Shown: piece by piece, positions 1 through 64,000 of the stretch
Numbering within the stretch: position 1 is the stretch's first letter
Layout of the letters: the number at the start of each line of letters is the position of its first letter
NCBI RefSeq assembly: GCF_004792415.1
Contig: NZ_CP038853.1
Coordinates: 2,790,001 to 2,854,000, forward strand
Origin: Pantoea vagans
GTDB taxonomy: Bacteria > Pseudomonadota > Gammaproteobacteria > Enterobacterales > Enterobacteriaceae
Length of the DNA stretch: 64,000 nt
Direction of reading: 5' to 3'
Translations under genes and position numbers: made by a program
Notes under the pieces: generated by a model
Databases searched by the model: none
What the model was told of the DNA's origin: nothing
Seen by the model: the letters and a program-made list of their open reading frames with translations, nothing else

Positions 1-197
1 CCCAGCCCGGTATTGATACCGTACGCCACCTGCCCCGCCGCCACGATGTTGCCGACGATTTCACGGCTCTGGGCGATGCGCTGCCAGGCGCTGTCGCTCA
101 GCATCAGGGTGGCACCGTGCCGGGCAACCTGCACCAGTTCCTGCCATTTGAGCGGACCCTCGCCCCAGACCCGCGTCTGCTTCGTCACGTCACTCAT
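1..197 (-). CDS. histidine/aromatic ammonia-lyase family protein, N-terminal part (cut by window edge)
   Basis: Only the first 65 codons are present; the gene continues past position 1. The visible end contains [10 protein letters not shown], which matches the GINTGFG motif near residue 60 of histidine ammonia-lyase, so the family is the MIO-containing ammonia-lyases. The full hutH lies at 8874-10424, so this is a second paralogue. Its ATG (195-197) overlaps the TGA of the transporter ATPase gene in an ATGA arrangement, which implies co-translation with the ABC transporter. It may act on the imported amino acid, on urocanate-like compounds or on another aromatic amino acid. The catalytic Ala-Ser-Gly triad lies outside the window, so activity cannot be judged. 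Confidence 0.8.
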
Positions 198-988
198 ACC
201 ACCGGCTCCACCTGATGATGACTGGAGATAAACTGCTTAAAGCGCGTCGATCCCGCCTCGCCGAACATCGCCTCTGGCGTGCCCTGACAATCAATGGTGC
301 CCTGATGCATAAATACCACCCGGTTTGAGACGTTGCGGGCAAAGCCCATCTCGTGAGTGACCACCAGCATGGTGCGCCCCTCTTCCGCCAGGCTGCGCAT
401 GACCTTCAGCACCTCGCCCACCAGTTCCGGGTCGAGTGCTGACGTCGGCTCATCAAACAGCATCACCTCCGGGTCCATTGCCAGCGCACGGGCGATTGCC
501 ACCCGCTGCTGCTGACCTCCCGAAAGCTGGGCAGGATAGAAGTCTTTGCGGTTCAGCAGACCAACCCGATCCAGCAGCTGTTCTGCCTGGGCGATGCAGG
601 CTTTTTTATCGCGCTTCAGCACGTAGTGCGGCCCTTCAATGACATTCTGCAGCACGGTGAGATGTGACCAGAGGTTAAAGCTCTGAAACACCATCCCAAG
701 TCGGGAACGCAGCCGTTCAATCTGACGCGGATTGGCCGCCAGCTGATGCCCGCGTGCATGGCGCTTCATCTCAATAGTTTCACCGCCGACGCTGACCACG
801 CCGGAATCGGGCGTCTCCAGCAGGTTAATGCAGCGCAGCAGCGTACTTTTTCCCGAGCCGCTAGCACCAAGAATGGAGATGACATCGCCCTTGTGCGCCT
901 GCAGCGAGATGCCTTTCAGCACCTCCATGGCACCAAAAGATTTATGGATATCGCTGGCCGACAGCGTGACGGGTTGCAGTTCAGACAT
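194..988 (-). CDS. polar amino-acid ABC transporter, ATP-binding protein (HisP/GlnQ type)
   Basis: This 264-residue ATPase would energise amino-acid uptake at the inner membrane. It shows Walker [10 protein letters not shown] (about residues 40-48), the signature LSGGQQQRV, Walker [13 protein letters not shown] and the switch histidine in VVTHEMGFA. The EMGFA ending and the overall layout are those of the HisP/ArtP/GlnQ polar amino-acid group. A GGAGGAGAG ribosome site precedes the ATG. The gene overlaps the upstream permease by 8 bases and the downstream ammonia-lyase-like gene by 4, so five genes (binding protein, two permeases, ATPase, lyase) form one leftward operon. The hut setting suggests histidine or a related aromatic amino acid as substrate; this is inferred. 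Confidence 0.93.
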
Positions 989-1721
989 TTTTCTCTCCTC
1001 CGGTAATCGGCTTAGCGGTCAGTAACGGCTTTTTTTCCGGTTTATGTACCGGCGTCAGACGCCGCTCCAGCAGGGCATAGAGTTGAACAATAATGAAGTT
1101 GAGGATCAGGTAGATCGCCGCCGCACAGAGAAACACTTCCATGGTGCGGTAGGTGCGCTGAATGATCTGCTGCGCTACCCCGGTGACATCCCAGACCGTC
1201 ACCAGGCTGGCCAGCGCGGTCGATTTCACCAGCAGGATCGCTTCGGTAGAGTACGCGGGCAGCGCGTAACGCAGCATCACCGGCGCGATAATCCGTCGCA
1301 GCAGCAGCCCGCGCGACATACCGCAGGCCATTCCCGCTTCCACCTGACCGGGCGGCACCGCCAGCAGCGCGCCACGCAGAATCTCCGCGGTGTAGGCAGC
1401 GGTACAGAGCGACAGTGCCAGCACTGCGCAGGTAAAAGGCTCTCGCAGGAACGGCCAGAAGACGCTGTGACGGATTACGCCAAACTGCCCCAGACCGTAG
1501 TAGATCAGGAACAGCTGAATCATCAGCGGCGAGCCGCGAAATACCAGAATGTAACCACGGGCAAATGCACTCAGCACCCGCCAGCGGCTCATGCGCAGTG
1601 CCAGAATACCCACTGCCAGCACGCCTCCGCAGAGAAACGCGCTGATAAACAGGCCCAGCGTGACCGGCAGTGCAGCGCTGAGTTTAAGGAAGGTGTCAGT
1701 GAGGAACGCAAAATCGATCAT
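981..1721 (-). CDS. polar amino-acid ABC transporter permease (HisM type)
   Basis: This 246-residue inner-membrane permease belongs to the HisMQ family. It carries the family's EAA-like loop ([24 protein letters not shown]), which contacts the ATPase, and several hydrophobic segments, starting with a first span near residues 15-45. The ATG at 1719-1721 has an AAGGAG site 4-5 bases upstream. Nine bases separate it from the preceding permease gene, and its end overlaps the ATPase gene. The C-terminus is a long hydrophilic Lys/Pro-rich tail. It should pair with the permease at 1730-2449 as a heterodimer. Confidence 0.92.
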
Positions 1722-1729
1722 AAGTCTCC

Positions 1730-2449
1730 TTAATGCTGCGCAGCGGTGCGGCTTTGCCAGGCGCGGCCAAGACGGGATTCGGCGCGCAGAAAGGCGCGGT
1801 TCGACAGCAGCGTCAGCAGCAGGTAACAGGCTCCGCCCACCAGGTAAAAGGAGAAGTAGTCACGGGTCGAACCGGCCGCAATCTGGCTGGCCCGCATCAG
1901 CTCGACAATGCCGGTCACCGACACCAGCGCCGAATCTTTCAGGCTCATCTGCCAGACGTTTGACAGGCCGGGCAGCGCATAGCGCGCCACCTGCGGCAGC
2001 AGAATGCGTTGCCGGATGCGCCAGCGCGGCATGCCAATCGCGACAGCGGCTTCAATCTCCCCTTTCGCCAGTGCCAGTCGTGCGGCGCGGTAGACTTCCG
2101 CCTGGTAAGAGCCGGAGATAAGCCCGATAGCCAGCGCCCCGATCAGAAATGGCGGCGCTTCGATAAAGCCGTCCGCGCCAAACAGCTGTCCGATCTGCGT
2201 GATCAACCCCGATCCGCCGAAGTAGAACAGGTAGATCACCAGCAGCTCAGGAATGCCACGGAAGATCACCGAGTAACCTTCCCCCAGCCAGCGCACCGCC
2301 CGGTGCGGCGATAACTTCGCGGCAGCAACGCCCGACCCCACCACCGCGCCAACCAGCAGCGCGGCAAACGACAGCAGCAGCGTGGTCAGCGTGGCACTCA
2401 GAATCAACCGTCCCCAGCCGTCCGGGCCAAAACTCAGCAGGCTTATCAT
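1730..2449 (-). CDS. polar amino-acid ABC transporter permease (HisQ type)
   Basis: This 239-residue permease is the second membrane subunit of the importer. It has the HisMQ signature loop GSYQAEVYRAARLALAKGEIEAAVAIGM, with the conserved EAA-G pattern for ATPase coupling, and about five hydrophobic spans. The ATG at 2447-2449 is preceded by a GAGAGG ribosome site. It lies 12 bases after the binding-protein gene and 8 before the next permease, in a tight operon. The substrate cannot be read from the permease itself. Confidence 0.92.
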   Translation of the reverse strand: MISLLSFGPDGWGRLILSATLTTLLLSFAALLVGAVVGSGVAAAKLSPHRAVRWLGEGYSVIFRGIPELLVIYLFYFGGSGLITQIGQLFGADGFIEAPPFLIGALAIGLISGSYQAEVYRAARLALAKGEIEAAVAIGMPRWRIRQRILLPQVARYALPGLSNVWQMSLKDSALVSVTGIVELMRASQIAAGSTRDYFSFYLVGGACYLLLTLLSNRAFLRAESRLGRAWQSRTAAQH

Positions 2450-2461
2450 CCGTTACCTCTC

Positions 2462-3310
2462 TCAGGGTGTGACGTCAGTTTTGAACCACTTCTCGCTCAG
2501 CTTTTTCACTGTGCCGTCGGCCAGCGCGGCTTTGATCGCCTGATCCAGCCGGCCTTTCAGATCGTTGTCTGCCATTCGCACGCCCAACGCCTCGCCCTCA
2601 CCCCAGATCGGACCGCCCAGCTGCGGACCGCTGAAACTGAGGTTACGGTTATCCGGTCGCGCCAGCATCGACTGTGCAAAGGTCACATCATCAAACACCG
2701 CATCAATGCGTCCGGCCTGCAAATCGAGGATCGCATCGGCTGAGCTGGTGTATTCGCGCACATCCGCCACATCTTTGAAGTATTTGTCGATAAACGGCGT
2801 GTAGACCGTGCCGGAGGCGATACCGATGGTTTTGCCCTTCAGCGCGGCTTTCAGGGGTGCAATGGCAGGCGCTATGGTTTTTTCATCGTCGGTAAGTTTG
2901 ACGATCTTACTGTCGGCGGGCAGCAGTGACCCTTTCACGGTGATAAAGGTGGCGGGCGTGGAGGCGTAAGGCACGGTGAAATTCACCACTTTTTTGCGAT
3001 CGGGTGTAATCACAATCGCATCCATGATCACGTCATATTTCCCGGCATTCAGTCCGGCGATCATGCCATCCCAGTTCTGCACCACCAGCTTGCACTGAAT
3101 CGCCATGCGCTGGCAGAGATCCGCCATCAACTCCGGTTCGAAACCGCCCAGCTTGCCGCCCGGCAGGGTGAGGTTCCAGGGTTCATAACTGCCTTCAGTG
3201 GCAATGGTGATCGACTTCCACTCTTTAGCCTGGGCGCTGACGCCACAGAGCAGCAGACTGGAAACCAGCGTAGTGAGACATAAACGACGAAGGGTCAGAG
3301 GGTGCGTCAT
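2462..3310 (-). CDS. polar amino-acid ABC transporter, periplasmic binding protein
   Basis: I place the start at 3310, which has a GGAGAACC ribosome site and opens with a typical signal peptide (MTHPLTLRRLCLTTLVSSLL, cleaved after AQA). The longer reading frame back to 3490 has no such support and would bury the signal peptide. The mature part is a type II periplasmic binding protein: it has TIATEGSYEPWNL near the start, the hinge-region EPELMADLCQR and a C-terminal LSEKWF, all typical of the HisJ/ArgT/lysine-arginine-ornithine group. It is the first gene of the leftward importer operon. HutC-type operator motifs lie 75 and about 170 bases upstream, which suggests induction with histidine degradation. 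Confidence 0.92.
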   Translation of the reverse strand: MTHPLTLRRLCLTTLVSSLLLCGVSAQAKEWKSITIATEGSYEPWNLTLPGGKLGGFEPELMADLCQRMAIQCKLVVQNWDGMIAGLNAGKYDVIMDAIVITPDRKKVVNFTVPYASTPATFITVKGSLLPADSKIVKLTDDEKTIAPAIAPLKAALKGKTIGIASGTVYTPFIDKYFKDVADVREYTSSADAILDLQAGRIDAVFDDVTFAQSMLARPDNRNLSFSGPQLGGPIWGEGEALGVRMADNDLKGRLDQAIKAALADGTVKKLSEKWFKTDVTP

Positions 3311-3384
3311 ACGGTTCTCCTGAAAGTAGCGGCCTGGTGATCGCCCTGCAAGATTTAACATAAATTTCACAGGATGATATGTCA

Positions 3385-3394
3385 TGTATATACA
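3385..3394. promoter_or_regulatory. HutC operator-like site before the ABC importer operon
   Basis: A perfect 10-bp palindrome TGTATATACA, matching TGTA-N2-TACA, the reported recognition pattern of HutC repressors in pseudomonads. It lies 75 bases upstream of the binding-protein start. The same sequence recurs at 5672-5681 and 8600-8609 in this window. Binding is inferred. Confidence 0.65.
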
Positions 3395-3478
3395 AGTTAA
3401 CGCAGTGCAGTTCATTGCCGGCTTTATCATTTTGTGAGCCAGACGGGATTTATTCAGATTGAGCACGCGCTGCAGCAC

Positions 3479-3490
3479 TTGTACATACAA
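3479..3490. promoter_or_regulatory. second HutC operator-like site, importer promoter region
   Basis: TTGTACATACAA contains TGTA-CA-TACA, again a full TGTA-N2-TACA match. It lies about 95 bases from the site at 3385-3394, so two operators may bracket the importer promoter. A short hairpin (arms 3546-3553 and 3559-3566) downstream of hutG lies beyond it, but its T-run is poor. Confidence 0.5.
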
Positions 3491-3617
3491 CCAAGCAAAG
3501 GTTATGCCAGCTCTGCAAAAGCGACGAATGGAGGCGGAAACAAGGGAGCAGCCAGACAGGCTGCTCTCACCTGCACCCGATTAGCGCAGCGCTGCACCAG
3601 GGCGGCGCATCGCAGAT

Positions 3618-4409
3618 TTATTGCGGTCTGGCCTGCGCCAGCATGGCGTGAATCATCGCCTTTAACACTTTTTGTAACCCTGCGGCACGCGCCTGCTGCC
3701 AGGCATAAGGCGGGGTTTCATCCATGTAGTTCAGCTGCGCCAGCTCCAGCTGAACAGCCTCAATCTGCTGCTGTGGCTGGCCATAGGCGCGGGTGATGTA
3801 ACCGCCTTTAAAGCGGCCGTTGAGCACCCAGCTGTAGTCGGTCTGGGCCGCACACACCGCCTCAATCGCCGCGCTCATGGCAGGCGTGCAGCTCGCGCCG
3901 TCGTTAGTGCCAATGTTGATATCGGGCAGCCGCCCCTCAAACAGGCGAGGGATTTCACTGGCGATGGAATGCGCGTCAAACAGCAGCGCATAGCCGTGCT
4001 GCGCTTTAAGCCGCGCCAGCTCCTGCTGAATCTGCTGATGGTAAGGTTGCCAGATCTGATCGATGTAGCCCTGACGCGCCGTGGCATCCGGCGTTTTGCC
4101 TGGTGCAAAGGTCGGCGTGCCGTCGAACAGGGTTTCCGGGAACAGGCCGGTGGTGGCGGTGGTGTAGAGCGGCTGATTATCGGGCGGACGATTAAGATCG
4201 ACTACAAAACGGGAATAGCGGCCGATTAACACACTGGCCCCGAGGTCACGCACAAAATCATACAGCAGCGGGATATGCCAGTCGGTGTCAGGCAGGCCAC
4301 GCGCGGCCTCGCTCAATCCGGCGTCCACCTCAGGCGTCAGTTCAGTACCGGCGTGGGGAATGCTGACCAGCAGCGGCAGGCTGCCCTGGGAAAAATAGAA
4401 AGGGTTCAT
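3618..4409 (-). CDS. hutG: N-formylglutamate deformylase
   Basis: This 263-residue enzyme would hydrolyse N-formyl-L-glutamate to glutamate and formate, the last step of the five-step histidine pathway. It shows the N-formylglutamate amidohydrolase family start ([16 protein letters not shown]), [12 protein letters not shown], and [14 protein letters not shown] with conserved Arg/Asp/Asn. [25 protein letters not shown] supplies probable metal-binding Asp/His residues. The family differs from the arginase-like formiminoglutamase also named HutG in Klebsiella and Salmonella. The presence of hutF next door agrees with the deformylase route. The start overlaps the hutI stop by 4 bases, so hutI and hutG form one leftward operon. 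Confidence 0.93.
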
Positions 4410-5623
4410 TGCGGTTCTCCACGATAGATAACGGTACAGGGCAGTTCACCACCCAGCCAGTAAACCAGTTCTGCCGGACGTGCCAGCGGCCAGTGGACGA
4501 AGTTTGCCACTTTACCCGCCTCCAGCGAGCCGTGACTCTCCGCCAGCCCCAGCGCTTTTGCCCCCCACAGGGTGACGCCCGCCAGCGCCTCTTCCGGCGT
4601 CATGCCAAACAGCGTACAGCCCATATTGAGCATCAGTCGCAGCGACAGCGCAGGCGAGGTGCCGGGATTGGCATCGCTGGCCAGCGCCATCGGCACGCCG
4701 TGGCGGCGGAAGAGATCCACCGGCGGACGCTGGGTTTCGCGCAGCAGATAAAACGCACCGGGCAGCAGCACCGCCACGGTGCCATGCTGCGCCATCGCCC
4801 TGGCATCCTCTTCGGTGGCATATTCAAGATGATCAGCTGAAAGCGCACCATAGCGGGCCGCCAGTGCAGCACCGCCCAGCGCGGAAAGCTGTTCTGCATG
4901 CAGTTTCACCGGCATACCCAGCGCGACGGCCCGGTCAAACACCCGTGTCACCTGCTCCGGGGAAAAGGCGAGATGCTCGCAGAAGGCATCCACCGCATCC
5001 GCCAGCCCCAGCGCCTGCACCTGCGGCAGCAGACGGTCGCAGATGATACCGACCCAGCCATCCGGGTCGTGCTTAAACTCCGGCGGAAAGGCGTGCGCCG
5101 CCAGGCAGGTGGCGTGGACATCTGCGGCCACGCTCTCTCCCAGCTGACGAATCGCCCGTAGCATCCGCAGTTCGCTCTCTTCATCCAGACCATAGCCGGA
5201 CTTAATCTCCACGGTGGTCACACCCTCAGCCAGCAGGCGGTCGAGTCGCCAGCGGGCCGAGGCCACCAGCTCCTCTTCAGTCGCCGCGCGGGTGGCGCGC
5301 ACGGTGGAGAGAATGCCTCCGCCCTGCGCGGCAATCTCTGCGTAGCTGACGCCATTCAGACGCTGTTCAAACTCCTGGCTGCGGTCGCCGCCAAACACCA
5401 GGTGAGTATGACAATCCACCAGCCCCGGCGTCACGATACCGCCTGGCAGACGATGATGCCGATCGGCGACGAAGGCGGGCATCTCCGCTTCAGGCCCGAC
5501 CCACACCAGCCTGCCCGCCCGCACCACCAGTGCGCCCTGTGGGATCAGATGGTACTTTCCGTCACGCATGGTGACCAGGTCGGCCCCCGTCCACACCGCC
5601 TCTACGCGCATCTCTTCTGTCAT
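4406..5623 (-). CDS. hutI: imidazolonepropionase
   Basis: This enzyme opens the imidazolone ring to give N-formimino-L-glutamate (third step). It is an amidohydrolase-fold protein with the metal motif [17 protein letters not shown], the substrate-loop [43 protein letters not shown] and [10 protein letters not shown], all characteristic of HutI. I choose the ATG at 5621-5623 ([11 protein letters not shown]), which has an AGG site and gives 405 residues, the usual family length. The frame stays open to 5686, but that would run through the HutC-type operator. It is the first gene of the hutI-hutG operon and diverges from hutF. Confidence 0.96.
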
Positions 5624-5671
5624 CGCTGCCTCATGCCTCCGCCGTTTACACTGTGCCTCAAAGTATGTATA

Positions 5672-5681
5672 TGTATATACA
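5672..5681. promoter_or_regulatory. HutC operator-like site between hutI and hutF
   Basis: TGTATATACA, identical to the sites at 3385 and 8600, sits in the 81-base divergent gap between hutI (start 5623) and hutF (start 5705). It is placed to control both operons, and lies only 23 bases before the hutF start codon. Confidence 0.7.
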
Positions 5682-5704
5682 ACCACATCCGATGAGGATC
5701 AACC

Positions 5705-7060
5705 ATGGCGACTTTTTTTGCCCCGCGCGCACTGCTGGCGGAGGGCTGGCAGCAGCAGGTACGTATTACGGTCAATCAGGCCGGTTTTATCGACTCCATT
5801 TCTCCGGACAGCCACGCCGATCAGGCTATCCGCCTCAACGGCGAGGTGATCCCGGCCATCGCCAACCTGCACTCGCACGCCTTCCAGCGGGCGATGGCGG
5901 GTCTGGCGGAAGTGGCGGGCGATCCACAGGACAGCTTCTGGACCTGGCGGGACCTGATGTACCGCATGGTGCAGCGCCTGACGCCAGAGCAGGTGGGTGA
6001 TATTGCCGCCCTGCTCTACATTGAAATGCTGAAAGGCGGCTACACCCAGGTAGCAGAGTTTCACTATCTCCATCACGATCCCAGCGGTACGCCCTACAGC
6101 GATGACGCGATGCTGCAACAGCTGATTGAAGCGGCGGAGATTGCCGGTATCGGCCAGACAATGTTGCCGGTGCTCTACAGCTACAGCGGTTTTGGCAGCC
6201 AGCCTGCGGCGGCGGGTCAGAAGCGTTTTATCCAGCAGACTGACCACTACCTGCAACAGCAGGCGCGGCTGGATGCGTGGCAGCGGCAGCGGCCCCTGCT
6301 GAACCGTGGCCTCTGTTTCCATTCGCTGCGGGCAGTAAGCGAAAGCCAGATGAATGAGGTGCTGGCGGCCAGCGATCCGGCACTGCCGGTGCATATTCAT
6401 GTGGCTGAACAGCAGAAAGAGGTCAATGACTCGCTGGCGTGGAGCGGCGAGCGTCCGGTAGCCTGGCTGCTGAACCGCTTTGCGGTGGATGCGCGCTGGT
6501 GCCTGATCCACGCCACCCATCTGGATGAAGATGAACTGTCACGCCTCGCCCGCAGCGGCGCGGTAGCGGGTCTCTGTCCGACCACCGAAGCCAACCTCGG
6601 CGACGGCATTTTTCCGGCGGTGGAGTATATCGCGCAGGGCGGACGCTGGGGCATCGGCTCCGACAGTCACGTCTCGCTGAGCGCCCAGGAAGAGTTGCGC
6701 TGGCTGGAGTATGCGCAGCGGCTGCGCGACCAGCGTCGCAACCGGATTACCCTGCCCGGCCAGCCCTCGGTGGGCGATTTGCTGTGGCAGCAGGCCGCGG
6801 CGGGCGGTGCCCAGGCGTGCGGCATTCAGCAGGGCGCGCTGGCGGTGGGACAACGTGCCGACTGGCTGGTGCTGCGCGATGAGGCATGGCTCGGCAGCGT
6901 TGAGTCCCACGCCGTGCTGAACCGCTGGCTGTTTGCCGGACAGCGCGATCAGATTCGGGACGTTTATGTGGCGGGTAAGGCCGTGGTTGAAGATGGGGTG
7001 CATCCGCAGCAGGCGGCGTGTGCTGCACGCTTTGCTCAGGCGATGGCGGCGCTGCGATGA
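5705..7060 (+). CDS. hutF: formimidoylglutamate deiminase
   Basis: This 451-residue amidohydrolase would deiminate N-formimino-L-glutamate to N-formyl-L-glutamate and ammonia, the fourth step of the Pseudomonas-type pathway. Visible family marks are the metal-binding NLHSHAFQRAMAGLAE (about residues 54-69), FHYLHHDPSGTPY, RGLCFHSLRAVS, HIHVAEQQKEV, LIHATHLDEDE, GLCPTTEANLGDGIFP and GIGSDSHVSLS, which supply the zinc ligands. A GAGG site precedes the ATG. Its stop overlaps the hutD start (ATGA). Having HutF means histidine degradation does not end with formiminoglutamase. Confidence 0.96.
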   Translation: MATFFAPRALLAEGWQQQVRITVNQAGFIDSISPDSHADQAIRLNGEVIPAIANLHSHAFQRAMAGLAEVAGDPQDSFWTWRDLMYRMVQRLTPEQVGDIAALLYIEMLKGGYTQVAEFHYLHHDPSGTPYSDDAMLQQLIEAAEIAGIGQTMLPVLYSYSGFGSQPAAAGQKRFIQQTDHYLQQQARLDAWQRQRPLLNRGLCFHSLRAVSESQMNEVLAASDPALPVHIHVAEQQKEVNDSLAWSGERPVAWLLNRFAVDARWCLIHATHLDEDELSRLARSGAVAGLCPTTEANLGDGIFPAVEYIAQGGRWGIGSDSHVSLSAQEELRWLEYAQRLRDQRRNRITLPGQPSVGDLLWQQAAAGGAQACGIQQGALAVGQRADWLVLRDEAWLGSVESHAVLNRWLFAGQRDQIRDVYVAGKAVVEDGVHPQQAACAARFAQAMAALR

Positions 7061-7620
7061 TCGCCCGGTTCACGTACGACGATCTGGCGGTCAGCCGCTG
7101 GCGCAACGGCGGCGGCGAAACCCGCGAAATCATCAGCTTCCCGCCCGGCGCTGAGCATTTCGGCTGGCGCGCCAGCATTGCAACCCTGGCGCAGGATGGT
7201 CCCTTTTCCGCCTTTCCGGACATCGATCGGGTGATTACCCTGCTGCATGGCGATCCGGTGTTGTTAACCGCGCCCGGCGTGCAGCACCTTTTAACCCCGC
7301 AAAAGCCGTGGGCGTTTGCCGGAGAACTTGCCTTAACGGCGCAGCTGCAGGGTAGCGTCAGCGAAGATTTTAATATCATGACCCGGCGCGGTGAATGGCA
7401 GGCCATAGTTGAGGTAGTTACCGCGCCGGTCAGTAGTCTGCACGGCCTCGCCTGGGTGCTGGCGGGGGCGTGGCAGACCGCTGACGGGGAAAGGCTGACC
7501 GCGCAACAGGGCGCGTGGTGGGTCGATGAAGAAACACAACTCAGCCCGTGCGAGCCGGATGCCCGGCTGCTGTTTACCCGGCTTAGAGCCTATCCCGGTA
7601 GGCGTAATTGTTGCAGGTAG
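7057..7620 (+). CDS. hutD: HutD family protein
   Basis: This 187-residue protein has the HutD/Ves cupin-like pattern: SRWRNGGGETREI near the start, FGWRASIATLAQDGPFSAFPDIDRVITLL, then LTPQKPWAFAGE. HutD is a conserved hut-operon protein of unsettled role; in Pseudomonas it is thought to limit hut expression. I start it at 7057, where ATG overlaps the hutF stop, which gives the conserved N-terminus MIARFTYDDL; earlier codons are not conserved-looking. It ends the hutF-hutD operon and is followed by a structured intergenic element. Confidence 0.88.
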   Translation: MIARFTYDDLAVSRWRNGGGETREIISFPPGAEHFGWRASIATLAQDGPFSAFPDIDRVITLLHGDPVLLTAPGVQHLLTPQKPWAFAGELALTAQLQGSVSEDFNIMTRRGEWQAIVEVVTAPVSSLHGLAWVLAGAWQTADGERLTAQQGAWWVDEETQLSPCEPDARLLFTRLRAYPGRRNCCR

Positions 7621-7760
7621 TCTGGGCACGGACAGCGCGGAACAAGCAGGCGTACACGTAGTACGTGAGGATTACTCGCTGTGCTCGCCCCTTCAGGGCC
7701 GCACTTCAGGGCGTTCAGGTTGCTAAAGCAGCCTGTGTGAGCACTGCCCAGGTTCAGACT
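7619..7760. repeat. structured intergenic element between hutD and hutC
   Basis: This gap between convergent hutD and hutC is bounded by matching inverted arms: AGTCTGGGCA at its left, and TGCCCAG then AGACT (separated by four bases) at its right. Inside are the palindrome CACGTAGTACGTG (7655-7667) and a hairpin CAGGTTGC/GCAGCCTG. No reading frame is evident. The nested structure looks like a dispersed intergenic repeat or structured RNA, but I cannot see a second copy in this window. Confidence 0.45.
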
Positions 7761-7791
7761 GTCAAATAAAATAGCCTGATTGGCTCGGCTC

Positions 7792-8547
7792 TTAACCGTG
7801 TCCCCTGAAGCGGCCCAGCAGTTTGTAACGTGAGCCGGGATAGAGCAGTCGCGCATAGGTGACGATTTTCGTGTCGCTCCAGGTCTGACGGCGAATCAGC
7901 AGGCAGGGTTCATGTTCATCCAGCGACAGATGTTTACGCTGACGCGCATCGGGCAGCACCGCTTCAACAATGTGCTCGCCTGCCGTCAGCGGCGCGACCC
8001 GCATCAGATAGGTATAGGGCGTCATCTGCTGATAATCCTGCGTCAGGTAATCGGGCGCGACCAGCGGATTGACCAGACGGTCCTCAAGCTGCACCGGCAG
8101 ATCATTTTCGTAATGCACAATCAGCGAATGGTAGAGCGTCTGTCCGGTGGTGAGCCCCAGCACGGCGGCCTGCTCAGGATCGGCTTTGTCCTGACCGATG
8201 GCGAGAATTTTACAGCTGTGCTGATGGCCACGCTGAGCGATCTCATCGGCGATGTTATGCACCTCCAGCATAGCGGTATAGCCTTTCATCTCCGCCACGA
8301 AGGTGCCGACACCCTGCATCCGCACCAGAAAACCTTCGCTGGTCAGTTCGCGCAGCGCCCGGTTAATCGTCATGCGGCTGACACCCAGCTCATTCACCAG
8401 TTCACTTTCTGATGGCACACGCTGATTCGCTTTCCACAACCCTTCACGGATCTGGCTGACGATGGCCTGCTTCACCCGCTGATAAATCGGGGCGGGTTCA
8501 TCGCTCATTGCCGCCGCCAGTTGTGCCAGTGCCGTATGCTCGACCAT
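7792..8547 (-). CDS. hutC: histidine utilisation repressor HutC (GntR family)
   Basis: This 251-residue regulator has an N-terminal GntR winged helix (PAPIYQRVKQAIVSQIREGLWKANQRVPSESELVNELGVSRMTINRAL, about residues 18-63) and a C-terminal UTRA ligand domain (HSLIVHYENDLPVQLEDRLVNP). That combination is typical of HutC, which releases DNA on binding urocanate. I start it at 8545-8547, behind an AAGGAAC ribosome site; the frame stays open to 8766, but that would cover the operator region. It diverges from hutH across a gap holding three operator-like motifs, so it is probably autoregulated. Confidence 0.95.
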   Translation of the reverse strand: MVEHTALAQLAAAMSDEPAPIYQRVKQAIVSQIREGLWKANQRVPSESELVNELGVSRMTINRALRELTSEGFLVRMQGVGTFVAEMKGYTAMLEVHNIADEIAQRGHQHSCKILAIGQDKADPEQAAVLGLTTGQTLYHSLIVHYENDLPVQLEDRLVNPLVAPDYLTQDYQQMTPYTYLMRVAPLTAGEHIVEAVLPDARQRKHLSLDEHEPCLLIRRQTWSDTKIVTYARLLYPGSRYKLLGRFRGHG

Positions 8548-8599
8548 TTGCTGTTCCTTATGCTGAAAGTCCCTTAAGTTTACTGTCTCACTGCGTGAA

Positions 8600-8609
8600 T
8601 GTATATACA
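8600..8609. promoter_or_regulatory. HutC operator-like site before hutC
   Basis: TGTATATACA, the third exact copy in the window, lies 53 bases upstream of the hutC start codon, consistent with autorepression. Confidence 0.65.
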
Positions 8610-8754
8610 TCCAGTAGCGCGCGCCGTGCCCCACTGGTGCAGTCTGCGCATCCTGATGGTGCACTCGCTCCGTCGCGTTTAACCCGCCACCCGCGCCAGG
8701 TGGACATTCGATTTTTGTGATCGGTCTGGCACGGCACTTGCTTAGTCTGTTTGA

Positions 8755-8777
8755 TTGTATAGACAAGCATAGACAAG
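8755..8777. promoter_or_regulatory. operator-like tandem motif upstream of hutH
   Basis: TTGTATAGACAA (8755-8766) differs from TGTA-N2-TACA by one base, and is followed directly by a half copy, ATAGACAAG (8769-8777). It lies about 100 bases before hutH, and is probably part of the hutH-hutU promoter control. Confidence 0.5.
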
Positions 8778-8852
8778 AATTAACGCTTATGTTTCACTCG
8801 CATTATTCCGCTGGTTCAGGGCATGGAAAGCAGCTTAGCCTTGCCAGCACAC

Positions 8853-8864
8853 TTGTATAGACAG
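8853..8864. promoter_or_regulatory. operator-like site abutting the hutH ribosome site
   Basis: TTGTATAGACAG repeats the one-mismatch motif of 8755-8766 and runs into the AGGAG ribosome site of hutH (ATG at 8874). A repressor bound here would sit at the very start of the message. Confidence 0.5.
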
Positions 8865-8873
8865 GAGTAGACT

Positions 8874-10424
8874 ATGTCAGGTTCGTTTCAGGCATTGCGC
8901 CTGGTGCCCGGCGAGGTGGACCTCGCCACATTACGCGCTATCTATCAGGGTAACGTCACGCTGAGTCTTGACGACAGTGCGCGTCAGGCAATTGCGGCGG
9001 CGCAGCAGACCGTGGAGACGATTGTCGCCTCCGGCAACGTGGTGTATGGCATTAATACCGGCTTTGGCAAGCTGGCACAGACGCAAATCCCGGCCAGCCG
9101 GCTGGCGGATCTGCAGCGCAATCTGGTGCTGTCACACAGCGTGGGTCTGGGCGATCTGCTGCCTGACAATGTCACCCGCCTGGTGGTCGCCACCAAAATC
9201 ATCAGCCTGGCGCGCGGTCACTCTGGCGTGCGTATCGAACTGGTTGAGGCGCTGCTGGCGCTGTTCAACGCGGGCGTGATGCCCTGCATTCCGGAAAAAG
9301 GCTCGGTCGGCGCCTCTGGCGATCTGGCACCGCTGGCGCACATGTCGCTGATGCTGCTGGGCGAAGGTCAGGTGCGGGTCAATGGCACGCTGATCCCGGC
9401 AACCGAGGGACTGGCAGGCGTGGGCCTGTCGCCGTTTGTGCTCGGTCCCAAAGAGGGCCTGGCGCTGCTCAACGGCACCCAGGTTTCGACTGCGCTGGCG
9501 CTGCGTGGCCTGTTCGAGTGTGAAAACCTGTTTGCCGCCGGTCTGATGGCCGGTGCGCTGTCGCTGGAAGCGATCAAAGGCTCGCTGAAACCGTTCGATG
9601 CCCGCATCCACAAGGCGCGCGGCCAGCAGGGCCAGATTGCCGTCGCGGCAGCCGTCAGCACCCTGATTGAGGGCAGTGAAATTCTGCAGTCGCATACCCA
9701 TTGTGGCCGTGTTCAGGACCCCTACTCCATCCGCTGCGTGCCCCAGGTAATGGGCGCCTGCCTGGATAACGTCAGCCACGCGGCGCGAATTCTGGAAATC
9801 GAAGCGAACGCCGCCTCGGACAACCCGCTGGTATTCAGCGACAGCGGCGATGTGATCTCCGGCGGCAACTTCCACGCTGAGCCGGTGGCTTTTGCCGCTG
9901 ACATCCTGGCGCTGGCAATTGCCGAAGTGGGTGCCATCTCTGAACGGCGACTGGCGCTGCTGCTGGACAGCGGCTTATCCGGCCTGCCGCCCTTCCTGGT
10001 GCGTGACGGCGGCGTAAACTCCGGCTTTATGATCGCCCAGGTCACCGCCGCCGCGCTGGCTTCTGAGAACAAATCGCTGGCCCATCCGGGCAGCGTCGAC
10101 AGTCTGCCCACCTCAGCGAATCAGGAAGACCACGTCTCCATGGCGACTTACGCCGCCCGCCGTCTCAGCAGCATGTGCTTTAACAGCGCCGCCGTAGTGG
10201 GCATCGAGGCGATGGCCGCCGCGCAGGGCATTGAATTTAACCGGCCACTCAAAAGCTCCACGCTGATTGAGCAGGCCATTGACACCATTCGCGAGCAGGT
10301 CGCCTTCCTTGAGGAAGATCGTCTGCTGGCACCCGATATCGAGGCAATGCGTCAGTGGGCAAGTCGCGCTGACTGGCCTCAGGCATTGACCGCGCTGCTG
10401 CCGAGCATGCGCCCAACTTCTTGA
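8874..10424 (+). CDS. hutH: histidine ammonia-lyase
   Basis: This enzyme converts L-histidine to trans-urocanate and ammonia, the first step of the pathway, in the cytoplasm. It is 516 residues, the usual length. [10 protein letters not shown] (residues 59-68) and [17 protein letters not shown] are present; Ala147-Ser148-Gly149 should cyclise into the MIO electrophile. QDPYSIRC and the later [12 protein letters not shown] motifs also fit. AGGAG lies 7 bases before the ATG. hutU follows after 15 bases, in the same operon. Confidence 0.98.
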
Positions 10425-10439
10425 ATTAAGGAATCCTTC

Positions 10440-12125
10440 ATGAGCGAAACTCTTTCTCAGGCTGTGGCACGTGAGATTCGTGCACCACACGGTACTACAC
10501 TGCACTGCGCCAACTGGCTGATTGAAGCGGCTTACCGCATGATTCAGAACAACCTCGATCCCGATGTCGCCGAACGTCCGGAAGATCTGGTGGTGTACGG
10601 CGGCATCGGTAAGGCAGCACGCAACTGGGAATGCTTCGAGCAGATCCTGCGTTCGCTGCGGGCGCTGCAGCCGGATGAGACGCTGCTGATCCAGAGCGGC
10701 AAGCCGGTCGGCATCTTCCGCACCCACGCGGATGCGCCGCGCGTGCTGCTGGCAAACTCCAACCTGGTGCCGCACTGGGCGACCTGGGATCACTTCCATG
10801 AGCTGGATAAAGCGGGTCTGATGATGTACGGCCAGATGACCGCCGGTTCCTGGATTTATATTGGTGCGCAGGGCATCGTGCAGGGCACCTATGAAACCTT
10901 CGTGGAAGCGGGCCGTCAGCATTATAACAATGACCTGAGTGGCCGTTGGATCCTCACCGCCGGGCTGGGCGGCATGGGCGGCGCCCAACCGCTGGCGGGT
11001 GTACTGGCCGGGGCCTGTGTGCTGGCGATTGAGTGCCAGGAGTCGCGCATCGATTTCCGTCTGCGTACCCGTTACGTCGACTACAAAGCCACCACGCTGG
11101 ATGAAGCGCTGGCGTTAATCAGCGAAGCCACCGCCGCCAAAAAAGCGATTTCGGTCGGCCTGCTAGGCAATGCCGCTGAGATCCTGCCGGAGCTGGTGAA
11201 ACGCGCCCAGGCGGGCGGGCCGAAGCCGGACATCGTGACTGACCAGACATCGGCGCACGACCCGATTAATGGCTATCTGCCGATTGGCTGGGATCTGGCG
11301 CGCTGGCAGCAGGAGCGCGTCTCACAGCCGAAAGCCGTTGAGAAAGCAGCCCGTGCTTCTATGGCAGTTCATGTCCAGGCGATGCTCGACTTCTGTCATA
11401 TGGGCATCCCGACCGTGGATTACGGCAACAACATTCGTCAGGTCGCGCTGGACGAGGGTGTCAGCAACGCGTTCGATTTCCCTGGCTTTGTGCCAGCCTA
11501 TATCCGTCCGCTGTTCTGCGAAGGCAAAGGCCCGTTCCGCTGGGTGGCGCTCTCGGGCGATCCGGAAGATATCTACAAGACCGATGCGAAACTCAAAGAG
11601 CTGTTCCCGCACCATAAAACGCTGCATCGCTGGCTGGATATGGCGCAGGAGCGCATCGCCTTCCAGGGCCTGCCTGCCCGTATCTGCTGGCTGGGACTGG
11701 GTGAACGGCATCTTGCCGGTCTGGCGTTTAACGAAATGGTGCGTAACGGCGAGCTGAAAGCGCCGGTCGTGATTGGCCGCGACCATCTCGACTGCGGCTC
11801 GGTCGCCTCTCCTAACCGTGAGACCGAAGCGATGAAAGATGGCTCGGATGCGGTCTCAGACTGGCCGTTGCTTAACGCGCTGCTGAATACCGCAGGTGGC
11901 GCAACCTGGGTCAGCCTGCATCATGGCGGCGGTGTCGGCATGGGCTTCTCACAGCACTCCGGTGTGGTGATTGTCTGTGACGGCAGCAAAGAAGCTGATG
12001 CGCGTCTGGGTCGCGTATTGTGGAACGACCCGGCCACCGGTGTGATGCGTCATGCCGACGCGGGTTATGAGCTGGCACAGCAGTGCGCGGCTGAACATGG
12101 CCTGAACCTGCCGATGCAGAAGTAA
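10440..12125 (+). CDS. hutU: urocanate hydratase
   Basis: This 561-residue enzyme converts urocanate to imidazolonepropionate using a tightly bound NAD+. The sequence shows the urocanase start ([27 protein letters not shown]), the Gly-rich dinucleotide region [10 protein letters not shown] (about residues 176-185) and the signature [39 protein letters not shown] around the catalytic Cys. AAGGAAT precedes the ATG. It is the last gene of the rightward hutH-hutU operon and is followed by a strong hairpin terminator. Confidence 0.98.
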
Positions 12126-12134
12126 TCCTTTGAC

Positions 12135-12163
12135 CGGGGCGAGCAGCAGCTTGCCCCGTTTTC
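12135..12163 (+). terminator. Rho-independent terminator of hutHU
   Basis: Stem CGGGGC-GAGC / GCTT-GCCCCG (10 bp, one G-T pair) with loop AGCA, followed by TTTTC, ten bases after the hutU stop codon. The 160 bases from here to 12325 hold no gene; they probably contain the promoter of the next gene. Confidence 0.85.
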
Positions 12164-12325
12164 CCCCGCGATTCCATTCTTACCCTCTGGCATAAACATC
12201 ACTTCCTTATTACTTATTCCATTTTGATTTAGCCTATAGCCAGATTTAGTCCTGACGGCGATAGACGCCGCATCACCCGACCACTAAAGTGAAATCTTCT
12301 CATTCTGTATGGAGCGCGACTCTGC

Positions 12326-13483
12326 ATGACCCTTTCCCCTGCCCTGCTTGAAGATGCCCTGCGCTGGCGTCGTGAGTTTCATCGCCACCCCGAATTAGGT
12401 TACCAGGAACAGCAAACCAGCCAGTTTATTGCGGAAGAATTAGCGCGGGCGGGATTGCAGGTGTTCCGTGGCCTGGCGGGCACCGGCGTCATCGGCACAC
12501 TGGAAAATGGTCCCGGCCCGGTTATCGGGCTGCGTGCAGATATGGATGCGCTGCCGATTACGGAAAAAGGTGATGCCGAGTGGCGTTCTGCGACGCCAGG
12601 CGTGATGCACGCCTGTGGACACGATGGTCACAGCGCTATTCTGCTGGCTGCCGCCCGCCAGCTGGCCGCCACACGTCAGTTCAGCGGCACGGTGCATTTC
12701 ATCTTTCAGCCTGCCGAAGAGAATCTGGGCGGGGCACGCAAAATGGTGGAAGAGGGGCTGTTCAAGCGTTTTCCGATGGATGCGATCTACGCCATGCATA
12801 ACTGGCCGGGACTGCCGCTTGGCTCACTGGCGGTCAACCCTGGCGCGATGATGGCGTCGCTGGATTCGTTTGAAATTACGCTGCACGGCAAAAGCTGCCA
12901 CGCGGCGATGCCGGAAAGCGGTGCCGACCCGATGGTGGTGGCGGCCGAGCTGATTCTGGCGCTGCAGACCATTCCGTCCCGCCGGCTCTCGCCGCTGGCG
13001 TCAGCCGTGGTCAGCGTGACGCAGATTCACGGTGGTGAAGCGATTAACGTCATCCCGGAGCAGATTGTCTTACGCGGCACGGTGCGCTGCCTGCAGACCA
13101 GCGTGCGCGAAAAAGTGCGCGGGCTGATTAATGAGTTTGTCGGGACCCTGCCGCGTCCGTTTGGCGTGAGCGGTGAGATTGAGTGGCTGCCGGGCTATCC
13201 GGTCACCGCCAACCATGTGGCACCGGCTGAGCAGGTGCGCGAGGTGGCGCTCTCAACACTGGGTGCTGAACAGGTTCACTGGCAGGTTAATCCGTCGATG
13301 GCGTCAGAAGATTTTGCCTGCATGATGGAAGCCTGTCCCGGCGCTTACTTCTGGCTGGGCGCAGACGGTGAAACGCCTTCCGCGCCGCTGCATAACGCCC
13401 GCTATGACTTCAACGACGCGCTACTGCCGATTGGCATCCGTTTCTGGCAGAACCTGGTTGAACAGGCGCTGCCAATCGCCTGA
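12326..13483 (+). CDS. M20 family amidohydrolase (hippurate hydrolase/N-acyl amino acid deacylase-like)
   Basis: This 385-residue metallohydrolase belongs to peptidase family M20D. It has RREFHRHPELGYQE, GLRADMDALPI, the metal motif HACGHDGHSA (about residues 93-102), FQPAEENLGGARKMVEEG, the dimerisation-domain GKSCHAAMPESGADP and a C-terminal SEDFA. Members cleave N-acyl, benzoyl or indole-3-acetyl groups from amino acids; the exact substrate is not readable. ATGGAGCGCG precedes the start with a GGAG about 12 bases away. It converges on ybiB with one base between the stops. Nearness to hut may be chance. Confidence 0.88.
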   Translation: MTLSPALLEDALRWRREFHRHPELGYQEQQTSQFIAEELARAGLQVFRGLAGTGVIGTLENGPGPVIGLRADMDALPITEKGDAEWRSATPGVMHACGHDGHSAILLAAARQLAATRQFSGTVHFIFQPAEENLGGARKMVEEGLFKRFPMDAIYAMHNWPGLPLGSLAVNPGAMMASLDSFEITLHGKSCHAAMPESGADPMVVAAELILALQTIPSRRLSPLASAVVSVTQIHGGEAINVIPEQIVLRGTVRCLQTSVREKVRGLINEFVGTLPRPFGVSGEIEWLPGYPVTANHVAPAEQVREVALSTLGAEQVHWQVNPSMASEDFACMMEACPGAYFWLGADGETPSAPLHNARYDFNDALLPIGIRFWQNLVEQALPIA

Positions 13484-13484
13484 G

Positions 13485-14456
13485 TCAGTACCCGGCGGCG
13501 AGGATCTGCTGCTCTGCCGCTGCCAGCGAGTCGCACTGGCCGCTGGCGCGCAGGCAGCAGGCGAGCTGCAGTCGCAGTGACGCAGGCACCGGGCGCTGCT
13601 GATTCAGTACCTCTTCAATCCAGCGCGCAGTGACTTCTGCCGTCTTGTCTGCCGGCAGCTCTACCGCCACTTCCGGCTGACGCTCCACCCACACTTCCGC
13701 TTCCGCGCCTGCACCCTGAATCATACTGATCGCCGGGCAGCGCTGGGGATTCGCATAGACTTCCCCTTCGGTGCCATTGAGCAGTATCGCAGGCGCATCG
13801 ATGTCGCTGAAGAATTTCGCCACACGCGGTACATATTCAGGATGCGAGACGCTCGACAGCCGCAGCGCCGCCCGTTCCGCAAACGGCGTAGCCAGTTTTG
13901 CCAGCGTGTGTGCGCTATTACGCACCCCCATCCGCCAGCGCAGCGACAGCTGTTTCGCCATTGGCGGGCAGAGATGATCGATGGTGATAAAGGCCAGTTC
14001 ACCCTGATCGAGTTTTGTCTGCGCCGCCTCCGCGGTGGTGACGGGCGCAATACCCAGTGCGGCAAACACCGCTTCACTGGTGATGCGTGTCGCGTCGTCG
14101 CTGACGCCGTGTACCAGCACCGGGAAGCCAAGTTTCACCAGCAGCAACGCCAGCAACGGTGTGAGATTCCCCTGGCGGCGTGCGCCGTTGTAGCTGGGGA
14201 TCACCACCGGCATCGGGCGATTTTCCGGCGCATGCAGCTGCATCATCTGCGCCTGCATTGCCTGATAAAAGCCGCGCATTTCGGCTTCACCTTCGCCTTT
14301 AATACGCAGCGCAATCAGAATAGCGCCCAGCTCCAGATCCGGCACTTCGCCCGCCAGCATCGCGCCATAGAGCGCCACGGCAGTATCAAAGTCGATATCG
14401 CGGGCATGATTTTTACCGCGACCCACCTCTTTAATGATTTTATTCAGTTCCATCAC
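13485..14456 (-). CDS. ybiB: YbiB, TrpD2 family nucleic-acid-binding protein
   Basis: This 323-residue protein matches E. coli YbiB, a homologue of anthranilate phosphoribosyltransferase (TrpD) that binds nucleic acids instead of making tryptophan intermediates. It keeps the glycosyltransferase family 3 fold: an N-terminal helical part (IIKEVGRGKNHARDIDFDTAVALYGAMLAGEV), then VIPSYNGARRQGNLTPLLALLL in place of the usual phosphoribosyl-diphosphate loop. It lies 23 bases downstream of dinG, as in E. coli, so it should share the LexA-controlled dinG promoter and be induced by DNA damage. Confidence 0.92.
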   Translation of the reverse strand: MMELNKIIKEVGRGKNHARDIDFDTAVALYGAMLAGEVPDLELGAILIALRIKGEGEAEMRGFYQAMQAQMMQLHAPENRPMPVVIPSYNGARRQGNLTPLLALLLVKLGFPVLVHGVSDDATRITSEAVFAALGIAPVTTAEAAQTKLDQGELAFITIDHLCPPMAKQLSLRWRMGVRNSAHTLAKLATPFAERAALRLSSVSHPEYVPRVAKFFSDIDAPAILLNGTEGEVYANPQRCPAISMIQGAGAEAEVWVERQPEVAVELPADKTAEVTARWIEEVLNQQRPVPASLRLQLACCLRASGQCDSLAAAEQQILAAGY

Positions 14457-14479
14457 TCGCTTCCGGTTAAGTGCGCGGC

Positions 14480-16648
14480 TCAGCGCCGCGTGGGACGGCG
14501 TTTACGCACGGTGTGCTTTGGCACCACGGTGGCCGGTATCGCTGCCGGCTCTGGCGTTTCCGGCTGCTCAATCGGGAAGATCGGCAGTGCGGCTAACAAC
14601 CGGCTGCCGTAGGCTTTGCTCAGCAGACGGCGGTCGTAAATCACGATTTCGCCATAACACTGATGGCTGCGAATCAGGCGTCCGACCTGTTGAATCAGGG
14701 TAAATGAGGCGCTGGGCAAACTCTGCACCTCAAACGGATAGCGCTTCAGGCTTTTCAGCCATTCGCCTTCGGTCAAAATTACCGGACTGTCCACCGGGGG
14801 AAAAGCGATTTTGTGGATATGCACCTGACTCAGCAAATCGCCTTTGAGATCCAGCCCCTCAGCAAAGGACTGCAGGCCAATCAGAATGCTGGTGTCACCT
14901 TGGGTAACGCGCTGACGGTGCAGATCCACCAGGCGGCTGCGCGGCTGATCGCCCTGCACCAGCATCGAGAGCCGCAGATCGGGCAGACAGGCGACAAACT
15001 GCTGCATCGCCCGGTTGCTGGCAAACAGCACCAGTACGCCCTTATGCTTCTTTTCCGCCATCTGCTGACGGAAGAACCCGGCCATCTCGGCAATGTGCTC
15101 CGCTTCGTGCGTCATCAGCGGCTCCAGGCGCATCTGCGGGATCACCAGCTTGCCCTGCTCCACATGGTTAAACGGTGAGTCGAGCGCCACAAAGCGGTCG
15201 CCCGCTTTTTCGCTAAGCCCCGACATCTCCTGCAGGCGATTGAAGCTGTTAAGCGATCGCAGCGTGGCGGAGGTGACCACCACATGCGGAATTTTGCGCC
15301 ACAGCATCTTCTCCAGCTGGTCGCTGACGCGGATGCCGGCGCAGTGAAACAGCAGATGCGCCTGGCCTTCGCGCAGCTCGCGGGTAATCCACTTCGATAC
15401 CGGCGCGCCAGAGGCTTTTTCCATCGCCGCCAGCCGCCAGAGCTTGCTTACCGATTCGAACCAGCCAAACTGCCGGTTGAGCTGCAGCAGATTGCGATGC
15501 AGTCGCACCATATCGACCTTGCCGGTCTGCTCACTGAGCGCATTAATCAGGCCTTCGCTCAGTCCCCGCAGGGCATCGCTGAGTTTAAACAGCCGGGCGC
15601 AGAGATCCAGCAGCTCCTGCGGCAGCGCCCCCAGCACAAAGCGAAATTCGCCCGGCTGGTTATTGGGCGGCAGCAGCGGATTCAGCGCCTGCGCAGTAAT
15701 GGTCAGCAGTTCGCGCAGTTCATCGCAGTGCGCTTTCAGCCGTTCCGGATTCGCCAGCGGCGGCGGCGATTTTGGCCGCGTCTGCGTCATGATGCTCTCG
15801 ACCAGCTTGATAAACAGGTCAAGCTGCAGGCTGCTCCAGCCCGGCGTGATATCGGCGCTCATCTCCAGCGCATCGCGTGCCACTTCCGGCAGATGATGTC
15901 CTTCATCCAGTACCAGCATCAGGTTTTTAGCGGGCGGCAGCACCGACTCATTCTCCATCGCGGCCATCACCAGCGCATGGTTCGCCACCACCACATCGAC
16001 CTGCTCAATTTCGCGCCGCGCCACAAAGAACGGACATTCACGATACCAGTGGCAGTGCGAACCCAGACAGCTCGCTTTGTCGGTGGAGAGGCGCTGCCAC
16101 AGGCTGTCGCTGACGTTCTCCTCGCTGTGATCGCGCAGGCCATCCCATTGGTAGCGATCCAGCGATTTCTGTAAGCGGCCACACTGCGTCTGTTCTTCTT
16201 TGGTACTGCTGACGGCGTCATCATCCAGATAAAGCAGCAGATCGCCCTGCTGGTCGTCATCGGCCGCCATCGCCGCCAGATTGCGCGGACAGACATAGCG
16301 CCCGCGACCAAAGGCGGCGGTAAAAGTGAGATCGGGGATAATTTTCTTCAGCAGCGGCAGATCTTTGATGAAGATTTGATCCTGCAGCGCCACGTTGGCG
16401 GTGCTGATCACCAGCTGTATTTCCTGAGCGCGGCTGGCTGCGATGCCCGGAATCAGATAAGAGAGAGTTTTGCCCACGCCGGTCGGCGCTTCTACCGCCA
16501 GATGACGCGCATCGTCACCCGCCAGGCATTTCGCTACTTCGGCGATCATCTGGCGCTGCGGCGCTCGCGGAATAAAATCAGGCACCTGCTGCTGAAGCGC
16601 TTTATACCACTGCGCTATCTGGCTTTTTACTGCGGCTGTCAGGGCCAT
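14480..16648 (-). CDS. dinG: ATP-dependent DNA helicase DinG (SOS-induced, iron-sulfur)
   Basis: This 722-residue superfamily 2 helicase unwinds DNA 5'-3' and helps resolve R-loops and replication blocks. I start at MALTAAVKSQ (ATG 16646-16648), as in E. coli. Walker A VEAPTGVGKT lies at about residues 52-61, and a DEGH box follows in LVLDEGHHLPE. Four cysteines at 120, 194, 199 and 205 match the Fe-S cluster ligands of E. coli DinG in identical positions. The C-terminal helicase half includes the motif QQVGRLIRS. A perfect LexA box lies 30 bases upstream, and ybiB follows in the same operon. Confidence 0.97.
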   Translation of the reverse strand: MALTAAVKSQIAQWYKALQQQVPDFIPRAPQRQMIAEVAKCLAGDDARHLAVEAPTGVGKTLSYLIPGIAASRAQEIQLVISTANVALQDQIFIKDLPLLKKIIPDLTFTAAFGRGRYVCPRNLAAMAADDDQQGDLLLYLDDDAVSSTKEEQTQCGRLQKSLDRYQWDGLRDHSEENVSDSLWQRLSTDKASCLGSHCHWYRECPFFVARREIEQVDVVVANHALVMAAMENESVLPPAKNLMLVLDEGHHLPEVARDALEMSADITPGWSSLQLDLFIKLVESIMTQTRPKSPPPLANPERLKAHCDELRELLTITAQALNPLLPPNNQPGEFRFVLGALPQELLDLCARLFKLSDALRGLSEGLINALSEQTGKVDMVRLHRNLLQLNRQFGWFESVSKLWRLAAMEKASGAPVSKWITRELREGQAHLLFHCAGIRVSDQLEKMLWRKIPHVVVTSATLRSLNSFNRLQEMSGLSEKAGDRFVALDSPFNHVEQGKLVIPQMRLEPLMTHEAEHIAEMAGFFRQQMAEKKHKGVLVLFASNRAMQQFVACLPDLRLSMLVQGDQPRSRLVDLHRQRVTQGDTSILIGLQSFAEGLDLKGDLLSQVHIHKIAFPPVDSPVILTEGEWLKSLKRYPFEVQSLPSASFTLIQQVGRLIRSHQCYGEIVIYDRRLLSKAYGSRLLAALPIFPIEQPETPEPAAIPATVVPKHTVRKRRPTRR

Positions 16649-16677
16649 GATTTGCGTTACCACACCGAAAAAATGGC

Positions 16678-16693
16678 CTGTATTTTTACACAG
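16678..16693 (-). promoter_or_regulatory. LexA (SOS) box of dinG
   Basis: CTGT-N8-ACAG, reading CTGTATTTTTACACAG, is a complete match to the enterobacterial LexA core and is flanked by TA on one side. It sits 30 bases upstream of the dinG start. Confidence 0.88.
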
Positions 16694-16771
16694 TATCCTG
16701 GCGGCGTCAGCTTTCGCGCCGAATTTTTCGTGCCGTGTCGTAAATTTCAGCGATTGTCCGACGGCGGTGTT

Positions 16772-17290
16772 TTACGCCAGCACTTTGTACATATAGGTGG
16801 TGGCATCCAGCACGCCTGCGGTGGACTCGGCATAACAGGGAATCGACCCCGCCACCTGCCAGCCCAGCGAGCGATAGAGGTCGCTCGCGACATCGCCGCT
16901 GCGCGTATCCAGCACCAGCAGGGTTTTGCCCTGCGCGCGTGCTCGCCGCTCCGCACGCTGCATCAGGTCACGGGCGATACCCTGACGGCGCGCCTGCGGA
17001 TGCACCAGCAGTTTACTGATCTCTGCGCGGTGGCGGCCATTAGGGATGCCGCTGCGGCTGATAATGACCGTGGCCACGATGCGACCGTGCTGACGCGCAA
17101 CCAGTAATTCGCTGTCGCCGCTGGTGATGCTGGCGATCCGCTGCTGCCAGAATCGCGTCATCACCTCATCGTCTTCGGCATCAATAAAGCCGACGCTGGC
17201 ACCGTCTGCCACGCAGCCCTGCAAAACGTCGGTAAGTTCACCCAGCAGCTGTTGCGCCTGGGTCACGCTGAGCGTTGCGTAATCCGTCAT
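16772..17290 (-). CDS. GNAT family N-acetyltransferase
   Basis: This 172-residue protein has the GNAT acetyl-CoA site: ISKLLVHPQARRQGIARDLMQRAE (about residues 90-113), with the R/Q-x-x-G-x-G/A loop RRQGIA, then LVLDTRSGDVASDLYRSLGW. A similar N-terminus (LLGELTDVLQGCVADGASVGF) is seen in stand-alone acetyltransferases of unknown substrate. Its ATG overlaps the stop of the XRE-cupin regulator gene in an ATGA pair, so both are translated from one message. The acceptor may be a small amine or antibiotic-like molecule; I cannot tell. Confidence 0.88.
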   Translation of the reverse strand: MTDYATLSVTQAQQLLGELTDVLQGCVADGASVGFIDAEDDEVMTRFWQQRIASITSGDSELLVARQHGRIVATVIISRSGIPNGRHRAEISKLLVHPQARRQGIARDLMQRAERRARAQGKTLLVLDTRSGDVASDLYRSLGWQVAGSIPCYAESTAGVLDATTYMYKVLA

Positions 17291-17850
17291 GGTTTTGCCA
17301 CCACCAGTAAGTAACGCGCGCCGTCGGTCAGGTGCGCCTCAAAAGCCGATTTTCCGATCAGATGAAACCGCAGGCAGTCGCCGGGCTGTAGCGTCCACGC
17401 CTGAGACCCCATCGTGATGGTGAGACCACCCTCACTCAGCCAGATATGCTGTTCAAGCCCCTGGATGGGTGGCGCATCATAATCGATACGCGCACCAGGC
17501 CGTAACTTGCCCTCTACGAGTTCGCATCTAAAATGAAGGGCAGGTGGTGAAATATTCCGGCGAATAAAGCCGCTGGCGTCATCCTGCCACACCGGCTGTT
17601 GCTCGTTTCTGACCAGCAGGCTGGACTCTTCTTCCACTTCGCTGAGCAGGCGCGACATTGTTAAGCCGTAGGCGACACACAGACGATTAAGCAGTGCAGC
17701 CGTGGGACTGGTCTCGCTTCGCTCAATGCGCGATAATGTCGCGCGGCTGATGCCGGTAGCGACAGACAGTTCATCAAGAGACCAGCCGCGTTGCAGGCGT
17801 AATTCCGCCAGCCGCACCGCCAGTCGTTGCTCCGTATTCAGCTCCGGCAT
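17287..17850 (-). CDS. XRE family transcriptional regulator with cupin domain
   Basis: This 187-residue regulator has an N-terminal helix-turn-helix (LRLQRGWSLDELSVATGISRATLSRIERSETSPTAALLNRLCVAYGL, about residues 17-63) and a C-terminal cupin fold (LEQHIWLSEGGLTITMGSQAWTLQPGDCLRFH). Such proteins sense a small ligand and usually regulate the adjacent operon, here the overlapping acetyltransferase gene. It diverges from mlrA across 149 bases that contain a TTGTACA inverted repeat. Confidence 0.9.
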   Translation of the reverse strand: MPELNTEQRLAVRLAELRLQRGWSLDELSVATGISRATLSRIERSETSPTAALLNRLCVAYGLTMSRLLSEVEEESSLLVRNEQQPVWQDDASGFIRRNISPPALHFRCELVEGKLRPGARIDYDAPPIQGLEQHIWLSEGGLTITMGSQAWTLQPGDCLRFHLIGKSAFEAHLTDGARYLLVVAKP

Positions 17851-17916
17851 GGTGTTTTCTCGTTTTTGGGAATAATTCTCTTATTTGAGATATAGCCTGG
17901 AAAAGCCGTATCAGTC

Positions 17917-17949
17917 AAGTTGTACATTGAGAAATGTATTGTACAACTT
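17917..17949. promoter_or_regulatory. TTGTACA inverted repeat upstream of mlrA (probable MlrA-type site)
   Basis: The arms AAGTTGTACA (17917-17926) and TGTACAACTT (17940-17949) are perfect inverted repeats with a 13-base spacer, 51 bases before mlrA. MerR-type regulators of this group recognise TGTACA-containing repeats, and the E. coli MlrA site at csgD has TTGTACA arms with similar spacing, to my knowledge. Autoregulation, or control of the divergent XRE/GNAT pair, is inferred. Confidence 0.65.
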
Positions 17950-17999
17950 AATTTGCTTCGTTATGGTAATCGCACTCAGACCAATCGAAAGAGGAATTT

Positions 18000-18734
18000 A
18001 TGACCTTATACAGTATCGGTGACGTCGCCGAGCGCTGTGGCATAAACCCAGTCACCCTGCGCGCCTGGCAGCGTCGTTATGGCTTACTGAAGCCGCAACG
18101 TACCGAAGGCGGACATCGTCAGTTTGACGAAGAGGATGTGCAGCGCATCGAAGAGATTATGCGCTGGATTGAAAGTGGCGTGCCGGTCGGTAAAGTGAAG
18201 GCACTGCTGGAAGGTGGCGATGTTGATGCGCACGATGGCTGGACCACGCTGCAGGATGAGCTAATCAGCGTTCTGCGTCACGTCAGACCCACTAAACTTC
18301 GTAATAAAATTGCCGCGATTGGTCGCGAACATCCGATTGATGCGCTGATTGATCACGTTTTCATGCCTGTGCGCCAGAAGCTGAGTCTGGATCAGAACAC
18401 GGCCCGCACCATGTGCAGTCTGCTTGATGGTCTGCTGATCGACTATGTTGCATTCTGTCTGACCGCCAGCCGCAAAAAATCGGGTAAAGATGCGCTGATT
18501 ATTGGCTGGGGCATCGACGATCGCACCCGTATCTGGCTGGAAGGCTGGCGTCTGTCGCAGCATGGCTGGCGGATTGACGTACTGGCAGAACCGCTGGATG
18601 TTCCCCGTCCTGAACTCTTTCCCGGCATGAATATGTTTGTCTTTACCGGTAAAAAACTGACCCGTCGTCAGCAGGAGCAGCTGTCACACTGGCAGGAACA
18701 GGGCTATGGCGTGCGGTTACACGAACCGGCCTGA
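18000..18734 (+). CDS. mlrA: MerR-type regulator MlrA (csgD/curli activator)
   Basis: This 244-residue protein opens with a MerR helix-turn-helix ([40 protein letters not shown], residues 3-42), very close to that of E. coli MlrA. The C-terminal part resembles a cobalamin-binding-type fold, as in MlrA ([34 protein letters not shown]). MlrA activates csgD, and through it curli and cellulose biofilm genes, downstream of cyclic di-GMP signalling. The neighbourhood mlrA-yohO-yehWXY-osmF is the same as in E. coli. GAGGAA stands just before the ATG. Confidence 0.95.
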
Positions 18735-18821
18735 TAACAAAAACGCACGCCGGGCACTTTGCCTCCTGCCTTGCGCGCGCTATTATCCCCGCCTCACTGT
18801 TAACAAGCTCAGGTTTCATCC

Positions 18822-18929
18822 ATGAATGTCAAAAAAGCCTTTTTCGCCACGCTGTTTTTCATTATGGCTCTCGGCGGCACCAGCGGTCTGATGCTGGTGG
18901 GATACTCTCTTATTGTTCACTCACGCTAA
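18822..18929 (+). CDS. yohO: small inner-membrane protein YohO
   Basis: This 35-residue reading frame starts [20 protein letters not shown] and ends [11 protein letters not shown]. It has a short basic N-terminus and one membrane span rich in Ala, Gly and Phe. Length, MALGG-x-x-G core and position between mlrA and yehW all match E. coli YohO, a single-span membrane protein of unknown function. Its last 20 bases overlap the 3' end of yehW on the other strand. A weak promoter (TTGCCT about 16 bases before TATTAT at 18781) lies upstream. Confidence 0.85.
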
Positions 18930-19641
18930 GCCAGCGCTGCAGGCGTTCAAACAGGCGATCGCTCACTATTGCCAGCAGCGCCACCAGTAGTGCTCCCTGA
19001 ATTACATAAGCTGTATTAAACCCGCTCAGGCCGATAATCACCGGCGATCCCAGACTTTTCGCGCCCACCGTCGAGGCGATAGCCGCGGTGCCGATGTTAA
19101 TGATTACCGACGTGCGTATCCCGGCGATGATCACCGGTGCAGCCAGCGCCAGTTCAATCTGCCACAACCGCTGCCAGCTACTCATGCCGACCCCGATGGC
19201 AATCTCGCGGCTGCTGGCGGGTACGCTATCAATGCCCGCCAGCGTACCCTGTAAAATTGGCAGTAATCCGTACAGCAGCAGCGCTACCACCGCCGGCCAC
19301 GCGCCAAAGCCCATCACCGGCACCGCAATCGCCAATACCGCCACCGGTGGAATAGTCTGCCCCGCCGCCACGATAGTTTCCATCAGCGGCCGGAAAGCGC
19401 GCCCCACTCGCCGGGTCACCAGCACACCGCTGCCAATGCCGATAACAATGGCCAGCAGGCTGGCGGTGACCACCAGAAACAGATGCGCCAGCGTCAGCTG
19501 CCAGAAGCTCTCCTGCTGATAGAGTGGCCGTGCCAGTTCGGGAAACCAGCGGTGAAACAGCGGCCCGCTGTAAGGCATCAGGGTCAGCAGCGCGCCATAG
19601 AACAGCACCAGCCACAGCAGCGGATCCCTTAGCCTGCGCAT
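18910..19641 (-). CDS. yehW: osmoprotectant ABC transporter permease YehW
   Basis: This 243-residue inner-membrane permease has about five to six spans and a binding-protein-dependent transport loop ([44 protein letters not shown]). It is one of two permeases of the YehWXYZ (OsmF) importer, which takes up glycine betaine with low affinity and is induced by stationary phase and osmotic stress in Escherichia and Salmonella. It overlaps yehX by 13 bases at its start and yohO by 20 bases at its end. Confidence 0.94.
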
Positions 19642-20576
19642 GTTAAGCCCTCGCGCAGTTGCAGCAGGTCGCCAAAGTGGAGCACGCCCAGCGGCTGCTG
19701 CTGATCGTCAACGACCGGCAGTTTATCAGTGCGCCGGGCGATAAACTGCGACAGCGCATCCCGCAGCGTCAGTGCGGCAGCGATCGGTTCGCCTGCCAGC
19801 CATTCGCCACGCCGTACCGCATTCCCGACCTGTTCCAGCGACAGCAGCCGGACGCCCATTTCACTGCGGCCAAAGAAGTCGCGCACGAAGTCATTTTTTG
19901 GCTGGGTCAGCAGCTCAACCGGCCTGCCCTGCTGAACAATTTCACCGTTATCCATCAGCACGATGCGATCTGCCAGCGTCAGCGCTTCGTCGATGTCATG
20001 CGTCACCAGCACGATGGTGCGGCCCGACAGCCGATGAATACGCAGCATCTCCTGCTGCAGCACGCCGCGCGTCACCGGATCGAGTGCGCCGAACGGCTCA
20101 TCCATCAGCAGCACTTCCGGGTCAGCTGCCAGTGCCCGCGCCACACCCACCCGCTGCTGCTGCCCGCCCGAAAGCTGATGCGGATAGCGATTCAGCAGCT
20201 GCGCGTCAAGGTTCAGCAGCGCCAGCAGCGCCGCGATGCGCTCATCGATCTGCGCTCTGGACCAGCCCAGCAGGGCCGGCACCGTGGCGATATTCTTCCG
20301 CACCGTCCAGTGCGGAAACAGGCCAATCGACTGAATGGCATAGCCCATGCGTCGGCGTAATGTACGGGCATCAAGCTGACGAATCGACTCACCGGCGAAG
20401 CGGATCTCACCGCTATCAAACTCCACCAGCCGGTTGATCATTTTCAGCGTGGTCGATTTGCCGGAGCCGGAGGTGCCGAGCAGCACGCAGAATTCCCCTT
20501 TTGCCACCTGCAGCGACAGATCTTTTACCGCCGCTTTGCCGTTAAAGGCGCGGGAAACGCCATCAAACTCAATCAT
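19629..20576 (-). CDS. yehX: osmoprotectant ABC transporter ATP-binding protein YehX
   Basis: This 315-residue ATPase has Walker [10 protein letters not shown] (residues 34-42), the signature [15 protein letters not shown], Walker [14 protein letters not shown] and [21 protein letters not shown], typical of the OpuA/ProV/quaternary-amine group. The C-terminal stretch ([35 protein letters not shown]) is a CBS-type module that can sense ionic strength or nucleotides. It sits between yehY (8-base overlap) and yehW in the osmF operon. Confidence 0.95.
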
Positions 20577-21744
20577 CTTTTCTCTCCAGCAGTGAGATCA
20601 GCAGGCGGAATAGCGCATCAATGACGACCGCCAGCGCAATCACCGGGATAACGCCCAGCAACACCAAATCCAGCGCACTGCTTAACAGCCCCTGGAAAAT
20701 AATCGCGCCAAAGCCGCCCGCACCAATCAGCGCCGCCACCACCGCCATGCCCAGCGTCTGCACTACGACGACACGCAGGCCCGCGAGCCAGACCGGCAGC
20801 GCCAGCGGCACGTCCACCGCGATAAACTGCTGCCAGCCGCTCATGCCCGTGCCACGCGCACTTTCGCGCACCTCCTGCGGCACCTGTTGCAGCCCCACCA
20901 CCACGCTGCGCACCAGCGGCAACAGTGCATAAAGCACCAGGGCGATCAGCGCCGGAGCCATACCAATGCCGCTGATACCCCAGTCACCGAACCACGGAAA
21001 ATGCTGAGCCAGACCGGCCAGCGGCGCAATCAGCAGACCAAACAGTGCCACTGACGGCACCGTCTGAATCACATTCAGTACACCGAAGACACTTCCCTGC
21101 CAGCCAGGTCGCCGGAACAGCGTGACGCCCAGCGGCAGCGCAATCATCAATGCAGGCAAGACCGTACCGGCCAGTAACGTAAGATGACAGCTCAGCGCCG
21201 CATCAAACACCGCATGACGGTTGGCATACTCTTTCAGCAGGGAGAGATCGGCGAGCTGGCCACTGAACAGCAGCAACAGCGGCAGGAGCCAGACCTGCAG
21301 ATTAAGCAGCAGCTGTGCCAGCCGATGCGGGGTCAGCTGCCGTACCTGATCGGTGATCAGCAGCAGGATCAGCGCACCGCTGCACCACAGGCCGCTGGCA
21401 AAGCTGGTGCGCGCCAGACGGCTGCCCTGCTGACTCAGCAACGTCGCCTGATGACCGCTGAGCCAGATGATCGCCGCCAGCATCAGCTCAGCCGCCAGCA
21501 GCGCCACCATCAGCGTGACGCGCCCGGGCTGACGCCACAGCAGCAGCCACAGCGTCACCAGCGGCAGCAGCAACAGCCCGAAGCGGTTTATCTGCCAGCC
21601 CATCAGGGGTTCACCCGCCACCAGACGATTCGGGGCGAAGTTAAGAAACGGCAAGGTCACCAGCGCCAGGCTCAGCAGCGTCAGCAGCAGCAAAGCCACC
21701 GGCTGCTGAGCCGGACGGCGTATCGCGTCCCGCGATATCTGCAT
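20569..21744 (-). CDS. yehY: osmoprotectant ABC transporter permease YehY
   Basis: This 391-residue permease is longer than YehW because of an extra N-terminal set of hydrophobic segments (about residues 15-175). It ends in a standard transport domain with the coupling loop GLQQVPQEVRESARGTGMSGWQQFIAVDVPLALPVWLAGLRVVVVQTLGMAVVAALIGAGGFG. It pairs with YehW in the glycine-betaine importer. Three bases separate it from the osmF stop, and it overlaps yehX. Confidence 0.94.
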   Translation of the reverse strand: MQISRDAIRRPAQQPVALLLLTLLSLALVTLPFLNFAPNRLVAGEPLMGWQINRFGLLLLPLVTLWLLLWRQPGRVTLMVALLAAELMLAAIIWLSGHQATLLSQQGSRLARTSFASGLWCSGALILLLITDQVRQLTPHRLAQLLLNLQVWLLPLLLLFSGQLADLSLLKEYANRHAVFDAALSCHLTLLAGTVLPALMIALPLGVTLFRRPGWQGSVFGVLNVIQTVPSVALFGLLIAPLAGLAQHFPWFGDWGISGIGMAPALIALVLYALLPLVRSVVVGLQQVPQEVRESARGTGMSGWQQFIAVDVPLALPVWLAGLRVVVVQTLGMAVVAALIGAGGFGAIIFQGLLSSALDLVLLGVIPVIALAVVIDALFRLLISLLERKDD

Positions 21745-21747
21745 CGG

Positions 21748-22659
21748 TTACAGCAGCTTTTTCTGCTGCAGCCACTCGGTCGCTACACTGCTGGCGTCCT
21801 GGCCGTCGACCGCAATTTTGGCGTTGAGCTGTTGCAGCGTTTTCTCATCAAGCGCGCTGAACACTGGCTTCAGCCAGTCGGCAATCTGCGGATAGGCTTT
21901 AAGTACTGATTCGCGGATCACCGGCGTCGGCGCGTAAATCGGCTGAACACCTTTGGGATCGCTGAGCGTCTGCAGACCCAGTGCCGCCACCGGACCGTCG
22001 GTACCGTAGGCCATCGCCGCGTTGACGCCAGAGGTCTGCTGCGCCGCCGCGCTGATGGTCACAGCAGTATCGCCGCCCGCCAGCGACAGCAGCTGATCCT
22101 GCTTGAGGTCAAAGCCGTAGGCTTTTTCAAAGGCCGGTAAAGCATCGCTGCGTTCGATAAATTCGGCTGAGGCGGCCAGCTTGAAGGTGCCGCCCTTTTT
22201 CAGAAAGGCGCTGAGATCGGCCAGCGAGGTGAGCTGGTTTTTCTCTGCCAGGTCTTTACGCACGGCAATGGTCCAGGTGTTGTTGGCCGGAGCCGGTGTC
22301 AGCCACACCAGATGGTTTTTCTCCGCATCCAGCTTCTTCACCTTTTCGTAGCCAGCGGCGGCATTCTTCCAGGCGCTGTCTTTTTCATCATTGAAGAAAA
22401 ACGCGCCGTTGCCGGTATATTCGGGGTAGATATCAAGCTCGCCCGCCGTGATGGCACCGCGTACCACCTGCGTTGTGCCGAGCTGGATTTTATTGACGGT
22501 TTTTACACCGTGCTTTTCCAGCACCTGAAGGATTACGTTGCCCAGCAGTGATCCTTCGGTATCAATTTTGGAGCCGACCCGCACCGGATCCGCCGCCTGT
22601 GCCATCCCCATACTGAGCAGCAACGCGCTGACTCCCACCCAACCCCGAATTCTGACCAT
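21748..22659 (-). CDS. osmF: osmoprotectant-binding protein OsmF (YehZ)
   Basis: I start at 22657-22659, behind AAGGAAAAG; this gives a clear signal peptide (MVRIRGWVGVSALLLSMGMA, cleaved after AQA). Earlier codons back to 22719 are unsupported. The mature protein has the OpuAC-like glycine-betaine/choline-binding fold: VRVGSKIDTEGSLLGNVILQVLEKHG, GELDIYPEYTGNGAFFF and a C-terminal SVATEWLQQKKLL. It is the first gene of osmF-yehY-yehX-yehW. The 306 bases upstream to 22965 contain the osmF and MFS promoters; in E. coli osmF is RpoS-dependent, but I see no certain promoter here. Confidence 0.95.
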   Translation of the reverse strand: MVRIRGWVGVSALLLSMGMAQAADPVRVGSKIDTEGSLLGNVILQVLEKHGVKTVNKIQLGTTQVVRGAITAGELDIYPEYTGNGAFFFNDEKDSAWKNAAAGYEKVKKLDAEKNHLVWLTPAPANNTWTIAVRKDLAEKNQLTSLADLSAFLKKGGTFKLAASAEFIERSDALPAFEKAYGFDLKQDQLLSLAGGDTAVTISAAAQQTSGVNAAMAYGTDGPVAALGLQTLSDPKGVQPIYAPTPVIRESVLKAYPQIADWLKPVFSALDEKTLQQLNAKIAVDGQDASSVATEWLQQKKLL

Positions 22660-22965
22660 GGTCTTTTCCTTATCGCAGTTTGTTGTTTTTACATGATGTT
22701 TTCGCGTGATGACTCGCAAGGCATGGGACGCCTTAGCGTTGAGGCTGCTCGCCTGCCGCTGAGAGGGAGACTGACAAGGCGTGCAGCGGAAATAATCTGC
22801 CTTAAAAGCGTAGCCTGGCGCGGCGGCGATGCAGCTGACTTTATCGCAAATTGATAACGATTTGGGATTAAAAAATTATTATCTATAACCGAAATGAATT
22901 TACGTCTGGGCGTCTAAACGGCTATTCTCGAAAATCTGTTTTTATAATAAAAGACGTACAACATC

Positions 22966-24441
22966 ATGTCCGACCTGACCTCTTCCGCCCATGTGGCAAC
23001 AGCAGGGAGTTCGCCCGGTGGCGAAACAGAGTGGATTCGCAGCGCAGCTGACGTTTCCCGTTTAGTGAACAGCGGCGACAGCGCCCGTAACAATGCCCGT
23101 ATTGTGGTGGCGATTGCGCTGGGAGGCGTGTTCCTTGACGCCTACGACCTTGGTGCGCTGGCGTTTGGCATTAAAGACATCACGCGCGAGTTTAGTCTCA
23201 CGCCGACCGGCACCGGCATGGTCGCCTCGGCCATCACCTTCGGCGCGATCATCGGCGCGCTGATTGGCGGCTATCTCACCGACAAAATTGGCCGTTATCG
23301 GGTCTTTATGGCCGATATGTTCTTTTTCGTGGTGGCCGCCATCGCCTGTGCCTTTGCCCCGAATGAGTATGTGCTGGCTGGTGCGCGCTTTGTGATGGGG
23401 CTGGGCGTCGGGATCGATCTGCCGGTGGCGATGGCGTTTCTGGCGGAGTTTTCTAAGCTGCGTGGCAAGGGGAATAAAGCCGCCAGCGTGGCGATGTGGT
23501 GTCCGACCTGGTACGCGGCAATCAGTATCTCCTATCTGCTGGTGCTGCTGCTTTATGCGGTGCTGCCTGAAAGCCACACCGACTGGCTCTGGCGGCTGAT
23601 CCTCGGTTTTGGGGCCGTTCCGGCGATTGTTATCATCGCCATCCGCAGCCGTTACATGAGTGAATCGCCGGTGTGGGCGGCCAATCAGGGTGATTTGAAA
23701 GGGGCCGCCGCGATTTTACGCAGTGCCTGGAACATCAACGCGCAGGTGGCACCCGACGCCGGGCTGACCGCTGCCACGCCGGTGCGAAAAGCGAGCTGGC
23801 GCAACTATGGCGCGCTGCTGCAGGGCGTTTATCGCCGTCGCACGCTGCTGGCGACCATCACCTCTATCGCCTCGTCGTTTGCCTATAACGCGGTGGCGTT
23901 TGGTCTGCCGGTGATTATCTCCAGCTTCTTTGCTCAGTCGATGCTCACCACCATTCTGGTGTCACTGGCGCTGAATTTGCTGTTCGCCTTTGTCGGCGGG
24001 ATTCTGGCGGTGCGACTGGTGCCGCGTCTGGGTGCGTGGAAGATGTCGGTGGCGGGTTATGGCTGTCAGTGCGTGGCGCTGCTCGGGCTGGCGCTGATTG
24101 GTCGTCCGGAAGGCGGCCAGGAAGCCGCACTGGCAATCGGCATGCTGGCGCTGTTCCTGTTTGGTCAGGGCTTCGGGCCGGGTTCGCACACGATGACCTT
24201 TGCGTCGCTGAGCTACCCGACTTCGCTGCGCGGCGTGGGCGTCGGCTTCAACCAGACGCTGATGCGCGGCAGTTCGACCGTGTCGCTGTTTCTGTTCCCG
24301 GTGCTGGTTGCCGCGCTGGGCACTGGCGTGTTCTGGGTGATCTTCCTGGCCCCGCTGGCCGGACTGCTGGCGCTGCTGGCGATCCGCTGGGAACCATCGG
24401 GCTATGATGTGGATGCAGAGGATTTTGAGCTGCCACGTTAA
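22966..24441 (+). CDS. MFS transporter, metabolite:H+ symporter type
   Basis: This 491-residue transporter has 12 predicted spans and the sugar-porter-like MFS signatures: GGYLTDKIGRYRVFMADM after span 2, ARFVMGLGVGIDLPVAMAFLAEF, then RYMSESPVWAANQGD before a middle cytoplasmic loop. A hydrophilic 40-residue N-terminus precedes span 1. It resembles carboxylate or polyol symporters, but the substrate cannot be assigned. E. coli K-12 has no gene here; osmF and bglX are adjacent there. Downstream bases to 24620 hold no clear gene. Confidence 0.88.
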   Translation: MSDLTSSAHVATAGSSPGGETEWIRSAADVSRLVNSGDSARNNARIVVAIALGGVFLDAYDLGALAFGIKDITREFSLTPTGTGMVASAITFGAIIGALIGGYLTDKIGRYRVFMADMFFFVVAAIACAFAPNEYVLAGARFVMGLGVGIDLPVAMAFLAEFSKLRGKGNKAASVAMWCPTWYAAISISYLLVLLLYAVLPESHTDWLWRLILGFGAVPAIVIIAIRSRYMSESPVWAANQGDLKGAAAILRSAWNINAQVAPDAGLTAATPVRKASWRNYGALLQGVYRRRTLLATITSIASSFAYNAVAFGLPVIISSFFAQSMLTTILVSLALNLLFAFVGGILAVRLVPRLGAWKMSVAGYGCQCVALLGLALIGRPEGGQEAALAIGMLALFLFGQGFGPGSHTMTFASLSYPTSLRGVGVGFNQTLMRGSSTVSLFLFPVLVAALGTGVFWVIFLAPLAGLLALLAIRWEPSGYDVDAEDFELPR

Positions 24442-24620
24442 ACAGCGGTAAGGGCATGGGTAGAGCGCAGGCTCAGGGAGCGGCGAAAGGTGCTTTGTTA
24501 GCCTGATTGCAAAGCATCTGAATCAAAAATCAGGCAGGTAATGATTTATAACAAAGGCAACTGGGATGGTTCATAAGATGATGCAAAACATCTGCTAAGG
24601 GCGATAAACGAGGGCTGGTA

Positions 24621-24785
24621 ATGGACAAGAAATTGTTTGAGCGTTTGAAAGAAAGCATGACGCAGATGAATGAAATTGCAGAAGGCTCCTGCGAGTCATC
24701 CCGTGAGACTACGGTTACTGCGGTTAAAGTCAAAGCGATACAAAAAGGCTTACAGAACATGAATCAATCGCAGGACCCGCGATAA
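24621..24785 (+). pseudogene. remnant of NadS/HigA-type antitoxin (N-terminal fragment)
   Basis: A 54-codon frame begins MDKKLFERLKESMTQMNEIA and continues to VTAVKVKAIQKG before degenerating and stopping. The first 40 residues follow the pattern of NadS-type antitoxins (MD-x-x-LF-x-x-L-x-x-SM-x-QM-x-EI...SR-x-x-x-V-x-AVKVK-x-I), whose next residues should be the XRE helix-turn-helix; here that DNA-binding domain is missing. No toxin frame is visible upstream (24442-24620). A GAGGG site precedes the ATG, so a truncated peptide could still be made. The assignment rests on memory of the family. Confidence 0.6.
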
Positions 24786-24817
24786 CAATAATTCCTGACT
24801 TCTCTCACCCACGATTA

Positions 24818-24842
24818 AACCGCACCTCGGTGCGGTTTTTTT
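24818..24842 (+). terminator. Rho-independent terminator after the antitoxin remnant
   Basis: AACCGCAC / GTGCGGTT with loop CTCG, followed by a run of T, ends rightward transcription just before convergent idi. Confidence 0.88.
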
Positions 24843-25383
24843 ATGCCGTTACGGCCGGGAAAGGAAACTGCTCCAGATAGTCCGGGATACGCGGGAAGGT
24901 ATGCAAAAACCACGGCGTGAACTGCTGTGGCTGCTGCTGCATCTGCTGCTCAATCAGCGCCATCGGACGATAATCGAAGGCATCGGCTTCCTGCGGATTC
25001 AGCTGCGGCAGGCTGTCGCAGACGGCAAAGAAGACATGGCCATATTCATGCTCGGTCAGGCCGTTGCTCAGCTTCAGGTTATAGCTCAGCTCAAATACCG
25101 GCGTCAGCGTCACGATCATCCCCATCTCTTCACGCAGACGGCGTTCGGCGGCGTCGCGGGTCGATTCATGCGGATAAGGATGGCCACAGCAGGTATTACT
25201 CCACAAGCCACCACAGTGATATTTATCGCTGGCACGCCGCTGCAGTAACAGCTCCTGCCGGGAATTGAAGACGTAGACCGTCACCGCGCGGTGCAGTAAT
25301 CCTTTTTCATGCACTTCCAGCTTTTCCATTTTGCCGGTGGGACGATCGAGGTGGTCAACGAGGATAACTTCAATAGCAGACAT
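24841..25383 (-). CDS. idi: isopentenyl-diphosphate delta-isomerase, type I
   Basis: This 180-residue Nudix-fold enzyme interconverts isopentenyl and dimethylallyl diphosphate for isoprenoid synthesis. It has LHRAVTVYVFN, the metal/active-site region WSNTCCGHP (residues 61-68, with the catalytic Cys directly before GHP), RRLREEMG of the Nudix helix and GLTEHEYGHVF with the catalytic glutamate. Pantoea relatives often carry a separate type II isomerase inside carotenoid clusters; this one is stand-alone. It is convergent with the rightward terminator at 24818-24842. Confidence 0.96.
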   Translation of the reverse strand: MSAIEVILVDHLDRPTGKMEKLEVHEKGLLHRAVTVYVFNSRQELLLQRRASDKYHCGGLWSNTCCGHPYPHESTRDAAERRLREEMGMIVTLTPVFELSYNLKLSNGLTEHEYGHVFFAVCDSLPQLNPQEADAFDYRPMALIEQQMQQQPQQFTPWFLHTFPRIPDYLEQFPFPAVTA

Positions 25384-25490
25384 GGCGTTTCCTTGAGATT
25401 ATTCCCAACTATTCTGGCACAGAATAAGCAGTCTGGGTGGAACATCGCGGAATTTTTGCGCGTCTCAGGCGGAGATAAGCAGATGAAGCA

Positions 25491-25521
25491 GAGAGAAAAT
25501 CAGGCCAGCAGCGCTGGCCTG
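25491..25521 (-). terminator. Rho-independent terminator of the chemoreceptor gene
   Basis: Stem CAGGCCAGC / GCTGGCCTG (9 bp, 3-base loop, 25501-25521); on the minus strand it is followed by ATTTTCTCTC. It lies 9 bases after the stop of the gene at 25530-27425. Confidence 0.8.
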
Positions 25522-25529
25522 GAGAGGAA

Positions 25530-27425
25530 TTACAGTCTGAAGCTCTGAACCACCTGCTCAAGCTGGGTGCTCTGCGATTCCATCGCCTGCGCGGCAGCGG
25601 AAACCTGCTCCACCAGCACGGCGTTTTGCTGGGTAGTGCCATCCAGCTGAGTAATCGCCACGTTAACCTGTTCGATACCCAGGCTCTGCTCGCGGCTGGC
25701 GGACATGATTTCGCTCATCAGGGTCGTTACGCTGCTTACCCCCTTCATCAGCTCATCCATGGTCTGACCTGCCTGCTCAACCAGCGCGCTGCCGGTATCG
25801 ATGTTTGCCACGGACTCTTCGATTAACTTTTTAATCTCACGCGCCGAGTTGGCTGAACGCTGCGCCAGGTTACGTACTTCCGATGCAACTACCGCAAAAC
25901 CACGGCCCTGTTCACCGGCCCGGGCAGCTTCTACCGCAGCGTTGAGTGCCAGGATGTTGGTCTGGAAGGCGATGCTGTCGATCACGCTGATGATGTCGAC
26001 CACTTTACGCGACGAGTGATGAATCTCACCCATCGTGGTGACCACCTGACGGACTACTTCCGTACCACGCGCGGCCACCTGCGAGGCATCGCCCGCCAGC
26101 TGGTTAGCGTGAGTGGCGTTGTCGGCGTTCTGACGCACGGTGCCGGTCAGCTGCTCCATCGATGCGGCCGTTTCAACAATCGAGCTGGCCTGATCTTCGG
26201 TACGGGAGGAGAGATTGGCGTTGCCGCTGGCAATTTCGCGCGACGCAGCGGTAATCGCCAGCGCGCTGTCGCCCACCTGCTGGAGCAGCCCCTGCAGATA
26301 GCTGATGAACTGGTTAAAGCTCTGCGCGACAGCATTGAACTCCGGGCTGTTGCTGGCGGGCAGACGCTGGGTCAGATCGGCACCACCCGTCGACAGCGCT
26401 TCGATGTTGCTGTTCAGCACGTTGAGGCGTTTCATCATGGCGCGGACAAAGCCCAACGACACCAGCAGCAGAATGACCGCCAGTGGGATCTGCACCAGAC
26501 CCAGGCGGGTCAGCATGTTGTGCGACTGCGCTTTCAGCAGGCTGGTTGGCAGGCTGCTGGCGAGATACCACGGGCTGCCAGGAATGGCCTGCACGAACAG
26601 GGTCTGCTCGCCTTCGCTGCTGTCATAGGTGGTTTCCAGCGGCTGATTGCCAACACCGTTCAGCAGCGTTTTCAGCGGCGCGGCCATCGGCATCTGCACG
26701 TCAGCCAGATTCTCCAGCTTCGGCGCGGCATTCACCAGCGCGCCATTGCCCACGACTTTGCCGTCGGCTTCGACGATCAGCACGTTGCCGTGAATAGTTT
26801 CACCCATCTGCTTCGCCAGCTGGTTAAAGAACCCCAGCGTTACGTCGATGGTGGCAACACCCCAGGCTGAGCCGTTGCGGTAGATAGCCATGGCGCAGTT
26901 GGTACGCGGCTGCGGGCTGGCGGCATCCTGATAGGCTTTTGCCCAGGCGCACTGCCCTTTCGCGGCAGCCAGACCATCTTTGTACCAGGGTTGCTCCCAG
27001 TATTTATCGGCGGCGTCGGAGTTCCAGTAGGTGTTGACCTGCAGTTCATTGCTGGCATTACGGGCAAAGAAGCTGCTGTCTTTCTCTTTGGCCGGATCGC
27101 GACGGTTTGGCAGTGGCCAGATACCGCCACCAAACACGTTGCTGTCCTGATACTGGTTCACCAGCGTCGGTAACAGGGTGTCGATAGTGGCGCTGTCCAT
27201 GACAGAGGCGGCTTCGGTAATCGCACGCTGCTGTGCCTGCACGCGGTTCATCTGTTCAACGATACCAGACGCGAGTGAATCGACCTGATAGCGAACCAGA
27301 CGGCTTTCGCTGTCGACCAGCTGCGGCGCGACGAACTGATTGATGACCCAAACTGTAACGAGTAAAAGCGCAACAAAGAACGCGATCATTGTTGCGGTGA
27401 AGCGGGATTGTGTTGTTTTAAACAT
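25530..27425 (-). CDS. methyl-accepting chemotaxis protein
   Basis: This 631-residue receptor has a first membrane span (about residues 11-32) and a large periplasmic Cache-type sensor region to about 305 (ending in [17 protein letters not shown]). A second span ([18 protein letters not shown]), a HAMP linker ([22 protein letters not shown]) and a cytoplasmic signalling domain with the hairpin tip [34 protein letters not shown] follow. Methylation helices with Glu/Gln-rich heptads flank the tip. The C-terminus ends QVVQSFRL, without the NWETF-type CheR tether. The ligand is unknown; Cache sensors often bind amino acids. A GGGGAACAAAG leader precedes the ATG. Confidence 0.93.
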
Positions 27426-27616
27426 CTTTGTTCCCCTGAACCTGGTGCGGCGCGATTGCCTGATCCGGGTTAACGGCTCGCTAAACAGGAACTTGAGATG
27501 AGCGGGATCACATATTTGAGAAATGTTTGATTTTTGTAAAAATTTAATTTCATGACGGGACTATCACGTCCCCGACTGTTGCCGGGGATCGCATGAACAG
27601 GTGCGTTATTGCTGGC

Positions 27617-28726
27617 CTACTCTTCGGGGTTGATCACCTGCTGGCGCGGACGGAAGACATGATCGTTGCCCTCCGCTGTTAACAACTCCCGTAACTTCTG
27701 GCCGCCATGTTCATCGGCCTGGGCGAACTGACGCTCCGCTTCGGTGACAGGCGTGGTCCAGAGCAAAGTAGGTCGATCGCCATCGCGCTTGGGCAGCTTG
27801 AACTGCGCCTGTTCGGTTGCCAGTTCATTCGCCAGCAGGAAGCTTTCAAAGCCGACCGGTGCCACTTCCGACGCCAGCGTGTGGCCCTCACCCAGCCAGG
27901 TGAGCCGCGCCCACGGCAGATGCACGAACTCCGCCAGCGCGCTCGCCATCTGCACCGCGTTGCCTTCGGTCATGATTTCACCGTCGACCGCCATGCCCAG
28001 TTCGATACGGCGATACTGCGGTGCCAGCTCATCGAACAGGTAATCGACCTGCGGCATGGGACGGATGCTCATGCCGAGCGTCAGGAAATACCAGACGCCC
28101 TGATGCCAGTGCTGCGAGATCGCCATCGGCGGCCAGCTGCCCTGATCGATTGCGTAATATTTCACTGACTCGCCAAAACGCGCCTGATAGCAGGCCATAA
28201 GATCCTGCTGGACCCTATCCCACTCGCTGCCGTCGTGCCATTCGCGCCAGAACTGACGCTGATGCTCCGCACGGGCATAGTAGTCGTTGGTCGATGCCGA
28301 GCCCAGCGGGGCCGTCAGCCGGTTCTTTTTGATGCAGCCCGCAGAGAAGCTCACCTGCTTCTCCTGATAAAGACTCCAGCCGGGGATCACCGCCAGCAGC
28401 TGGCCGTAATACCACAGCGCCGCGCCATCATCAGAAGGCTCCCACAGGACCTGCAGACCGGCCGGGTCCAGCGCGGGCTCCGCTTCCAGATTACGGCAAT
28501 ACTCGGCGCTGAGCAGCGGCGCGATGCCCTGCTCCATCGCCTCACGATCTTCCTGTGCCGGTGCGGGCAGCAGGTTACGAAGCCAGCAGCCGCGCACCGC
28601 ATACTGACTGCGGAACAGGTCGGTGGGCCAGATGTAAAAATAGGCGGTGCGCTCATCCTGTTCGACAATGGCGGTCAGGGTGCGCTGCTGATTGTGGACT
28701 TCAGCAATCAGGGATTTGTACGTCAT
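27617..28726 (-). CDS. Suppressor-of-fused-like domain protein
   Basis: This 369-residue soluble protein has no signal peptide. I start it at 28724-28726 (MTYKSLIAEV), behind GAGG. The C-terminal half (FGESVKYYAIDQGSWPPMAISQHWHQGVWYFLTLGMSIRPMPQ, about residues 180-225, and PWARLTWLGEGHTLAS) resembles the bacterial SUFU domain, named after the eukaryotic Hedgehog regulator. The N-terminal part (AYFYIWPTDLFRSQYAVRGCWLRNLLPAP) is a DUF2185-like or novel module that I do not recognise for certain. Bacterial SUFU proteins often occur as immunity proteins of polymorphic toxins; no toxin is adjacent here. The AT-rich island lies immediately upstream. Confidence 0.68.
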   Translation of the reverse strand: MTYKSLIAEVHNQQRTLTAIVEQDERTAYFYIWPTDLFRSQYAVRGCWLRNLLPAPAQEDREAMEQGIAPLLSAEYCRNLEAEPALDPAGLQVLWEPSDDGAALWYYGQLLAVIPGWSLYQEKQVSFSAGCIKKNRLTAPLGSASTNDYYARAEHQRQFWREWHDGSEWDRVQQDLMACYQARFGESVKYYAIDQGSWPPMAISQHWHQGVWYFLTLGMSIRPMPQVDYLFDELAPQYRRIELGMAVDGEIMTEGNAVQMASALAEFVHLPWARLTWLGEGHTLASEVAPVGFESFLLANELATEQAQFKLPKRDGDRPTLLWTTPVTEAERQFAQADEHGGQKLRELLTAEGNDHVFRPRQQVINPEE

Positions 28727-29434
28727 AGTGCCTCGACAAAGCCTGGAGGAATCCATTTTCCCCGAGAATAGAGCAGGATCCTGGCTGCCGCCATTTGAGA
28801 CAAGGGTAATAGTCTCAAAGTGTGGGGGGATGGGGAAGATGGTAAGATGCGTTAAAAAGAAAAATGTTAAAACTAATGTTTAGTAGCTTCAGTATGGAAG
28901 TTCTATACCCACTCCTCCATCATCCGGGTTAACAGTTCTTTAAACTTGAAAGAAATTTTTCTTTTTCAATTTTTCATAATGGCATTCACCTAGACTTGAG
29001 TTCAATATCAGCAGGATGCTGGAATGAGTTAGACTAGTTTTTGAAAGAACGTAAGCCTAATTTGAGTTAAAACGCGAAAAAGCCTCATTTTATAAGCGAA
29101 ATCCCCGTAGGTCTAAAAATAATTCTCGTAAATTTGATTTAAAATTTGAGCAAACTCCAATATTCTCATGATCCATAAAAAGATTTCTAGCGCTATTCAT
29201 AGCGCTAAAGCATCGACGCAAAAAACATTACTCATTGAATTGAATGGTTAAAAAACGCTTATGTTTTACTTTTGGAAACTATGAGAAACAAGAAAATTAA
29301 ATATCACTGCCCGCTTTTAGAAAAAAACTTGCTTGTTGAATGGTTGCTTGTTTATAGTGAGAAAAAATTACCTGCCCATAGTTTATTAAGCCTTTACCTA
29401 ATTTCAATTAAATTAATCACGAGACGGATGACAA
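28727..29434. other. AT-rich leader region of the ParA/RelA-like island
   Basis: About 700 bases without a convincing gene. From about 28,800 the composition turns sharply AT-rich and remains so to about 31,320. It contains an imperfect TTGAAAGAAA/TTCTTTTTCAA inverted repeat near 28,950, the perfect palindrome at 29188-29207 and a -10-like TATAGT at 29353-29358. A 61-codon frame at 29272-29457 overlaps the start of the ATPase gene and has no ribosome site or recognisable content. Directly repeated insertion ends were not found by eye. Confidence 0.6.
29188..29207. promoter_or_regulatory. perfect 20-bp palindrome upstream of the ParA-like gene
   Basis: Arms TAGCGCTAT and ATAGCGCTA face each other across TC, centred about 237 bases before the ParA-like ATG. 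It is the most GC-rich spot in an AT-rich leader. It could be an operator, a ParB/centromere-like site or a small hairpin; nothing here decides between these. Confidence 0.5.
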
Positions 29435-30541
29435 ATGAAGATAATATCAGTATTTAATAACAAAGGGGGCGTGGGTAAAACAACTTTAACTTATCACATT
29501 GCTCACTCGATAGCTGAAATGGGTTTTAAAGTTCTAATGATTGATGCCGATCCCCAATGTAACTTAACAATATACTCATTAAAACAAGACTTCATTCATG
29601 ACCTCTGGGCCGAAGAAGATACTTTTATAGATGAAGGATTTGAATATGCCTTCAATGATAAATCTCCTGAAGAATATTCAAAAATTATCTCTAAGCCGAG
29701 AAGCTTGCACTTTCTTCTAAAGCCTACGGAAGAAGGTACTGGAGATCATATTCAGCTCCCACCCCCAGCCCAACTGACAAAAAATTTAGACATAATACCT
29801 GGCAGATTGACATTACATCTCTATGAAGAAAAAGTTGCAGGACGATGGACCGATCTATACCGCGGTGATCCGTTAGCAATTAGGACCATCACGAAAATTA
29901 GAAATCTAGCTGAAGAATATACAAGAATTCATAATTATGATTATGTAATAATTGATACTTCTCCTAGTCTTGGATCCTTAAATAAAGTAATTATATCTAC
30001 AGTAGATGGTTTCTTTGTACCTGCTCTTCCTGATTTATTCAGCCTTTATGGAATAAAGAACATTGGGAAATCTTTAGCCTCATGGAAAGAAGAATTTGAT
30101 ACAATTTATAAGCTTATTTCAAATGAGAAGCGTCATGTTTTTCCGGAAAAATTCGTTCGCTTCTTGGGCTATACTATCTATAATGCAAAAAAGTACACAG
30201 GCACTGAAACCAAATGGAATTTAGCAAGAGCGCATCTCAATTATGCAGAAAAAATACCACAAACTATTCATGATAATATTAGTGCTTCTTTAAGAGACAA
30301 TATACCTGAAAAGTTATTAGAATTACCAATTGGAAGTACAGCCATTATGCATACGCATAATACCTTCCCATCTATGGCACAATACTATAACGTCCCAATG
30401 TGGTTAGTACCAGATCTGCAACATATTGAATCTGAACATGTTGATACATTACGTGGTGCACGTAAGAAATACATAGCAACGCAAAACGGATATCATAAAT
30501 TTACAGAAGAATTACTGGAAAGAATAAAATTATTAGGGTAA
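29435..30541 (+). CDS. ParA/MinD-family AAA-like ATPase, island gene 1
   Basis: This 368-residue protein begins with the ParA fold: the deviant Walker A KGGVGKTT (residues 10-17, both lysines present), LMIDADPQCN (Walker A', 34-43) and Walker B YVIIDTSPSLG (170-180). Nucleotide binding, dimerisation and DNA or partner interaction are therefore expected. It is longer than a chromosomal ParA of about 260 residues, with an inserted region at about 50-120 and an extra C-terminal 90 residues (ending FTEELLERIKLLG). There is no ParB gene beside it. Instead a RelA/SpoT-type synthetase gene starts 7 bases after the stop. The very AT-rich codons unlike its neighbours indicate horizontal transfer. I know no named system with this pair. 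Confidence 0.88.
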   Translation: MKIISVFNNKGGVGKTTLTYHIAHSIAEMGFKVLMIDADPQCNLTIYSLKQDFIHDLWAEEDTFIDEGFEYAFNDKSPEEYSKIISKPRSLHFLLKPTEEGTGDHIQLPPPAQLTKNLDIIPGRLTLHLYEEKVAGRWTDLYRGDPLAIRTITKIRNLAEEYTRIHNYDYVIIDTSPSLGSLNKVIISTVDGFFVPALPDLFSLYGIKNIGKSLASWKEEFDTIYKLISNEKRHVFPEKFVRFLGYTIYNAKKYTGTETKWNLARAHLNYAEKIPQTIHDNISASLRDNIPEKLLELPIGSTAIMHTHNTFPSMAQYYNVPMWLVPDLQHIESEHVDTLRGARKKYIATQNGYHKFTEELLERIKLLG

Positions 30542-30548
30542 TAACGAT

Positions 30549-31205
30549 ATGGATATTGATAAAATAATAAACATTTACTCTTCTGAAGAGCATACTTTTA
30601 ATATTTTCATGTCTACAGTAGTAAATATGTTCCAACTAGAACCCAGTCTCAATGAGTATGGGACACCTATAATACACACATTAAAAAGTCGGTTAAAAGA
30701 TAAAGATCACCTTCGAGAAAAAATATCTAGAAAAGAAGCTGACGACAATCCTATAACAGAAGAAAATCTCTTCGAGCGTATAACTGATCTTGCGGGTGTA
30801 AGAGTTTTACACCTTTATCAGGATCAATTTATAAATATCCATGAATTCATAAAAAGTCAAATTGAAAAAGGAGAGTGGTTTTATAGGGAACCTCCTGTTG
30901 CATATACATGGGATCCGGAATGTAGAACTTACTTCACTGGCCTAGGCCTTGAGTGTAAAGTAAAAGAATCATATTATACAAGCATCCATTACCTTATTAA
31001 ACCTAAAGAAAACTCGTTAATAACTTGTGAGATTCAAGTTAGAACTCTTTTTGAAGAAATATGGGGAGAAATTGATCACACAATAAATTATCCACATAAG
31101 ACTGAGAATATTTCTTGCAGGGAGCAACTAAGAGTACTTTCAAAGTTAGTTTCAACAGGAACTAGATTAGCTGACTCTATTTTTAGAACTCACAGAGCAG
31201 GATAG
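30549..31205 (+). CDS. stand-alone RelA/SpoT-type nucleotidyltransferase, island gene 2
   Basis: This 218-residue protein matches the (p)ppGpp synthetase domain only. It has LKSRLKDKDHLREKISRK (45-62, the ATP-binding basic helix), RITDLAGVRVL (77-87) with the metal-binding Asp80, YYTSIHYLI (142-150), and CEIQVRTLFEEIWGEIDHTINY (160-181) with catalytic-type Glu161 and His177. No HD hydrolase, TGS or ACT domain is present, so it could make an alarmone (pppGpp-like, or another pyrophosphorylated product, or modify tRNA as toxic SAS enzymes do) but not degrade it. Uncontrolled it should be toxic, so the ATPase partner may restrain or trigger it. AGGG before the ATG; a hairpin terminator follows. 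Confidence 0.85.
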   Translation: MDIDKIINIYSSEEHTFNIFMSTVVNMFQLEPSLNEYGTPIIHTLKSRLKDKDHLREKISRKEADDNPITEENLFERITDLAGVRVLHLYQDQFINIHEFIKSQIEKGEWFYREPPVAYTWDPECRTYFTGLGLECKVKESYYTSIHYLIKPKENSLITCEIQVRTLFEEIWGEIDHTINYPHKTENISCREQLRVLSKLVSTGTRLADSIFRTHRAG

Positions 31206-31207
31206 TG

Positions 31208-31240
31208 AAAAAACCATGAGCTAGCTGCTCATGGTTTTGC
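31208..31240 (+). terminator. terminator closing the ParA/RelA-like operon
   Basis: Perfect 12-bp stem AAAACCATGAGC / GCTCATGGTTTT with loop TAGCT, 4 bases after the stop codon. The arm itself ends in TTTT. The 100 bases from here to 31341 are AT-rich and hold no gene. Confidence 0.8.
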
Positions 31241-31341
31241 CCATATTCTATTAATAGGCTGTTGCTTTGATTAACATATTTACGTTCTCATAGACTTTCC
31301 AAAGCTAAAAAAATAGCATCAAACCGTTAGCCGCAGTACCC

Positions 31342-32214
31342 TTACCCCAGCCTCCCCATCCTCACCATTGCCCGATACCATGCCCCGCGCTGAATTGACC
31401 ACCTCAACCCCACCGCAATCGCATTAATCTTCCGGTCAATCATCGCCTGCTCAAAGCGGCCGATTTCACGGCCGGACATCGCCTGCGCCCACGCGGGCAT
31501 CAGCCCGAATCCCGACTTCAGCATGATTTTCATCACCGGTTTCGCCTGCCAGCTCGGAGCAGGGGCATTCATCAGCAATCGCGTCACTTCGGCGGTGCGT
31601 TCATCAAAGCGCAGCTCCGGACGCATCTGTTGCAGGTAATCCGCCACATCGGCAACGCTTTTCGGCACCTTCTCTGCACCCAGCGCTTCGGCAATCAGTG
31701 CCGCTTCCTGATAGTACTGATCCTGTTCCGCCCGGGTAAGCTGCGGGTTTTTGTAGCGCAGATGAGCGGCCAGAAAACGGCTGGTCTCCGCCACATGCAC
31801 CCAGGTGAGCAGATGCGGATCGCCGGCGGCATAAGGTTTGCCCGCGCTGTCGACGCCGCTGACTTTCAGATGAATGCGTTTCACCCGGTCAATCAGCGTC
31901 TGCACATCCTGTGAATTACCGTAGGTGGTCACGGCGATAAACTGACTGGTGCGGCGCAGGCGACCCATCATATCTTCGCGGAAATTGGAGTGATCCCAGA
32001 CGCCTGCCAGCGCTGCCGGATGCAGCATCTGCAACAGCAGCGCACTGATGCCGCCGCACATCATGGAGGTGAAGTCACCATGGACGCGCCAGATCACGCT
32101 GTCCGGGCCAAACAGGCCGGGATCGCCAGGCGGTTGAGAGAGGTCAAATTCATTCATCGACAGGCCGTTAAGGCGGAAGACCTGCTGCTGAATGCGGTCA
32201 CGCAGATTAATCAT
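31342..32214 (-). CDS. oxygenase MpaB family/DUF2236 protein
   Basis: This 290-residue protein has the DUF2236 pattern: WRVHGDFTSMMCGGISALLLQMLHPAALAGVWDHSNFREDMMGRLRRTSQFI (about residues 42-93), then DPHLLTWVHVAETSRFLAAH, with several conserved His and Arg that may bind haem or metal. The family includes latex-clearing-type and MpaB oxygenases, so an oxygenase role is a family inference. A signal peptide is not seen. It lies between the AT-rich island and bglX, on the same strand as bglX. Confidence 0.82.
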   Translation of the reverse strand: MINLRDRIQQQVFRLNGLSMNEFDLSQPPGDPGLFGPDSVIWRVHGDFTSMMCGGISALLLQMLHPAALAGVWDHSNFREDMMGRLRRTSQFIAVTTYGNSQDVQTLIDRVKRIHLKVSGVDSAGKPYAAGDPHLLTWVHVAETSRFLAAHLRYKNPQLTRAEQDQYYQEAALIAEALGAEKVPKSVADVADYLQQMRPELRFDERTAEVTRLLMNAPAPSWQAKPVMKIMLKSGFGLMPAWAQAMSGREIGRFEQAMIDRKINAIAVGLRWSIQRGAWYRAMVRMGRLG

Positions 32215-32310
32215 GGCGGCTCTGATAGTGGATATGATACGGCGCGCGGTAGCAGGACGCTCCCGACGCGCCGCATCACCTTCCCCTGAGTTCAGGAAAA
32301 AGGCTGACGG

Positions 32311-34608
32311 TTATTGATAGCTGAACTGCGCATTCTCGGTACGAACGGAATCGAGTCCAATCATCACGTTAAATTTGCCGGGCTCTGCAACGTGCTGCAT
32401 CTGCTGGTTCCAGAACTTCAGCGCATCGACATCAATTTTAAAGGTGACGGTTTGCGACTCACCCGCTTTCAGCATGATGCGCTTAAAGCCACGCAGCTCC
32501 TGCACCGGACGGCTGATGGACGCGACCGGGTCGTTCAGATACATCTGCACTACCGTCGCACCATCGCGCTTACCGCTGTTGGTCACCGTCACGCTGGCCT
32601 CAACGCTGCCGTCGCGCGGCATGGTCGGTGAGGACATTTTTACCAGCGACACGGTGAAGCTGGTGTAGCTCAGGCCGTAACCAAACGGATAGAGTGGGCC
32701 GTTAACCGCATCATAGTAATGCGACGTGTACTTGTTCGGCTTCGCAAAGTTGTAAGGACGACCGGTTGGCAGATGGTTGTAGTAGATCGGAATCTGACCC
32801 ACTGAACGCGGGAAGGAGACCGGCAGTTTGCCCGACGGGTTGTAGTCACCGAACAGCACATCGGCGATAGCGTTGCCGCCCTCGGTGCCGCTGAACCAGG
32901 TTTCCAGTACCGCATCAGCCATGCGATCTTCATTCACTATCGACAGCGGACGTCCGTTCATCAGGACAATCACCAGCGGCTTACCGGTGGCTTTCAGTGC
33001 CGCGAGCAGCTTCTGCTGGCTCGGCGGGATCACCAGGTCGCTGCGGCTGGAGGCTTCATGCGCCATCCCCTGCGCTTCGCCTACGGCGGCAACCACCACA
33101 TCGGCCTGCTTCGCTTTGGCAACCGCGTCATCGATCATCTGCTCAGCTGAACGCGTATCCACCGAAACCGCCTGCTCATAGAGGTTCAGGAAGTCCTGAA
33201 TCCCTTTGTTGTCGCTGACGTTAGCGCCCTTCTCATAAAGCAGTGTCGCTTTGCCTTCGGTGGCATTGCGCATGCCCTGCAGCAGCGAAACGGATTGCTT
33301 CGCCACGCCTGCGGCAGACCAGCTGCCCATAATGTCGCGCTGACTGTCTGCCAGCGGACCAATCAGCGCAATGGTGCCCGATTTTTTCAGCGGCAGGGTT
33401 TCCAGCCGGTTTTTCAGCAGTACGATGCTTTTACGCGCCACATCGCGTGCTTCAGCGCGATGCAGACGGCTTTCCGCATTGGTGTCCTGCGGGTCGCTCT
33501 CTTTCGGACCTAAATGGCTGTAGGGATCGTTAAACAGACCCATGTCATATTTGACGTTAAGCACATGACGCGCCGCATCATCAATTTCGGCCATCGTGAC
33601 ATCGCCGCTCTTCACCAGGTCCGGCAGATACTTGCTGTAATATTCGTCGCTCATGCTCATATCCACGCCCGACTTCAGCGCGATGCGTACCGCTTCCTGC
33701 GGATCGCTGGCGACGCCATGCTTGATCAGCTCTTTAATCGCGCCATGATCGCTGATGGTGATGCCTTTGAATTTCCACTTATCGCGCAGCAGATCTTTCA
33801 GCAGCCAGCTGTCCGCCGTGGCGGGGACGCCATTGATGGAGTTCAGCGCCACCATCACGCCGCCGCTGCCCGCGTCCAGTGAGGCTTTATACGGTGGCAG
33901 ATAGTCCTGGAACATGCGCTGCGGGCTCATGTCCACGGTGTTGTAATCGCGTCCCCCCTCAACGGCACCATAGAGCGCGAAGTGTTTCACGCTGGTCATC
34001 ACGCTGTAGCGATCGGCGGCACTTTTGCCCTGCATCGCCTGCACCATGCTGCGACCCATTTCGCTGGTGAGCCAGGTATCTTCACCGAAGCCCTCGGAAC
34101 CACGACCCCAGCGCGGTTCACGACTGACATCAACCATTGGCGCCCAGGTCATATTCAGACCGTCGTCGGCCGCTTCATAGGCAGAGACGCGCCCTACTTC
34201 TTCAACAGCATCCAGATCCCAGCTGGCCGCCAGAGCCAGAGGAATCGGGAAAATAGTGCGCTGACCGTGAATCACGTCGAAGGCGAAAAACAGGGGGATC
34301 TTAAGGCGGCTGAGCTGCATCGCCTGATCCTGCATCGCGCGGATATCCTGACGCGTTACCGTGTTAAAAATCGCGCCAACCTGACTCTTCTGAATCATGT
34401 CGCGAATGGCTTCTTTCGGATTATCAGGTCCGACGCTGATTAAGCGCAGCTGACCGATTTTCTCATCCAGCGTCATTTTTTTAAGCAGCTGGTTAACGAA
34501 GGCATCACGCGCCTGTTCGGTCATCGGGTGGTTACCTGGCACTGTCTCAGCCAGTGCGGGTTGCATCGCGAGGGAGACAGCGAGACTAACAGAGTAAATC
34601 CATTTCAT
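32311..34608 (-). CDS. bglX: periplasmic beta-glucosidase BglX (GH3)
   Basis: This 765-residue enzyme (same length as E. coli BglX) hydrolyses beta-glucosides in the periplasm. I start at 34606-34608 (MKWIYSVSLAVSLAMQPALA signal peptide); the frame stays open to 34752, but that part runs into the dld promoter. It has the GH3 N-domain (KHFALYGAVEGGRDYNTVDMS, nucleophile region GITISDHGAIKEL), the C-domain (VVVAAVGEAQGMAHEASSRSDLVIPPSQQ) and a fibronectin-III-like tail (ASVTVTNSGKRDGATVVQMY). It diverges from dld across 155 bases, as in E. coli. Confidence 0.95.
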   Translation of the reverse strand: MKWIYSVSLAVSLAMQPALAETVPGNHPMTEQARDAFVNQLLKKMTLDEKIGQLRLISVGPDNPKEAIRDMIQKSQVGAIFNTVTRQDIRAMQDQAMQLSRLKIPLFFAFDVIHGQRTIFPIPLALAASWDLDAVEEVGRVSAYEAADDGLNMTWAPMVDVSREPRWGRGSEGFGEDTWLTSEMGRSMVQAMQGKSAADRYSVMTSVKHFALYGAVEGGRDYNTVDMSPQRMFQDYLPPYKASLDAGSGGVMVALNSINGVPATADSWLLKDLLRDKWKFKGITISDHGAIKELIKHGVASDPQEAVRIALKSGVDMSMSDEYYSKYLPDLVKSGDVTMAEIDDAARHVLNVKYDMGLFNDPYSHLGPKESDPQDTNAESRLHRAEARDVARKSIVLLKNRLETLPLKKSGTIALIGPLADSQRDIMGSWSAAGVAKQSVSLLQGMRNATEGKATLLYEKGANVSDNKGIQDFLNLYEQAVSVDTRSAEQMIDDAVAKAKQADVVVAAVGEAQGMAHEASSRSDLVIPPSQQKLLAALKATGKPLVIVLMNGRPLSIVNEDRMADAVLETWFSGTEGGNAIADVLFGDYNPSGKLPVSFPRSVGQIPIYYNHLPTGRPYNFAKPNKYTSHYYDAVNGPLYPFGYGLSYTSFTVSLVKMSSPTMPRDGSVEASVTVTNSGKRDGATVVQMYLNDPVASISRPVQELRGFKRIMLKAGESQTVTFKIDVDALKFWNQQMQHVAEPGKFNVMIGLDSVRTENAQFSYQ

Positions 34609-34763
34609 CAGGTTGGGTTCTCTTAAGTAACTGCGCAATATCGAATAAACAGGCGGCAGTGTGCCACAAGATGAGAATAGCAGGTAGCTGCCGCTGTCAC
34701 ACTGCGTTGAGGTCAGTTGACGTGCTACAGTTAGGACGCACTGATAAGACAAGGGAATTGCTC

Positions 34764-36467
34764 ATGATACAAACCTCTGCCCTGCTTTCTGACCTGCGCC
34801 GCCTGGTCGGCCCTGCCCACCTGCTGACAGAACCTGAACAGACTGCCCGCTATCGCAAAGGCTTTCGCTCCGGCGAAGGTGAGGCGCTGGCCGTGGCGTT
34901 TCCCGGTACGCTGCTGGAGCTCTGGCGGGTACTGCAGACGCTGGTGAAAGCGGATGTCATCATCCTGATGCAGGCGGCGAATACCGGCCTGACCGAAGGT
35001 TCAACGCCGCACGGCAATGATTACGACCGTCCGCTGGTGATTGTCAGTACCCTGCGACTGGATAAGCTTCAGCTGATCGACGAAGGCCAGCAGGTGCTGG
35101 CGTTCCCCGGCAGCACACTCTATCAGCTGGAAAAAGCGCTGAAGCCGCTGGGACGTGAACCCCACTCGGTGATTGGCTCCTCATGCATTGGGGCCTCGGT
35201 GCTGGGTGGCATCTGTAATAACTCCGGTGGATCGCTGATTAAGCGCGGCCCGGCCTACAGTGAGATGGCCCTGTATGCGCAGATTGATGCACAGGGAAGA
35301 CTGAAGCTGGTGAACCATCTGGGTATCGATCTGGGGACCTCGCCGGAAGAGATTCTGGGACGGCTGGATGACGATCGCTGGCAGCCCGGCGACGTGCAGC
35401 ACGATGGCCGTCACGCCTCCGATCATGAATATGCCGACCGGGTCCGTGAAGTCGATGCGGATACGCCCGCCCGTTACAACGCCGATGCGCGTCGCCTGTT
35501 TGAAGCGTCCGGCTGTGCCGGGAAACTGGCGGTCTTCGCGGTGCGACTCGATACTTTCGCCAGCGAACCGCAGCAGCAGGTGTTTTACATCGGCACCAAC
35601 GAACCTGGCGTGCTTAACGATATCCGCCGTCACATCCTGGCGCATTTCACCCATCTGCCTGTGGCGGGCGAATATATGCACCGCGACATTTATGACATTG
35701 CGGAAGTCTACGGCAAAGACACCTTCCTGATGATCGACAAGCTGGGCACCGACAAGATGCCGCTGTTTTTCACGCTGAAAGGACGGGTTGACGCCTGGCT
35801 GAGCAAGCTCTCCTTCGTTAAACCGCACTTCAGCGACCGGCTGTTGCAGCGCCTGAGCAAACTGTTCCCGGCGCATCTGCCTAAGCGTATGAAGCAGTAT
35901 CGCGACAAATATGAACATCATCTGATGCTGAAGATGTCGGGCGACGGCGTGGCAGAAGCGCGTAACTATCTGCGCGACTACTTCCGTGAAGGCGGTGGCG
36001 AGTTCTTCGAGTGTGAAGGCAAAGAGGGTGCGCACGCGTTTCTGCATCGCTTTGCGGCAGCGGGCGCGGCGGTGCGCTACCACGCAGTCCATGCAGATGA
36101 GGTCGAGGATATTCTGGCGCTGGACATTGCCCTGCGTCGCAACGATGCGGACTGGTTCGAAACCCTGCCCGATGCGATCCGCGCATCATTAAGCCATCGC
36201 CTCTACTATGGTCACTTCTTCTGTCATGTTTTCCATCAGGATTACATCGTCAGAAAAGGAGTCGATGTCCATGCACTGAAAGCACAGATGCTGGAGATCC
36301 TGCAGGCGCGCGGCGCGGAATATCCCGCTGAGCATAATGTCGGCCATCTCTATCAGGCGAAACCGCAGCTGGCGGCGTTCTATCGCCAGCTCGATCCGAC
36401 CAACAGTTTCAATCCTGGCATTGGCAAAACCAGCAAGCAAAAAGGCTGGGCGGTGAAGCAGGTTTAA
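34764..36467 (+). CDS. dld: D-lactate dehydrogenase, quinone-dependent (Dld)
   Basis: This FAD enzyme on the cytoplasmic face of the inner membrane oxidises D-lactate to pyruvate and feeds the quinone pool. I start at 34764 (MIQTSALLSDLRRLVG) behind AAGGGA, giving 567 residues, close to E. coli (571). The FAD-binding half shows MQAANTGLTEGSTPHGNDYDRP and IGSSCIGASVLGGICNNSGGSLIKRGPAYSEMALYA, and the C-terminal membrane-binding part contains RYHAVHADEVEDILALDIALRRND. A hairpin with arms 36481-36488 and 36497-36504 follows the stop, with a distant T-rich stretch, and may be a terminator. Confidence 0.96.
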   Translation: MIQTSALLSDLRRLVGPAHLLTEPEQTARYRKGFRSGEGEALAVAFPGTLLELWRVLQTLVKADVIILMQAANTGLTEGSTPHGNDYDRPLVIVSTLRLDKLQLIDEGQQVLAFPGSTLYQLEKALKPLGREPHSVIGSSCIGASVLGGICNNSGGSLIKRGPAYSEMALYAQIDAQGRLKLVNHLGIDLGTSPEEILGRLDDDRWQPGDVQHDGRHASDHEYADRVREVDADTPARYNADARRLFEASGCAGKLAVFAVRLDTFASEPQQQVFYIGTNEPGVLNDIRRHILAHFTHLPVAGEYMHRDIYDIAEVYGKDTFLMIDKLGTDKMPLFFTLKGRVDAWLSKLSFVKPHFSDRLLQRLSKLFPAHLPKRMKQYRDKYEHHLMLKMSGDGVAEARNYLRDYFREGGGEFFECEGKEGAHAFLHRFAAAGAAVRYHAVHADEVEDILALDIALRRNDADWFETLPDAIRASLSHRLYYGHFFCHVFHQDYIVRKGVDVHALKAQMLEILQARGAEYPAEHNVGHLYQAKPQLAAFYRQLDPTNSFNPGIGKTSKQKGWAVKQV

Positions 36468-36749
36468 TCGCGTTACCGGTCAGCCTGCCGGTCAGAGCAG
36501 GCTGATCGTCACACTTCTTTTTGACCCGCTCACTCCCCATTTCGACCCATTTTTATTACTAACAACTTCATCAAAAAATTAATTCATCTTCCCAGATTGC
36601 ACCTTCTTTATTTTCTCTCAGTGGGTTCTGCGCAATACCTCACAAAATATCCCGCTGCTAATTGATAATTCGCGTCGCGAAAAATAGATTGTCGCCACTA
36701 AAACTAAAAGCCGTGTAATTGCCTTTATTTCATTCAGGGAGGAATGACC

Positions 36750-38147
36750 ATGCGGAAAAATAATTTCGCGTTAGCGTTAACAGAAATAGCCACTGTGGTA
36801 ATAGCCCTGTCAGCAATAAATTCATCACCCGCTTATGCGGCCGGATTTATTGATGACGCATCGCTAAAAGGCAATGTTTTTTACTGGCAGCGGCAGCGTG
36901 ATCGCAGAGACACCGATCCCGCCAGTGACTATCAGGGACAGTATCGGGCTAATTTACATCACGCTTCGCTCAACAGTAATCTCGACTTCCAGTCAGGCTA
37001 CGCCGGAGAGTGGATAGGTCTGGACCTCGCCGTTTTTGGCGCTGCCGAACTTGCCAACAGTGGCCCCGCTGCCCCCAACGAAATTGGCTTCAGTAAGGCA
37101 CGTACCCGCTGGGATGAAAAATGGAATGGCGACAGCGGCGGTGCTTCGGTTTATAAAGCCGCGCTAAAGTTTAAATATCACGATTACTGGTTACGCGCCG
37201 GATATATTCAGCCAACCGGCCAGACGCTGATTGCACCGCACTGGAGTTTCTTACCCGGCACCTATCGCGGTGTCGAAGTGGGTGCGCTATATGATTTTCA
37301 GGAAGCCGGAGCATTATCATTCTCGTGGATGTGGAGTGATAAATATAAGGCACCCTGGTATCGTGATTTATATGATTTCCGGCAGGCTGATGGCAAAACG
37401 CATATCAGCTACCTGCACTCATTCGGCATGAAATATGACTTCAAAAATAATCTGGTCCTTGAGGGCGCATTCGGTCAGGCGGCGGATTATATGGATCAAT
37501 ATTTTGCCAAAGCCTCCTGGTCGGCCACGCCTTACGGCAATGCACTCTCCACCAGCTATCAGTTTTACGGCGCACACGACAACGTGCAGGGCGGTGCGGC
37601 TAATTCCCGGGATGTTTATGACGGCCTCGCCTGGCTACAGGCAATCACGATCGGTTACAACGTCGGCCCGGTGGATCTGCGCCTCGAAGGCAGCTGGGTC
37701 AAAGCAGAGGGCAATCAGGGCTTCTTCCTGCAGCGCATGACGCCGGGCTATGCCAGCTCCAATGGCCGACTGGATATCTGGTGGGATGCCCGTTCCGACT
37801 GGAACGCCAATGGCGAAAAAGCGATCTTTGCCGGTGCGATGCTCGACTTAACACCGTGGCAGCTGGCGGGATGGAAAGTGGGCGCATCGTACGTCTGGGG
37901 CTGGGATGCCAGACCCGCCACCCTGCCCACCGTTGACCAGAGTCAGCGGCTGAAAGAGTCCGCCTGGAACCTCGATTTGATCTATCAAATCCAGCAGGGC
38001 CGCGCCAAAGATACCCTGTTTAAACTGCACTACACCCGCTACGACAATCACAGCAACCTGCCCAGTTATAGCGGCGGTTACGGCAACATTTTCCAGGACG
38101 AGAAGGACATCAAATTTATGGTTATCGTGCCGTTTACGCTGTTCTGA
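36750..38147 (+). CDS. chitoporin-like outer-membrane porin (OprD/ChiP family)
   Basis: This 465-residue porin resembles ChiP, through which enteric bacteria and Serratia take up chitooligosaccharides. A signal peptide ends ...SSPAYA, the start of the mature protein is [21 protein letters not shown], and the protein ends in the outer-membrane signal residue Phe (VPFTLF). I start at 36750, not at the ATG at 36744, because AGGGAGG (36736-36742) is seven bases before 36750 and only one before 36744. The leader contains GAGGAA, as in E. coli chiP, where the sRNA ChiX pairs; that link is inferred. About 280 bases of AT-rich leader separate it from dld. A chitobiase gene follows 50 bases later. Confidence 0.85.
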
Positions 38148-38197
38148 TGCCCTGCGAACTTCCGGATATCTCTTCACCAGCAAGGATAAAAATCAAC

Positions 38198-40849
38198 ATG
38201 TTAAAATTAAGCCTTATCGCGCTCACTCTGCTGGGCGTTGCAGTCACAGGCCACGCCAGCCCGTCAGAGCAGCAGGTGGTGAATCAAATCAGCCAGTTTG
38301 GCATTACTTATGAAGTGAATGACAACCAGGCCGCTCTGAATGGCACCGACTGCGCCGCGCTGGGAGCCGACTATGCCGCCTGCAATCGCGCCACCATTAC
38401 CCTGACCAATAACGGCCCGGCTCTGACCGACAAACACTGGGCCATCTACATGAGCAACGTTCACCAGACGCTGCGGGTCGAAAACGATCAGTTTAAAATG
38501 ACGCATCTGGTGGGCGACTTAACCCGGCTGGAGCCGACGGAGAAGTTTACTGGCATTGGTGCAGGTGAGTCGGTGCAGATTCCCATCGTTAACGAATACT
38601 GGCAGCTGTTTGTCACTGATGTGATGCCGCGCTGGTATGTTACGTCCGGGCAGGCAGCGCCCAAAATTATTGCCAGCACCGATCATGAAGACCCCGGCCA
38701 GTTTGTATCGCCGCTGGGTGACCACTGGCGACGCAGTGCCGATGACCACAATGTCCTGATGCAGCCCGCCAGCCGGTTTGATAAAAACAGCGATGTTGCT
38801 GCCCTGCCCGTCTCTGCGCTGCGCGGTCAAATCACCCCCACGCCGCTTGAGGTGAAGCTCCGCCCGCAGGATGCCGATCTCAGCCGCGGCGTCAGGCTGA
38901 TGCTTACCGGGCTGACACCTGAAACCGGTGAGGCGGTAAAACAGCGCCTCACCCTGCTCGGCCTGAAAGAAGCACCCGATGGATTCGCCATCACGACGCA
39001 GATCAAGCCAGGCCACTTCAGTGGCAAAACGGCGAAATCGGGTGCATACAATCTGGATATCACGCCTCGCCGCGCCGTTGTGGTGGCCTACGATGCTGCC
39101 GGGGCTTTCTACGGTCTGATGTCGATTCTCTCACTGGTCCCTGGCGAGGGTGCGGCGCGTATCGCCGCGCTGGAAGCCCATGATGCGCCGCGCTTTGCTT
39201 ATCGCGGCGCGTTTCTTGACGTTGCCCGTAACTTTCACAGTAAGCAGGCGGTGATGCGGCTGCTTGATCAAATGGCGGCGTGGAAGATGAACCGCTTTCA
39301 CTTTCACCTGAGTGACGATGAGGGCTGGCGGCTTGAAATTCCTGGCTTACCCGAACTGACTGACGTGGGCGCTAAACGCTGTCATGACCTGACTGAACAG
39401 CGTTGTCTGCTGCCGCAGCTCGGTTACGGTCCGTTCAGCGATAACAACGGTAGTGGCTTTTTCAGTCGTGCCGATTACATCGACATTGTGAAATATGCGC
39501 AGGCGCGCCACATTCAGGTAATCCCGGAAATCGATATGCCCGCCCATGCCCGCGCGGCGGTTATCGCCATGGAAGCACGCTATCAGCGGCTGATGCAGGA
39601 GGGAGAATCTGAACAGGCCAGCACGTATCGCCTGATTGATCCTACTGACGACTCCAATACCACCTCGGTGCAGCTCTATGACCGCACCAGCTATCTTAAT
39701 CCCTGCATTGACGGCTCACAGCGCTTTGTTGACAAGGTGATCGGTGAAGTTCAGGCGATGCATCAGGAAGCGGGACAGCCGCTCGATGTCTGGCATTTTG
39801 GCGGCGACGAGGCGAAAAACATCCGGCTGGGCGCAGGCTACTCTGACAAAAATAATCCTAAACCGGGTACCGGACTACGCGACTGGCGTAACGAAGATCT
39901 GCCGTGGGCAAAATCGCAGGTCTGTCAGGCGCTGGTGAAGAGCGGCAAAGTGGAAGATCTGGCACACCTGCCGAGCTATTTTGCCCTGACCGTCAGTGAG
40001 ATTGTTAACCGGCACGGCATTGGCAAAATGCAGGCGTGGCAGGATGGTTTAAAAGATGCCAGAAATGCCGCAGCCTTCGCCACCCCGCGGGTTGCGGTCA
40101 ACTTCTGGGACACGCTCTACTGGGGCGGTTTTGACAGTGCCGCTGACTGGTCACAGAAAGGTTACGACGTGGTGATCTCCAGTCCCGACTACCTCTACCT
40201 GGACTTCCCGTATGAGGTGAACCCGCTGGAGCGCGGCTACTACTGGGGCACGCGTTTCAACGACGAGCGTAAAATTTTTGGTTTCTCACCGGACAACCTG
40301 CCGCAGAATGCGGAAACCTCGGTGGATCGCGACGGCAACGTTTTCAGCGCTAAATCAGAGAAGCCGTGGCGCGGTGCTTATGGCATGTCGGCCCAGCTGT
40401 GGAGCGAAACCGTGCGAACAGATGCCCAGATGGAGCACATGATCTATCCGCGTCTTTTTGCGGTCGCGGAAAGAAGCTGGCACCGCGCCAGCTGGGAGCG
40501 GGATTACCAGCCAGGTCAGGAATACACGGGAGGCAAAACCCATCACGTCGATCAGCAGGCACGCCTGCATGACTGGCAGCGATTTGCCAACCTGCTGGGA
40601 CATCGGGAACTGGTGAAGCTGGATAAAGCGGGTATCGATTATCGCCTGCCGGTGCCGGGAGCAAAAATCGTTGATGGCATCCTGTCGATGAACGTGGCCT
40701 TGCCTGGGGTAACGCTGGAGTACAGTCTGGACAAGGGGGTGAACTGGCAGCGCTACGATGCCAACAGACCGCCGCAGGTCAGCGGTGCCGTGGCAATCCG
40801 CTCGGTGAGCCGCGACGGGCAGCGCACCAGCCGCGTTGAGACGCTGTAG
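38198..40849 (+). CDS. chitobiase (beta-N-acetylhexosaminidase, GH20)
   Basis: This 883-residue enzyme resembles the Serratia chitobiase (about 885 residues) and would split chitobiose to N-acetylglucosamine in the periplasm. I start at 38198 with AAGGAT before it; the signal peptide is MLKLSLIALTLLGVAVTGHA. The N-terminal carbohydrate-binding-like domain (TITLTNNGPALTDKHWAIYMSNVHQ), GH20b (DADLSRGVRLMLT...), and catalytic barrel (WKMNRFHFHLSDDEGWRLEI) follow. The GH20 acid/base pair is Asp537-Glu538 in VWHFGGDEAKN. It forms an operon with the porin, so the pair brings in and digests chitin fragments; no E. coli counterpart lies in this slot. Confidence 0.92.
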   Translation: MLKLSLIALTLLGVAVTGHASPSEQQVVNQISQFGITYEVNDNQAALNGTDCAALGADYAACNRATITLTNNGPALTDKHWAIYMSNVHQTLRVENDQFKMTHLVGDLTRLEPTEKFTGIGAGESVQIPIVNEYWQLFVTDVMPRWYVTSGQAAPKIIASTDHEDPGQFVSPLGDHWRRSADDHNVLMQPASRFDKNSDVAALPVSALRGQITPTPLEVKLRPQDADLSRGVRLMLTGLTPETGEAVKQRLTLLGLKEAPDGFAITTQIKPGHFSGKTAKSGAYNLDITPRRAVVVAYDAAGAFYGLMSILSLVPGEGAARIAALEAHDAPRFAYRGAFLDVARNFHSKQAVMRLLDQMAAWKMNRFHFHLSDDEGWRLEIPGLPELTDVGAKRCHDLTEQRCLLPQLGYGPFSDNNGSGFFSRADYIDIVKYAQARHIQVIPEIDMPAHARAAVIAMEARYQRLMQEGESEQASTYRLIDPTDDSNTTSVQLYDRTSYLNPCIDGSQRFVDKVIGEVQAMHQEAGQPLDVWHFGGDEAKNIRLGAGYSDKNNPKPGTGLRDWRNEDLPWAKSQVCQALVKSGKVEDLAHLPSYFALTVSEIVNRHGIGKMQAWQDGLKDARNAAAFATPRVAVNFWDTLYWGGFDSAADWSQKGYDVVISSPDYLYLDFPYEVNPLERGYYWGTRFNDERKIFGFSPDNLPQNAETSVDRDGNVFSAKSEKPWRGAYGMSAQLWSETVRTDAQMEHMIYPRLFAVAERSWHRASWERDYQPGQEYTGGKTHHVDQQARLHDWQRFANLLGHRELVKLDKAGIDYRLPVPGAKIVDGILSMNVALPGVTLEYSLDKGVNWQRYDANRPPQVSGAVAIRSVSRDGQRTSRVETL

Positions 40850-40895
40850 AAAGCGGGAGTGGCACCGGACTAAGAAACCAGCGCCTTAAAAGTAA

Positions 40896-40921
40896 AAAAG
40901 GCCGACATAAATCGGCCTTTT
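40896..40921. terminator. bidirectional hairpin terminator after chitobiase
   Basis: Stem AAAAGGCCGA / TCGGCCTTTT with loop CATAAA, about 46 bases after the chitobiase stop. A-tract and T-tract lie on both sides, so it can act on either strand. Confidence 0.85.
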
Positions 40922-40950
40922 GATTGCTGCCAACTCTGAAGCATGGGAAA

Positions 40951-41130
40951 TCTGGCAGCAATTAAAAAACTTAATGCGCTGGGAACACGGTCAGAAGAGG
41001 AAAGCGTCCCACGCCAAGGATGGCGTGGGCCGAGCATGTCATGGATGACAGCTTTTGCGTCTTTCCGATCTGACCGTGTTCCCTGTGCCAGCTCGATCAC
41101 GCAGCTAGCCGGGCCAGGCTTTATTACTTT
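40951..41130. repeat. dispersed structured repeat, copy 1
   Basis: This gap between chitobiase and the channel gene contains GGGAACACGGTCAGA (40981-40995) and its exact reverse complement (41069-41083). Inside, GGAAAG pairs with CTTTCC, and two further hairpins are present: CCCACGCCA/TGGCGTGGG and TGTCAT/ATGACA. Similarity to the copy at 61702-61955 includes the flanking TCTGGCAGCAAT...AATGCGC on the left and about 50 weaker bases on the right. Outer limits are approximate. No reading frame is evident. Confidence 0.8.
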
Positions 41131-41161
41131 CAGAGCCCACACACTCCAGCCCCTTTAACAC

Positions 41162-43606
41162 CTAAACCAGCTTCTCTTCCGGAACCGGCTCCACACCCGC
41201 CATCTGCTGACGGCGCTCGATAATCATTGTTTGCGGTGTGGAGAGCAGAATGCCCTCTTTACGCAGACGCGTCAGAATATCGAACAGCAGGTCGCTCTTC
41301 GCCCCTGAGATCTGGCGCTGACCCGCTACGTTACCCGTGACGCTCAGCACAATCCCCTGCTGGGTCAGATCTTTAAACGAAACAGACGGCTCCGGCGTTT
41401 CCAGAATACGTTCATTCTCGTTGTAAACTTCCAGCAGAATATCGCGCACCTTCACCGGATCAATATCCAGCGGGAAAGTCAGCGTAATCGTGACCACCCC
41501 CTGCGCATTGCCCATGGTCGCGTTGCGTACGTTCTGCGAGATAAACTGCGAGTTCGGCACAATCACCGTGGATTTGTCGCCCAGCTGGATCTCGGTGGCG
41601 CGCACGTTAATGCGACGGATATCCCCTTCAATGCCGCTGATGCTCACCAGATCGCCGACTTTAACCGGACGCTCGGTTAACAGAATCAGCCCCGAGATAA
41701 AGTTCTTCACGATCTCCTGTAAGCCAAAACCGATACCAACCGACAGCGCACTGACGATCCACGCCAGTTTGTTCCATTGCAGACCCATGATCGACAGCGT
41801 CAGCAGGATAATCAGCACGTAACCGATGTTGCTGAACAGCGTCACCAGCGATACCCGCATTCCCACATCCATGGTGGTTTTTGGCAGGAAATCGGTGTCG
41901 AGCCAGCGGCGCACCGAGCGCAGCACATAGATTCCGACAATCAGGCAGATTATCGCATTCACCATGTGCGCCGGTACGATGTTCAGGGATTCAAGCCCTT
42001 TACCGCCCCAGAACTCAATCACTTTTTGCAGCAGCTCAATCGGCGTTGAGGAGGCAAAGGTGCCGTTGACCAGCGCCAGTGCAACAACCAGCACCAGGAA
42101 GGTTTTACCGATGGCCGTCAGCAGCGTGGCCGTCTGCTGCAGGTGACGCTCATTAATGTTAAGCGAACTCTGAATGCGACGACCGGTGGCGTTACTGGTT
42201 GAGAAAAGACTCTCACAGCCATCTTTCAAAAGGTGACTGAGGAAGTAGAACGAGCCAAACAGCAGGCCGCACCAGATCACCTCATAACTCAGGAAGCGCG
42301 CCAGCGTAACGTAACCGATGAGCAGCGAGACCAGAATCGCAATGGCGGTCAGCGTCAGGCCCATCTGAATCAGACCAACCAGCGTTGAGCGCGCTTCCGG
42401 CGGAGTGCCCGCCAGCGTCAGGCGACGACGCACACGATTGGTGCGCATGCTGATCGCCAGCGCGGTGGTGCCGATCAGCAGTGCCGTCAGTCCGTTGGCA
42501 AAAATAGTGGTATTCAGGCTGGTGCCGACGCTGTAGTTGAACGCCTCGACCGTCTGGAAGATAAAGACCAGCACCGCAGTAATCGGTGGAAACGGTTTTA
42601 ACGCCATCGCCACTTCATTGGAGATGGTCGGTAACCGCCAGCTGGGCCGACGGGTAGAAAGGAATGCGCGTCCCAGTCCGGCAATCAGGCCACAAAAGAC
42701 GCTGAGCTGCACCAGACGATCGACAAAGTCCTGAACGTTTTCAGAGACCTCATCACGGCGGGTGAAAGCCAGGGCGATAAAGTTAAAGGTGAGGACAACC
42801 GCCACCAGCGTGGTGAGCGCTATCGCTGCCGCCAGGAAACTGCGACGCAGCTTCCCTTCCGGCAGTTTATTAATGCTGACCCAGGCCAGAAACTCTTCAC
42901 TGTAACGACGGCCCACCGTCATCACCAGCAGCGCTGCCAGCAGCCAGAAGACACTGCCCACGCGCCAGCCCGGCTCCCATGAGAGCGCAGCCGTGTCCTG
43001 CAACTCCTGCAGGAACTCACCAATTTTCTCGCCATCCAGATCCTGTGTGCTCAGCAACGGTGACCAGAAGCGCGCCCCGAGGATGCTGCCCGAGTTCAGC
43101 GCCAGCTGGCTTTTCAGCTGATCGCGACGCAGGTTAACAATCTGCGAGGAGAGCATCAGTGCGCCATTTTTAATGCCTTCAGCCTGCTTAATCTGGTCGT
43201 CGAGTTTGCTTTTCTGACTCTCCAGCGTGTTGCGCTTGCGCGTCACTTCCGGCGTCTCTTTGACGCCGCTGTCCGCTTTCGGGGCCGGACCCAGCACCTG
43301 CAACTGGGCTTCCAGCTGCTGGCGATCGGGAACCAGCGCCTGACCCAGCGTATCGGCATTACCGGAGAGCTCAAGCGCCATTTCATTCAGCTGCGTCAGC
43401 TTGTTTTCGCCAGCATCGACAGAAACCTGACTTTTAATTTTGTCGAGGATCTTCTGCATTTTCGGCAGTTCAACCGCGGCATTCAGCTTCGGCGGAGCAT
43501 CCTGTTCCTGAGCAGCACCGGCCGTATCATCCGCGGCCAGCGCCAGCGCCGGGGCAAACCCTGCCAGCGCCAGCATTAACAATGCAAAAAGGGATCGTAT
43601 AAACAT
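41162..43606 (-). CDS. MscS-family mechanosensitive channel with DUF3772 domain
   Basis: This 814-residue inner-membrane protein has a signal peptide (ends ALALA), an extracytoplasmic coiled region rich in Leu/Lys/Gln (about residues 40-175, DUF3772), several spans, and a C-terminal MscS core. The core has ALSVGIGFGLQEIVKNFISGLILLTERPVKVGDLVSISGIEGDIRRINVRATEIQLGDKSTVIVPNSQFI. It should open under membrane tension on osmotic downshock. It is larger than MscS and similar in layout to YbiO or YjeP, but I cannot assign one of these names. Its 3' end faces repeat copy 1. Confidence 0.9.
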   Translation of the reverse strand: MFIRSLFALLMLALAGFAPALALAADDTAGAAQEQDAPPKLNAAVELPKMQKILDKIKSQVSVDAGENKLTQLNEMALELSGNADTLGQALVPDRQQLEAQLQVLGPAPKADSGVKETPEVTRKRNTLESQKSKLDDQIKQAEGIKNGALMLSSQIVNLRRDQLKSQLALNSGSILGARFWSPLLSTQDLDGEKIGEFLQELQDTAALSWEPGWRVGSVFWLLAALLVMTVGRRYSEEFLAWVSINKLPEGKLRRSFLAAAIALTTLVAVVLTFNFIALAFTRRDEVSENVQDFVDRLVQLSVFCGLIAGLGRAFLSTRRPSWRLPTISNEVAMALKPFPPITAVLVFIFQTVEAFNYSVGTSLNTTIFANGLTALLIGTTALAISMRTNRVRRRLTLAGTPPEARSTLVGLIQMGLTLTAIAILVSLLIGYVTLARFLSYEVIWCGLLFGSFYFLSHLLKDGCESLFSTSNATGRRIQSSLNINERHLQQTATLLTAIGKTFLVLVVALALVNGTFASSTPIELLQKVIEFWGGKGLESLNIVPAHMVNAIICLIVGIYVLRSVRRWLDTDFLPKTTMDVGMRVSLVTLFSNIGYVLIILLTLSIMGLQWNKLAWIVSALSVGIGFGLQEIVKNFISGLILLTERPVKVGDLVSISGIEGDIRRINVRATEIQLGDKSTVIVPNSQFISQNVRNATMGNAQGVVTITLTFPLDIDPVKVRDILLEVYNENERILETPEPSVSFKDLTQQGIVLSVTGNVAGQRQISGAKSDLLFDILTRLRKEGILLSTPQTMIIERRQQMAGVEPVPEEKLV

Positions 43607-43833
43607 ATGTGTAAGATTCCGGCAGCTTAAATCAGGCGATCTTCCCTCGCCAGTCGCGCGTAAGTTTAGGGCTTTGCAAGGGATGGCAATATAGGAATAA
43701 CGGGCATTTTTCGGGCTGATTCGGGACAGGCAGCGGCATGAACATCGCTCTATGCCTCTGCCTGTTTCTTCCCGGCTACCTGCTCAGCCTGCAGGCAATG
43801 CCGGTGCGCGCCGTGCGCGACACCGGCTATTCT

Positions 43834-44781
43834 CTACTCAACGTCGGCACTGCCGGCACCATTGCTGGCAACCTGGCCCGACTTCTGCTTTTTATACGCC
43901 AGCGCAGCGGCAGGCACTGGCGCGGCTTTGCCGGTCTCAATCCAGCTGCGCAGACGGTTAGCGTCGGCGAAGTGGGTATATTTGCCAAAGGCATCCAGCA
44001 CCACCAGCGCCACCGGACGATTGTTAATCATCGTGCGCATCACCAGGCAGTGGCCCGCCTCGTCGGTATAACCGGTTTTGGTCAGCTGAATATGCCAGTC
44101 ATTTTTATAGACCAGATGGTTGGTATTGCGGAACGGCAGCGCGTAGCTCGGATGGGCAAACACGGCCGTCTCTTCTTTTGTGGTGCTGAGCGCCCCAAGC
44201 ATCGGATATTCCCGCGTCGCTTTGAGTAACTTCACCAGGTCCTGCGCGCTGGAGACGTTCTGCGTTGAGAGGCCGGTTGGCTCCACATAGCGGGTCTGTT
44301 TCATGCCGAGTGACCGCGCTTTGGCATTCATTGCCTGGATAAAGGCGCGATAACCGCCCGGATAGGCGTGGGCCAGGCTGGCGGCGGCACGGTTTTCTGA
44401 AGACATCAGCGCCAGTAACATCATATTGCGGCGGCTGATCTGGCTGTTGAGCTTAACGCGCGAGAAAACGCCACGCATTTCCGGCGTCTGGCTGATATCG
44501 ACGTTAATCATCTCATTCATCGGCAGATGCGCATCCAGCACCACCATCGCGGTCATCAGTTTGGTGATGGACGCAATGGGCCTGACCCGATCCGGGTGAC
44601 TGGAAAAGAGCACTTTATTCGTGGTGAGGTCGACAATCATCGCACTGCCAGAAGCGATCTGCGGCTGAGCAATAGGCGTAAGTTGCGACAATGAAGTCGT
44701 CGCCTGCGCCGGAAGTGAAACAATCTGCCCGGAAACGAGCAGCGCCAGCGAAAGCAGGGTGGAGCGAATTTTTGCAGGCAT
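43834..44781 (-). CDS. pbpG: D-alanyl-D-alanine endopeptidase (PBP7)
   Basis: This 315-residue periplasmic enzyme cleaves D-Ala-mDAP crosslinks in peptidoglycan. The signal peptide runs to about residue 27 (ends PAQA). The three serine-active-site motifs are present: Ser71-Ile-Thr-Lys74, Ser128-Glu-Asn130 and Lys235-Thr-Gly237. The E. coli order dld-pbpG-yohC-yohD is kept except that the chitin genes and the MscS-type gene lie between dld and pbpG. The 227 bases between this stop and the channel start hold no gene. Confidence 0.95.
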
Positions 44782-44921
44782 CGTAGAAAAAAACCCGGTT
44801 ATGATTGTGTACTGTGTCAGACCGACACAGGCCGCCCGCTTCAGTCACGTCGGCGCGCGGGCTGGCAGCAGCATCATACGCTTTAGGTTAAGAAATTTCC
44901 TGGTGAGATTGTTTCCGGGCG

Positions 44922-44952
44922 TAAAAAGAGAACTGCCGCCAGAGCGGCGGCA
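44922..44952 (-). terminator. Rho-independent terminator of yohC
   Basis: Stem TGCCGCC/GGCGGCA with a 5-base loop (44934-44952); on the minus strand it is followed by GTTCTCTTTTTAC. It lies 9 bases beyond the yohC stop. Confidence 0.75.
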
Positions 44953-44960
44953 GCGGTCAG

Positions 44961-45548
44961 TCAGAACAGATGCGGTCCATATCCCCACAGCACCACGGTT
45001 AATGCCAGTAACACTTCAAAAACCAGCACGCCGATGGCAAGCGTTGAGCCGGAAAAACGCAGGCTCTCTTCGCGGTCGATATTCAGAAACAGGGGAATGC
45101 CAATATAGAGCAGATAGCCGGTGTAGAGCAGCGCCAGCGCCCCTGCCAGTACGCAGAGCCAGACCAGCGGATAGAGTGCCACCAGCCCGCTGAGAAACAG
45201 CGGCGTCGCCACGTATCCCGCAAACACGGTGCAGCGCTGGACGCCGGGACGCTGCGGATAATCCCGCGCCATCCAGTGGATCACGCGCCCCATAACCGCG
45301 ACGCCACCCAGAATAATCAGGTAGAACAGAATGCCCAGCCCGATGCCGGTTGCCAGGTTAAGTTGCACATATTGCCCCTCGCCCAGATTCCAGCCCAGCT
45401 GAGTTGTACCGACAAAGGCGCAGATCACCGGGATCGCCGCCATCAGCAGAACATGGTGAGTGTAGTGGTGCGAGACGCTCTCATTCTCTTGCTTGATATG
45501 ACGCATTTCCTGGTTCGGATGCGCCAGAAGTCCCCAGACATGGTTCAT
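44961..45548 (-). CDS. yohC: YohC, Yip1-family inner-membrane protein
   Basis: This 195-residue protein (same length as E. coli YohC) has about five membrane spans. I start at 45546-45548 behind AGGAGT, giving MNHVWGLLAHPNQEMRHIK, the Yip1-type start WGL-x-x-HP-x-xEM. The frame runs open to 45665 without a ribosome site. Function is unknown; in E. coli its level is linked to OmpR-type envelope control only indirectly. It diverges from yohD. Confidence 0.93.
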   Translation of the reverse strand: MNHVWGLLAHPNQEMRHIKQENESVSHHYTHHVLLMAAIPVICAFVGTTQLGWNLGEGQYVQLNLATGIGLGILFYLIILGGVAVMGRVIHWMARDYPQRPGVQRCTVFAGYVATPLFLSGLVALYPLVWLCVLAGALALLYTGYLLYIGIPLFLNIDREESLRFSGSTLAIGVLVFEVLLALTVVLWGYGPHLF

Positions 45549-45753
45549 ACAGTCACTCCTCTGATGCGATGGGCCGCCCGGTGATGCATGCGTCTTTGGG
45601 GGCAGCGTCTCCTCAAGTATAAACGGCAGTGAAATTTTCGTAGTGACCGGACAAAAAAACAGCATAAATAAACGGACCCGTGGTAGCCGGGCGGAAGCGA
45701 AGCCAAATCGCGTATAGACTGAAAGAAATCATCACCGAACAGGGAGAGTCATT

Positions 45754-46335
45754 TTGCATCTGGATATCAACGCATTAATTACGCAGTACGGTTATCTGGC
45801 ACTTTTTATTGGCTGTATTGCAGAGGGGGAGACATTTACGCTGCTGGGCGGCGTGGCCGCGCATGAGGGGCTGCTGCATTATGTGGGGGTCGTGCTGGCG
45901 GCAATGGGTGGCGGCATTGTTGGCGATCAGCTGCTCTACTGGGTCGGTCGCCGCTGGGGCACGCGGATCCTGCGCCGCTTTAAAAAGCATCAGGACAAAG
46001 TGGTGAAGGCAAACCGCCTGATTAAACGCCGCCCCAGCCTGTTCGTGATTGGCGTGCGCTTTATGTATGGCTTCCGGCTGATTGGACCCATCATCATCGG
46101 TGCCAGCCGCCTTAACCCGATGAAGTTTTTTATTCTTAACGTTATCGGGGCGGCTATCTGGTCGCTGATCTTCGTGACGCTGGGCTATTTCGCAGGCGGC
46201 ATCATCGCGCCGTGGCTGCATAAACTCGACCAGCATCTGAAACATCTGCTGTGGCTGGCCGGCGCGGTCGTCTTCGCCTTTGTGCTGCGCTGGGTAATCC
46301 GTCGCTGGCACAACCGCCGGGCCGATCAGCAATAA
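45754..46335 (+). CDS. yohD: YohD, DedA-family inner-membrane protein
   Basis: This 193-residue protein (E. coli 192) belongs to the DedA/SNARE-associated family of proton-dependent lipid-carrier or phospholipid flippases needed for envelope homeostasis. It has LITQYGYLALFIGCIAEGETFTLLGGVAAHEG, the re-entrant GDQLLYWVGRRWG, and FVIGVRFMYGFRLIGPIIIGASRLNP with conserved Arg. The start codon is TTG (45754-45756), placed 7 bases after AGGGAG; no ATG or GTG in frame gives the family N-terminus. Confidence 0.93.
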   Translation: MHLDINALITQYGYLALFIGCIAEGETFTLLGGVAAHEGLLHYVGVVLAAMGGGIVGDQLLYWVGRRWGTRILRRFKKHQDKVVKANRLIKRRPSLFVIGVRFMYGFRLIGPIIIGASRLNPMKFFILNVIGAAIWSLIFVTLGYFAGGIIAPWLHKLDQHLKHLLWLAGAVVFAFVLRWVIRRWHNRRADQQ

Positions 46336-46537
46336 ACGAATGGCGTATTCGCCAGATGACATACCGGTCGCCAGATGCTGAAAAGCGTCTGGCGACATGT
46401 TGACGATGATGTAAGTCTCACCCGCCCACCTTCCCCTCTCCTTCCTTATTCAACCGCGCGTTAACCATCTGTGCCCAAACGAAGCCGCATCGGATGGCTC
46501 AGCTATAGTTAGGATGGACACTGACAGGGAGATAAGA

Positions 46538-48352
46538 ATGAGTAAGGTAAAACGTAAGATTGAAGACCACGGCGTCATCGGCGATTTGCGCACCTGTGCG
46601 CTGGTCGCTAACGATGGCACCATTGATTATCTCTGCTGGCCTGAACTCGACAGCCCGTCGGTGTTTGCCGCCCTGCTCGACAGCGATGATGCCGGCCTTT
46701 TCTCCCTGGCGCCTGACTGGCCCAATGCGCGGCGTCAGCAGCTTTACCTGCCTGACACCAATATCCTGCAGACCCGCTGGCTGGATGATGAAGGCGTGGC
46801 GGAAATCACCGACTACATGCCGATTTGTGATGATAAGAACAAACTGCCGCGCCTGATCCGCCGGGTCAAGATGGTTCGCGGCAGCGCAACCTTTCAGCTG
46901 CGCTGTTCACCGCGTCATGACTACGCCCGGGCGCAGACCCGGGCCGAAGCGCACAACGGCTGCATAGACTTTCATGCCGAAGGTCAGCCGTCGCTGCGCC
47001 TGGCAGCCTCTGTGGTCATGACGCTGGAGGATGACAGCGCCACCGCCCACTTCACGTTACAGCCTGGCGAACATGCGCAGTTCGAATTTGGCAGCGTGGA
47101 TGATGCACATATCGAAGCGCTGGCCACCGAGCACTGCTTCGAAGAGACGCTGAACTACTGGCGACGCTGGAGCGCCCGGAGCACCTATCAGGGACGCTGG
47201 CGCGAGATGGTGCAGCGCTCGGCGCTGGTCCTGAAGCTGCTGACTTCACATCAGCACGGCTCGATTGCGGCGGCGGCAACCTTTGGCCTGCCTGAAGAGC
47301 TGGGCGGCGAACGCAACTGGGACTATCGCGCCTCCTGGATCCGCGACGCCTCGTTCAGCATGTATGCACTGATGCGGCTGGGCTACGTTGATGAAGCCAA
47401 ACATTTTACCCACTGGGTCGGACGCTGTGTTGAAAACAGCCATCACGATGAGATGCGCCTGCAGGTGATGTACCGGCTGGACAGCGGCACCGAGCTGCAT
47501 GAGATGGAGTTACTCAATCTTTCCGGCTATGCCGACTCCCGTCCGGTTCGCATCGGCAATGACGCCTGGCAGCAAACCCAGCTCGATATCTATGGCGAGC
47601 TGATGGATGCGGTCTATCTGGCCAATAAGTATGGTGAGGCGATCTCGCAGCGCGGCTGGGAGCATGTGGTCAAGATGATCGACTGGCTGTGTGAGCACTG
47701 GAATCAGCCCGATGCCGGTATCTGGGAGATGCGCGGTGAACCCGAGCATTTCCTGCATTCGCGTCTGATGTGCTGGGTGGCAATGGATCGTGCGCTGCGT
47801 CTCGGCATGAAGCGATCTCTGCCGATGCCTTATGAACGCTGGGATCGGGCGCGTCGCGAGATCCGCGAAGATATCTGGGCAAACTTCTGGAACAGTGAAC
47901 GCGGCCATTTCTCTGCCACCCGTCATGGTGAACATCTCGACGCCTCCATGCTGCTGATGCCGCTGGTACGCTTCGTCGGTGCCACCGACCCGGACTGGAT
48001 TGCCACGCTGGATGCGATCAAAACCAATCTGGTCAGCGACGGTATGGTGCGGCGTTACAATACGCATGAAACACCGGCCGATGGCCTCAAGGGATCGGAA
48101 GGCTCCTTTGGTGCCTGCTCATTCTGGTATGTCGAGTGTCTGGCGCGCGCGGGCCGGATTCAGGAAGCGCATTTTGAATTTGAGAAGCTGCTGAGCTATG
48201 CCAATCCGCTGGGCCTGTACGCCGAGGAGTTTGACAGCCACGGTCATGCGCTGGGCAATACGCCGCAGGCGCTGACGCATCTGGCGTTAATCAGTGCCGC
48301 CTTTTTCCTGAATCGCAAACTCAGCGGTGAACAGACGCAGTGGCAACCTTAA
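46538..48352 (+). CDS. glycoside hydrolase family 15 protein (glucoamylase/trehalase-like)
   Basis: This 604-residue cytoplasmic enzyme has an N-terminal beta-sandwich domain (IEDHGVIGDLRTCALVANDGTIDYLCWPELDSPSVFAALLD, residues 6-46) and an (alpha/alpha)6 barrel (GGERNWDYRASWIRDASFSMYALMRLGY, DAGIWEMRGEPEHFLHSRLMCWVAMDRAL, TPQALTHLALISAAF). This layout is typical of bacterial GH15 glucoamylase or trehalase relatives, with Glu residues as acid/base. I start at 46538 behind AGGGAGA; an earlier in-frame ATG at 46514 lacks a site. No sugar transporter is adjacent, so the substrate is uncertain (maltooligosaccharide, trehalose or glycogen). Confidence 0.92.
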   Translation: MSKVKRKIEDHGVIGDLRTCALVANDGTIDYLCWPELDSPSVFAALLDSDDAGLFSLAPDWPNARRQQLYLPDTNILQTRWLDDEGVAEITDYMPICDDKNKLPRLIRRVKMVRGSATFQLRCSPRHDYARAQTRAEAHNGCIDFHAEGQPSLRLAASVVMTLEDDSATAHFTLQPGEHAQFEFGSVDDAHIEALATEHCFEETLNYWRRWSARSTYQGRWREMVQRSALVLKLLTSHQHGSIAAAATFGLPEELGGERNWDYRASWIRDASFSMYALMRLGYVDEAKHFTHWVGRCVENSHHDEMRLQVMYRLDSGTELHEMELLNLSGYADSRPVRIGNDAWQQTQLDIYGELMDAVYLANKYGEAISQRGWEHVVKMIDWLCEHWNQPDAGIWEMRGEPEHFLHSRLMCWVAMDRALRLGMKRSLPMPYERWDRARREIREDIWANFWNSERGHFSATRHGEHLDASMLLMPLVRFVGATDPDWIATLDAIKTNLVSDGMVRRYNTHETPADGLKGSEGSFGACSFWYVECLARAGRIQEAHFEFEKLLSYANPLGLYAEEFDSHGHALGNTPQALTHLALISAAFFLNRKLSGEQTQWQP

Positions 48353-48566
48353 TCAGGACTTCCCCCGGAAAGCCGCATTTTACACGCCCTGCTTTCCGGA
48401 AATGCGCTAACATCCGCGGTGAATTTACGTAAAGTATTGCAGGCAGGTTAAATTCCCGATTCACAACGTCAGATTAATGAACATATAATGCGCAGCAGGT
48501 CACATTGGCCAGCATGAATTCGACACATAGACCAGCCTGAAATATGGCGATAAAGACTTGTAAAAT

Positions 48567-49679
48567 ATGAAAATTATTCGCGCTTTCGCTTCAATCGCTC
48601 TGGCCCTGGCGGCATTCAGCCAGTCAGCCTTTGCTGTGGTTTACCCGTTACCGCCGGCCAACAGCCGTCTGATCGGGGAAAATATTGAAATTACGGTTCC
48701 TGAAGACAGCAAGCTGCCGCTGGAAGCTTTTGCGGCGCAGTACCAGATGGGCCTCAGCAATATGCTGGAAGCCAATCCGGGTGTTGACGTTTATCTGCCT
48801 AAAGCTGGCAGCAAAATGATCATCCCACAGCAGCTGATCCTGCCTGACGCACCGCGTGAAGGCATTGTGATTAACAGCGCAGAGATGCGTCTTTATTACT
48901 ACCCGAAAGGCAGCAAAACCGTCGTGGTGCTGCCAATTGGTATCGGTGAACTGGGTAAAGATACCCCGATTAACTGGACCACAGCGGTAGAACGTAAGAA
49001 AGATGGCCCGACCTGGACGCCAACCAAAGGTATGCATGCGGACTATGCGGCACGCGGTGAAACCCTGCCAGCCGTGTTCCCGGCAGGCCCGGATAACCCG
49101 ATGGGTCTTTACGCGCTCTATATCGGTCGTCTCTATGCGATTCACGGCACCAACGCCAACTTCGGTATCGGCCTGCGCGTGAGCCACGGCTGTGTGCGTC
49201 TGCGCGCTGACGATATTAAATGGCTGTATCAGAACGTGCCGGTCGGAACCCGCGTTCAGTTCGTTGACCAGCCGGTAAAAGCGACCGTAGAGCCAGACGG
49301 TTCACGTTATGTTGAAGTGCATAACCCGCTGTCGACTACCGAAGAGCAGTTTAACTCGCGTGAGCTGGTGCCGATTACGCTGACGCAGGCAGTAAGCAAA
49401 GTGCTGGTTGATGCCAGCGTCAATCAGGATCAGGTTAACGGCGCCATTCAGGGCCGTACCGGTATGCCGGTAAAAGTGAACGGTGTGGAAAACAACATCC
49501 AGACTGCACCTGTACCAATGCCGGAAAACCCGCAGGCTGCACCACAGGAACAGCCGATGACGCCAGTCACCCCACAGGGTGCCAGCAGTGATGCTGCACA
49601 GCCACAGCAGCCCGCCACTGAGCAGGCCGCACCGGTCACACCAGCAGCCCCTGCAGCAGCGGCCAATACCAACTCGTAA
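48567..49679 (+). CDS. L,D-transpeptidase (YkuD family, ErfK/YbiS type)
   Basis: This 370-residue periplasmic enzyme would attach Braun lipoprotein to peptidoglycan or form 3-3 crosslinks. The signal peptide ends SAFA (residue 23). A LysM-like region (about 38-92: [35 protein letters not shown]) is followed by the YkuD catalytic domain with His193 and Ser-His-Gly-Cys-Val-Arg (206-211, nucleophile Cys209). A Pro/Ala/Gln-rich tail of about 65 residues at the C-terminus is longer than in the 305-320-residue E. coli LdtA-C. About 210 bases upstream hold only leader sequence. Confidence 0.92.
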
Positions 49680-49697
49680 TCGCCGCCCTGCTCTAAG

Positions 49698-49724
49698 AAG
49701 CCAGCGCCTGTCGCTGGCTTTTTT
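49698..49724 (+). terminator. Rho-independent terminator of the L,D-transpeptidase gene
   Basis: Stem AAGCCAGCG / CGCTGGCTT with loop CCTGT, followed by TTTT, 18 bases after the stop. Confidence 0.9.
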
Positions 49725-49744
49725 ATTGCCTGGATTAAGGTCTA

Positions 49745-49885
49745 CTAGCGCTCATCTGGCCAATTAGAGGAGATCATCAACTTCGCCGGTCTGAGTGCAC
49801 TACTGGCCATTCCCTGATTGTCTTTGTATACGCTGTTCCAGTTGCCCGAAGTGAATATATCTTCAATCCGCATTAAAAAGTATCA
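49745..49885 (-). pseudogene. orphan, diverged C-terminal fragment of the Tle1-like effector
   Basis: On the minus strand, directly after the DUF2931 gene, a frame reads FLMRIEDIFTSGNWNSVYKD...ALRPAKLMISSNWPDER then TAG. It aligns without gaps with the end of the effector at 50545-52419 (ILMLAEKYIHCSANWNSVLRD...AVRPAKLMTFTNRPDER). About half of the residues agree, including ANWNSV/GNWNSV, RPAKLM and PDER. The effector continues WQRTVYDMDG beyond this point and the fragment does not. It is the remnant of a second effector or a duplicated C-terminal cassette. A 42-codon frame from ATG 49871-49873 remains open, without a clear ribosome site. Confidence 0.8.
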
Positions 49886-49891
49886 GCAGCG

Positions 49892-50554
49892 TTACCATTG
49901 GCCGTAAGGGTATTTTTTTCCTTTTATAAAAATCTCAGTATCTTTGCCGTATTCATAGCCGTGTGAAAAACGTGTAATTCCTTTACAGATATCCAGCTTA
50001 TCTCCGGAGAAAGTTTTCAGAACGGACGGCGTTATACGGTAACCAGGTTCGCCCCGGGCAACGCCACTTAACCAGACAGCTACCTTTCCCTCCGGAGCCA
50101 GACCAATTTGTATAGTGTTGTAATACTTCCCTTTCCCCGGATAGTTCTGATTTACCCCGGGCCGGAGCATTTTATCCACAACGGGTTCAGGAATGGTCAG
50201 AGAGGTCTGATATACCCTTTTATCGATAATTGAGTCCCAGCAAAAGATAATATGTCTGGGAGGCCGTTTAACATGATTCCAGTGACCGTTAAGCGTTCGT
50301 GCATTATCGTTCCACTGACCGACTACACCATTGAGCGCTCTTGTACTATCCAGTGTATTGAACTCATAAACTTTACCTTCTGCATCCTGAACACCCGCGA
50401 AGGTCACTAATGCCGGAAGCGCTTCAGGCGTAAAAAAATTAAACCACCATTCTGTTGGCTCATCGTTCTGAGGAGCACCAGTTGTGTGTGCTTCTCCATG
50501 ACAGCCAGTCAATATCAGAATGACAAGAAGCCATGCCACGCGTTCTATTTCCAT
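49892..50554 (-). CDS. DUF2931 family lipoprotein, probable immunity protein to the adjacent effector
   Basis: This 220-residue protein begins with a lipoprotein signal (MEIERVAWLLVILILTGC; lipobox LTGC with Cys18) and carries the DUF2931 features EWWFNFFTPEALPALVTFAG and PPRHIIFCWDSIIDKRVYQTSLTIPEPV. DUF2931 lipoproteins are found next to type VI Tle1-type lipases and protect the producer in the periplasm. Its ATG overlaps the effector's end by 10 bases, which fits co-translation of an effector-immunity pair. The immunity role is inferred. Confidence 0.82.
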   Translation of the reverse strand: MEIERVAWLLVILILTGCHGEAHTTGAPQNDEPTEWWFNFFTPEALPALVTFAGVQDAEGKVYEFNTLDSTRALNGVVGQWNDNARTLNGHWNHVKRPPRHIIFCWDSIIDKRVYQTSLTIPEPVVDKMLRPGVNQNYPGKGKYYNTIQIGLAPEGKVAVWLSGVARGEPGYRITPSVLKTFSGDKLDICKGITRFSHGYEYGKDTEIFIKGKKYPYGQW

Positions 50555-52419
50555 ATTCTATTCCCGTCCATATCGTAAACCGTACGCTGCCAGCGCTCGT
50601 CTGGCCGATTGGTGAAGGTCATTAGCTTTGCCGGTCTGACCGCACCGCTGACCCTTCCCTCACTGTCTCTAAGTACGCTGTTCCAGTTAGCCGAGCAGTG
50701 GATATATTTCTCGGCCAGCATCAGAATTTCCGATGTAGTAAAGCCCTGTATGGATTGACCATTCCGAACCGCACGCCCCATGATAATTGCTTTTTCACAC
50801 AAATTATTGAGCTCAGCTCTTAGCGAAAGATAATCATCTTTAGGCAAGATGGGATCAAACACCACACCGGCATCCTGCGCCGCATCAAGCATCACCCGTA
50901 GCGCCACCTTAGACCAGTCATTGCGGGTTAGTCTGTCAATAACCAGCGCCGCGCCGCTGCGCTTTTGTAGTGCTCCGTACCGATCGGCTGGCATTCTGTC
51001 GTCATGCCAGACATCGGCATTGACCTCCACTGCATTCAGCAGCGGCGCTATCGCCGGATAGCCGTCCATCGTTTTAAGCTGCGCGCAGGTCTGCCGATAA
51101 ATCCGCGTTTCTGTATCGGGAGTTGAGAGTGGTACGGTTTCAAACTCCGGCCGGGTAAGGAAACAGGCTTCGCGTTCCTCCGGATTGTAACCTCCGCCAA
51201 TGTCGGAGTGCGCACCGGGAAGAGCCAGCTCAGGCCAGGCTGGTTTGACGCTGTTCAGTGCAAAGTTAAACCGGCATTCGTGCTGCGCGGTGATATGAAA
51301 TACCTTTTCCGCCACGCCCGGGCGCAGCACAAGATTCACCTCACCTGTATCTGCGCTGTGCGGGTTCAGGCCATTAACCGGCGTTCCGATGGCCGCCACA
51401 GTATCGAAAATTCCCAGAAATCGGGTTTTACCGCCGGGCGTACCGGAGAACTCAACATCACCCAGCCCCATCTTAATTGCCGAGATGATGGCCCTGTCCT
51501 GGCTGAATACCCGGTTGGCAAAATGCCGCGCCGCCGCGGCTCCACGGCTGAAGCCAAAAATATCAAACTGCAATTGTCTGACGATTCCGACATCAACTTC
51601 AGACGGTTTGGCTAAATAGTCTTTGATAGCTGCAGCAAGTGCAGCAATAGCTCTGTCCGTTTTTTTCACCACACCGGTATCACCGCGACCGGTGCCCATC
51701 CCGTAAGTGCTGTCACCTGCACCATCTTCCGTACCGATACCCTCGATATAAACCGCGTACTGTCCTTGTTCGATACTGGAGGGGAAATCAGTAGAGTACA
51801 GTGCATGGAGCCAATGCACGTTACTGTAGTAGCCGATATAGCTTCCGGCTGCGGTACCGCTGACTCCTTGATTCAGTCTCAGGCACTGCTCTAATCCAGA
51901 CGTAGCCTCCGCATTATTCATCCCAAAATGTTCACCGGAACAAGCGGCCTGCCGAGCGCCGCTGTTATTCGCATTGTTGCCCGTTCCATCAAAGAACACA
52001 CCGATGGTGAGCGTGATTTCCCGTTTCTTCTTCGCTGCCTGTGCACGCTGTTCAGGCTCTGACTGCCGTGCTTTTCTCTCCGCAGCCTCAGCCCGTTCGG
52101 CTGCACGGCCAGCGTTGCAGTCGATCTCGTAAGTGTGCGTGCTGACGGAGGGAATAAAACGGGCACGACAGGGGCAGGAGCTGTAACTGTGAAGAGAGCC
52201 CGCCCACTCTTTCAGGACACCATTCACCTCATAGGCATCCCCCATCCCCCCACAGACGCGAAACCGCCCTTCATGTTTTCCGCAGGTCACCGGATCGCCC
52301 TCCCGGACCTGCTGGCGCTCGATGCCGCTGATGGTGTACGTTTCATCAGACGCGCCGCTAAGAATCCGTCCGCCGCAGGTGGTTTTATCCAGGTGATATA
52401 AAAAAAATCCTTCAGTCAT
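50545..52419 (-). CDS. type VI secretion effector: PAAR-like domain plus Tle1-like (DUF2235) lipase
   Basis: This 624-residue protein has an N-terminal PAAR-like spike domain (about residues 1-90: YHLDKTTCGGRI, REGDPVTCGKHEGRF, SSCPCRARFIP), then an Ala/Glu/Arg-rich linker (101-133). The DUF2235 alpha/beta-hydrolase has TIGVFFDGTGNN (138-149), nucleophile Ser291 in IFGFSRGAAAARHFAN, Asp339 in FLGIFDTVAAIG and His404 in LPGAHSDIGGGY: a complete Ser-Asp-His set. It should be delivered on the type VI spike and degrade phospholipids of target cells. No type VI structural genes are in the window. It is followed, overlapping, by its probable immunity gene. The 258 bases upstream to 52677 hold no gene. 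Confidence 0.9.
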   Translation of the reverse strand: MTEGFFLYHLDKTTCGGRILSGASDETYTISGIERQQVREGDPVTCGKHEGRFRVCGGMGDAYEVNGVLKEWAGSLHSYSSCPCRARFIPSVSTHTYEIDCNAGRAAERAEAAERKARQSEPEQRAQAAKKKREITLTIGVFFDGTGNNANNSGARQAACSGEHFGMNNAEATSGLEQCLRLNQGVSGTAAGSYIGYYSNVHWLHALYSTDFPSSIEQGQYAVYIEGIGTEDGAGDSTYGMGTGRGDTGVVKKTDRAIAALAAAIKDYLAKPSEVDVGIVRQLQFDIFGFSRGAAAARHFANRVFSQDRAIISAIKMGLGDVEFSGTPGGKTRFLGIFDTVAAIGTPVNGLNPHSADTGEVNLVLRPGVAEKVFHITAQHECRFNFALNSVKPAWPELALPGAHSDIGGGYNPEEREACFLTRPEFETVPLSTPDTETRIYRQTCAQLKTMDGYPAIAPLLNAVEVNADVWHDDRMPADRYGALQKRSGAALVIDRLTRNDWSKVALRVMLDAAQDAGVVFDPILPKDDYLSLRAELNNLCEKAIIMGRAVRNGQSIQGFTTSEILMLAEKYIHCSANWNSVLRDSEGRVSGAVRPAKLMTFTNRPDERWQRTVYDMDGNRIWK

Positions 52420-52677
52420 AATCCCTCATGAACTTTATGGCTATTAAGTAAAGACATCATACCTTAATCATGACTTAACCCAAATTACGGGCTTCTGTTA
52501 GTGGTCCCAGTGCCTGAATGTGGCATCGCTGTTAATGGTGTTAGCTTTTAATATCGCCATCAGGTAAAAGAACTTTTTCGCAAGACCGGCCATCATTTTT
52601 CTGTCATATAAAGCGCGTATCACACTCCGTTAACCCGATGCAAATCAGCATCTGGCATCCGCCACGTGAGGTACACC

Positions 52678-54279
52678 ATGAGCGAAAACAGTCTCTCCTC
52701 CTCATCAGCCCGGGGACGCCCCGATTTCAACGGCAGGGGCAGTCGCTTCAGCAAACCGCTGTTTTTCATTCTGCTGATCGCCGGGCTGGCCTTCGCCGGA
52801 CTTAACCTGGTTAATGATGTTGAAGAAACCAATACGCCGGTCACCAGCTATCTGCCGTTCTTTCTGCTGGGACTGGCGCTGCTGATCGCGCTCGGCTTTG
52901 AGTTCGTCAATGGTTTCCACGATACCGCCAATGCGGTCGCTACCGTGATCTACACCCATTCGCTGACGCCCGGCGTGGCCGTGGTCTGGTCGGGTTTCTG
53001 TAACTTTATGGGCGTACTGCTCTCCAGCGGCGTGGTAGCGTTTGGCATTATCTCGCTGCTGCCGGTCGAGCTGATCCTGCAGGCCAGCAGCGGCAACGGC
53101 TTCGCCATGGTCTATGCGCTGCTCTTCTCCGCCATTATCTGGAATCTCGGCACCTGGTATTTCGGCCTGCCCTCATCGTCGTCGCATACGCTGATTGGTT
53201 CAATTATCGGCGTCGGGGTGGCTAACGCCATGCTGCATGGCCGCAGCGGACTGAGCGGCGTGGACTGGGATCAGGCACTCAAGGTCGGCTATGCCCTGCT
53301 GCTGTCGCCGGTGGTGGGTTTTGTCTGCGCCGGGCTGCTGCTCTGGGTGATGAAGATGTTTATCCGTAATCGCCAGCTTTATCAGGCTCCGAAAAGTGAC
53401 CAGCCACCGCCAGTCTGGATCCGTGGTCTGCTGATCCTGACCTGTACCGGCGTCTCCTTTGCGCACGGCTCTAACGATGGGCAGAAAGGGATGGGGCTGA
53501 TTATGCTGATCCTGGTGGGCACCATGCCGATCGCCTACGCCCTGAACCGATCGCTGCCGGCCGATCAGATCCCACGCGTGGCCGCACTGACCGAAGTGAC
53601 CGCCCATCAGCTACTACAACTGCAACCGGCGACGGCGCATCCCCCGGCAGCCCGCAACGTGCTGACCGGCTTTGTCGGCAGCAACCAGATGAACGCCGAG
53701 GTGTTACCGGCGCTGGCGCGGACGCTCAACGAGGTGGGCGATCAGATTCGCCGCTACGGTTCGATGGATAACATCCCCGCCCAGGCGGTGACCAATACCC
53801 GCAACCAGATGTATCTGGCCTCGGAGTCGATTAAGCATCTGCAGACCGCGAAGGTGACGCTGCCGCATGAGACCGAACGCAATCTGAAAGCAGTGAAAAC
53901 CGAACTCGACAGCGCCACCCGCTTTATTCCGATGTGGGTGAAAGTGGTGGTGGCGATAGCGCTGGGGCTGGGCACCATGGTCGGCTGGCGCAGGATTGTG
54001 GTGACGGTGGGAGAACGGATCGGCAAAACCCATCTGAGCTATGCCCAGGGTGCCAGCGCGGAGCTGGTGGCGATGATGACCATTGGCGCAGCCGATGGCT
54101 TTGGCCTGCCGGTATCGACCACCCATGTGCTGTCGTCCGGCGTGGCGGGCACCATGGCGGCCAACCGCTCTGGTCTGCAGTTTTCCACCCTGCGTAATCT
54201 GGCTGTCGCCTGGATATTAACGCTGCCGGTCTCTATTCTGCTTTCTGCCCTGCTCTACTGGGTGTTTACCCGTTTCTGA
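52678..54279 (+). CDS. inorganic phosphate transporter, PiT family
   Basis: This 533-residue symporter imports phosphate, possibly as a metal-phosphate complex. It shows the repeated PiT signatures GFEFVNGFHDTANAVATVIYTHSL (residues 73-96) and GAADGFGLPVSTTHVLSSGVAGTMAA near the end, with a large hydrophilic loop (about 260-420) between the two halves. I start at 52678 behind GTGAGGT; an ATG 12 bases earlier is in frame but too near the site. E. coli PitA/PitB are about 499 residues; the extra length is in the N-terminal 35 residues and the loop. A long inverted-repeat hairpin follows the stop. Confidence 0.93.
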   Translation: MSENSLSSSSARGRPDFNGRGSRFSKPLFFILLIAGLAFAGLNLVNDVEETNTPVTSYLPFFLLGLALLIALGFEFVNGFHDTANAVATVIYTHSLTPGVAVVWSGFCNFMGVLLSSGVVAFGIISLLPVELILQASSGNGFAMVYALLFSAIIWNLGTWYFGLPSSSSHTLIGSIIGVGVANAMLHGRSGLSGVDWDQALKVGYALLLSPVVGFVCAGLLLWVMKMFIRNRQLYQAPKSDQPPPVWIRGLLILTCTGVSFAHGSNDGQKGMGLIMLILVGTMPIAYALNRSLPADQIPRVAALTEVTAHQLLQLQPATAHPPAARNVLTGFVGSNQMNAEVLPALARTLNEVGDQIRRYGSMDNIPAQAVTNTRNQMYLASESIKHLQTAKVTLPHETERNLKAVKTELDSATRFIPMWVKVVVAIALGLGTMVGWRRIVVTVGERIGKTHLSYAQGASAELVAMMTIGAADGFGLPVSTTHVLSSGVAGTMAANRSGLQFSTLRNLAVAWILTLPVSILLSALLYWVFTRF

Positions 54280-54286
54280 TAGTCAG

Positions 54287-54313
54287 GGCTCACCACCGGT
54301 CAGGTGGTGAGCC
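54287..54313. terminator. hairpin between convergent PiT and MFS genes
   Basis: Perfect 11-bp stem GGCTCACCACC / GGTGGTGAGCC with loop GGTCA; it overlaps the MFS stop codon region. There is no T-run on either strand, so termination may need Rho or may be weak. Confidence 0.45.
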
Positions 54314-55487
54314 GTTGCTGCGTATAGAGCCGCAGCGTAATCAGCAGCGCGCCCAGCACCATCATCGCGGCAGCCAGATAGACCGACTGCATCCCCCAGT
54401 GCCCGATAAACAAGCCCGCCACCGGGCCGGTTAAGCCGAGTCCCAGATCGAGAAAGGCGGAATAGGTGCCCAGCGCCGAGCCCTGATCCTGACGCTCAAC
54501 CCTTTTTACCGCCTCAACGCCCAGCGCCGGGAAGACCAGCGAGAAACCGCTGCCGGTGAGGAACGCGCCCGCGCCCACCAGCCAGGCGCTGTCCGCCTGC
54601 CAGATTATCAGCAGTCCCAGGCACTCCAGCAGGAAAGAGAACAGCGACACGCGCAGTCCGCCAAAGCGGGTAATGAAGCGACCGAAACCCAGCCGCACCA
54701 GCACAAACCCCAGGCTGAACAGCGTCAGCGCATAGGCCGCGCCCTGCCAGTCGCGGCTGGCAAAATAGAGGGTGATAAAGGTGGCGATGACGCCAAAGCC
54801 GATGGTGCCGAAGCCCAGCGCCAGGCCATAAAGCCAGACGCGTGAGAAGACGCGATGAAACGGAATGCGCTCGCCCACGCTGACCGTTACCGCCGGTTTG
54901 CGGCTGGCCATCAGATAACCGACGACGCCCATCAGCGCAATCAGTCCGGCAAATCCGCTCATACCAAACTGACTGTTCAGCAGCACGCCCAGCGGCGCAC
55001 CAACAGCCATCGCCAGATAGGTGGCGACACCGTTCCAGGAGATGACGCGCGCGGTCTGCAACGGCCCGACGATATTCATGCCCCACAGCGTGGAGCCAGT
55101 GCTGCTGAAGCTTTCGCCCACGCCAAGAAACAGTCGCCCGATAGCCAGCAGCGCCAGACTCAGCCACGGCCAGCTGCTCAGCAGTGCCGCCACGATAGTC
55201 AGCACCCCGCTCATGCCACAGCAGAGCAGCCCCAGCATTACCACCCGTTTTGGCCCCAGGCGATCGGCAAGACGGCCCGACTGCGGACGGCTGAGCAGCG
55301 TCGCAAAATACTGGATGCTGATAATCAGACCGGCGATAAAGGAGCTGAAGCCAAGCTGATTTTTGACGAAGCCCGGCAGTACGGCCAGCGGCAGTCCGAC
55401 AGAGAGATAGCAGAAGAAAGTGAAGATGATAACTGAGAGGATTCGTTTGTTGAGCTGACTGTTGCTCAACACAGCGGTGTCAGACAT
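54300..55487 (-). CDS. MFS transporter, YfcJ/YhhS family
   Basis: This 395-residue 12-span transporter has the family motifs: SRPQSGRLADRLGPKRVVMLGL between spans 2 and 3, FLGVGESFSSTGSTLWGMNIVGPLQTARVISWNGVATYLAMAVGAPLG (the motif-C region of exporters), and FITRFGGLRVSL in the second half. Members of the group are drug or sugar exporters of uncertain substrate. The N-terminus MSDTAVLSNSQLNKRIL is short and cytoplasmic. It is convergent with the phosphate transporter. Confidence 0.87.
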   Translation of the reverse strand: MSDTAVLSNSQLNKRILSVIIFTFFCYLSVGLPLAVLPGFVKNQLGFSSFIAGLIISIQYFATLLSRPQSGRLADRLGPKRVVMLGLLCCGMSGVLTIVAALLSSWPWLSLALLAIGRLFLGVGESFSSTGSTLWGMNIVGPLQTARVISWNGVATYLAMAVGAPLGVLLNSQFGMSGFAGLIALMGVVGYLMASRKPAVTVSVGERIPFHRVFSRVWLYGLALGFGTIGFGVIATFITLYFASRDWQGAAYALTLFSLGFVLVRLGFGRFITRFGGLRVSLFSFLLECLGLLIIWQADSAWLVGAGAFLTGSGFSLVFPALGVEAVKRVERQDQGSALGTYSAFLDLGLGLTGPVAGLFIGHWGMQSVYLAAAMMVLGALLITLRLYTQQRLTT

Positions 55488-55557
55488 AGCAGGCTTGTGG
55501 TGTGGGAAATTTTGCCCACTATACCGTCAGGCTGCTAAGGGGTCGCCTGATTTTTTA

Positions 55558-56508
55558 TCACAAACCATGAACAATTGCGTGACGATCAATCGCCTGCGCA
55601 ATATCACCTGAGTTTTTTAACGCACGGATTTCACTGAATAAGCCATCGGCTTCGCCATACGCTTTGCGCAGATAACCGAGCCACTGTTTGATCCGCGCTA
55701 CGTGATAGAGGCCGGTATCGCCCTGCTTCTCCAGCCGGCTGTATTTCTGCAATAACCTCACCACATCGGGCCAGGCCATCGGCGGTTCGTTGTATTTCAC
55801 TACCCGGCTCAGGTTGGGGATGTTCAGTGCACCACGGCCAATCATCACCGCATCGCAGCCGGTGACCGCCATACAGTTTTGCGCGCTTTGCCAGTCCCAT
55901 ATCTCGCCATTAGCAATCACCGGAATGCGCAGCCGCTGACGAATCTCGCCAATCGCCTGCCAGTTAATCGCTTCTGCGCGATAGCCCTCTTCTTTGGTCC
56001 GCCCATGCACCGTCAGCTCGCTGGCACCGGCCTGCTGGACCGCGTCGGCAATCTCCAGGCTACGGGCACTGGAATCCCAGCCGAGCCGTACTTTCACCGT
56101 CACCGGCAAATCGGCAGGCACCGCTTCACGCATCGCTTTCGCGCCACGATAAATCAGATCGGGATCTTTCAGAAGGGTTGCGCCGCCTCCGCTGCCGTTG
56201 ACCAGTTTAGAGGGACAACCACAGTTGAGATCGACACCCCAGGAGCCCAGCTCCACCGCGCGCGCGGCGTTCTCGGCTAACCATTCGGGATGCTGCCCCA
56301 GCAGCTGCATCCGCACCCGCGTGCCGGATGGCGTACGGCTGGCGTGATGCAGTTCGGGGCAGAGGCGGTAGAAGGATTTTACCGGCAGCAGTTGATCGAC
56401 CACGCGCAAAAACTCAGTGATGCAGAGATCGTAGTCGTTCACTTCCGATAGCAGCTGGCGTACCAGTGAATCCAGCACGCCCTCCATCGGAGCCAGTAAA
56501 ACCCTCAT
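55558..56508 (-). CDS. dusC: tRNA-dihydrouridine(16) synthase DusC
   Basis: This 316-residue flavoenzyme reduces uridine 16 of tRNA. It starts [36 protein letters not shown], with the Dus-family FMN motif at the start, [21 protein letters not shown] (catalytic Cys near residue 98), [25 protein letters not shown] and [17 protein letters not shown]. Length and signatures are those of DusC (E. coli 315). The ATG lies two bases after the rhlE stop, so it is co-transcribed with rhlE; in E. coli the two genes are not adjacent. Confidence 0.95.
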
Positions 56509-56510
56509 AC

Positions 56511-57881
56511 TCAGACGTTTCCGGTGCGCTTCGGAGCCGGACGACGTGGACGGGCTGCGGGCTTATCGCCCTGAGGCGCAGCCTGGCTCTGACGACGCGC
56601 CTGAGGACGTTTGTCGCCGGATGAAGAGGAACGCGATGCGCCTGCACCCTGTCCGCCCTGACCACGACCACGACCGCCGCCACCTGCACCGCCGCGAGAC
56701 TGCTGCTGACGACCGTTGATGATCGGCTCCGCCTTGATGCTCGGATCCGGCTCATAGCCTTCAATCGCCAGACGCGGGATTTCACGCTTCAGCAGACGTT
56801 CGATATCACGCAGCAGTTTGTGCTCATCGACGCAGACCAGCGACAGTGCGACACCGGTTGCAGCCGCACGGCCGGTACGGCCAATACGGTGAACGTAATC
56901 TTCAGCGACGTTAGGCAGCTCGTAGTTCACGACGTGTGGCAGCTCTTCGATATCCAGGCCACGGGCCGCGATATCGGTCGCAACCAGCACGCGAATGCCG
57001 CCTGACTTAAAGTCGGCCAGCGCACGGGTACGGGCACCCTGGCTTTTGTTGCCGTGGATCGCGGCGGCGGTGATGCCATCTTTGCCCAGCTGCTCGGCAA
57101 GGTGGTTAGCGCCGTGTTTGGTACGGGTAAAGACCAGCACCTGCTGCCAGTTACCTTCGCCGATCAGCTGCGACAGCAGTTCCCGCTTACGCTTCTTATC
57201 AACGAAATGCACCTGCTGCGCCACCTGCTCAGAAGCGGTGTTGCGGCGAGCCACTTCAATCATTTCCGGGTTGGTCAGCAGTTTTTCCGCCAGGCCTTTG
57301 ATCTCATCCGAGAAGGTGGCAGAGAACAGCAGGTTCTGACGTTTGGCTGGCAGACGCGCCAGCACGCGACGGATGTCGTGGATAAAGCCCATATCCAGCA
57401 TACGGTCCGCTTCGTCCAGAACCAGAATTTCGACCTGTGACAGGTCAACGGCATTCTGCTGCGCCAGATCCAGCAGGCGACCTGGCGTGGCCACCAGCAC
57501 ATCGACGCCGCCACGCAGCTTGACCATCTGTGGATTGATGCTGACGCCACCAAACACTACCAGCGAGCGCAGCGAGAGATATTTGCTGTAGTCGCTGACG
57601 TTTTCACCGACCTGCGCCGCGAGTTCACGGGTTGGGGTCAGGATCAGGGCGCGCACCGGGCGACGACCGCGCACGGGCGTTGCGGTAGCAGAGAGTTTCT
57701 GTAACAACGGTAAGGTAAAGCCGGCCGTTTTGCCGGTGCCGGTCTGGGCACTCGCCAGCAGATCGCGGCCTGCCAGCACCACAGGAATCGCCTGGCGCTG
57801 GATAGGTGTAGGTTCGCTGTAGCCTTGTTCGGCAACCGCGCGCAAAATATCGGCACTCAGGCCGAGAGAGTCAAATGACAT
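56511..57881 (-). CDS. rhlE: DEAD-box ATP-dependent RNA helicase RhlE
   Basis: This 456-residue helicase acts in ribosome assembly and RNA turnover. Motifs are in order: Q motif ([14 protein letters not shown]), [14 protein letters not shown], Ia [21 protein letters not shown] (DEAD), [46 protein letters not shown] and [12 protein letters not shown] basic Gly/Arg/Gln-rich tail (about residues 380-456) fits RhlE. It is followed by dusC after two bases. The 217 bases upstream hold no gene except the ybhQ terminator hairpin. Confidence 0.96.
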
Positions 57882-58071
57882 TACGTGGTTTACTCCGGTC
57901 CGCTCTGGCCGTGATTCACGGTGTAGTTTTCAGAGGGATAGTGACGGCAGCTGGGGCTGACGCGTGAAAAGGGCACAAACTACGATGCGTAAGCGGGCGA
58001 GTGTAGCAGCTTTAAATGAAGTGTGCGAGATAGCTCACATTTACTGACATAACTTAACTGCGCAGAAACAG

Positions 58072-58095
58072 GAAGGCCACCTCGCGGTGGCCTTC
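58072..58095 (-). terminator. hairpin after ybhQ
   Basis: GAAGGCCACC / GGTGGCCTTC, a perfect 10-bp stem with loop GCGA on the minus strand; the following CTGTTTCTG is a poor T-run. It lies four bases past the ybhQ stop. Confidence 0.55.
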
Positions 58096-58098
58096 AAC

Positions 58099-58491
58099 TT
58101 AGCTACGTTTATTTTCGATACGCCGCGGTGGCTCTTTCGCCAGCAGCGAAACCAGCGCCGGACCCAGCAACATTACTACGCCGAGACAGGCCAGCAGCAG
58201 GTTGTTGTGGTAAATCCGCGACACCAGGAACAGTGTCATCATGGCGGCGCCAAAGTAGTAAGTGGTGGTCGCTTCTTCAAGATAATCGCCGAGCGTGCGT
58301 AAACGGGCGATGCGCTGTGTCACCAGCATGGCAACAAAAACCAGTGCGTACATCGCCACCAGCGTGCTGCAGACATCAACCAGCGCCTTGTGTTTCCAGC
58401 CCCAGATCAGCGCAGCGATCACCAGCAGATGCATAGCGATATGCAACAACGTCTGACCCGTGATGATTTGAATACGATTAGACCATTTCAT
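58099..58491 (-). CDS. ybhQ: YbhQ family inner-membrane protein
   Basis: This 130-residue membrane protein has about four spans, a short N-terminal cytoplasmic start (MKWSNRIQIITGQTLLHIAMHLLVIAALIWGWKHK) and a basic C-terminal tail (AKEPPRRIENKRS). Length, sequence style and position opposite ybhP are those of E. coli YbhQ, of unknown function. A GGAGAATTG leader precedes the ATG. Confidence 0.88.
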   Translation of the reverse strand: MKWSNRIQIITGQTLLHIAMHLLVIAALIWGWKHKALVDVCSTLVAMYALVFVAMLVTQRIARLRTLGDYLEEATTTYYFGAAMMTLFLVSRIYHNNLLLACLGVVMLLGPALVSLLAKEPPRRIENKRS

Positions 58492-58670
58492 TCAATTCTC
58501 CTGGCAGACCCAACAGGTCGCCCAAGTGCTACCGGCACAAGCCGGAAACGGTTTCCTCAATGTAAAACAATTTTCGGATAACGCCCTAAATATCGCGCTC
58601 TCTCACCACCCATTTGTGACAAAGACTACACTTTGATTCTATTGATGATGAAAAGGAGTGCGTCGCGAGT

Positions 58671-59432
58671 ATGCCACAAAATGCGCAAGGATTTTCAATA
58701 AAAGTCCTGACGATCAATACACACAAGGGGTTTGCCCCGTTTAATCGCCGCTTCATCCTGCCGGAATTGCGCGAAGCCGTTCGCGCGACCTCGGCGGATG
58801 TGGTCTTTCTCCAGGAGGTAATGGGCACACATGCCATCCACTCCCTTAACCATGAAGAGTGGCCTGAGTCGCCTCATTATGAGTTTCTGGCTGACACCAT
58901 GTGGAACGATTTCGCCTACGGACGCAATGCGGTCTATCCGGAGGGACATCACGGCAATGCGGTGCTGTCACGCTTCCCGATAACCGAGTATGAGAACCGG
59001 GATATCTCGGTAGCAGGCAGTGAAAATCGCGGCATGCTGCACTGTCAGATCGCCCTGCCCGAGCCGCACGGCACGCTGCATGTCATCTGTGTTCACCTGG
59101 GTCTGAAAGAGGCGCATCGTCACGCGCAGATGAAGAAGATCTGTGAAATGGTCAACTCGCTGCCACCCGACGCGCCGGTCGTCGTAGCAGGCGATTTCAA
59201 CGACTGGCAGCGACGCGCTAACGCCATATTAAAACAGGGCGCAGGCCTGAAAGAGGTATTCAGTATGAAGACCGGACGCCCGGCGCGCACCTTCCCGGCG
59301 CGCTTCCCACTATTGCGGCTTGATCGCATCTATGTGCGCAACGCCACCGTGAGTCATCCGTGGGCGCTGCCGCGTAAGCCCTGGTCCCATCTTTCCGATC
59401 ACGCGCCGCTGGCGGTGGAGATTCATCTATGA
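58671..59432 (+). CDS. ybhP: YbhP, endonuclease/exonuclease/phosphatase family protein
   Basis: This 253-residue metal-dependent phosphoesterase-fold protein has [37 protein letters not shown] (metal Glu), [38 protein letters not shown] (active-site Asp/Asn) and a final [11 protein letters not shown] (His). All the EEP catalytic positions are present. It forms the operon ybhP-clsB-ybhN, as in E. coli; its stop overlaps the clsB start. A role in phospholipid turnover beside cardiolipin synthase is inferred. Confidence 0.94.
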
Positions 59433-60673
59433 ATTTTAACTGGCAGGAAGGCAACCGACTGCTGTTGCTGGAAAATGGGGAAGCGTTTTTCCCGCGCGTC
59501 TTTGGCGCGATTCAGCGGGCAGAACGCTCAGTTTTGATCGAAACCTTTATTCTGTTTGAGGATGACGTCGGCAACGCCCTGCACCGCGAATTGCTGGCAG
59601 CGGCCCAGCGCGGCGTGCGGGTCGAAGTGATGGTCGATGGCTACGGCTCCGCTGAACTCTCCGACAAGTTTGTGAACAGCCTGACCAGCGCGGGTGTGCG
59701 TTTCATCTATTACGATCCGCGCCCGCTGGTGATGGGGATGCGCACCAACGTCTTCCGCCGTCTGCACCGTAAAACGGTGGTGGTGGATGACGTGGTCGCC
59801 TTTGTCGGCGGCATTAACTTCTCGGCTGAACACAACACCGATTATGGCCCGGAGGCGAAGCAGGATTACGCAGTACAGGTCAAAGGCCCGGTCGTGGCCG
59901 ACATCGCCCGCTATCTGCAACAGGCGATTGGCAGCGAACAGCATACCCGCCGCTGGTGGGGATCGCGTTCTCATCGTCCGGCGGTGAATGCTAAACCCGG
60001 CGATGCCCAGGTGCTTTATGTCTATCGCGATAACGACGAGCACCGCGACGACATCGAAGTGCACTATCTGGAGATGCTGCGCGAGGCGAAGCGGGATGTG
60101 ATTATTGCCAACGCCTACTTCTTCCCGGGCTACCGGCTGCTGCGTGAGATGCGCAATGCCGCACAGCGGGGTGTCCGGGTGCGGCTGATTGTACAGGGCG
60201 AGCCGGATATGCCGATTGTGAAAGTGGGCGCAGAGCTGCTTTACAACTATCTGGTCGATGGCGGCGTGGAAGTCTACGAATATATCCGGCGTCCACTACA
60301 CGGCAAGATCGCTGTCAAAGACGATTACTGGGCCACCGTTGGCTCCAGTAACCTCGATCCGCTCAGCCTCTCTCTGAATCTGGAAGCCAACCTGATCATC
60401 CACGATCGCCCATTTAACCAGACGCTGCGCGACAACCTCGAAGCGCTGCTGGCGAATGATTGCCAGCGCGTGCAGGAGGATCGCCTGCCGCCGCGCAACT
60501 GGTGGCAACTGAGTAAAAGCGTGGTGGTATTCCATTTCCTGCGTCATTTCCCGGCTATTGCTGGCTGGCTTCCGGCGCATACGCCACTGCTGGCCCAGGT
60601 CAGTGCGCCGGTACAGCCTGAAATGGAAACGCAGGATCGCGTTGAAGCTGATAACCCGGGAGCAAAATCCTGA
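59429..60673 (+). CDS. clsB: cardiolipin synthase B
   Basis: This 414-residue phospholipase-D-family enzyme joins phosphatidyl groups to form cardiolipin or phosphatidylglycerol at the inner membrane. The two HKD motifs are His113-x-Lys115...Asp120 (HRKTVVVDD) and His291-x-Lys293...Asp298 (HGKIAVKDD, with [17 protein letters not shown] after it). Its ATG overlaps the ybhP stop (ATGA) and its stop overlaps the ybhN start (TGATG), so three proteins are coupled. Confidence 0.96.
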
Positions 60674-61641
60674 TGGTAAAAAAACATCCACGCTGGCAAC
60701 TGGCGAAAAAAATCCTCACCGTGCTGTTTTTCATCGCGGTGGTGGTACTGCTGGTGGTTTACGCCCGCAAGGTGAACTGGGAAGATGTTTATGACGTCAT
60801 CGTTAACTACAACCGCTTTGTGGTGCTGACCGCCGCCGGGCTGGTGGTGCTGAGTTACCTGGTTTATGGCTGCTACGACCTGATTGGCCGTGCCTACTGC
60901 GGCCATAAGCTGGCGAAGCGGCAGGTGATGCTGGTGTCGTTTATCTGTTACGCCTTTAACCTGACGCTGAGTACTTGGGTGGGCGGCGTCGCGATGCGCT
61001 ACCGGCTCTACTCCCGGCTGGGCCTCGACAGCGGCACCATCACCCGCATCTTCTCCCTGAGCATCGCCACCAACTGGCTGGGCTATATACTGCTGGCGGG
61101 TGTGGTATTCAGTGCGGGCATGGTCTCGATTCCCGGCGGCTGGTTTATCGGTGAGACCACGCTGCGGCTGATTGGCGTGGTTCTGCTGGTGCTGGTGGCG
61201 ATTTACCTCTGGGCCTGCGCCTTCTCAAAACAGCGTCGCTGGACGATTAAAGGCCAGACGCTGCAGCTGCCTTCACTGCGCATGGCGCTGCTGCAGTTTG
61301 CGGTTTCCTGTGCCAACTGGATGGTGATGGGCGCGATTATCTGGCTGCTGCTGGGACGCGACGTGGGCTATCCGATGGTACTGGGCGTCCTGCTGATCAG
61401 CAGTATTGCCGGGGTAATCATTCATATTCCGGCGGGCATTGGCGTTCTGGAAGCGGTGTTCCTGGCGCTGCTCAGCGGTCAGCACGCGTCGCATGGCACC
61501 ATCATTGCGGCGCTGCTGGCGTATCGCGTGCTCTACTTTATCCTGCCGCTGCTGTTAGCGCTGGTGCTCTATCTGGGACTGGAGAGTCGGGCGAAGCATC
61601 TGCGTCAGAAGAACGAGCAGAAGTTACAGAAATCGTCATAA
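60673..61641 (+). CDS. ybhN: YbhN, flippase-like (UPF0104/LPG synthase TM-type) inner-membrane protein
   Basis: This 322-residue protein has about eight membrane spans and the lysylphosphatidylglycerol-synthetase-type TM pattern: WGAFFAY-like ISYLVYGCYDL, GGVAMRYRLYSRLGLDSGTITRIFSLSIATNWLGY and GIIVHIPAGIGVLEAVFLALL (reads VIIHIPAGIGVLEAVF here). It is the third gene of ybhP-clsB-ybhN, as in E. coli. A lipid-moving or lipid-modifying role is plausible but unproven. A hairpin and repeat copy 2 follow. Confidence 0.92.
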   Translation: MVKKHPRWQLAKKILTVLFFIAVVVLLVVYARKVNWEDVYDVIVNYNRFVVLTAAGLVVLSYLVYGCYDLIGRAYCGHKLAKRQVMLVSFICYAFNLTLSTWVGGVAMRYRLYSRLGLDSGTITRIFSLSIATNWLGYILLAGVVFSAGMVSIPGGWFIGETTLRLIGVVLLVLVAIYLWACAFSKQRRWTIKGQTLQLPSLRMALLQFAVSCANWMVMGAIIWLLLGRDVGYPMVLGVLLISSIAGVIIHIPAGIGVLEAVFLALLSGQHASHGTIIAALLAYRVLYFILPLLLALVLYLGLESRAKHLRQKNEQKLQKSS

Positions 61642-61645
61642 AAAA

Positions 61646-61670
61646 GGGAGGCGCACACAGTGTGCCTCCC
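61646..61670. terminator. hairpin left of repeat copy 2
   Basis: GGGAGGCGCAC / GTGTGCCTCCC with loop ACA. On the minus strand it is followed by TTTTTT, so it would stop leftward transcripts; on the plus strand it has no T-run. It closely matches a second hairpin at 61962-61986. Confidence 0.6.
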
Positions 61671-61701
61671 CAGACGGCTGACAAACCTAAATCAGGGTGA
61701 G

Positions 61702-61955
61702 TCTGGCAGCAATGAATAAGCTCAATGCGCAGGGAACACGGTCAGAGGAGGAAAGCGTCCCGCGCCACGGACAAAAACGCCGGGAGCGTTTTTGAACAAC
61801 GCAACGCGTTGGCCCGGTTACGGGCGCACCTCAGGGATGAGGTGCGTAATCGCACGGGCCGGGCATGCCATGGATGGCGGTTTTGCGTCTTTCCGATCTG
61901 ACCGTGTTCCCTTCGCAGGCTCGGTCTTACCGCTACCGAGCTGGACTTTATCAAC
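61702..61955. repeat. dispersed structured repeat, copy 2
   Basis: GGGAACACGGTCAGA (61732-61746) and its exact reverse complement (61897-61911) frame this copy, in the convergent gap ybhN/ybhL. Left flank TCTGGCAGCAAT...AATGCGC and the internal GGAAAGCGTCCC, CATGGATGGC and GCGTCTTTCCGATC match copy 1 at 40951-41130. Copy 2 has about 75 extra bases in the middle, with further hairpins (AAAAACGC/GCGTTTTT, palindrome CAACGCGTTG, GCACCT/AGGTGC). No gene is apparent in the whole 364-base gap. Confidence 0.8.
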
Positions 61956-61961
61956 AATCTC

Positions 61962-61986
61962 AGGAGGCGCATACAGTGCGCCTCCC
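61962..61986. terminator. hairpin right of repeat copy 2
   Basis: AGGAGGCGCA / TGCGCCTCC with loop TACAG, nearly the same 25-base sequence as at 61646-61670. It sits 20 bases after the leftward ybhL stop, on its 3' side. There is no T-run. Confidence 0.5.
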
Positions 61987-62005
61987 CTGCAATCCCCCCA
62001 CAGAC

Positions 62006-62713
62006 TTAACGGCGGTTGCCGAAAATCCGCAGCAGCATCAGGAACAGGTTGATGAAGTCGAGATAGAGCGTCAGCGCGCCCATGATTGAATAGCGACGCA
62101 GGTTTTCCGTGTCGCGGGCATCAATCTGCTCACCGATGTTTTTCAGCTTCTGCGTGTCATAAGCCGTTAATCCAACAAAGAGCACCACGCCGATATAGGT
62201 AATCGCCCACATCAGCGCCGGGCTTTTCAGCCAAAAGTTCACCAGCGACGCCAGCACAATGCCAATCAGCCCCATAAACAGCAGGCTGCCAAACCGGCTC
62301 AGATCGCGTTTGGTGGTATAGCCGTAGAAGCTCATTGTACCAAACATCCCCGCCGTGACAAAGAAGGTGCTGGCGATGGAAGAGTAGGTGTAGACCAGGA
62401 AGATACTCGCCATGGTCAGGCCGGTCAGTGCCGAATAGAGCATAAACAGCCCGGTTGCAACGGCCCCGCTCAGACGATGCACCATGCCTGACAGGAAGAA
62501 CACCAGCGCCAGCTGCGCGATAATCAGCCCGAAAAAGGTAATACGATTGGCAAACACCAGCTCCATCACTGCGGGCGTACGCGCCGCAAACCAGGAGACA
62601 AATGCGGTCAGTAACAGACCGCAGGTCATCCAGCCATAGACCTGCGCCATATAGGCTTGTAAACCGCGAGATGCGGGTTGAACGATGGAATCATTGCGTG
62701 GATATCGGTCCAT
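62006..62713 (-). CDS. ybhL: YbhL, Bax inhibitor-1/YccA-like inner-membrane protein
   Basis: This 235-residue protein has seven predicted spans and Bax-inhibitor-1 features: AYMAQVYGWMTCGLLLTAFVSWFAA near the start, a mid-protein TGLTMASIFLVYTYSSIASTFFVTAGMFGTMSFYGYTTKRDLSRFGSLLFMGLIGIVLASLVN, and the C-terminal GLTAYDTQKLKNIGEQ and GALTLYLDFINLFLMLLRIFG. Related proteins conduct Ca2+ or interact with FtsH; YbhL's role is not known. In E. coli ybhN and ybhL are separated by ybhM, which is missing here. Confidence 0.94.
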   Translation of the reverse strand: MDRYPRNDSIVQPASRGLQAYMAQVYGWMTCGLLLTAFVSWFAARTPAVMELVFANRITFFGLIIAQLALVFFLSGMVHRLSGAVATGLFMLYSALTGLTMASIFLVYTYSSIASTFFVTAGMFGTMSFYGYTTKRDLSRFGSLLFMGLIGIVLASLVNFWLKSPALMWAITYIGVVLFVGLTAYDTQKLKNIGEQIDARDTENLRRYSIMGALTLYLDFINLFLMLLRIFGNRR

Positions 62714-62772
62714 GATGCACCTCTTGTTGAACGGATGAACAGCTCCCTGCCGGGAGCCATGCCAGATTTAAG

Positions 62773-62802
62773 TGTGGCACAGCACAGCTCAACTGTGCCA
62801 CA
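62773..62802 (-). terminator. hairpin after the DUF1615 gene
   Basis: Perfect 10-bp stem TGTGGCACAG / CTGTGCCACA with a 10-base loop, located 10 bases past the DUF1615 stop on its 3' side; the T-run is weak. Confidence 0.5.
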
Positions 62803-62811
62803 ACATGCCGG

Positions 62812-63906
62812 TTAACGCCGCGACAGACACTGCTGATAACGACTGTCGACGCGCTGCGCAAACCACGCCGTCGTCAGATTACGGGTAATTTTCGGACTTT
62901 CCAGCTTAATGCCCGGCAGCATTTCGCGCGGCAGCTTACGGCCTGCCATTTTATCCGCCAGGGCAAAGACCTGTTTCCAGAGTTCGCTGTCGCTGAACGA
63001 TTCTTTCTCCCCTTTCTCCAGATCGCGGCGAATGGCGCTGTTGCTCATGTCGATCTGCTTCGAGAGCGTACGCACCGCCAGTTCGGTGCCGCCCGCTGCG
63101 TCTGAGCCATAGAGAATCAGATCGCCATCCAGCGCCAGCTTCATGCCGGTGGCTTTTGACACTGCCGCCTGGAACGCCGCATTGCGGCTGGCGTACCAGC
63201 CTGCATTGTAGTCGGCAAAGCGATAGAGCGGCTGGCTGTAGTCAGCCGGATAGCCGAGCAGGTGCATGGTGCCGAAGTAGATCCCGCCGTGACGGGTAAA
63301 GACTTCGCGCCGGATGGTGCCATCGATCGGCCACGGATAGCCTTTGGCGTGTGCTTCGGCAAACGCAATGCTGACCTGCATCGGCCCGCCGGTGTGGATC
63401 GGGTTGAGATTGCCAAACAGCGTCTGGCCCATCGGCACCATGTCGATCAGATCATCGAAGATGGCGCTGAGATCTTTTTCACTGCGCACCTTGTCCAGCC
63501 GGGCCGCGTAGCTTTCCCCGGTCGGCGATTTGATCAGCAGCGCGGTGCGCACCAGGAAGGCCGGAACATGCACCTGCGCTGCACGGCGGTTGATCTCGCC
63601 CCAGGCGATTTTCGGCAGGCCCGGTACTGCGGCCTCGGCGCTGAAGTTACTCTCCTGATCTGCCACGGCGATCACCGCGCACAGGTTACTGGCGCTGGGG
63701 TCGATCTGCTGCGTGCGGAAGGTGGTGTAGATATCGTCGCTCCAGGCCGCTTTATTGCTGACGTGCGACGGCAGCAGCCGCTGGATTTGCGCTTTGACAT
63801 CTTCAGGCTGCCGTACCGGCGCCTCCGGGGTTTTCTTGCTGCTACAACCCGCCAGCACCAGCGCGGCGACTAGTGTCAGACGTTGCAGAATCGGGGTGGA
63901 TGACAT
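62812..63906 (-). CDS. DUF1615 domain lipoprotein
   Basis: This 364-residue protein begins with a lipoprotein signal (MSSTPILQRLTLVAALVLAGC, lipobox LAGC), so it is anchored in the outer or inner membrane facing the periplasm. The rest is the DUF1615 pattern: CAVIAVADQESNFSAEAAVPGLPKIAWGEI, FGNLNPIHTGGPMQVSIAFAEAHAKGYPWPIDGTIRREVFTRHGGIYFG and YRFADYNAGWYASRNAAFQ. The QESNF and GGPMQVS stretches resemble lytic-transglycosylase-like folds (ESNF motif with catalytic Glu), so a peptidoglycan-cleaving role is possible. Ninety bases beyond its start to the window end contain only its leader. Confidence 0.88.
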   Translation of the reverse strand: MSSTPILQRLTLVAALVLAGCSSKKTPEAPVRQPEDVKAQIQRLLPSHVSNKAAWSDDIYTTFRTQQIDPSASNLCAVIAVADQESNFSAEAAVPGLPKIAWGEINRRAAQVHVPAFLVRTALLIKSPTGESYAARLDKVRSEKDLSAIFDDLIDMVPMGQTLFGNLNPIHTGGPMQVSIAFAEAHAKGYPWPIDGTIRREVFTRHGGIYFGTMHLLGYPADYSQPLYRFADYNAGWYASRNAAFQAAVSKATGMKLALDGDLILYGSDAAGGTELAVRTLSKQIDMSNSAIRRDLEKGEKESFSDSELWKQVFALADKMAGRKLPREMLPGIKLESPKITRNLTTAWFAQRVDSRYQQCLSRR

Positions 63907-64000
63907 GCCTGTCCTCAGAATGAACCAAAGCCCTACTCTACCATTGCCAGAGTTTCACAGGCAGGAGAGAACTGAACTAAGGTTACCTTTTTTAACGTTA

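Follow-up and report, generated by a model that had tools for sequence, protein, structure and literature searches.

A ParA-like ATPase paired with a RelA/SpoT-type synthetase in Pantoea vagans, probably an unnamed phage-defence module

ParA/MinD-type ATPases are known from DNA segregation and cell division. In Pantoea vagans, one such ATPase is encoded directly upstream of a stand-alone RelA/SpoT-type synthetase within an AT-rich island, which raises the question of what the two proteins do together. Here, we address this question for a 64,000-nucleotide stretch of the genome (contig NZ_CP038853.1, positions 2,790,001 to 2,854,000 of the forward strand), hereafter referred to as the window, whose relevant features are collected in Table 1. 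An initial annotation, made from the letters of the sequence alone, had described two same-strand genes 7 bases apart and had proposed that the ATPase controls a growth-stopping enzyme; both open reading frames indeed lie where that annotation placed them. As developed below, the pair is probably a phage-defence module that has so far gone without a name.

Table 1. Coordinates of the pair, its surroundings and related loci; positions refer to the window unless a locus is named.
Feature	Position	Strand	Basis or remark
SUFU-domain gene, left flank	27617..28756	-	Pfam; outside module
AT-rich insert	28830..31338	.	Approximate extent; flank homology to L088, L089, L076
Gene 1, ParA/Soj-like deviant Walker ATPase, 368 aa	29435..30541	+	ORF, Pfam, alignment
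Gap between genes	30542..30548	+	7 bases; in most relatives -8 to +12, often -4
Gene 2, stand-alone RelA/SpoT-type (small alarmone) synthetase, 218 aa	30549..31205	+	Pfam, alignment
Hairpin after gene 2, probable terminator	31210..31238	+	12 pairs, -19.6 kcal/mol, z -5.8
MPAB_Lcp_cat gene, right flank	31342..32214	-	Pfam; outside module
Three-gene versions	L119:4678-7048; L120:4842-7128; L157:3148-5405
Schlafen-AlbA_2 loci	L122-L125, L158-L161, L163-L170, L172

The upstream gene (gene 1) matches the Pfam families AAA_31 (2e-30) and CbiA (2.8e-15), and its KGGVGK motif together with D37, D39 and D174 is invariant among 33 aligned ATPases, bearing out the earlier description of intact ParA motifs. 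Across the partner classes discussed below, K15 is kept in 72 of 75 rows, the others being two gaps and one change. The closest solved relative of gene 1 is DIP2308 (3pg5), an uncharacterised ParA-like protein that aligns over nearly the whole length with a profile E of 3e-49. Extra insertions had also been attributed to the ATPase, and these fit both its length of 368 aa and the model of a Shewanella relative (L013), in which residues 51-100 form four helices that separate the first nucleotide-binding segments from the strand that follows. Gene 1 matches the ParA-like partition protein family phrog_164 of PHROGs at 1.9e-38. Unlike the ATPases of ParABS systems, it has no ParB gene adjoining it, the neighbouring genes being RelA_SpoT, SUFU and MPAB_Lcp_cat by Pfam, and it falls below the NCBIfam partition cut-offs (NF041546, 69.5 vs 180; TIGR03453, 64.6 vs 348.45); the claim that the ATPase lacks a ParB partner therefore stands for the adjacent genes.

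Gene 2 carries a RelA_SpoT domain (PF04607; Pfam, 2.1e-17) and, because this is its sole Pfam match up to an E of 1, no hydrolase domain, the combination by which small alarmone synthetases are recognised and one that had been read correctly at the outset. The synthetase motifs named at that stage, Asp80, Glu161, His177 and a basic stretch, were also right: R48, K50, K58, R61, K62, D80, R85, Y143, E161 and H177 are all invariant in 40 gene 2 sequences, the window's included. By motif, R48 and R85 can be equated with the ATP-coordinating residues R79 and R116 of CapRel, and Y143 with its G-loop residue Y155, for which the published account describes a Y155A change that abolished CapRel protection (PMC9712102). 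The modelled fold of gene 2 is nearer RelQ/RelP than CapRel or FaRel2; beyond the synthetase core, a single helix (188-217) completes the model, and the CapRel-type C-terminal pseudo-zinc-finger antitoxin domain is not present in this 218-aa protein. RelQ and RelP are (p)ppGpp makers, and gene 2 would most likely produce (p)ppGpp-type alarmones. The enzyme had initially been cast as modifying either nucleotides or tRNA, and the fold comparison weakens the tRNA option. The likeness of gene 2 to RelQ/RelP extends to size and catalytic residues, whereas its score against the RelQ/YjbM equivalog NF053588 is 42.6 bits vs a cut-off of 320, and its relatives, as set out below, are accompanied by an ATPase at most loci.

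The two genes occupy a 2.5-kb AT-rich insert placed between conserved genes. Flank homology to three sites in the genus (L088, L089 and L076) ends near 28822-28829 and is back near 31339-31355. GC content is 0.33-0.35 in 1-kb intervals inside 29001-31000 vs 0.475 to 0.658 across 1-kb intervals clear of the insert, in agreement with the AT-rich island originally described. Of 60 genus genomes, counting the one that holds the window, the SUFU-gene stretch is matched in 58 and both flanks, SUFU and MPAB, in 55; only the window's own genome has a full match to the pair. In 17 genus sites fetched (L075-L091), the interval between SUFU and MPAB varies from ~0.14 to ~10 kb and contains differing DNA, with near-empty sites at L088 and L089, where ~130-150 bases separate the flanks. 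Across the genus, this interval, at 28757-31341 in the window, carries variable cargo. Three cargo ORFs of this site were scanned and one of them, in L087, is AbiU-like; most other cargo appears ordinary by eye, as judged from ORF reading mostly without a model scan. The pair had also been credited with its own hairpin terminator. The hairpin is present, and its action as a terminator is plausible, the output of a consensus terminator scan not including it. A 10-pair inverted repeat at 29186-29209, in the AT-rich region upstream of the pair, is possibly an operator or a terminator of the minus strand.

The pairing of ATPase and synthetase is real. A scan of genome contigs for gene 2 gave 57 loci, among which close relatives are favoured because gene 2 was found via short exact patterns; 55 are bacterial and 2 archaeal, and they represent nine named phyla, with three loci lacking a phylum. 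The ATPase lies directly upstream on the same strand in 53 of the 57 loci, some of which are cut by a contig end or interrupted (e.g. L028, L034, L057 and L059) and two of which (L040 and L053) have a diverged ATPase that is 28-31% identical. The remaining four include L024 and L044, at a contig edge, and L060, a fragment. The initial annotation had let the idea of a system depend on whether the two genes co-occur elsewhere, and this count upholds it. Additionally, across 49 loci, ATPase and synthetase distances rise together (Mantel r 0.65, with 0 of 999 permutations as high), a correlation that arises in some part from shared descent alone. A two-protein read-through model, for which 12 one-frame loci were aligned with single-protein rows and the single stop between the genes was treated as Gly, reached a pTM of 0.70 and is confident per residue, without an interface score.

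Several loci depart from the two-gene layout. At L043 (6310-7734), gene 2 is continuous with a stretch that looks methyltransferase-like by eye, and no ATPase is present; the join could be a true fusion or an assembly effect. In three-gene versions (Table 1), a protein of 183-201 aa is encoded upstream of the ATPase and RelA/SpoT genes, and the L119 and L120 copies of this protein have no Pfam or PHROGs match. At L121 (339-3818), consecutive genes encode an ATPase, a 304-aa protein with no Pfam match and a 424-aa RelA/SpoT protein; this may be a further layout of the module.

Of 295 genomes in the order, one, the window's own, matches gene 1 at 1e-25 and five match gene 2 at 1e-10; the remaining four gene 2 matches lie in frames of 360-431 aa, are 30-44% identical and have no ATPase within the surrounding ~3.5 kb that was read. 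A diverged second pair lies elsewhere in a genome of the same genus (L092 in G052), its ATPase split into two overlapping frames and apparently interrupted. In Escherichia coli, 9 of 5426 genomes have a blastn match, seven to the pair and two to a plasmid ATPase alone. All seven carriers, among them NZ_CP053787.1, have the pair beside a P2-like prophage portal gene; on its other side, the stretch read shows a replication gene in six carriers, and the remaining one, L177, has genes for SIR2 and an ATP-binding protein there. A P2-type portal gene also adjoins the pair at L207 and on five of the six viral contigs recovered in a gene 2 search, among which L093 and L094 appear to be duplicates of a single phage, one that turns up in L004 as well; two of the 57 loci, in Edwardsiella (L004) and Pseudomonas (L008), share this portal setting. 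The pair is a small mobile cassette with a patchy distribution that takes in many bacteria and a few archaea, and prophages are frequent carriers. Lone ATPase relatives with no recognised partner were seen on a small plasmid (L003:3563-4627) and on a mobilizable plasmid (L101:4001-5065).

This placement bears on function. The gpA-gpQ region of P2-like phages is described as an anti-phage system hotspot by Rousset et al. 2022 (PMC9122126), whose text refers to 169 hotspot systems listed in a supplement; the ParA-RelA/SpoT pair may be among them. On the sixth viral contig (L095), the pair is preceded by genes for a type II restriction enzyme, Vsr and a cytosine methylase and by AriA/AriB-like genes; the genes after the pair look phage-tail-like by eye. 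More broadly, the regions around the pair look defence-rich, the closest neighbours no more so than the rest. PADLOC model hits at 1e-10 number 91 for 150 near ORFs and 146 for 150 ORFs >5.5 kb away at these loci; 127 ORFs taken from arbitrary genome stretches have 10. The contrast is coarse in that the counts are of models, not genes, with the first 25 of a list named, and one gene can match dozens. The near set comprises 150 of 168 ORFs (the 18 left out come from nine loci), the far set 150 of 199, and the arbitrary set all 127 ORFs from 18 of 20 stretches, drawn from Gammaproteobacteria only. Of the clustering with defence genes or prophages that had been named as a check, the part that holds is the occupation of P2-hotspot sites and the company kept in L095; an enrichment of defence models in near over far ORFs was not found.

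The ATPase is also encoded beside enzymes other than the synthetase. A gene 1 profile search at 1e-40 found it in 13 of 369 class and 23 of 398 phylum genomes (both counts with the window's own). Of 35 other ATPase places found, 34 were read and one, on a short stretch, was left out; L155 is apparently the same place as L054 of the 57 loci. Partner classes were assigned by BLAST to Pfam-checked exemplars (SIR2_2, SLFN_AlbA_2 with HATPase_c_4, HEPN_RiboL-PSP and RelA_SpoT; the Schlafen exemplar L164 matched HATPase_c_4 only). By this measure, the partner at the 34 loci is SLFN_AlbA_2, upstream, in 17, RelA_SpoT in 7, HEPN in 5, SIR2 in 4 and none in 1; these counts take in a RelA_SpoT gene ~1 kb off in L121, an interrupted ATPase in L156 (RelA_SpoT) and L130 (HEPN), and a SLFN_AlbA_2 partner in pieces in L167. 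The largest class here, a Schlafen-AlbA_2 gene with HATPase_c_4, overlaps the ATPase gene by 4 bases in 12 of its 17 loci, and its product may be a regulator, not an effector. The HEPN partners match the RiboL-PSP Pfam family, and the SIR2 partners resemble the ThsA and LmuA models of known defence systems; a Salmonella plasmid carries a methyltransferase gene, the ATPase gene and a SIR2 gene, the latter two overlapping by 4 bases. Among 33 viral loci examined of 83 fetched with ATPase queries, the partner is RelA_SpoT in 8 (three of them on contigs already among the gene 2 viral contigs), SIR2 in 7 and HEPN in 1, with none recognised in 17, at least two of which lie at contig ends. At L227, an ATPase-SIR2 pair is flanked by GPA and portal, in the position occupied by the alarmone pair in E. 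coli. At L225 (8001-9719), an ATPase relative is followed directly by a 215-aa protein that appears nucleotide-cyclase-like by eye.

An ATPase tree was built by a quick method, with SH-aLRT support only, from 78 chosen rows, RelA rows having been thinned and near-copies and short or interrupted ATPases left out. The SIR2 (5 rows, 100) and HEPN (4 rows, 96) ATPases form supported groups, those with a RelA partner fall into two (36 rows, 100; 5 rows, 99), L121 joins partnerless plasmid ATPases (99), and the Schlafen group has weak support (13). Eight changes explain the six partner labels, outgroup included, vs 33.5 in shuffles, a contrast inflated by near-copies. The three outgroup ParAs, on very long branches, are not gathered on one side, and the tree does not separate the lineage from partition ParAs. 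It is conceivable, at somewhat less than even chances, that one ParA-like ATPase lineage supplies the common sensor or switch to an undescribed multi-effector immune family with alarmone synthetase, SIR2 NADase-like, HEPN RNase and Schlafen-AlbA_2 versions, in which case the window would hold the alarmone version and different versions would share a phage hotspot. Such a switch could monitor nucleoid state or foreign DNA, because ParA proteins bind DNA and ATP.

Both proteins have intact active-site residues, their genes are coupled, the pair is mobile and patchily distributed, and the ATPase swaps partners. The reading that we favour, and to which we give slightly better than even chances, is a mobile two-gene growth-arrest module, most likely directed against phages and other invading elements, with the ATPase as control and the synthetase as effector. 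The ATPase, encoded upstream and closely coupled, would act as the regulator, binding ATP probably as a sandwich dimer, and would hold the synthetase off, or turn it on, according to an infection signal such as phage DNA or protein. This signal would shift the nucleotide- or DNA-bound state of the ATPase, and the synthetase would be freed or fired. It would then move pyrophosphate from ATP to a nucleotide, most likely yielding (p)ppGpp-type alarmones, and the product would halt growth and so stop phage spread. The initial proposal of an ATPase-controlled growth-stop system gains support from the P2-hotspot placement, L095 and partner swapping; what we infer beyond these is that the two proteins touch, what signal they respond to and which way control runs, what the synthetase makes, that it is toxic and that the pair protects.

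The main rival, which overlaps with the defence reading, is a classical toxin-antitoxin (addiction) module in which the ATPase would be an antitoxin silencing the synthetase, and the pair would stabilise mobile DNA with no sensing of phages. Two tightly coupled genes are what such a module would look like, and the text of Anantharaman et al. 2013 (PMC3710099) assigns a ParA/Soj ATPase the predicted role of antitoxin to a HEPN RNase. Yet the pair repeatedly occupies the P2 hotspot, with other defence genes alongside in some loci, and its ATPase nearly always keeps nucleotide-binding residues (K15, in 72 of 75) that a passive antitoxin would not need; we regard addiction as unlikely, with an appreciable chance still attached to it. 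The ParA fold and the phrog_164 match (1.9e-38) would also suit a partition or prophage-maintenance ATPase with a recruited stress enzyme, by which segregation or lysogeny would be served and host growth adjusted, and a putative partition system is reported in the text of Rousset et al. 2022 for the same gpA-gpQ slot in ~1/4 of P2-like phages (PMC9122126). Against this stand the lack of an adjacent ParB, the missed NCBIfam partition cut-off (69.5 vs 180 bits) and the content of the insert, which has no large plus-strand ORF apart from the two of the pair. We know of no place in partition for SIR2, HEPN or RelA/SpoT partners, which further counts against an explanation that we hold to be improbable.

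The remaining alternative is a housekeeping-type (p)ppGpp regulator acquired by transfer, which would serve nutrient or stress adaptation and read the ATP level through the ATPase. The patchy distribution (a single order genome among 295 with gene 1 at 1e-25), the AT-rich insert and carriage on prophages all argue against such a role, to which we assign a very low probability; both it and partition are less likely readings of the pair.

Compared with known systems, the pair resembles the toxSAS-antitoxin pairs (FaRel2, PhRel and others) as a two-gene module with a stand-alone synthetase domain; the hallmarks of toxSAS enzymes are toxicity on expression and either tRNA pyrophosphorylation or (pp)pApp synthesis. 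CapRel (7ztb), a fused toxSAS defence protein, shares with gene 2 the RelA/SpoT-type pyrophosphokinase fold, the ATP-binding arginines and the G-loop Tyr and differs in its fused antitoxin domain; its published description links it to prophages and presents abortive infection as its model (PMC9712102). The HEPN (MAE_18760)-ParA/Soj dyads, as set out in the text of PMC3710099, likewise place an ATPase, as the control part, beside a predicted toxic enzyme; the likeness is one of organisation, the effector being an RNase there and a RelA/SpoT synthetase here. Synthetase-based defence, in the form of CapRel, and ParA-HEPN dyads are already in print, and the alarmone-synthetase version and the breadth of partners are provisionally unreported. 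No report of a ParA + RelA/SpoT pair appears among the titles and abstract openings listed in the literature searched, a scope that excludes preprints and most subscription papers, and PADLOC-DB 2.0.0 (2023) has no clear match to gene 1 (best 8.7e-6, over a 36-residue P-loop stretch) or gene 2 (best 0.0015); the earlier remark that no named system contains this pair can be retained on a provisional basis.

If the favoured reading is true, ParA/MinD-type ATPases would gain a role as immune switches, and alarmone synthesis under a ParA-type switch would join the outputs of phage defence. Through its E. coli prophage copies, the module can be tested directly in laboratory strains, and the versions with SIR2, HEPN and Schlafen partners open the idea of one sensor with several effectors to the same kind of scrutiny.
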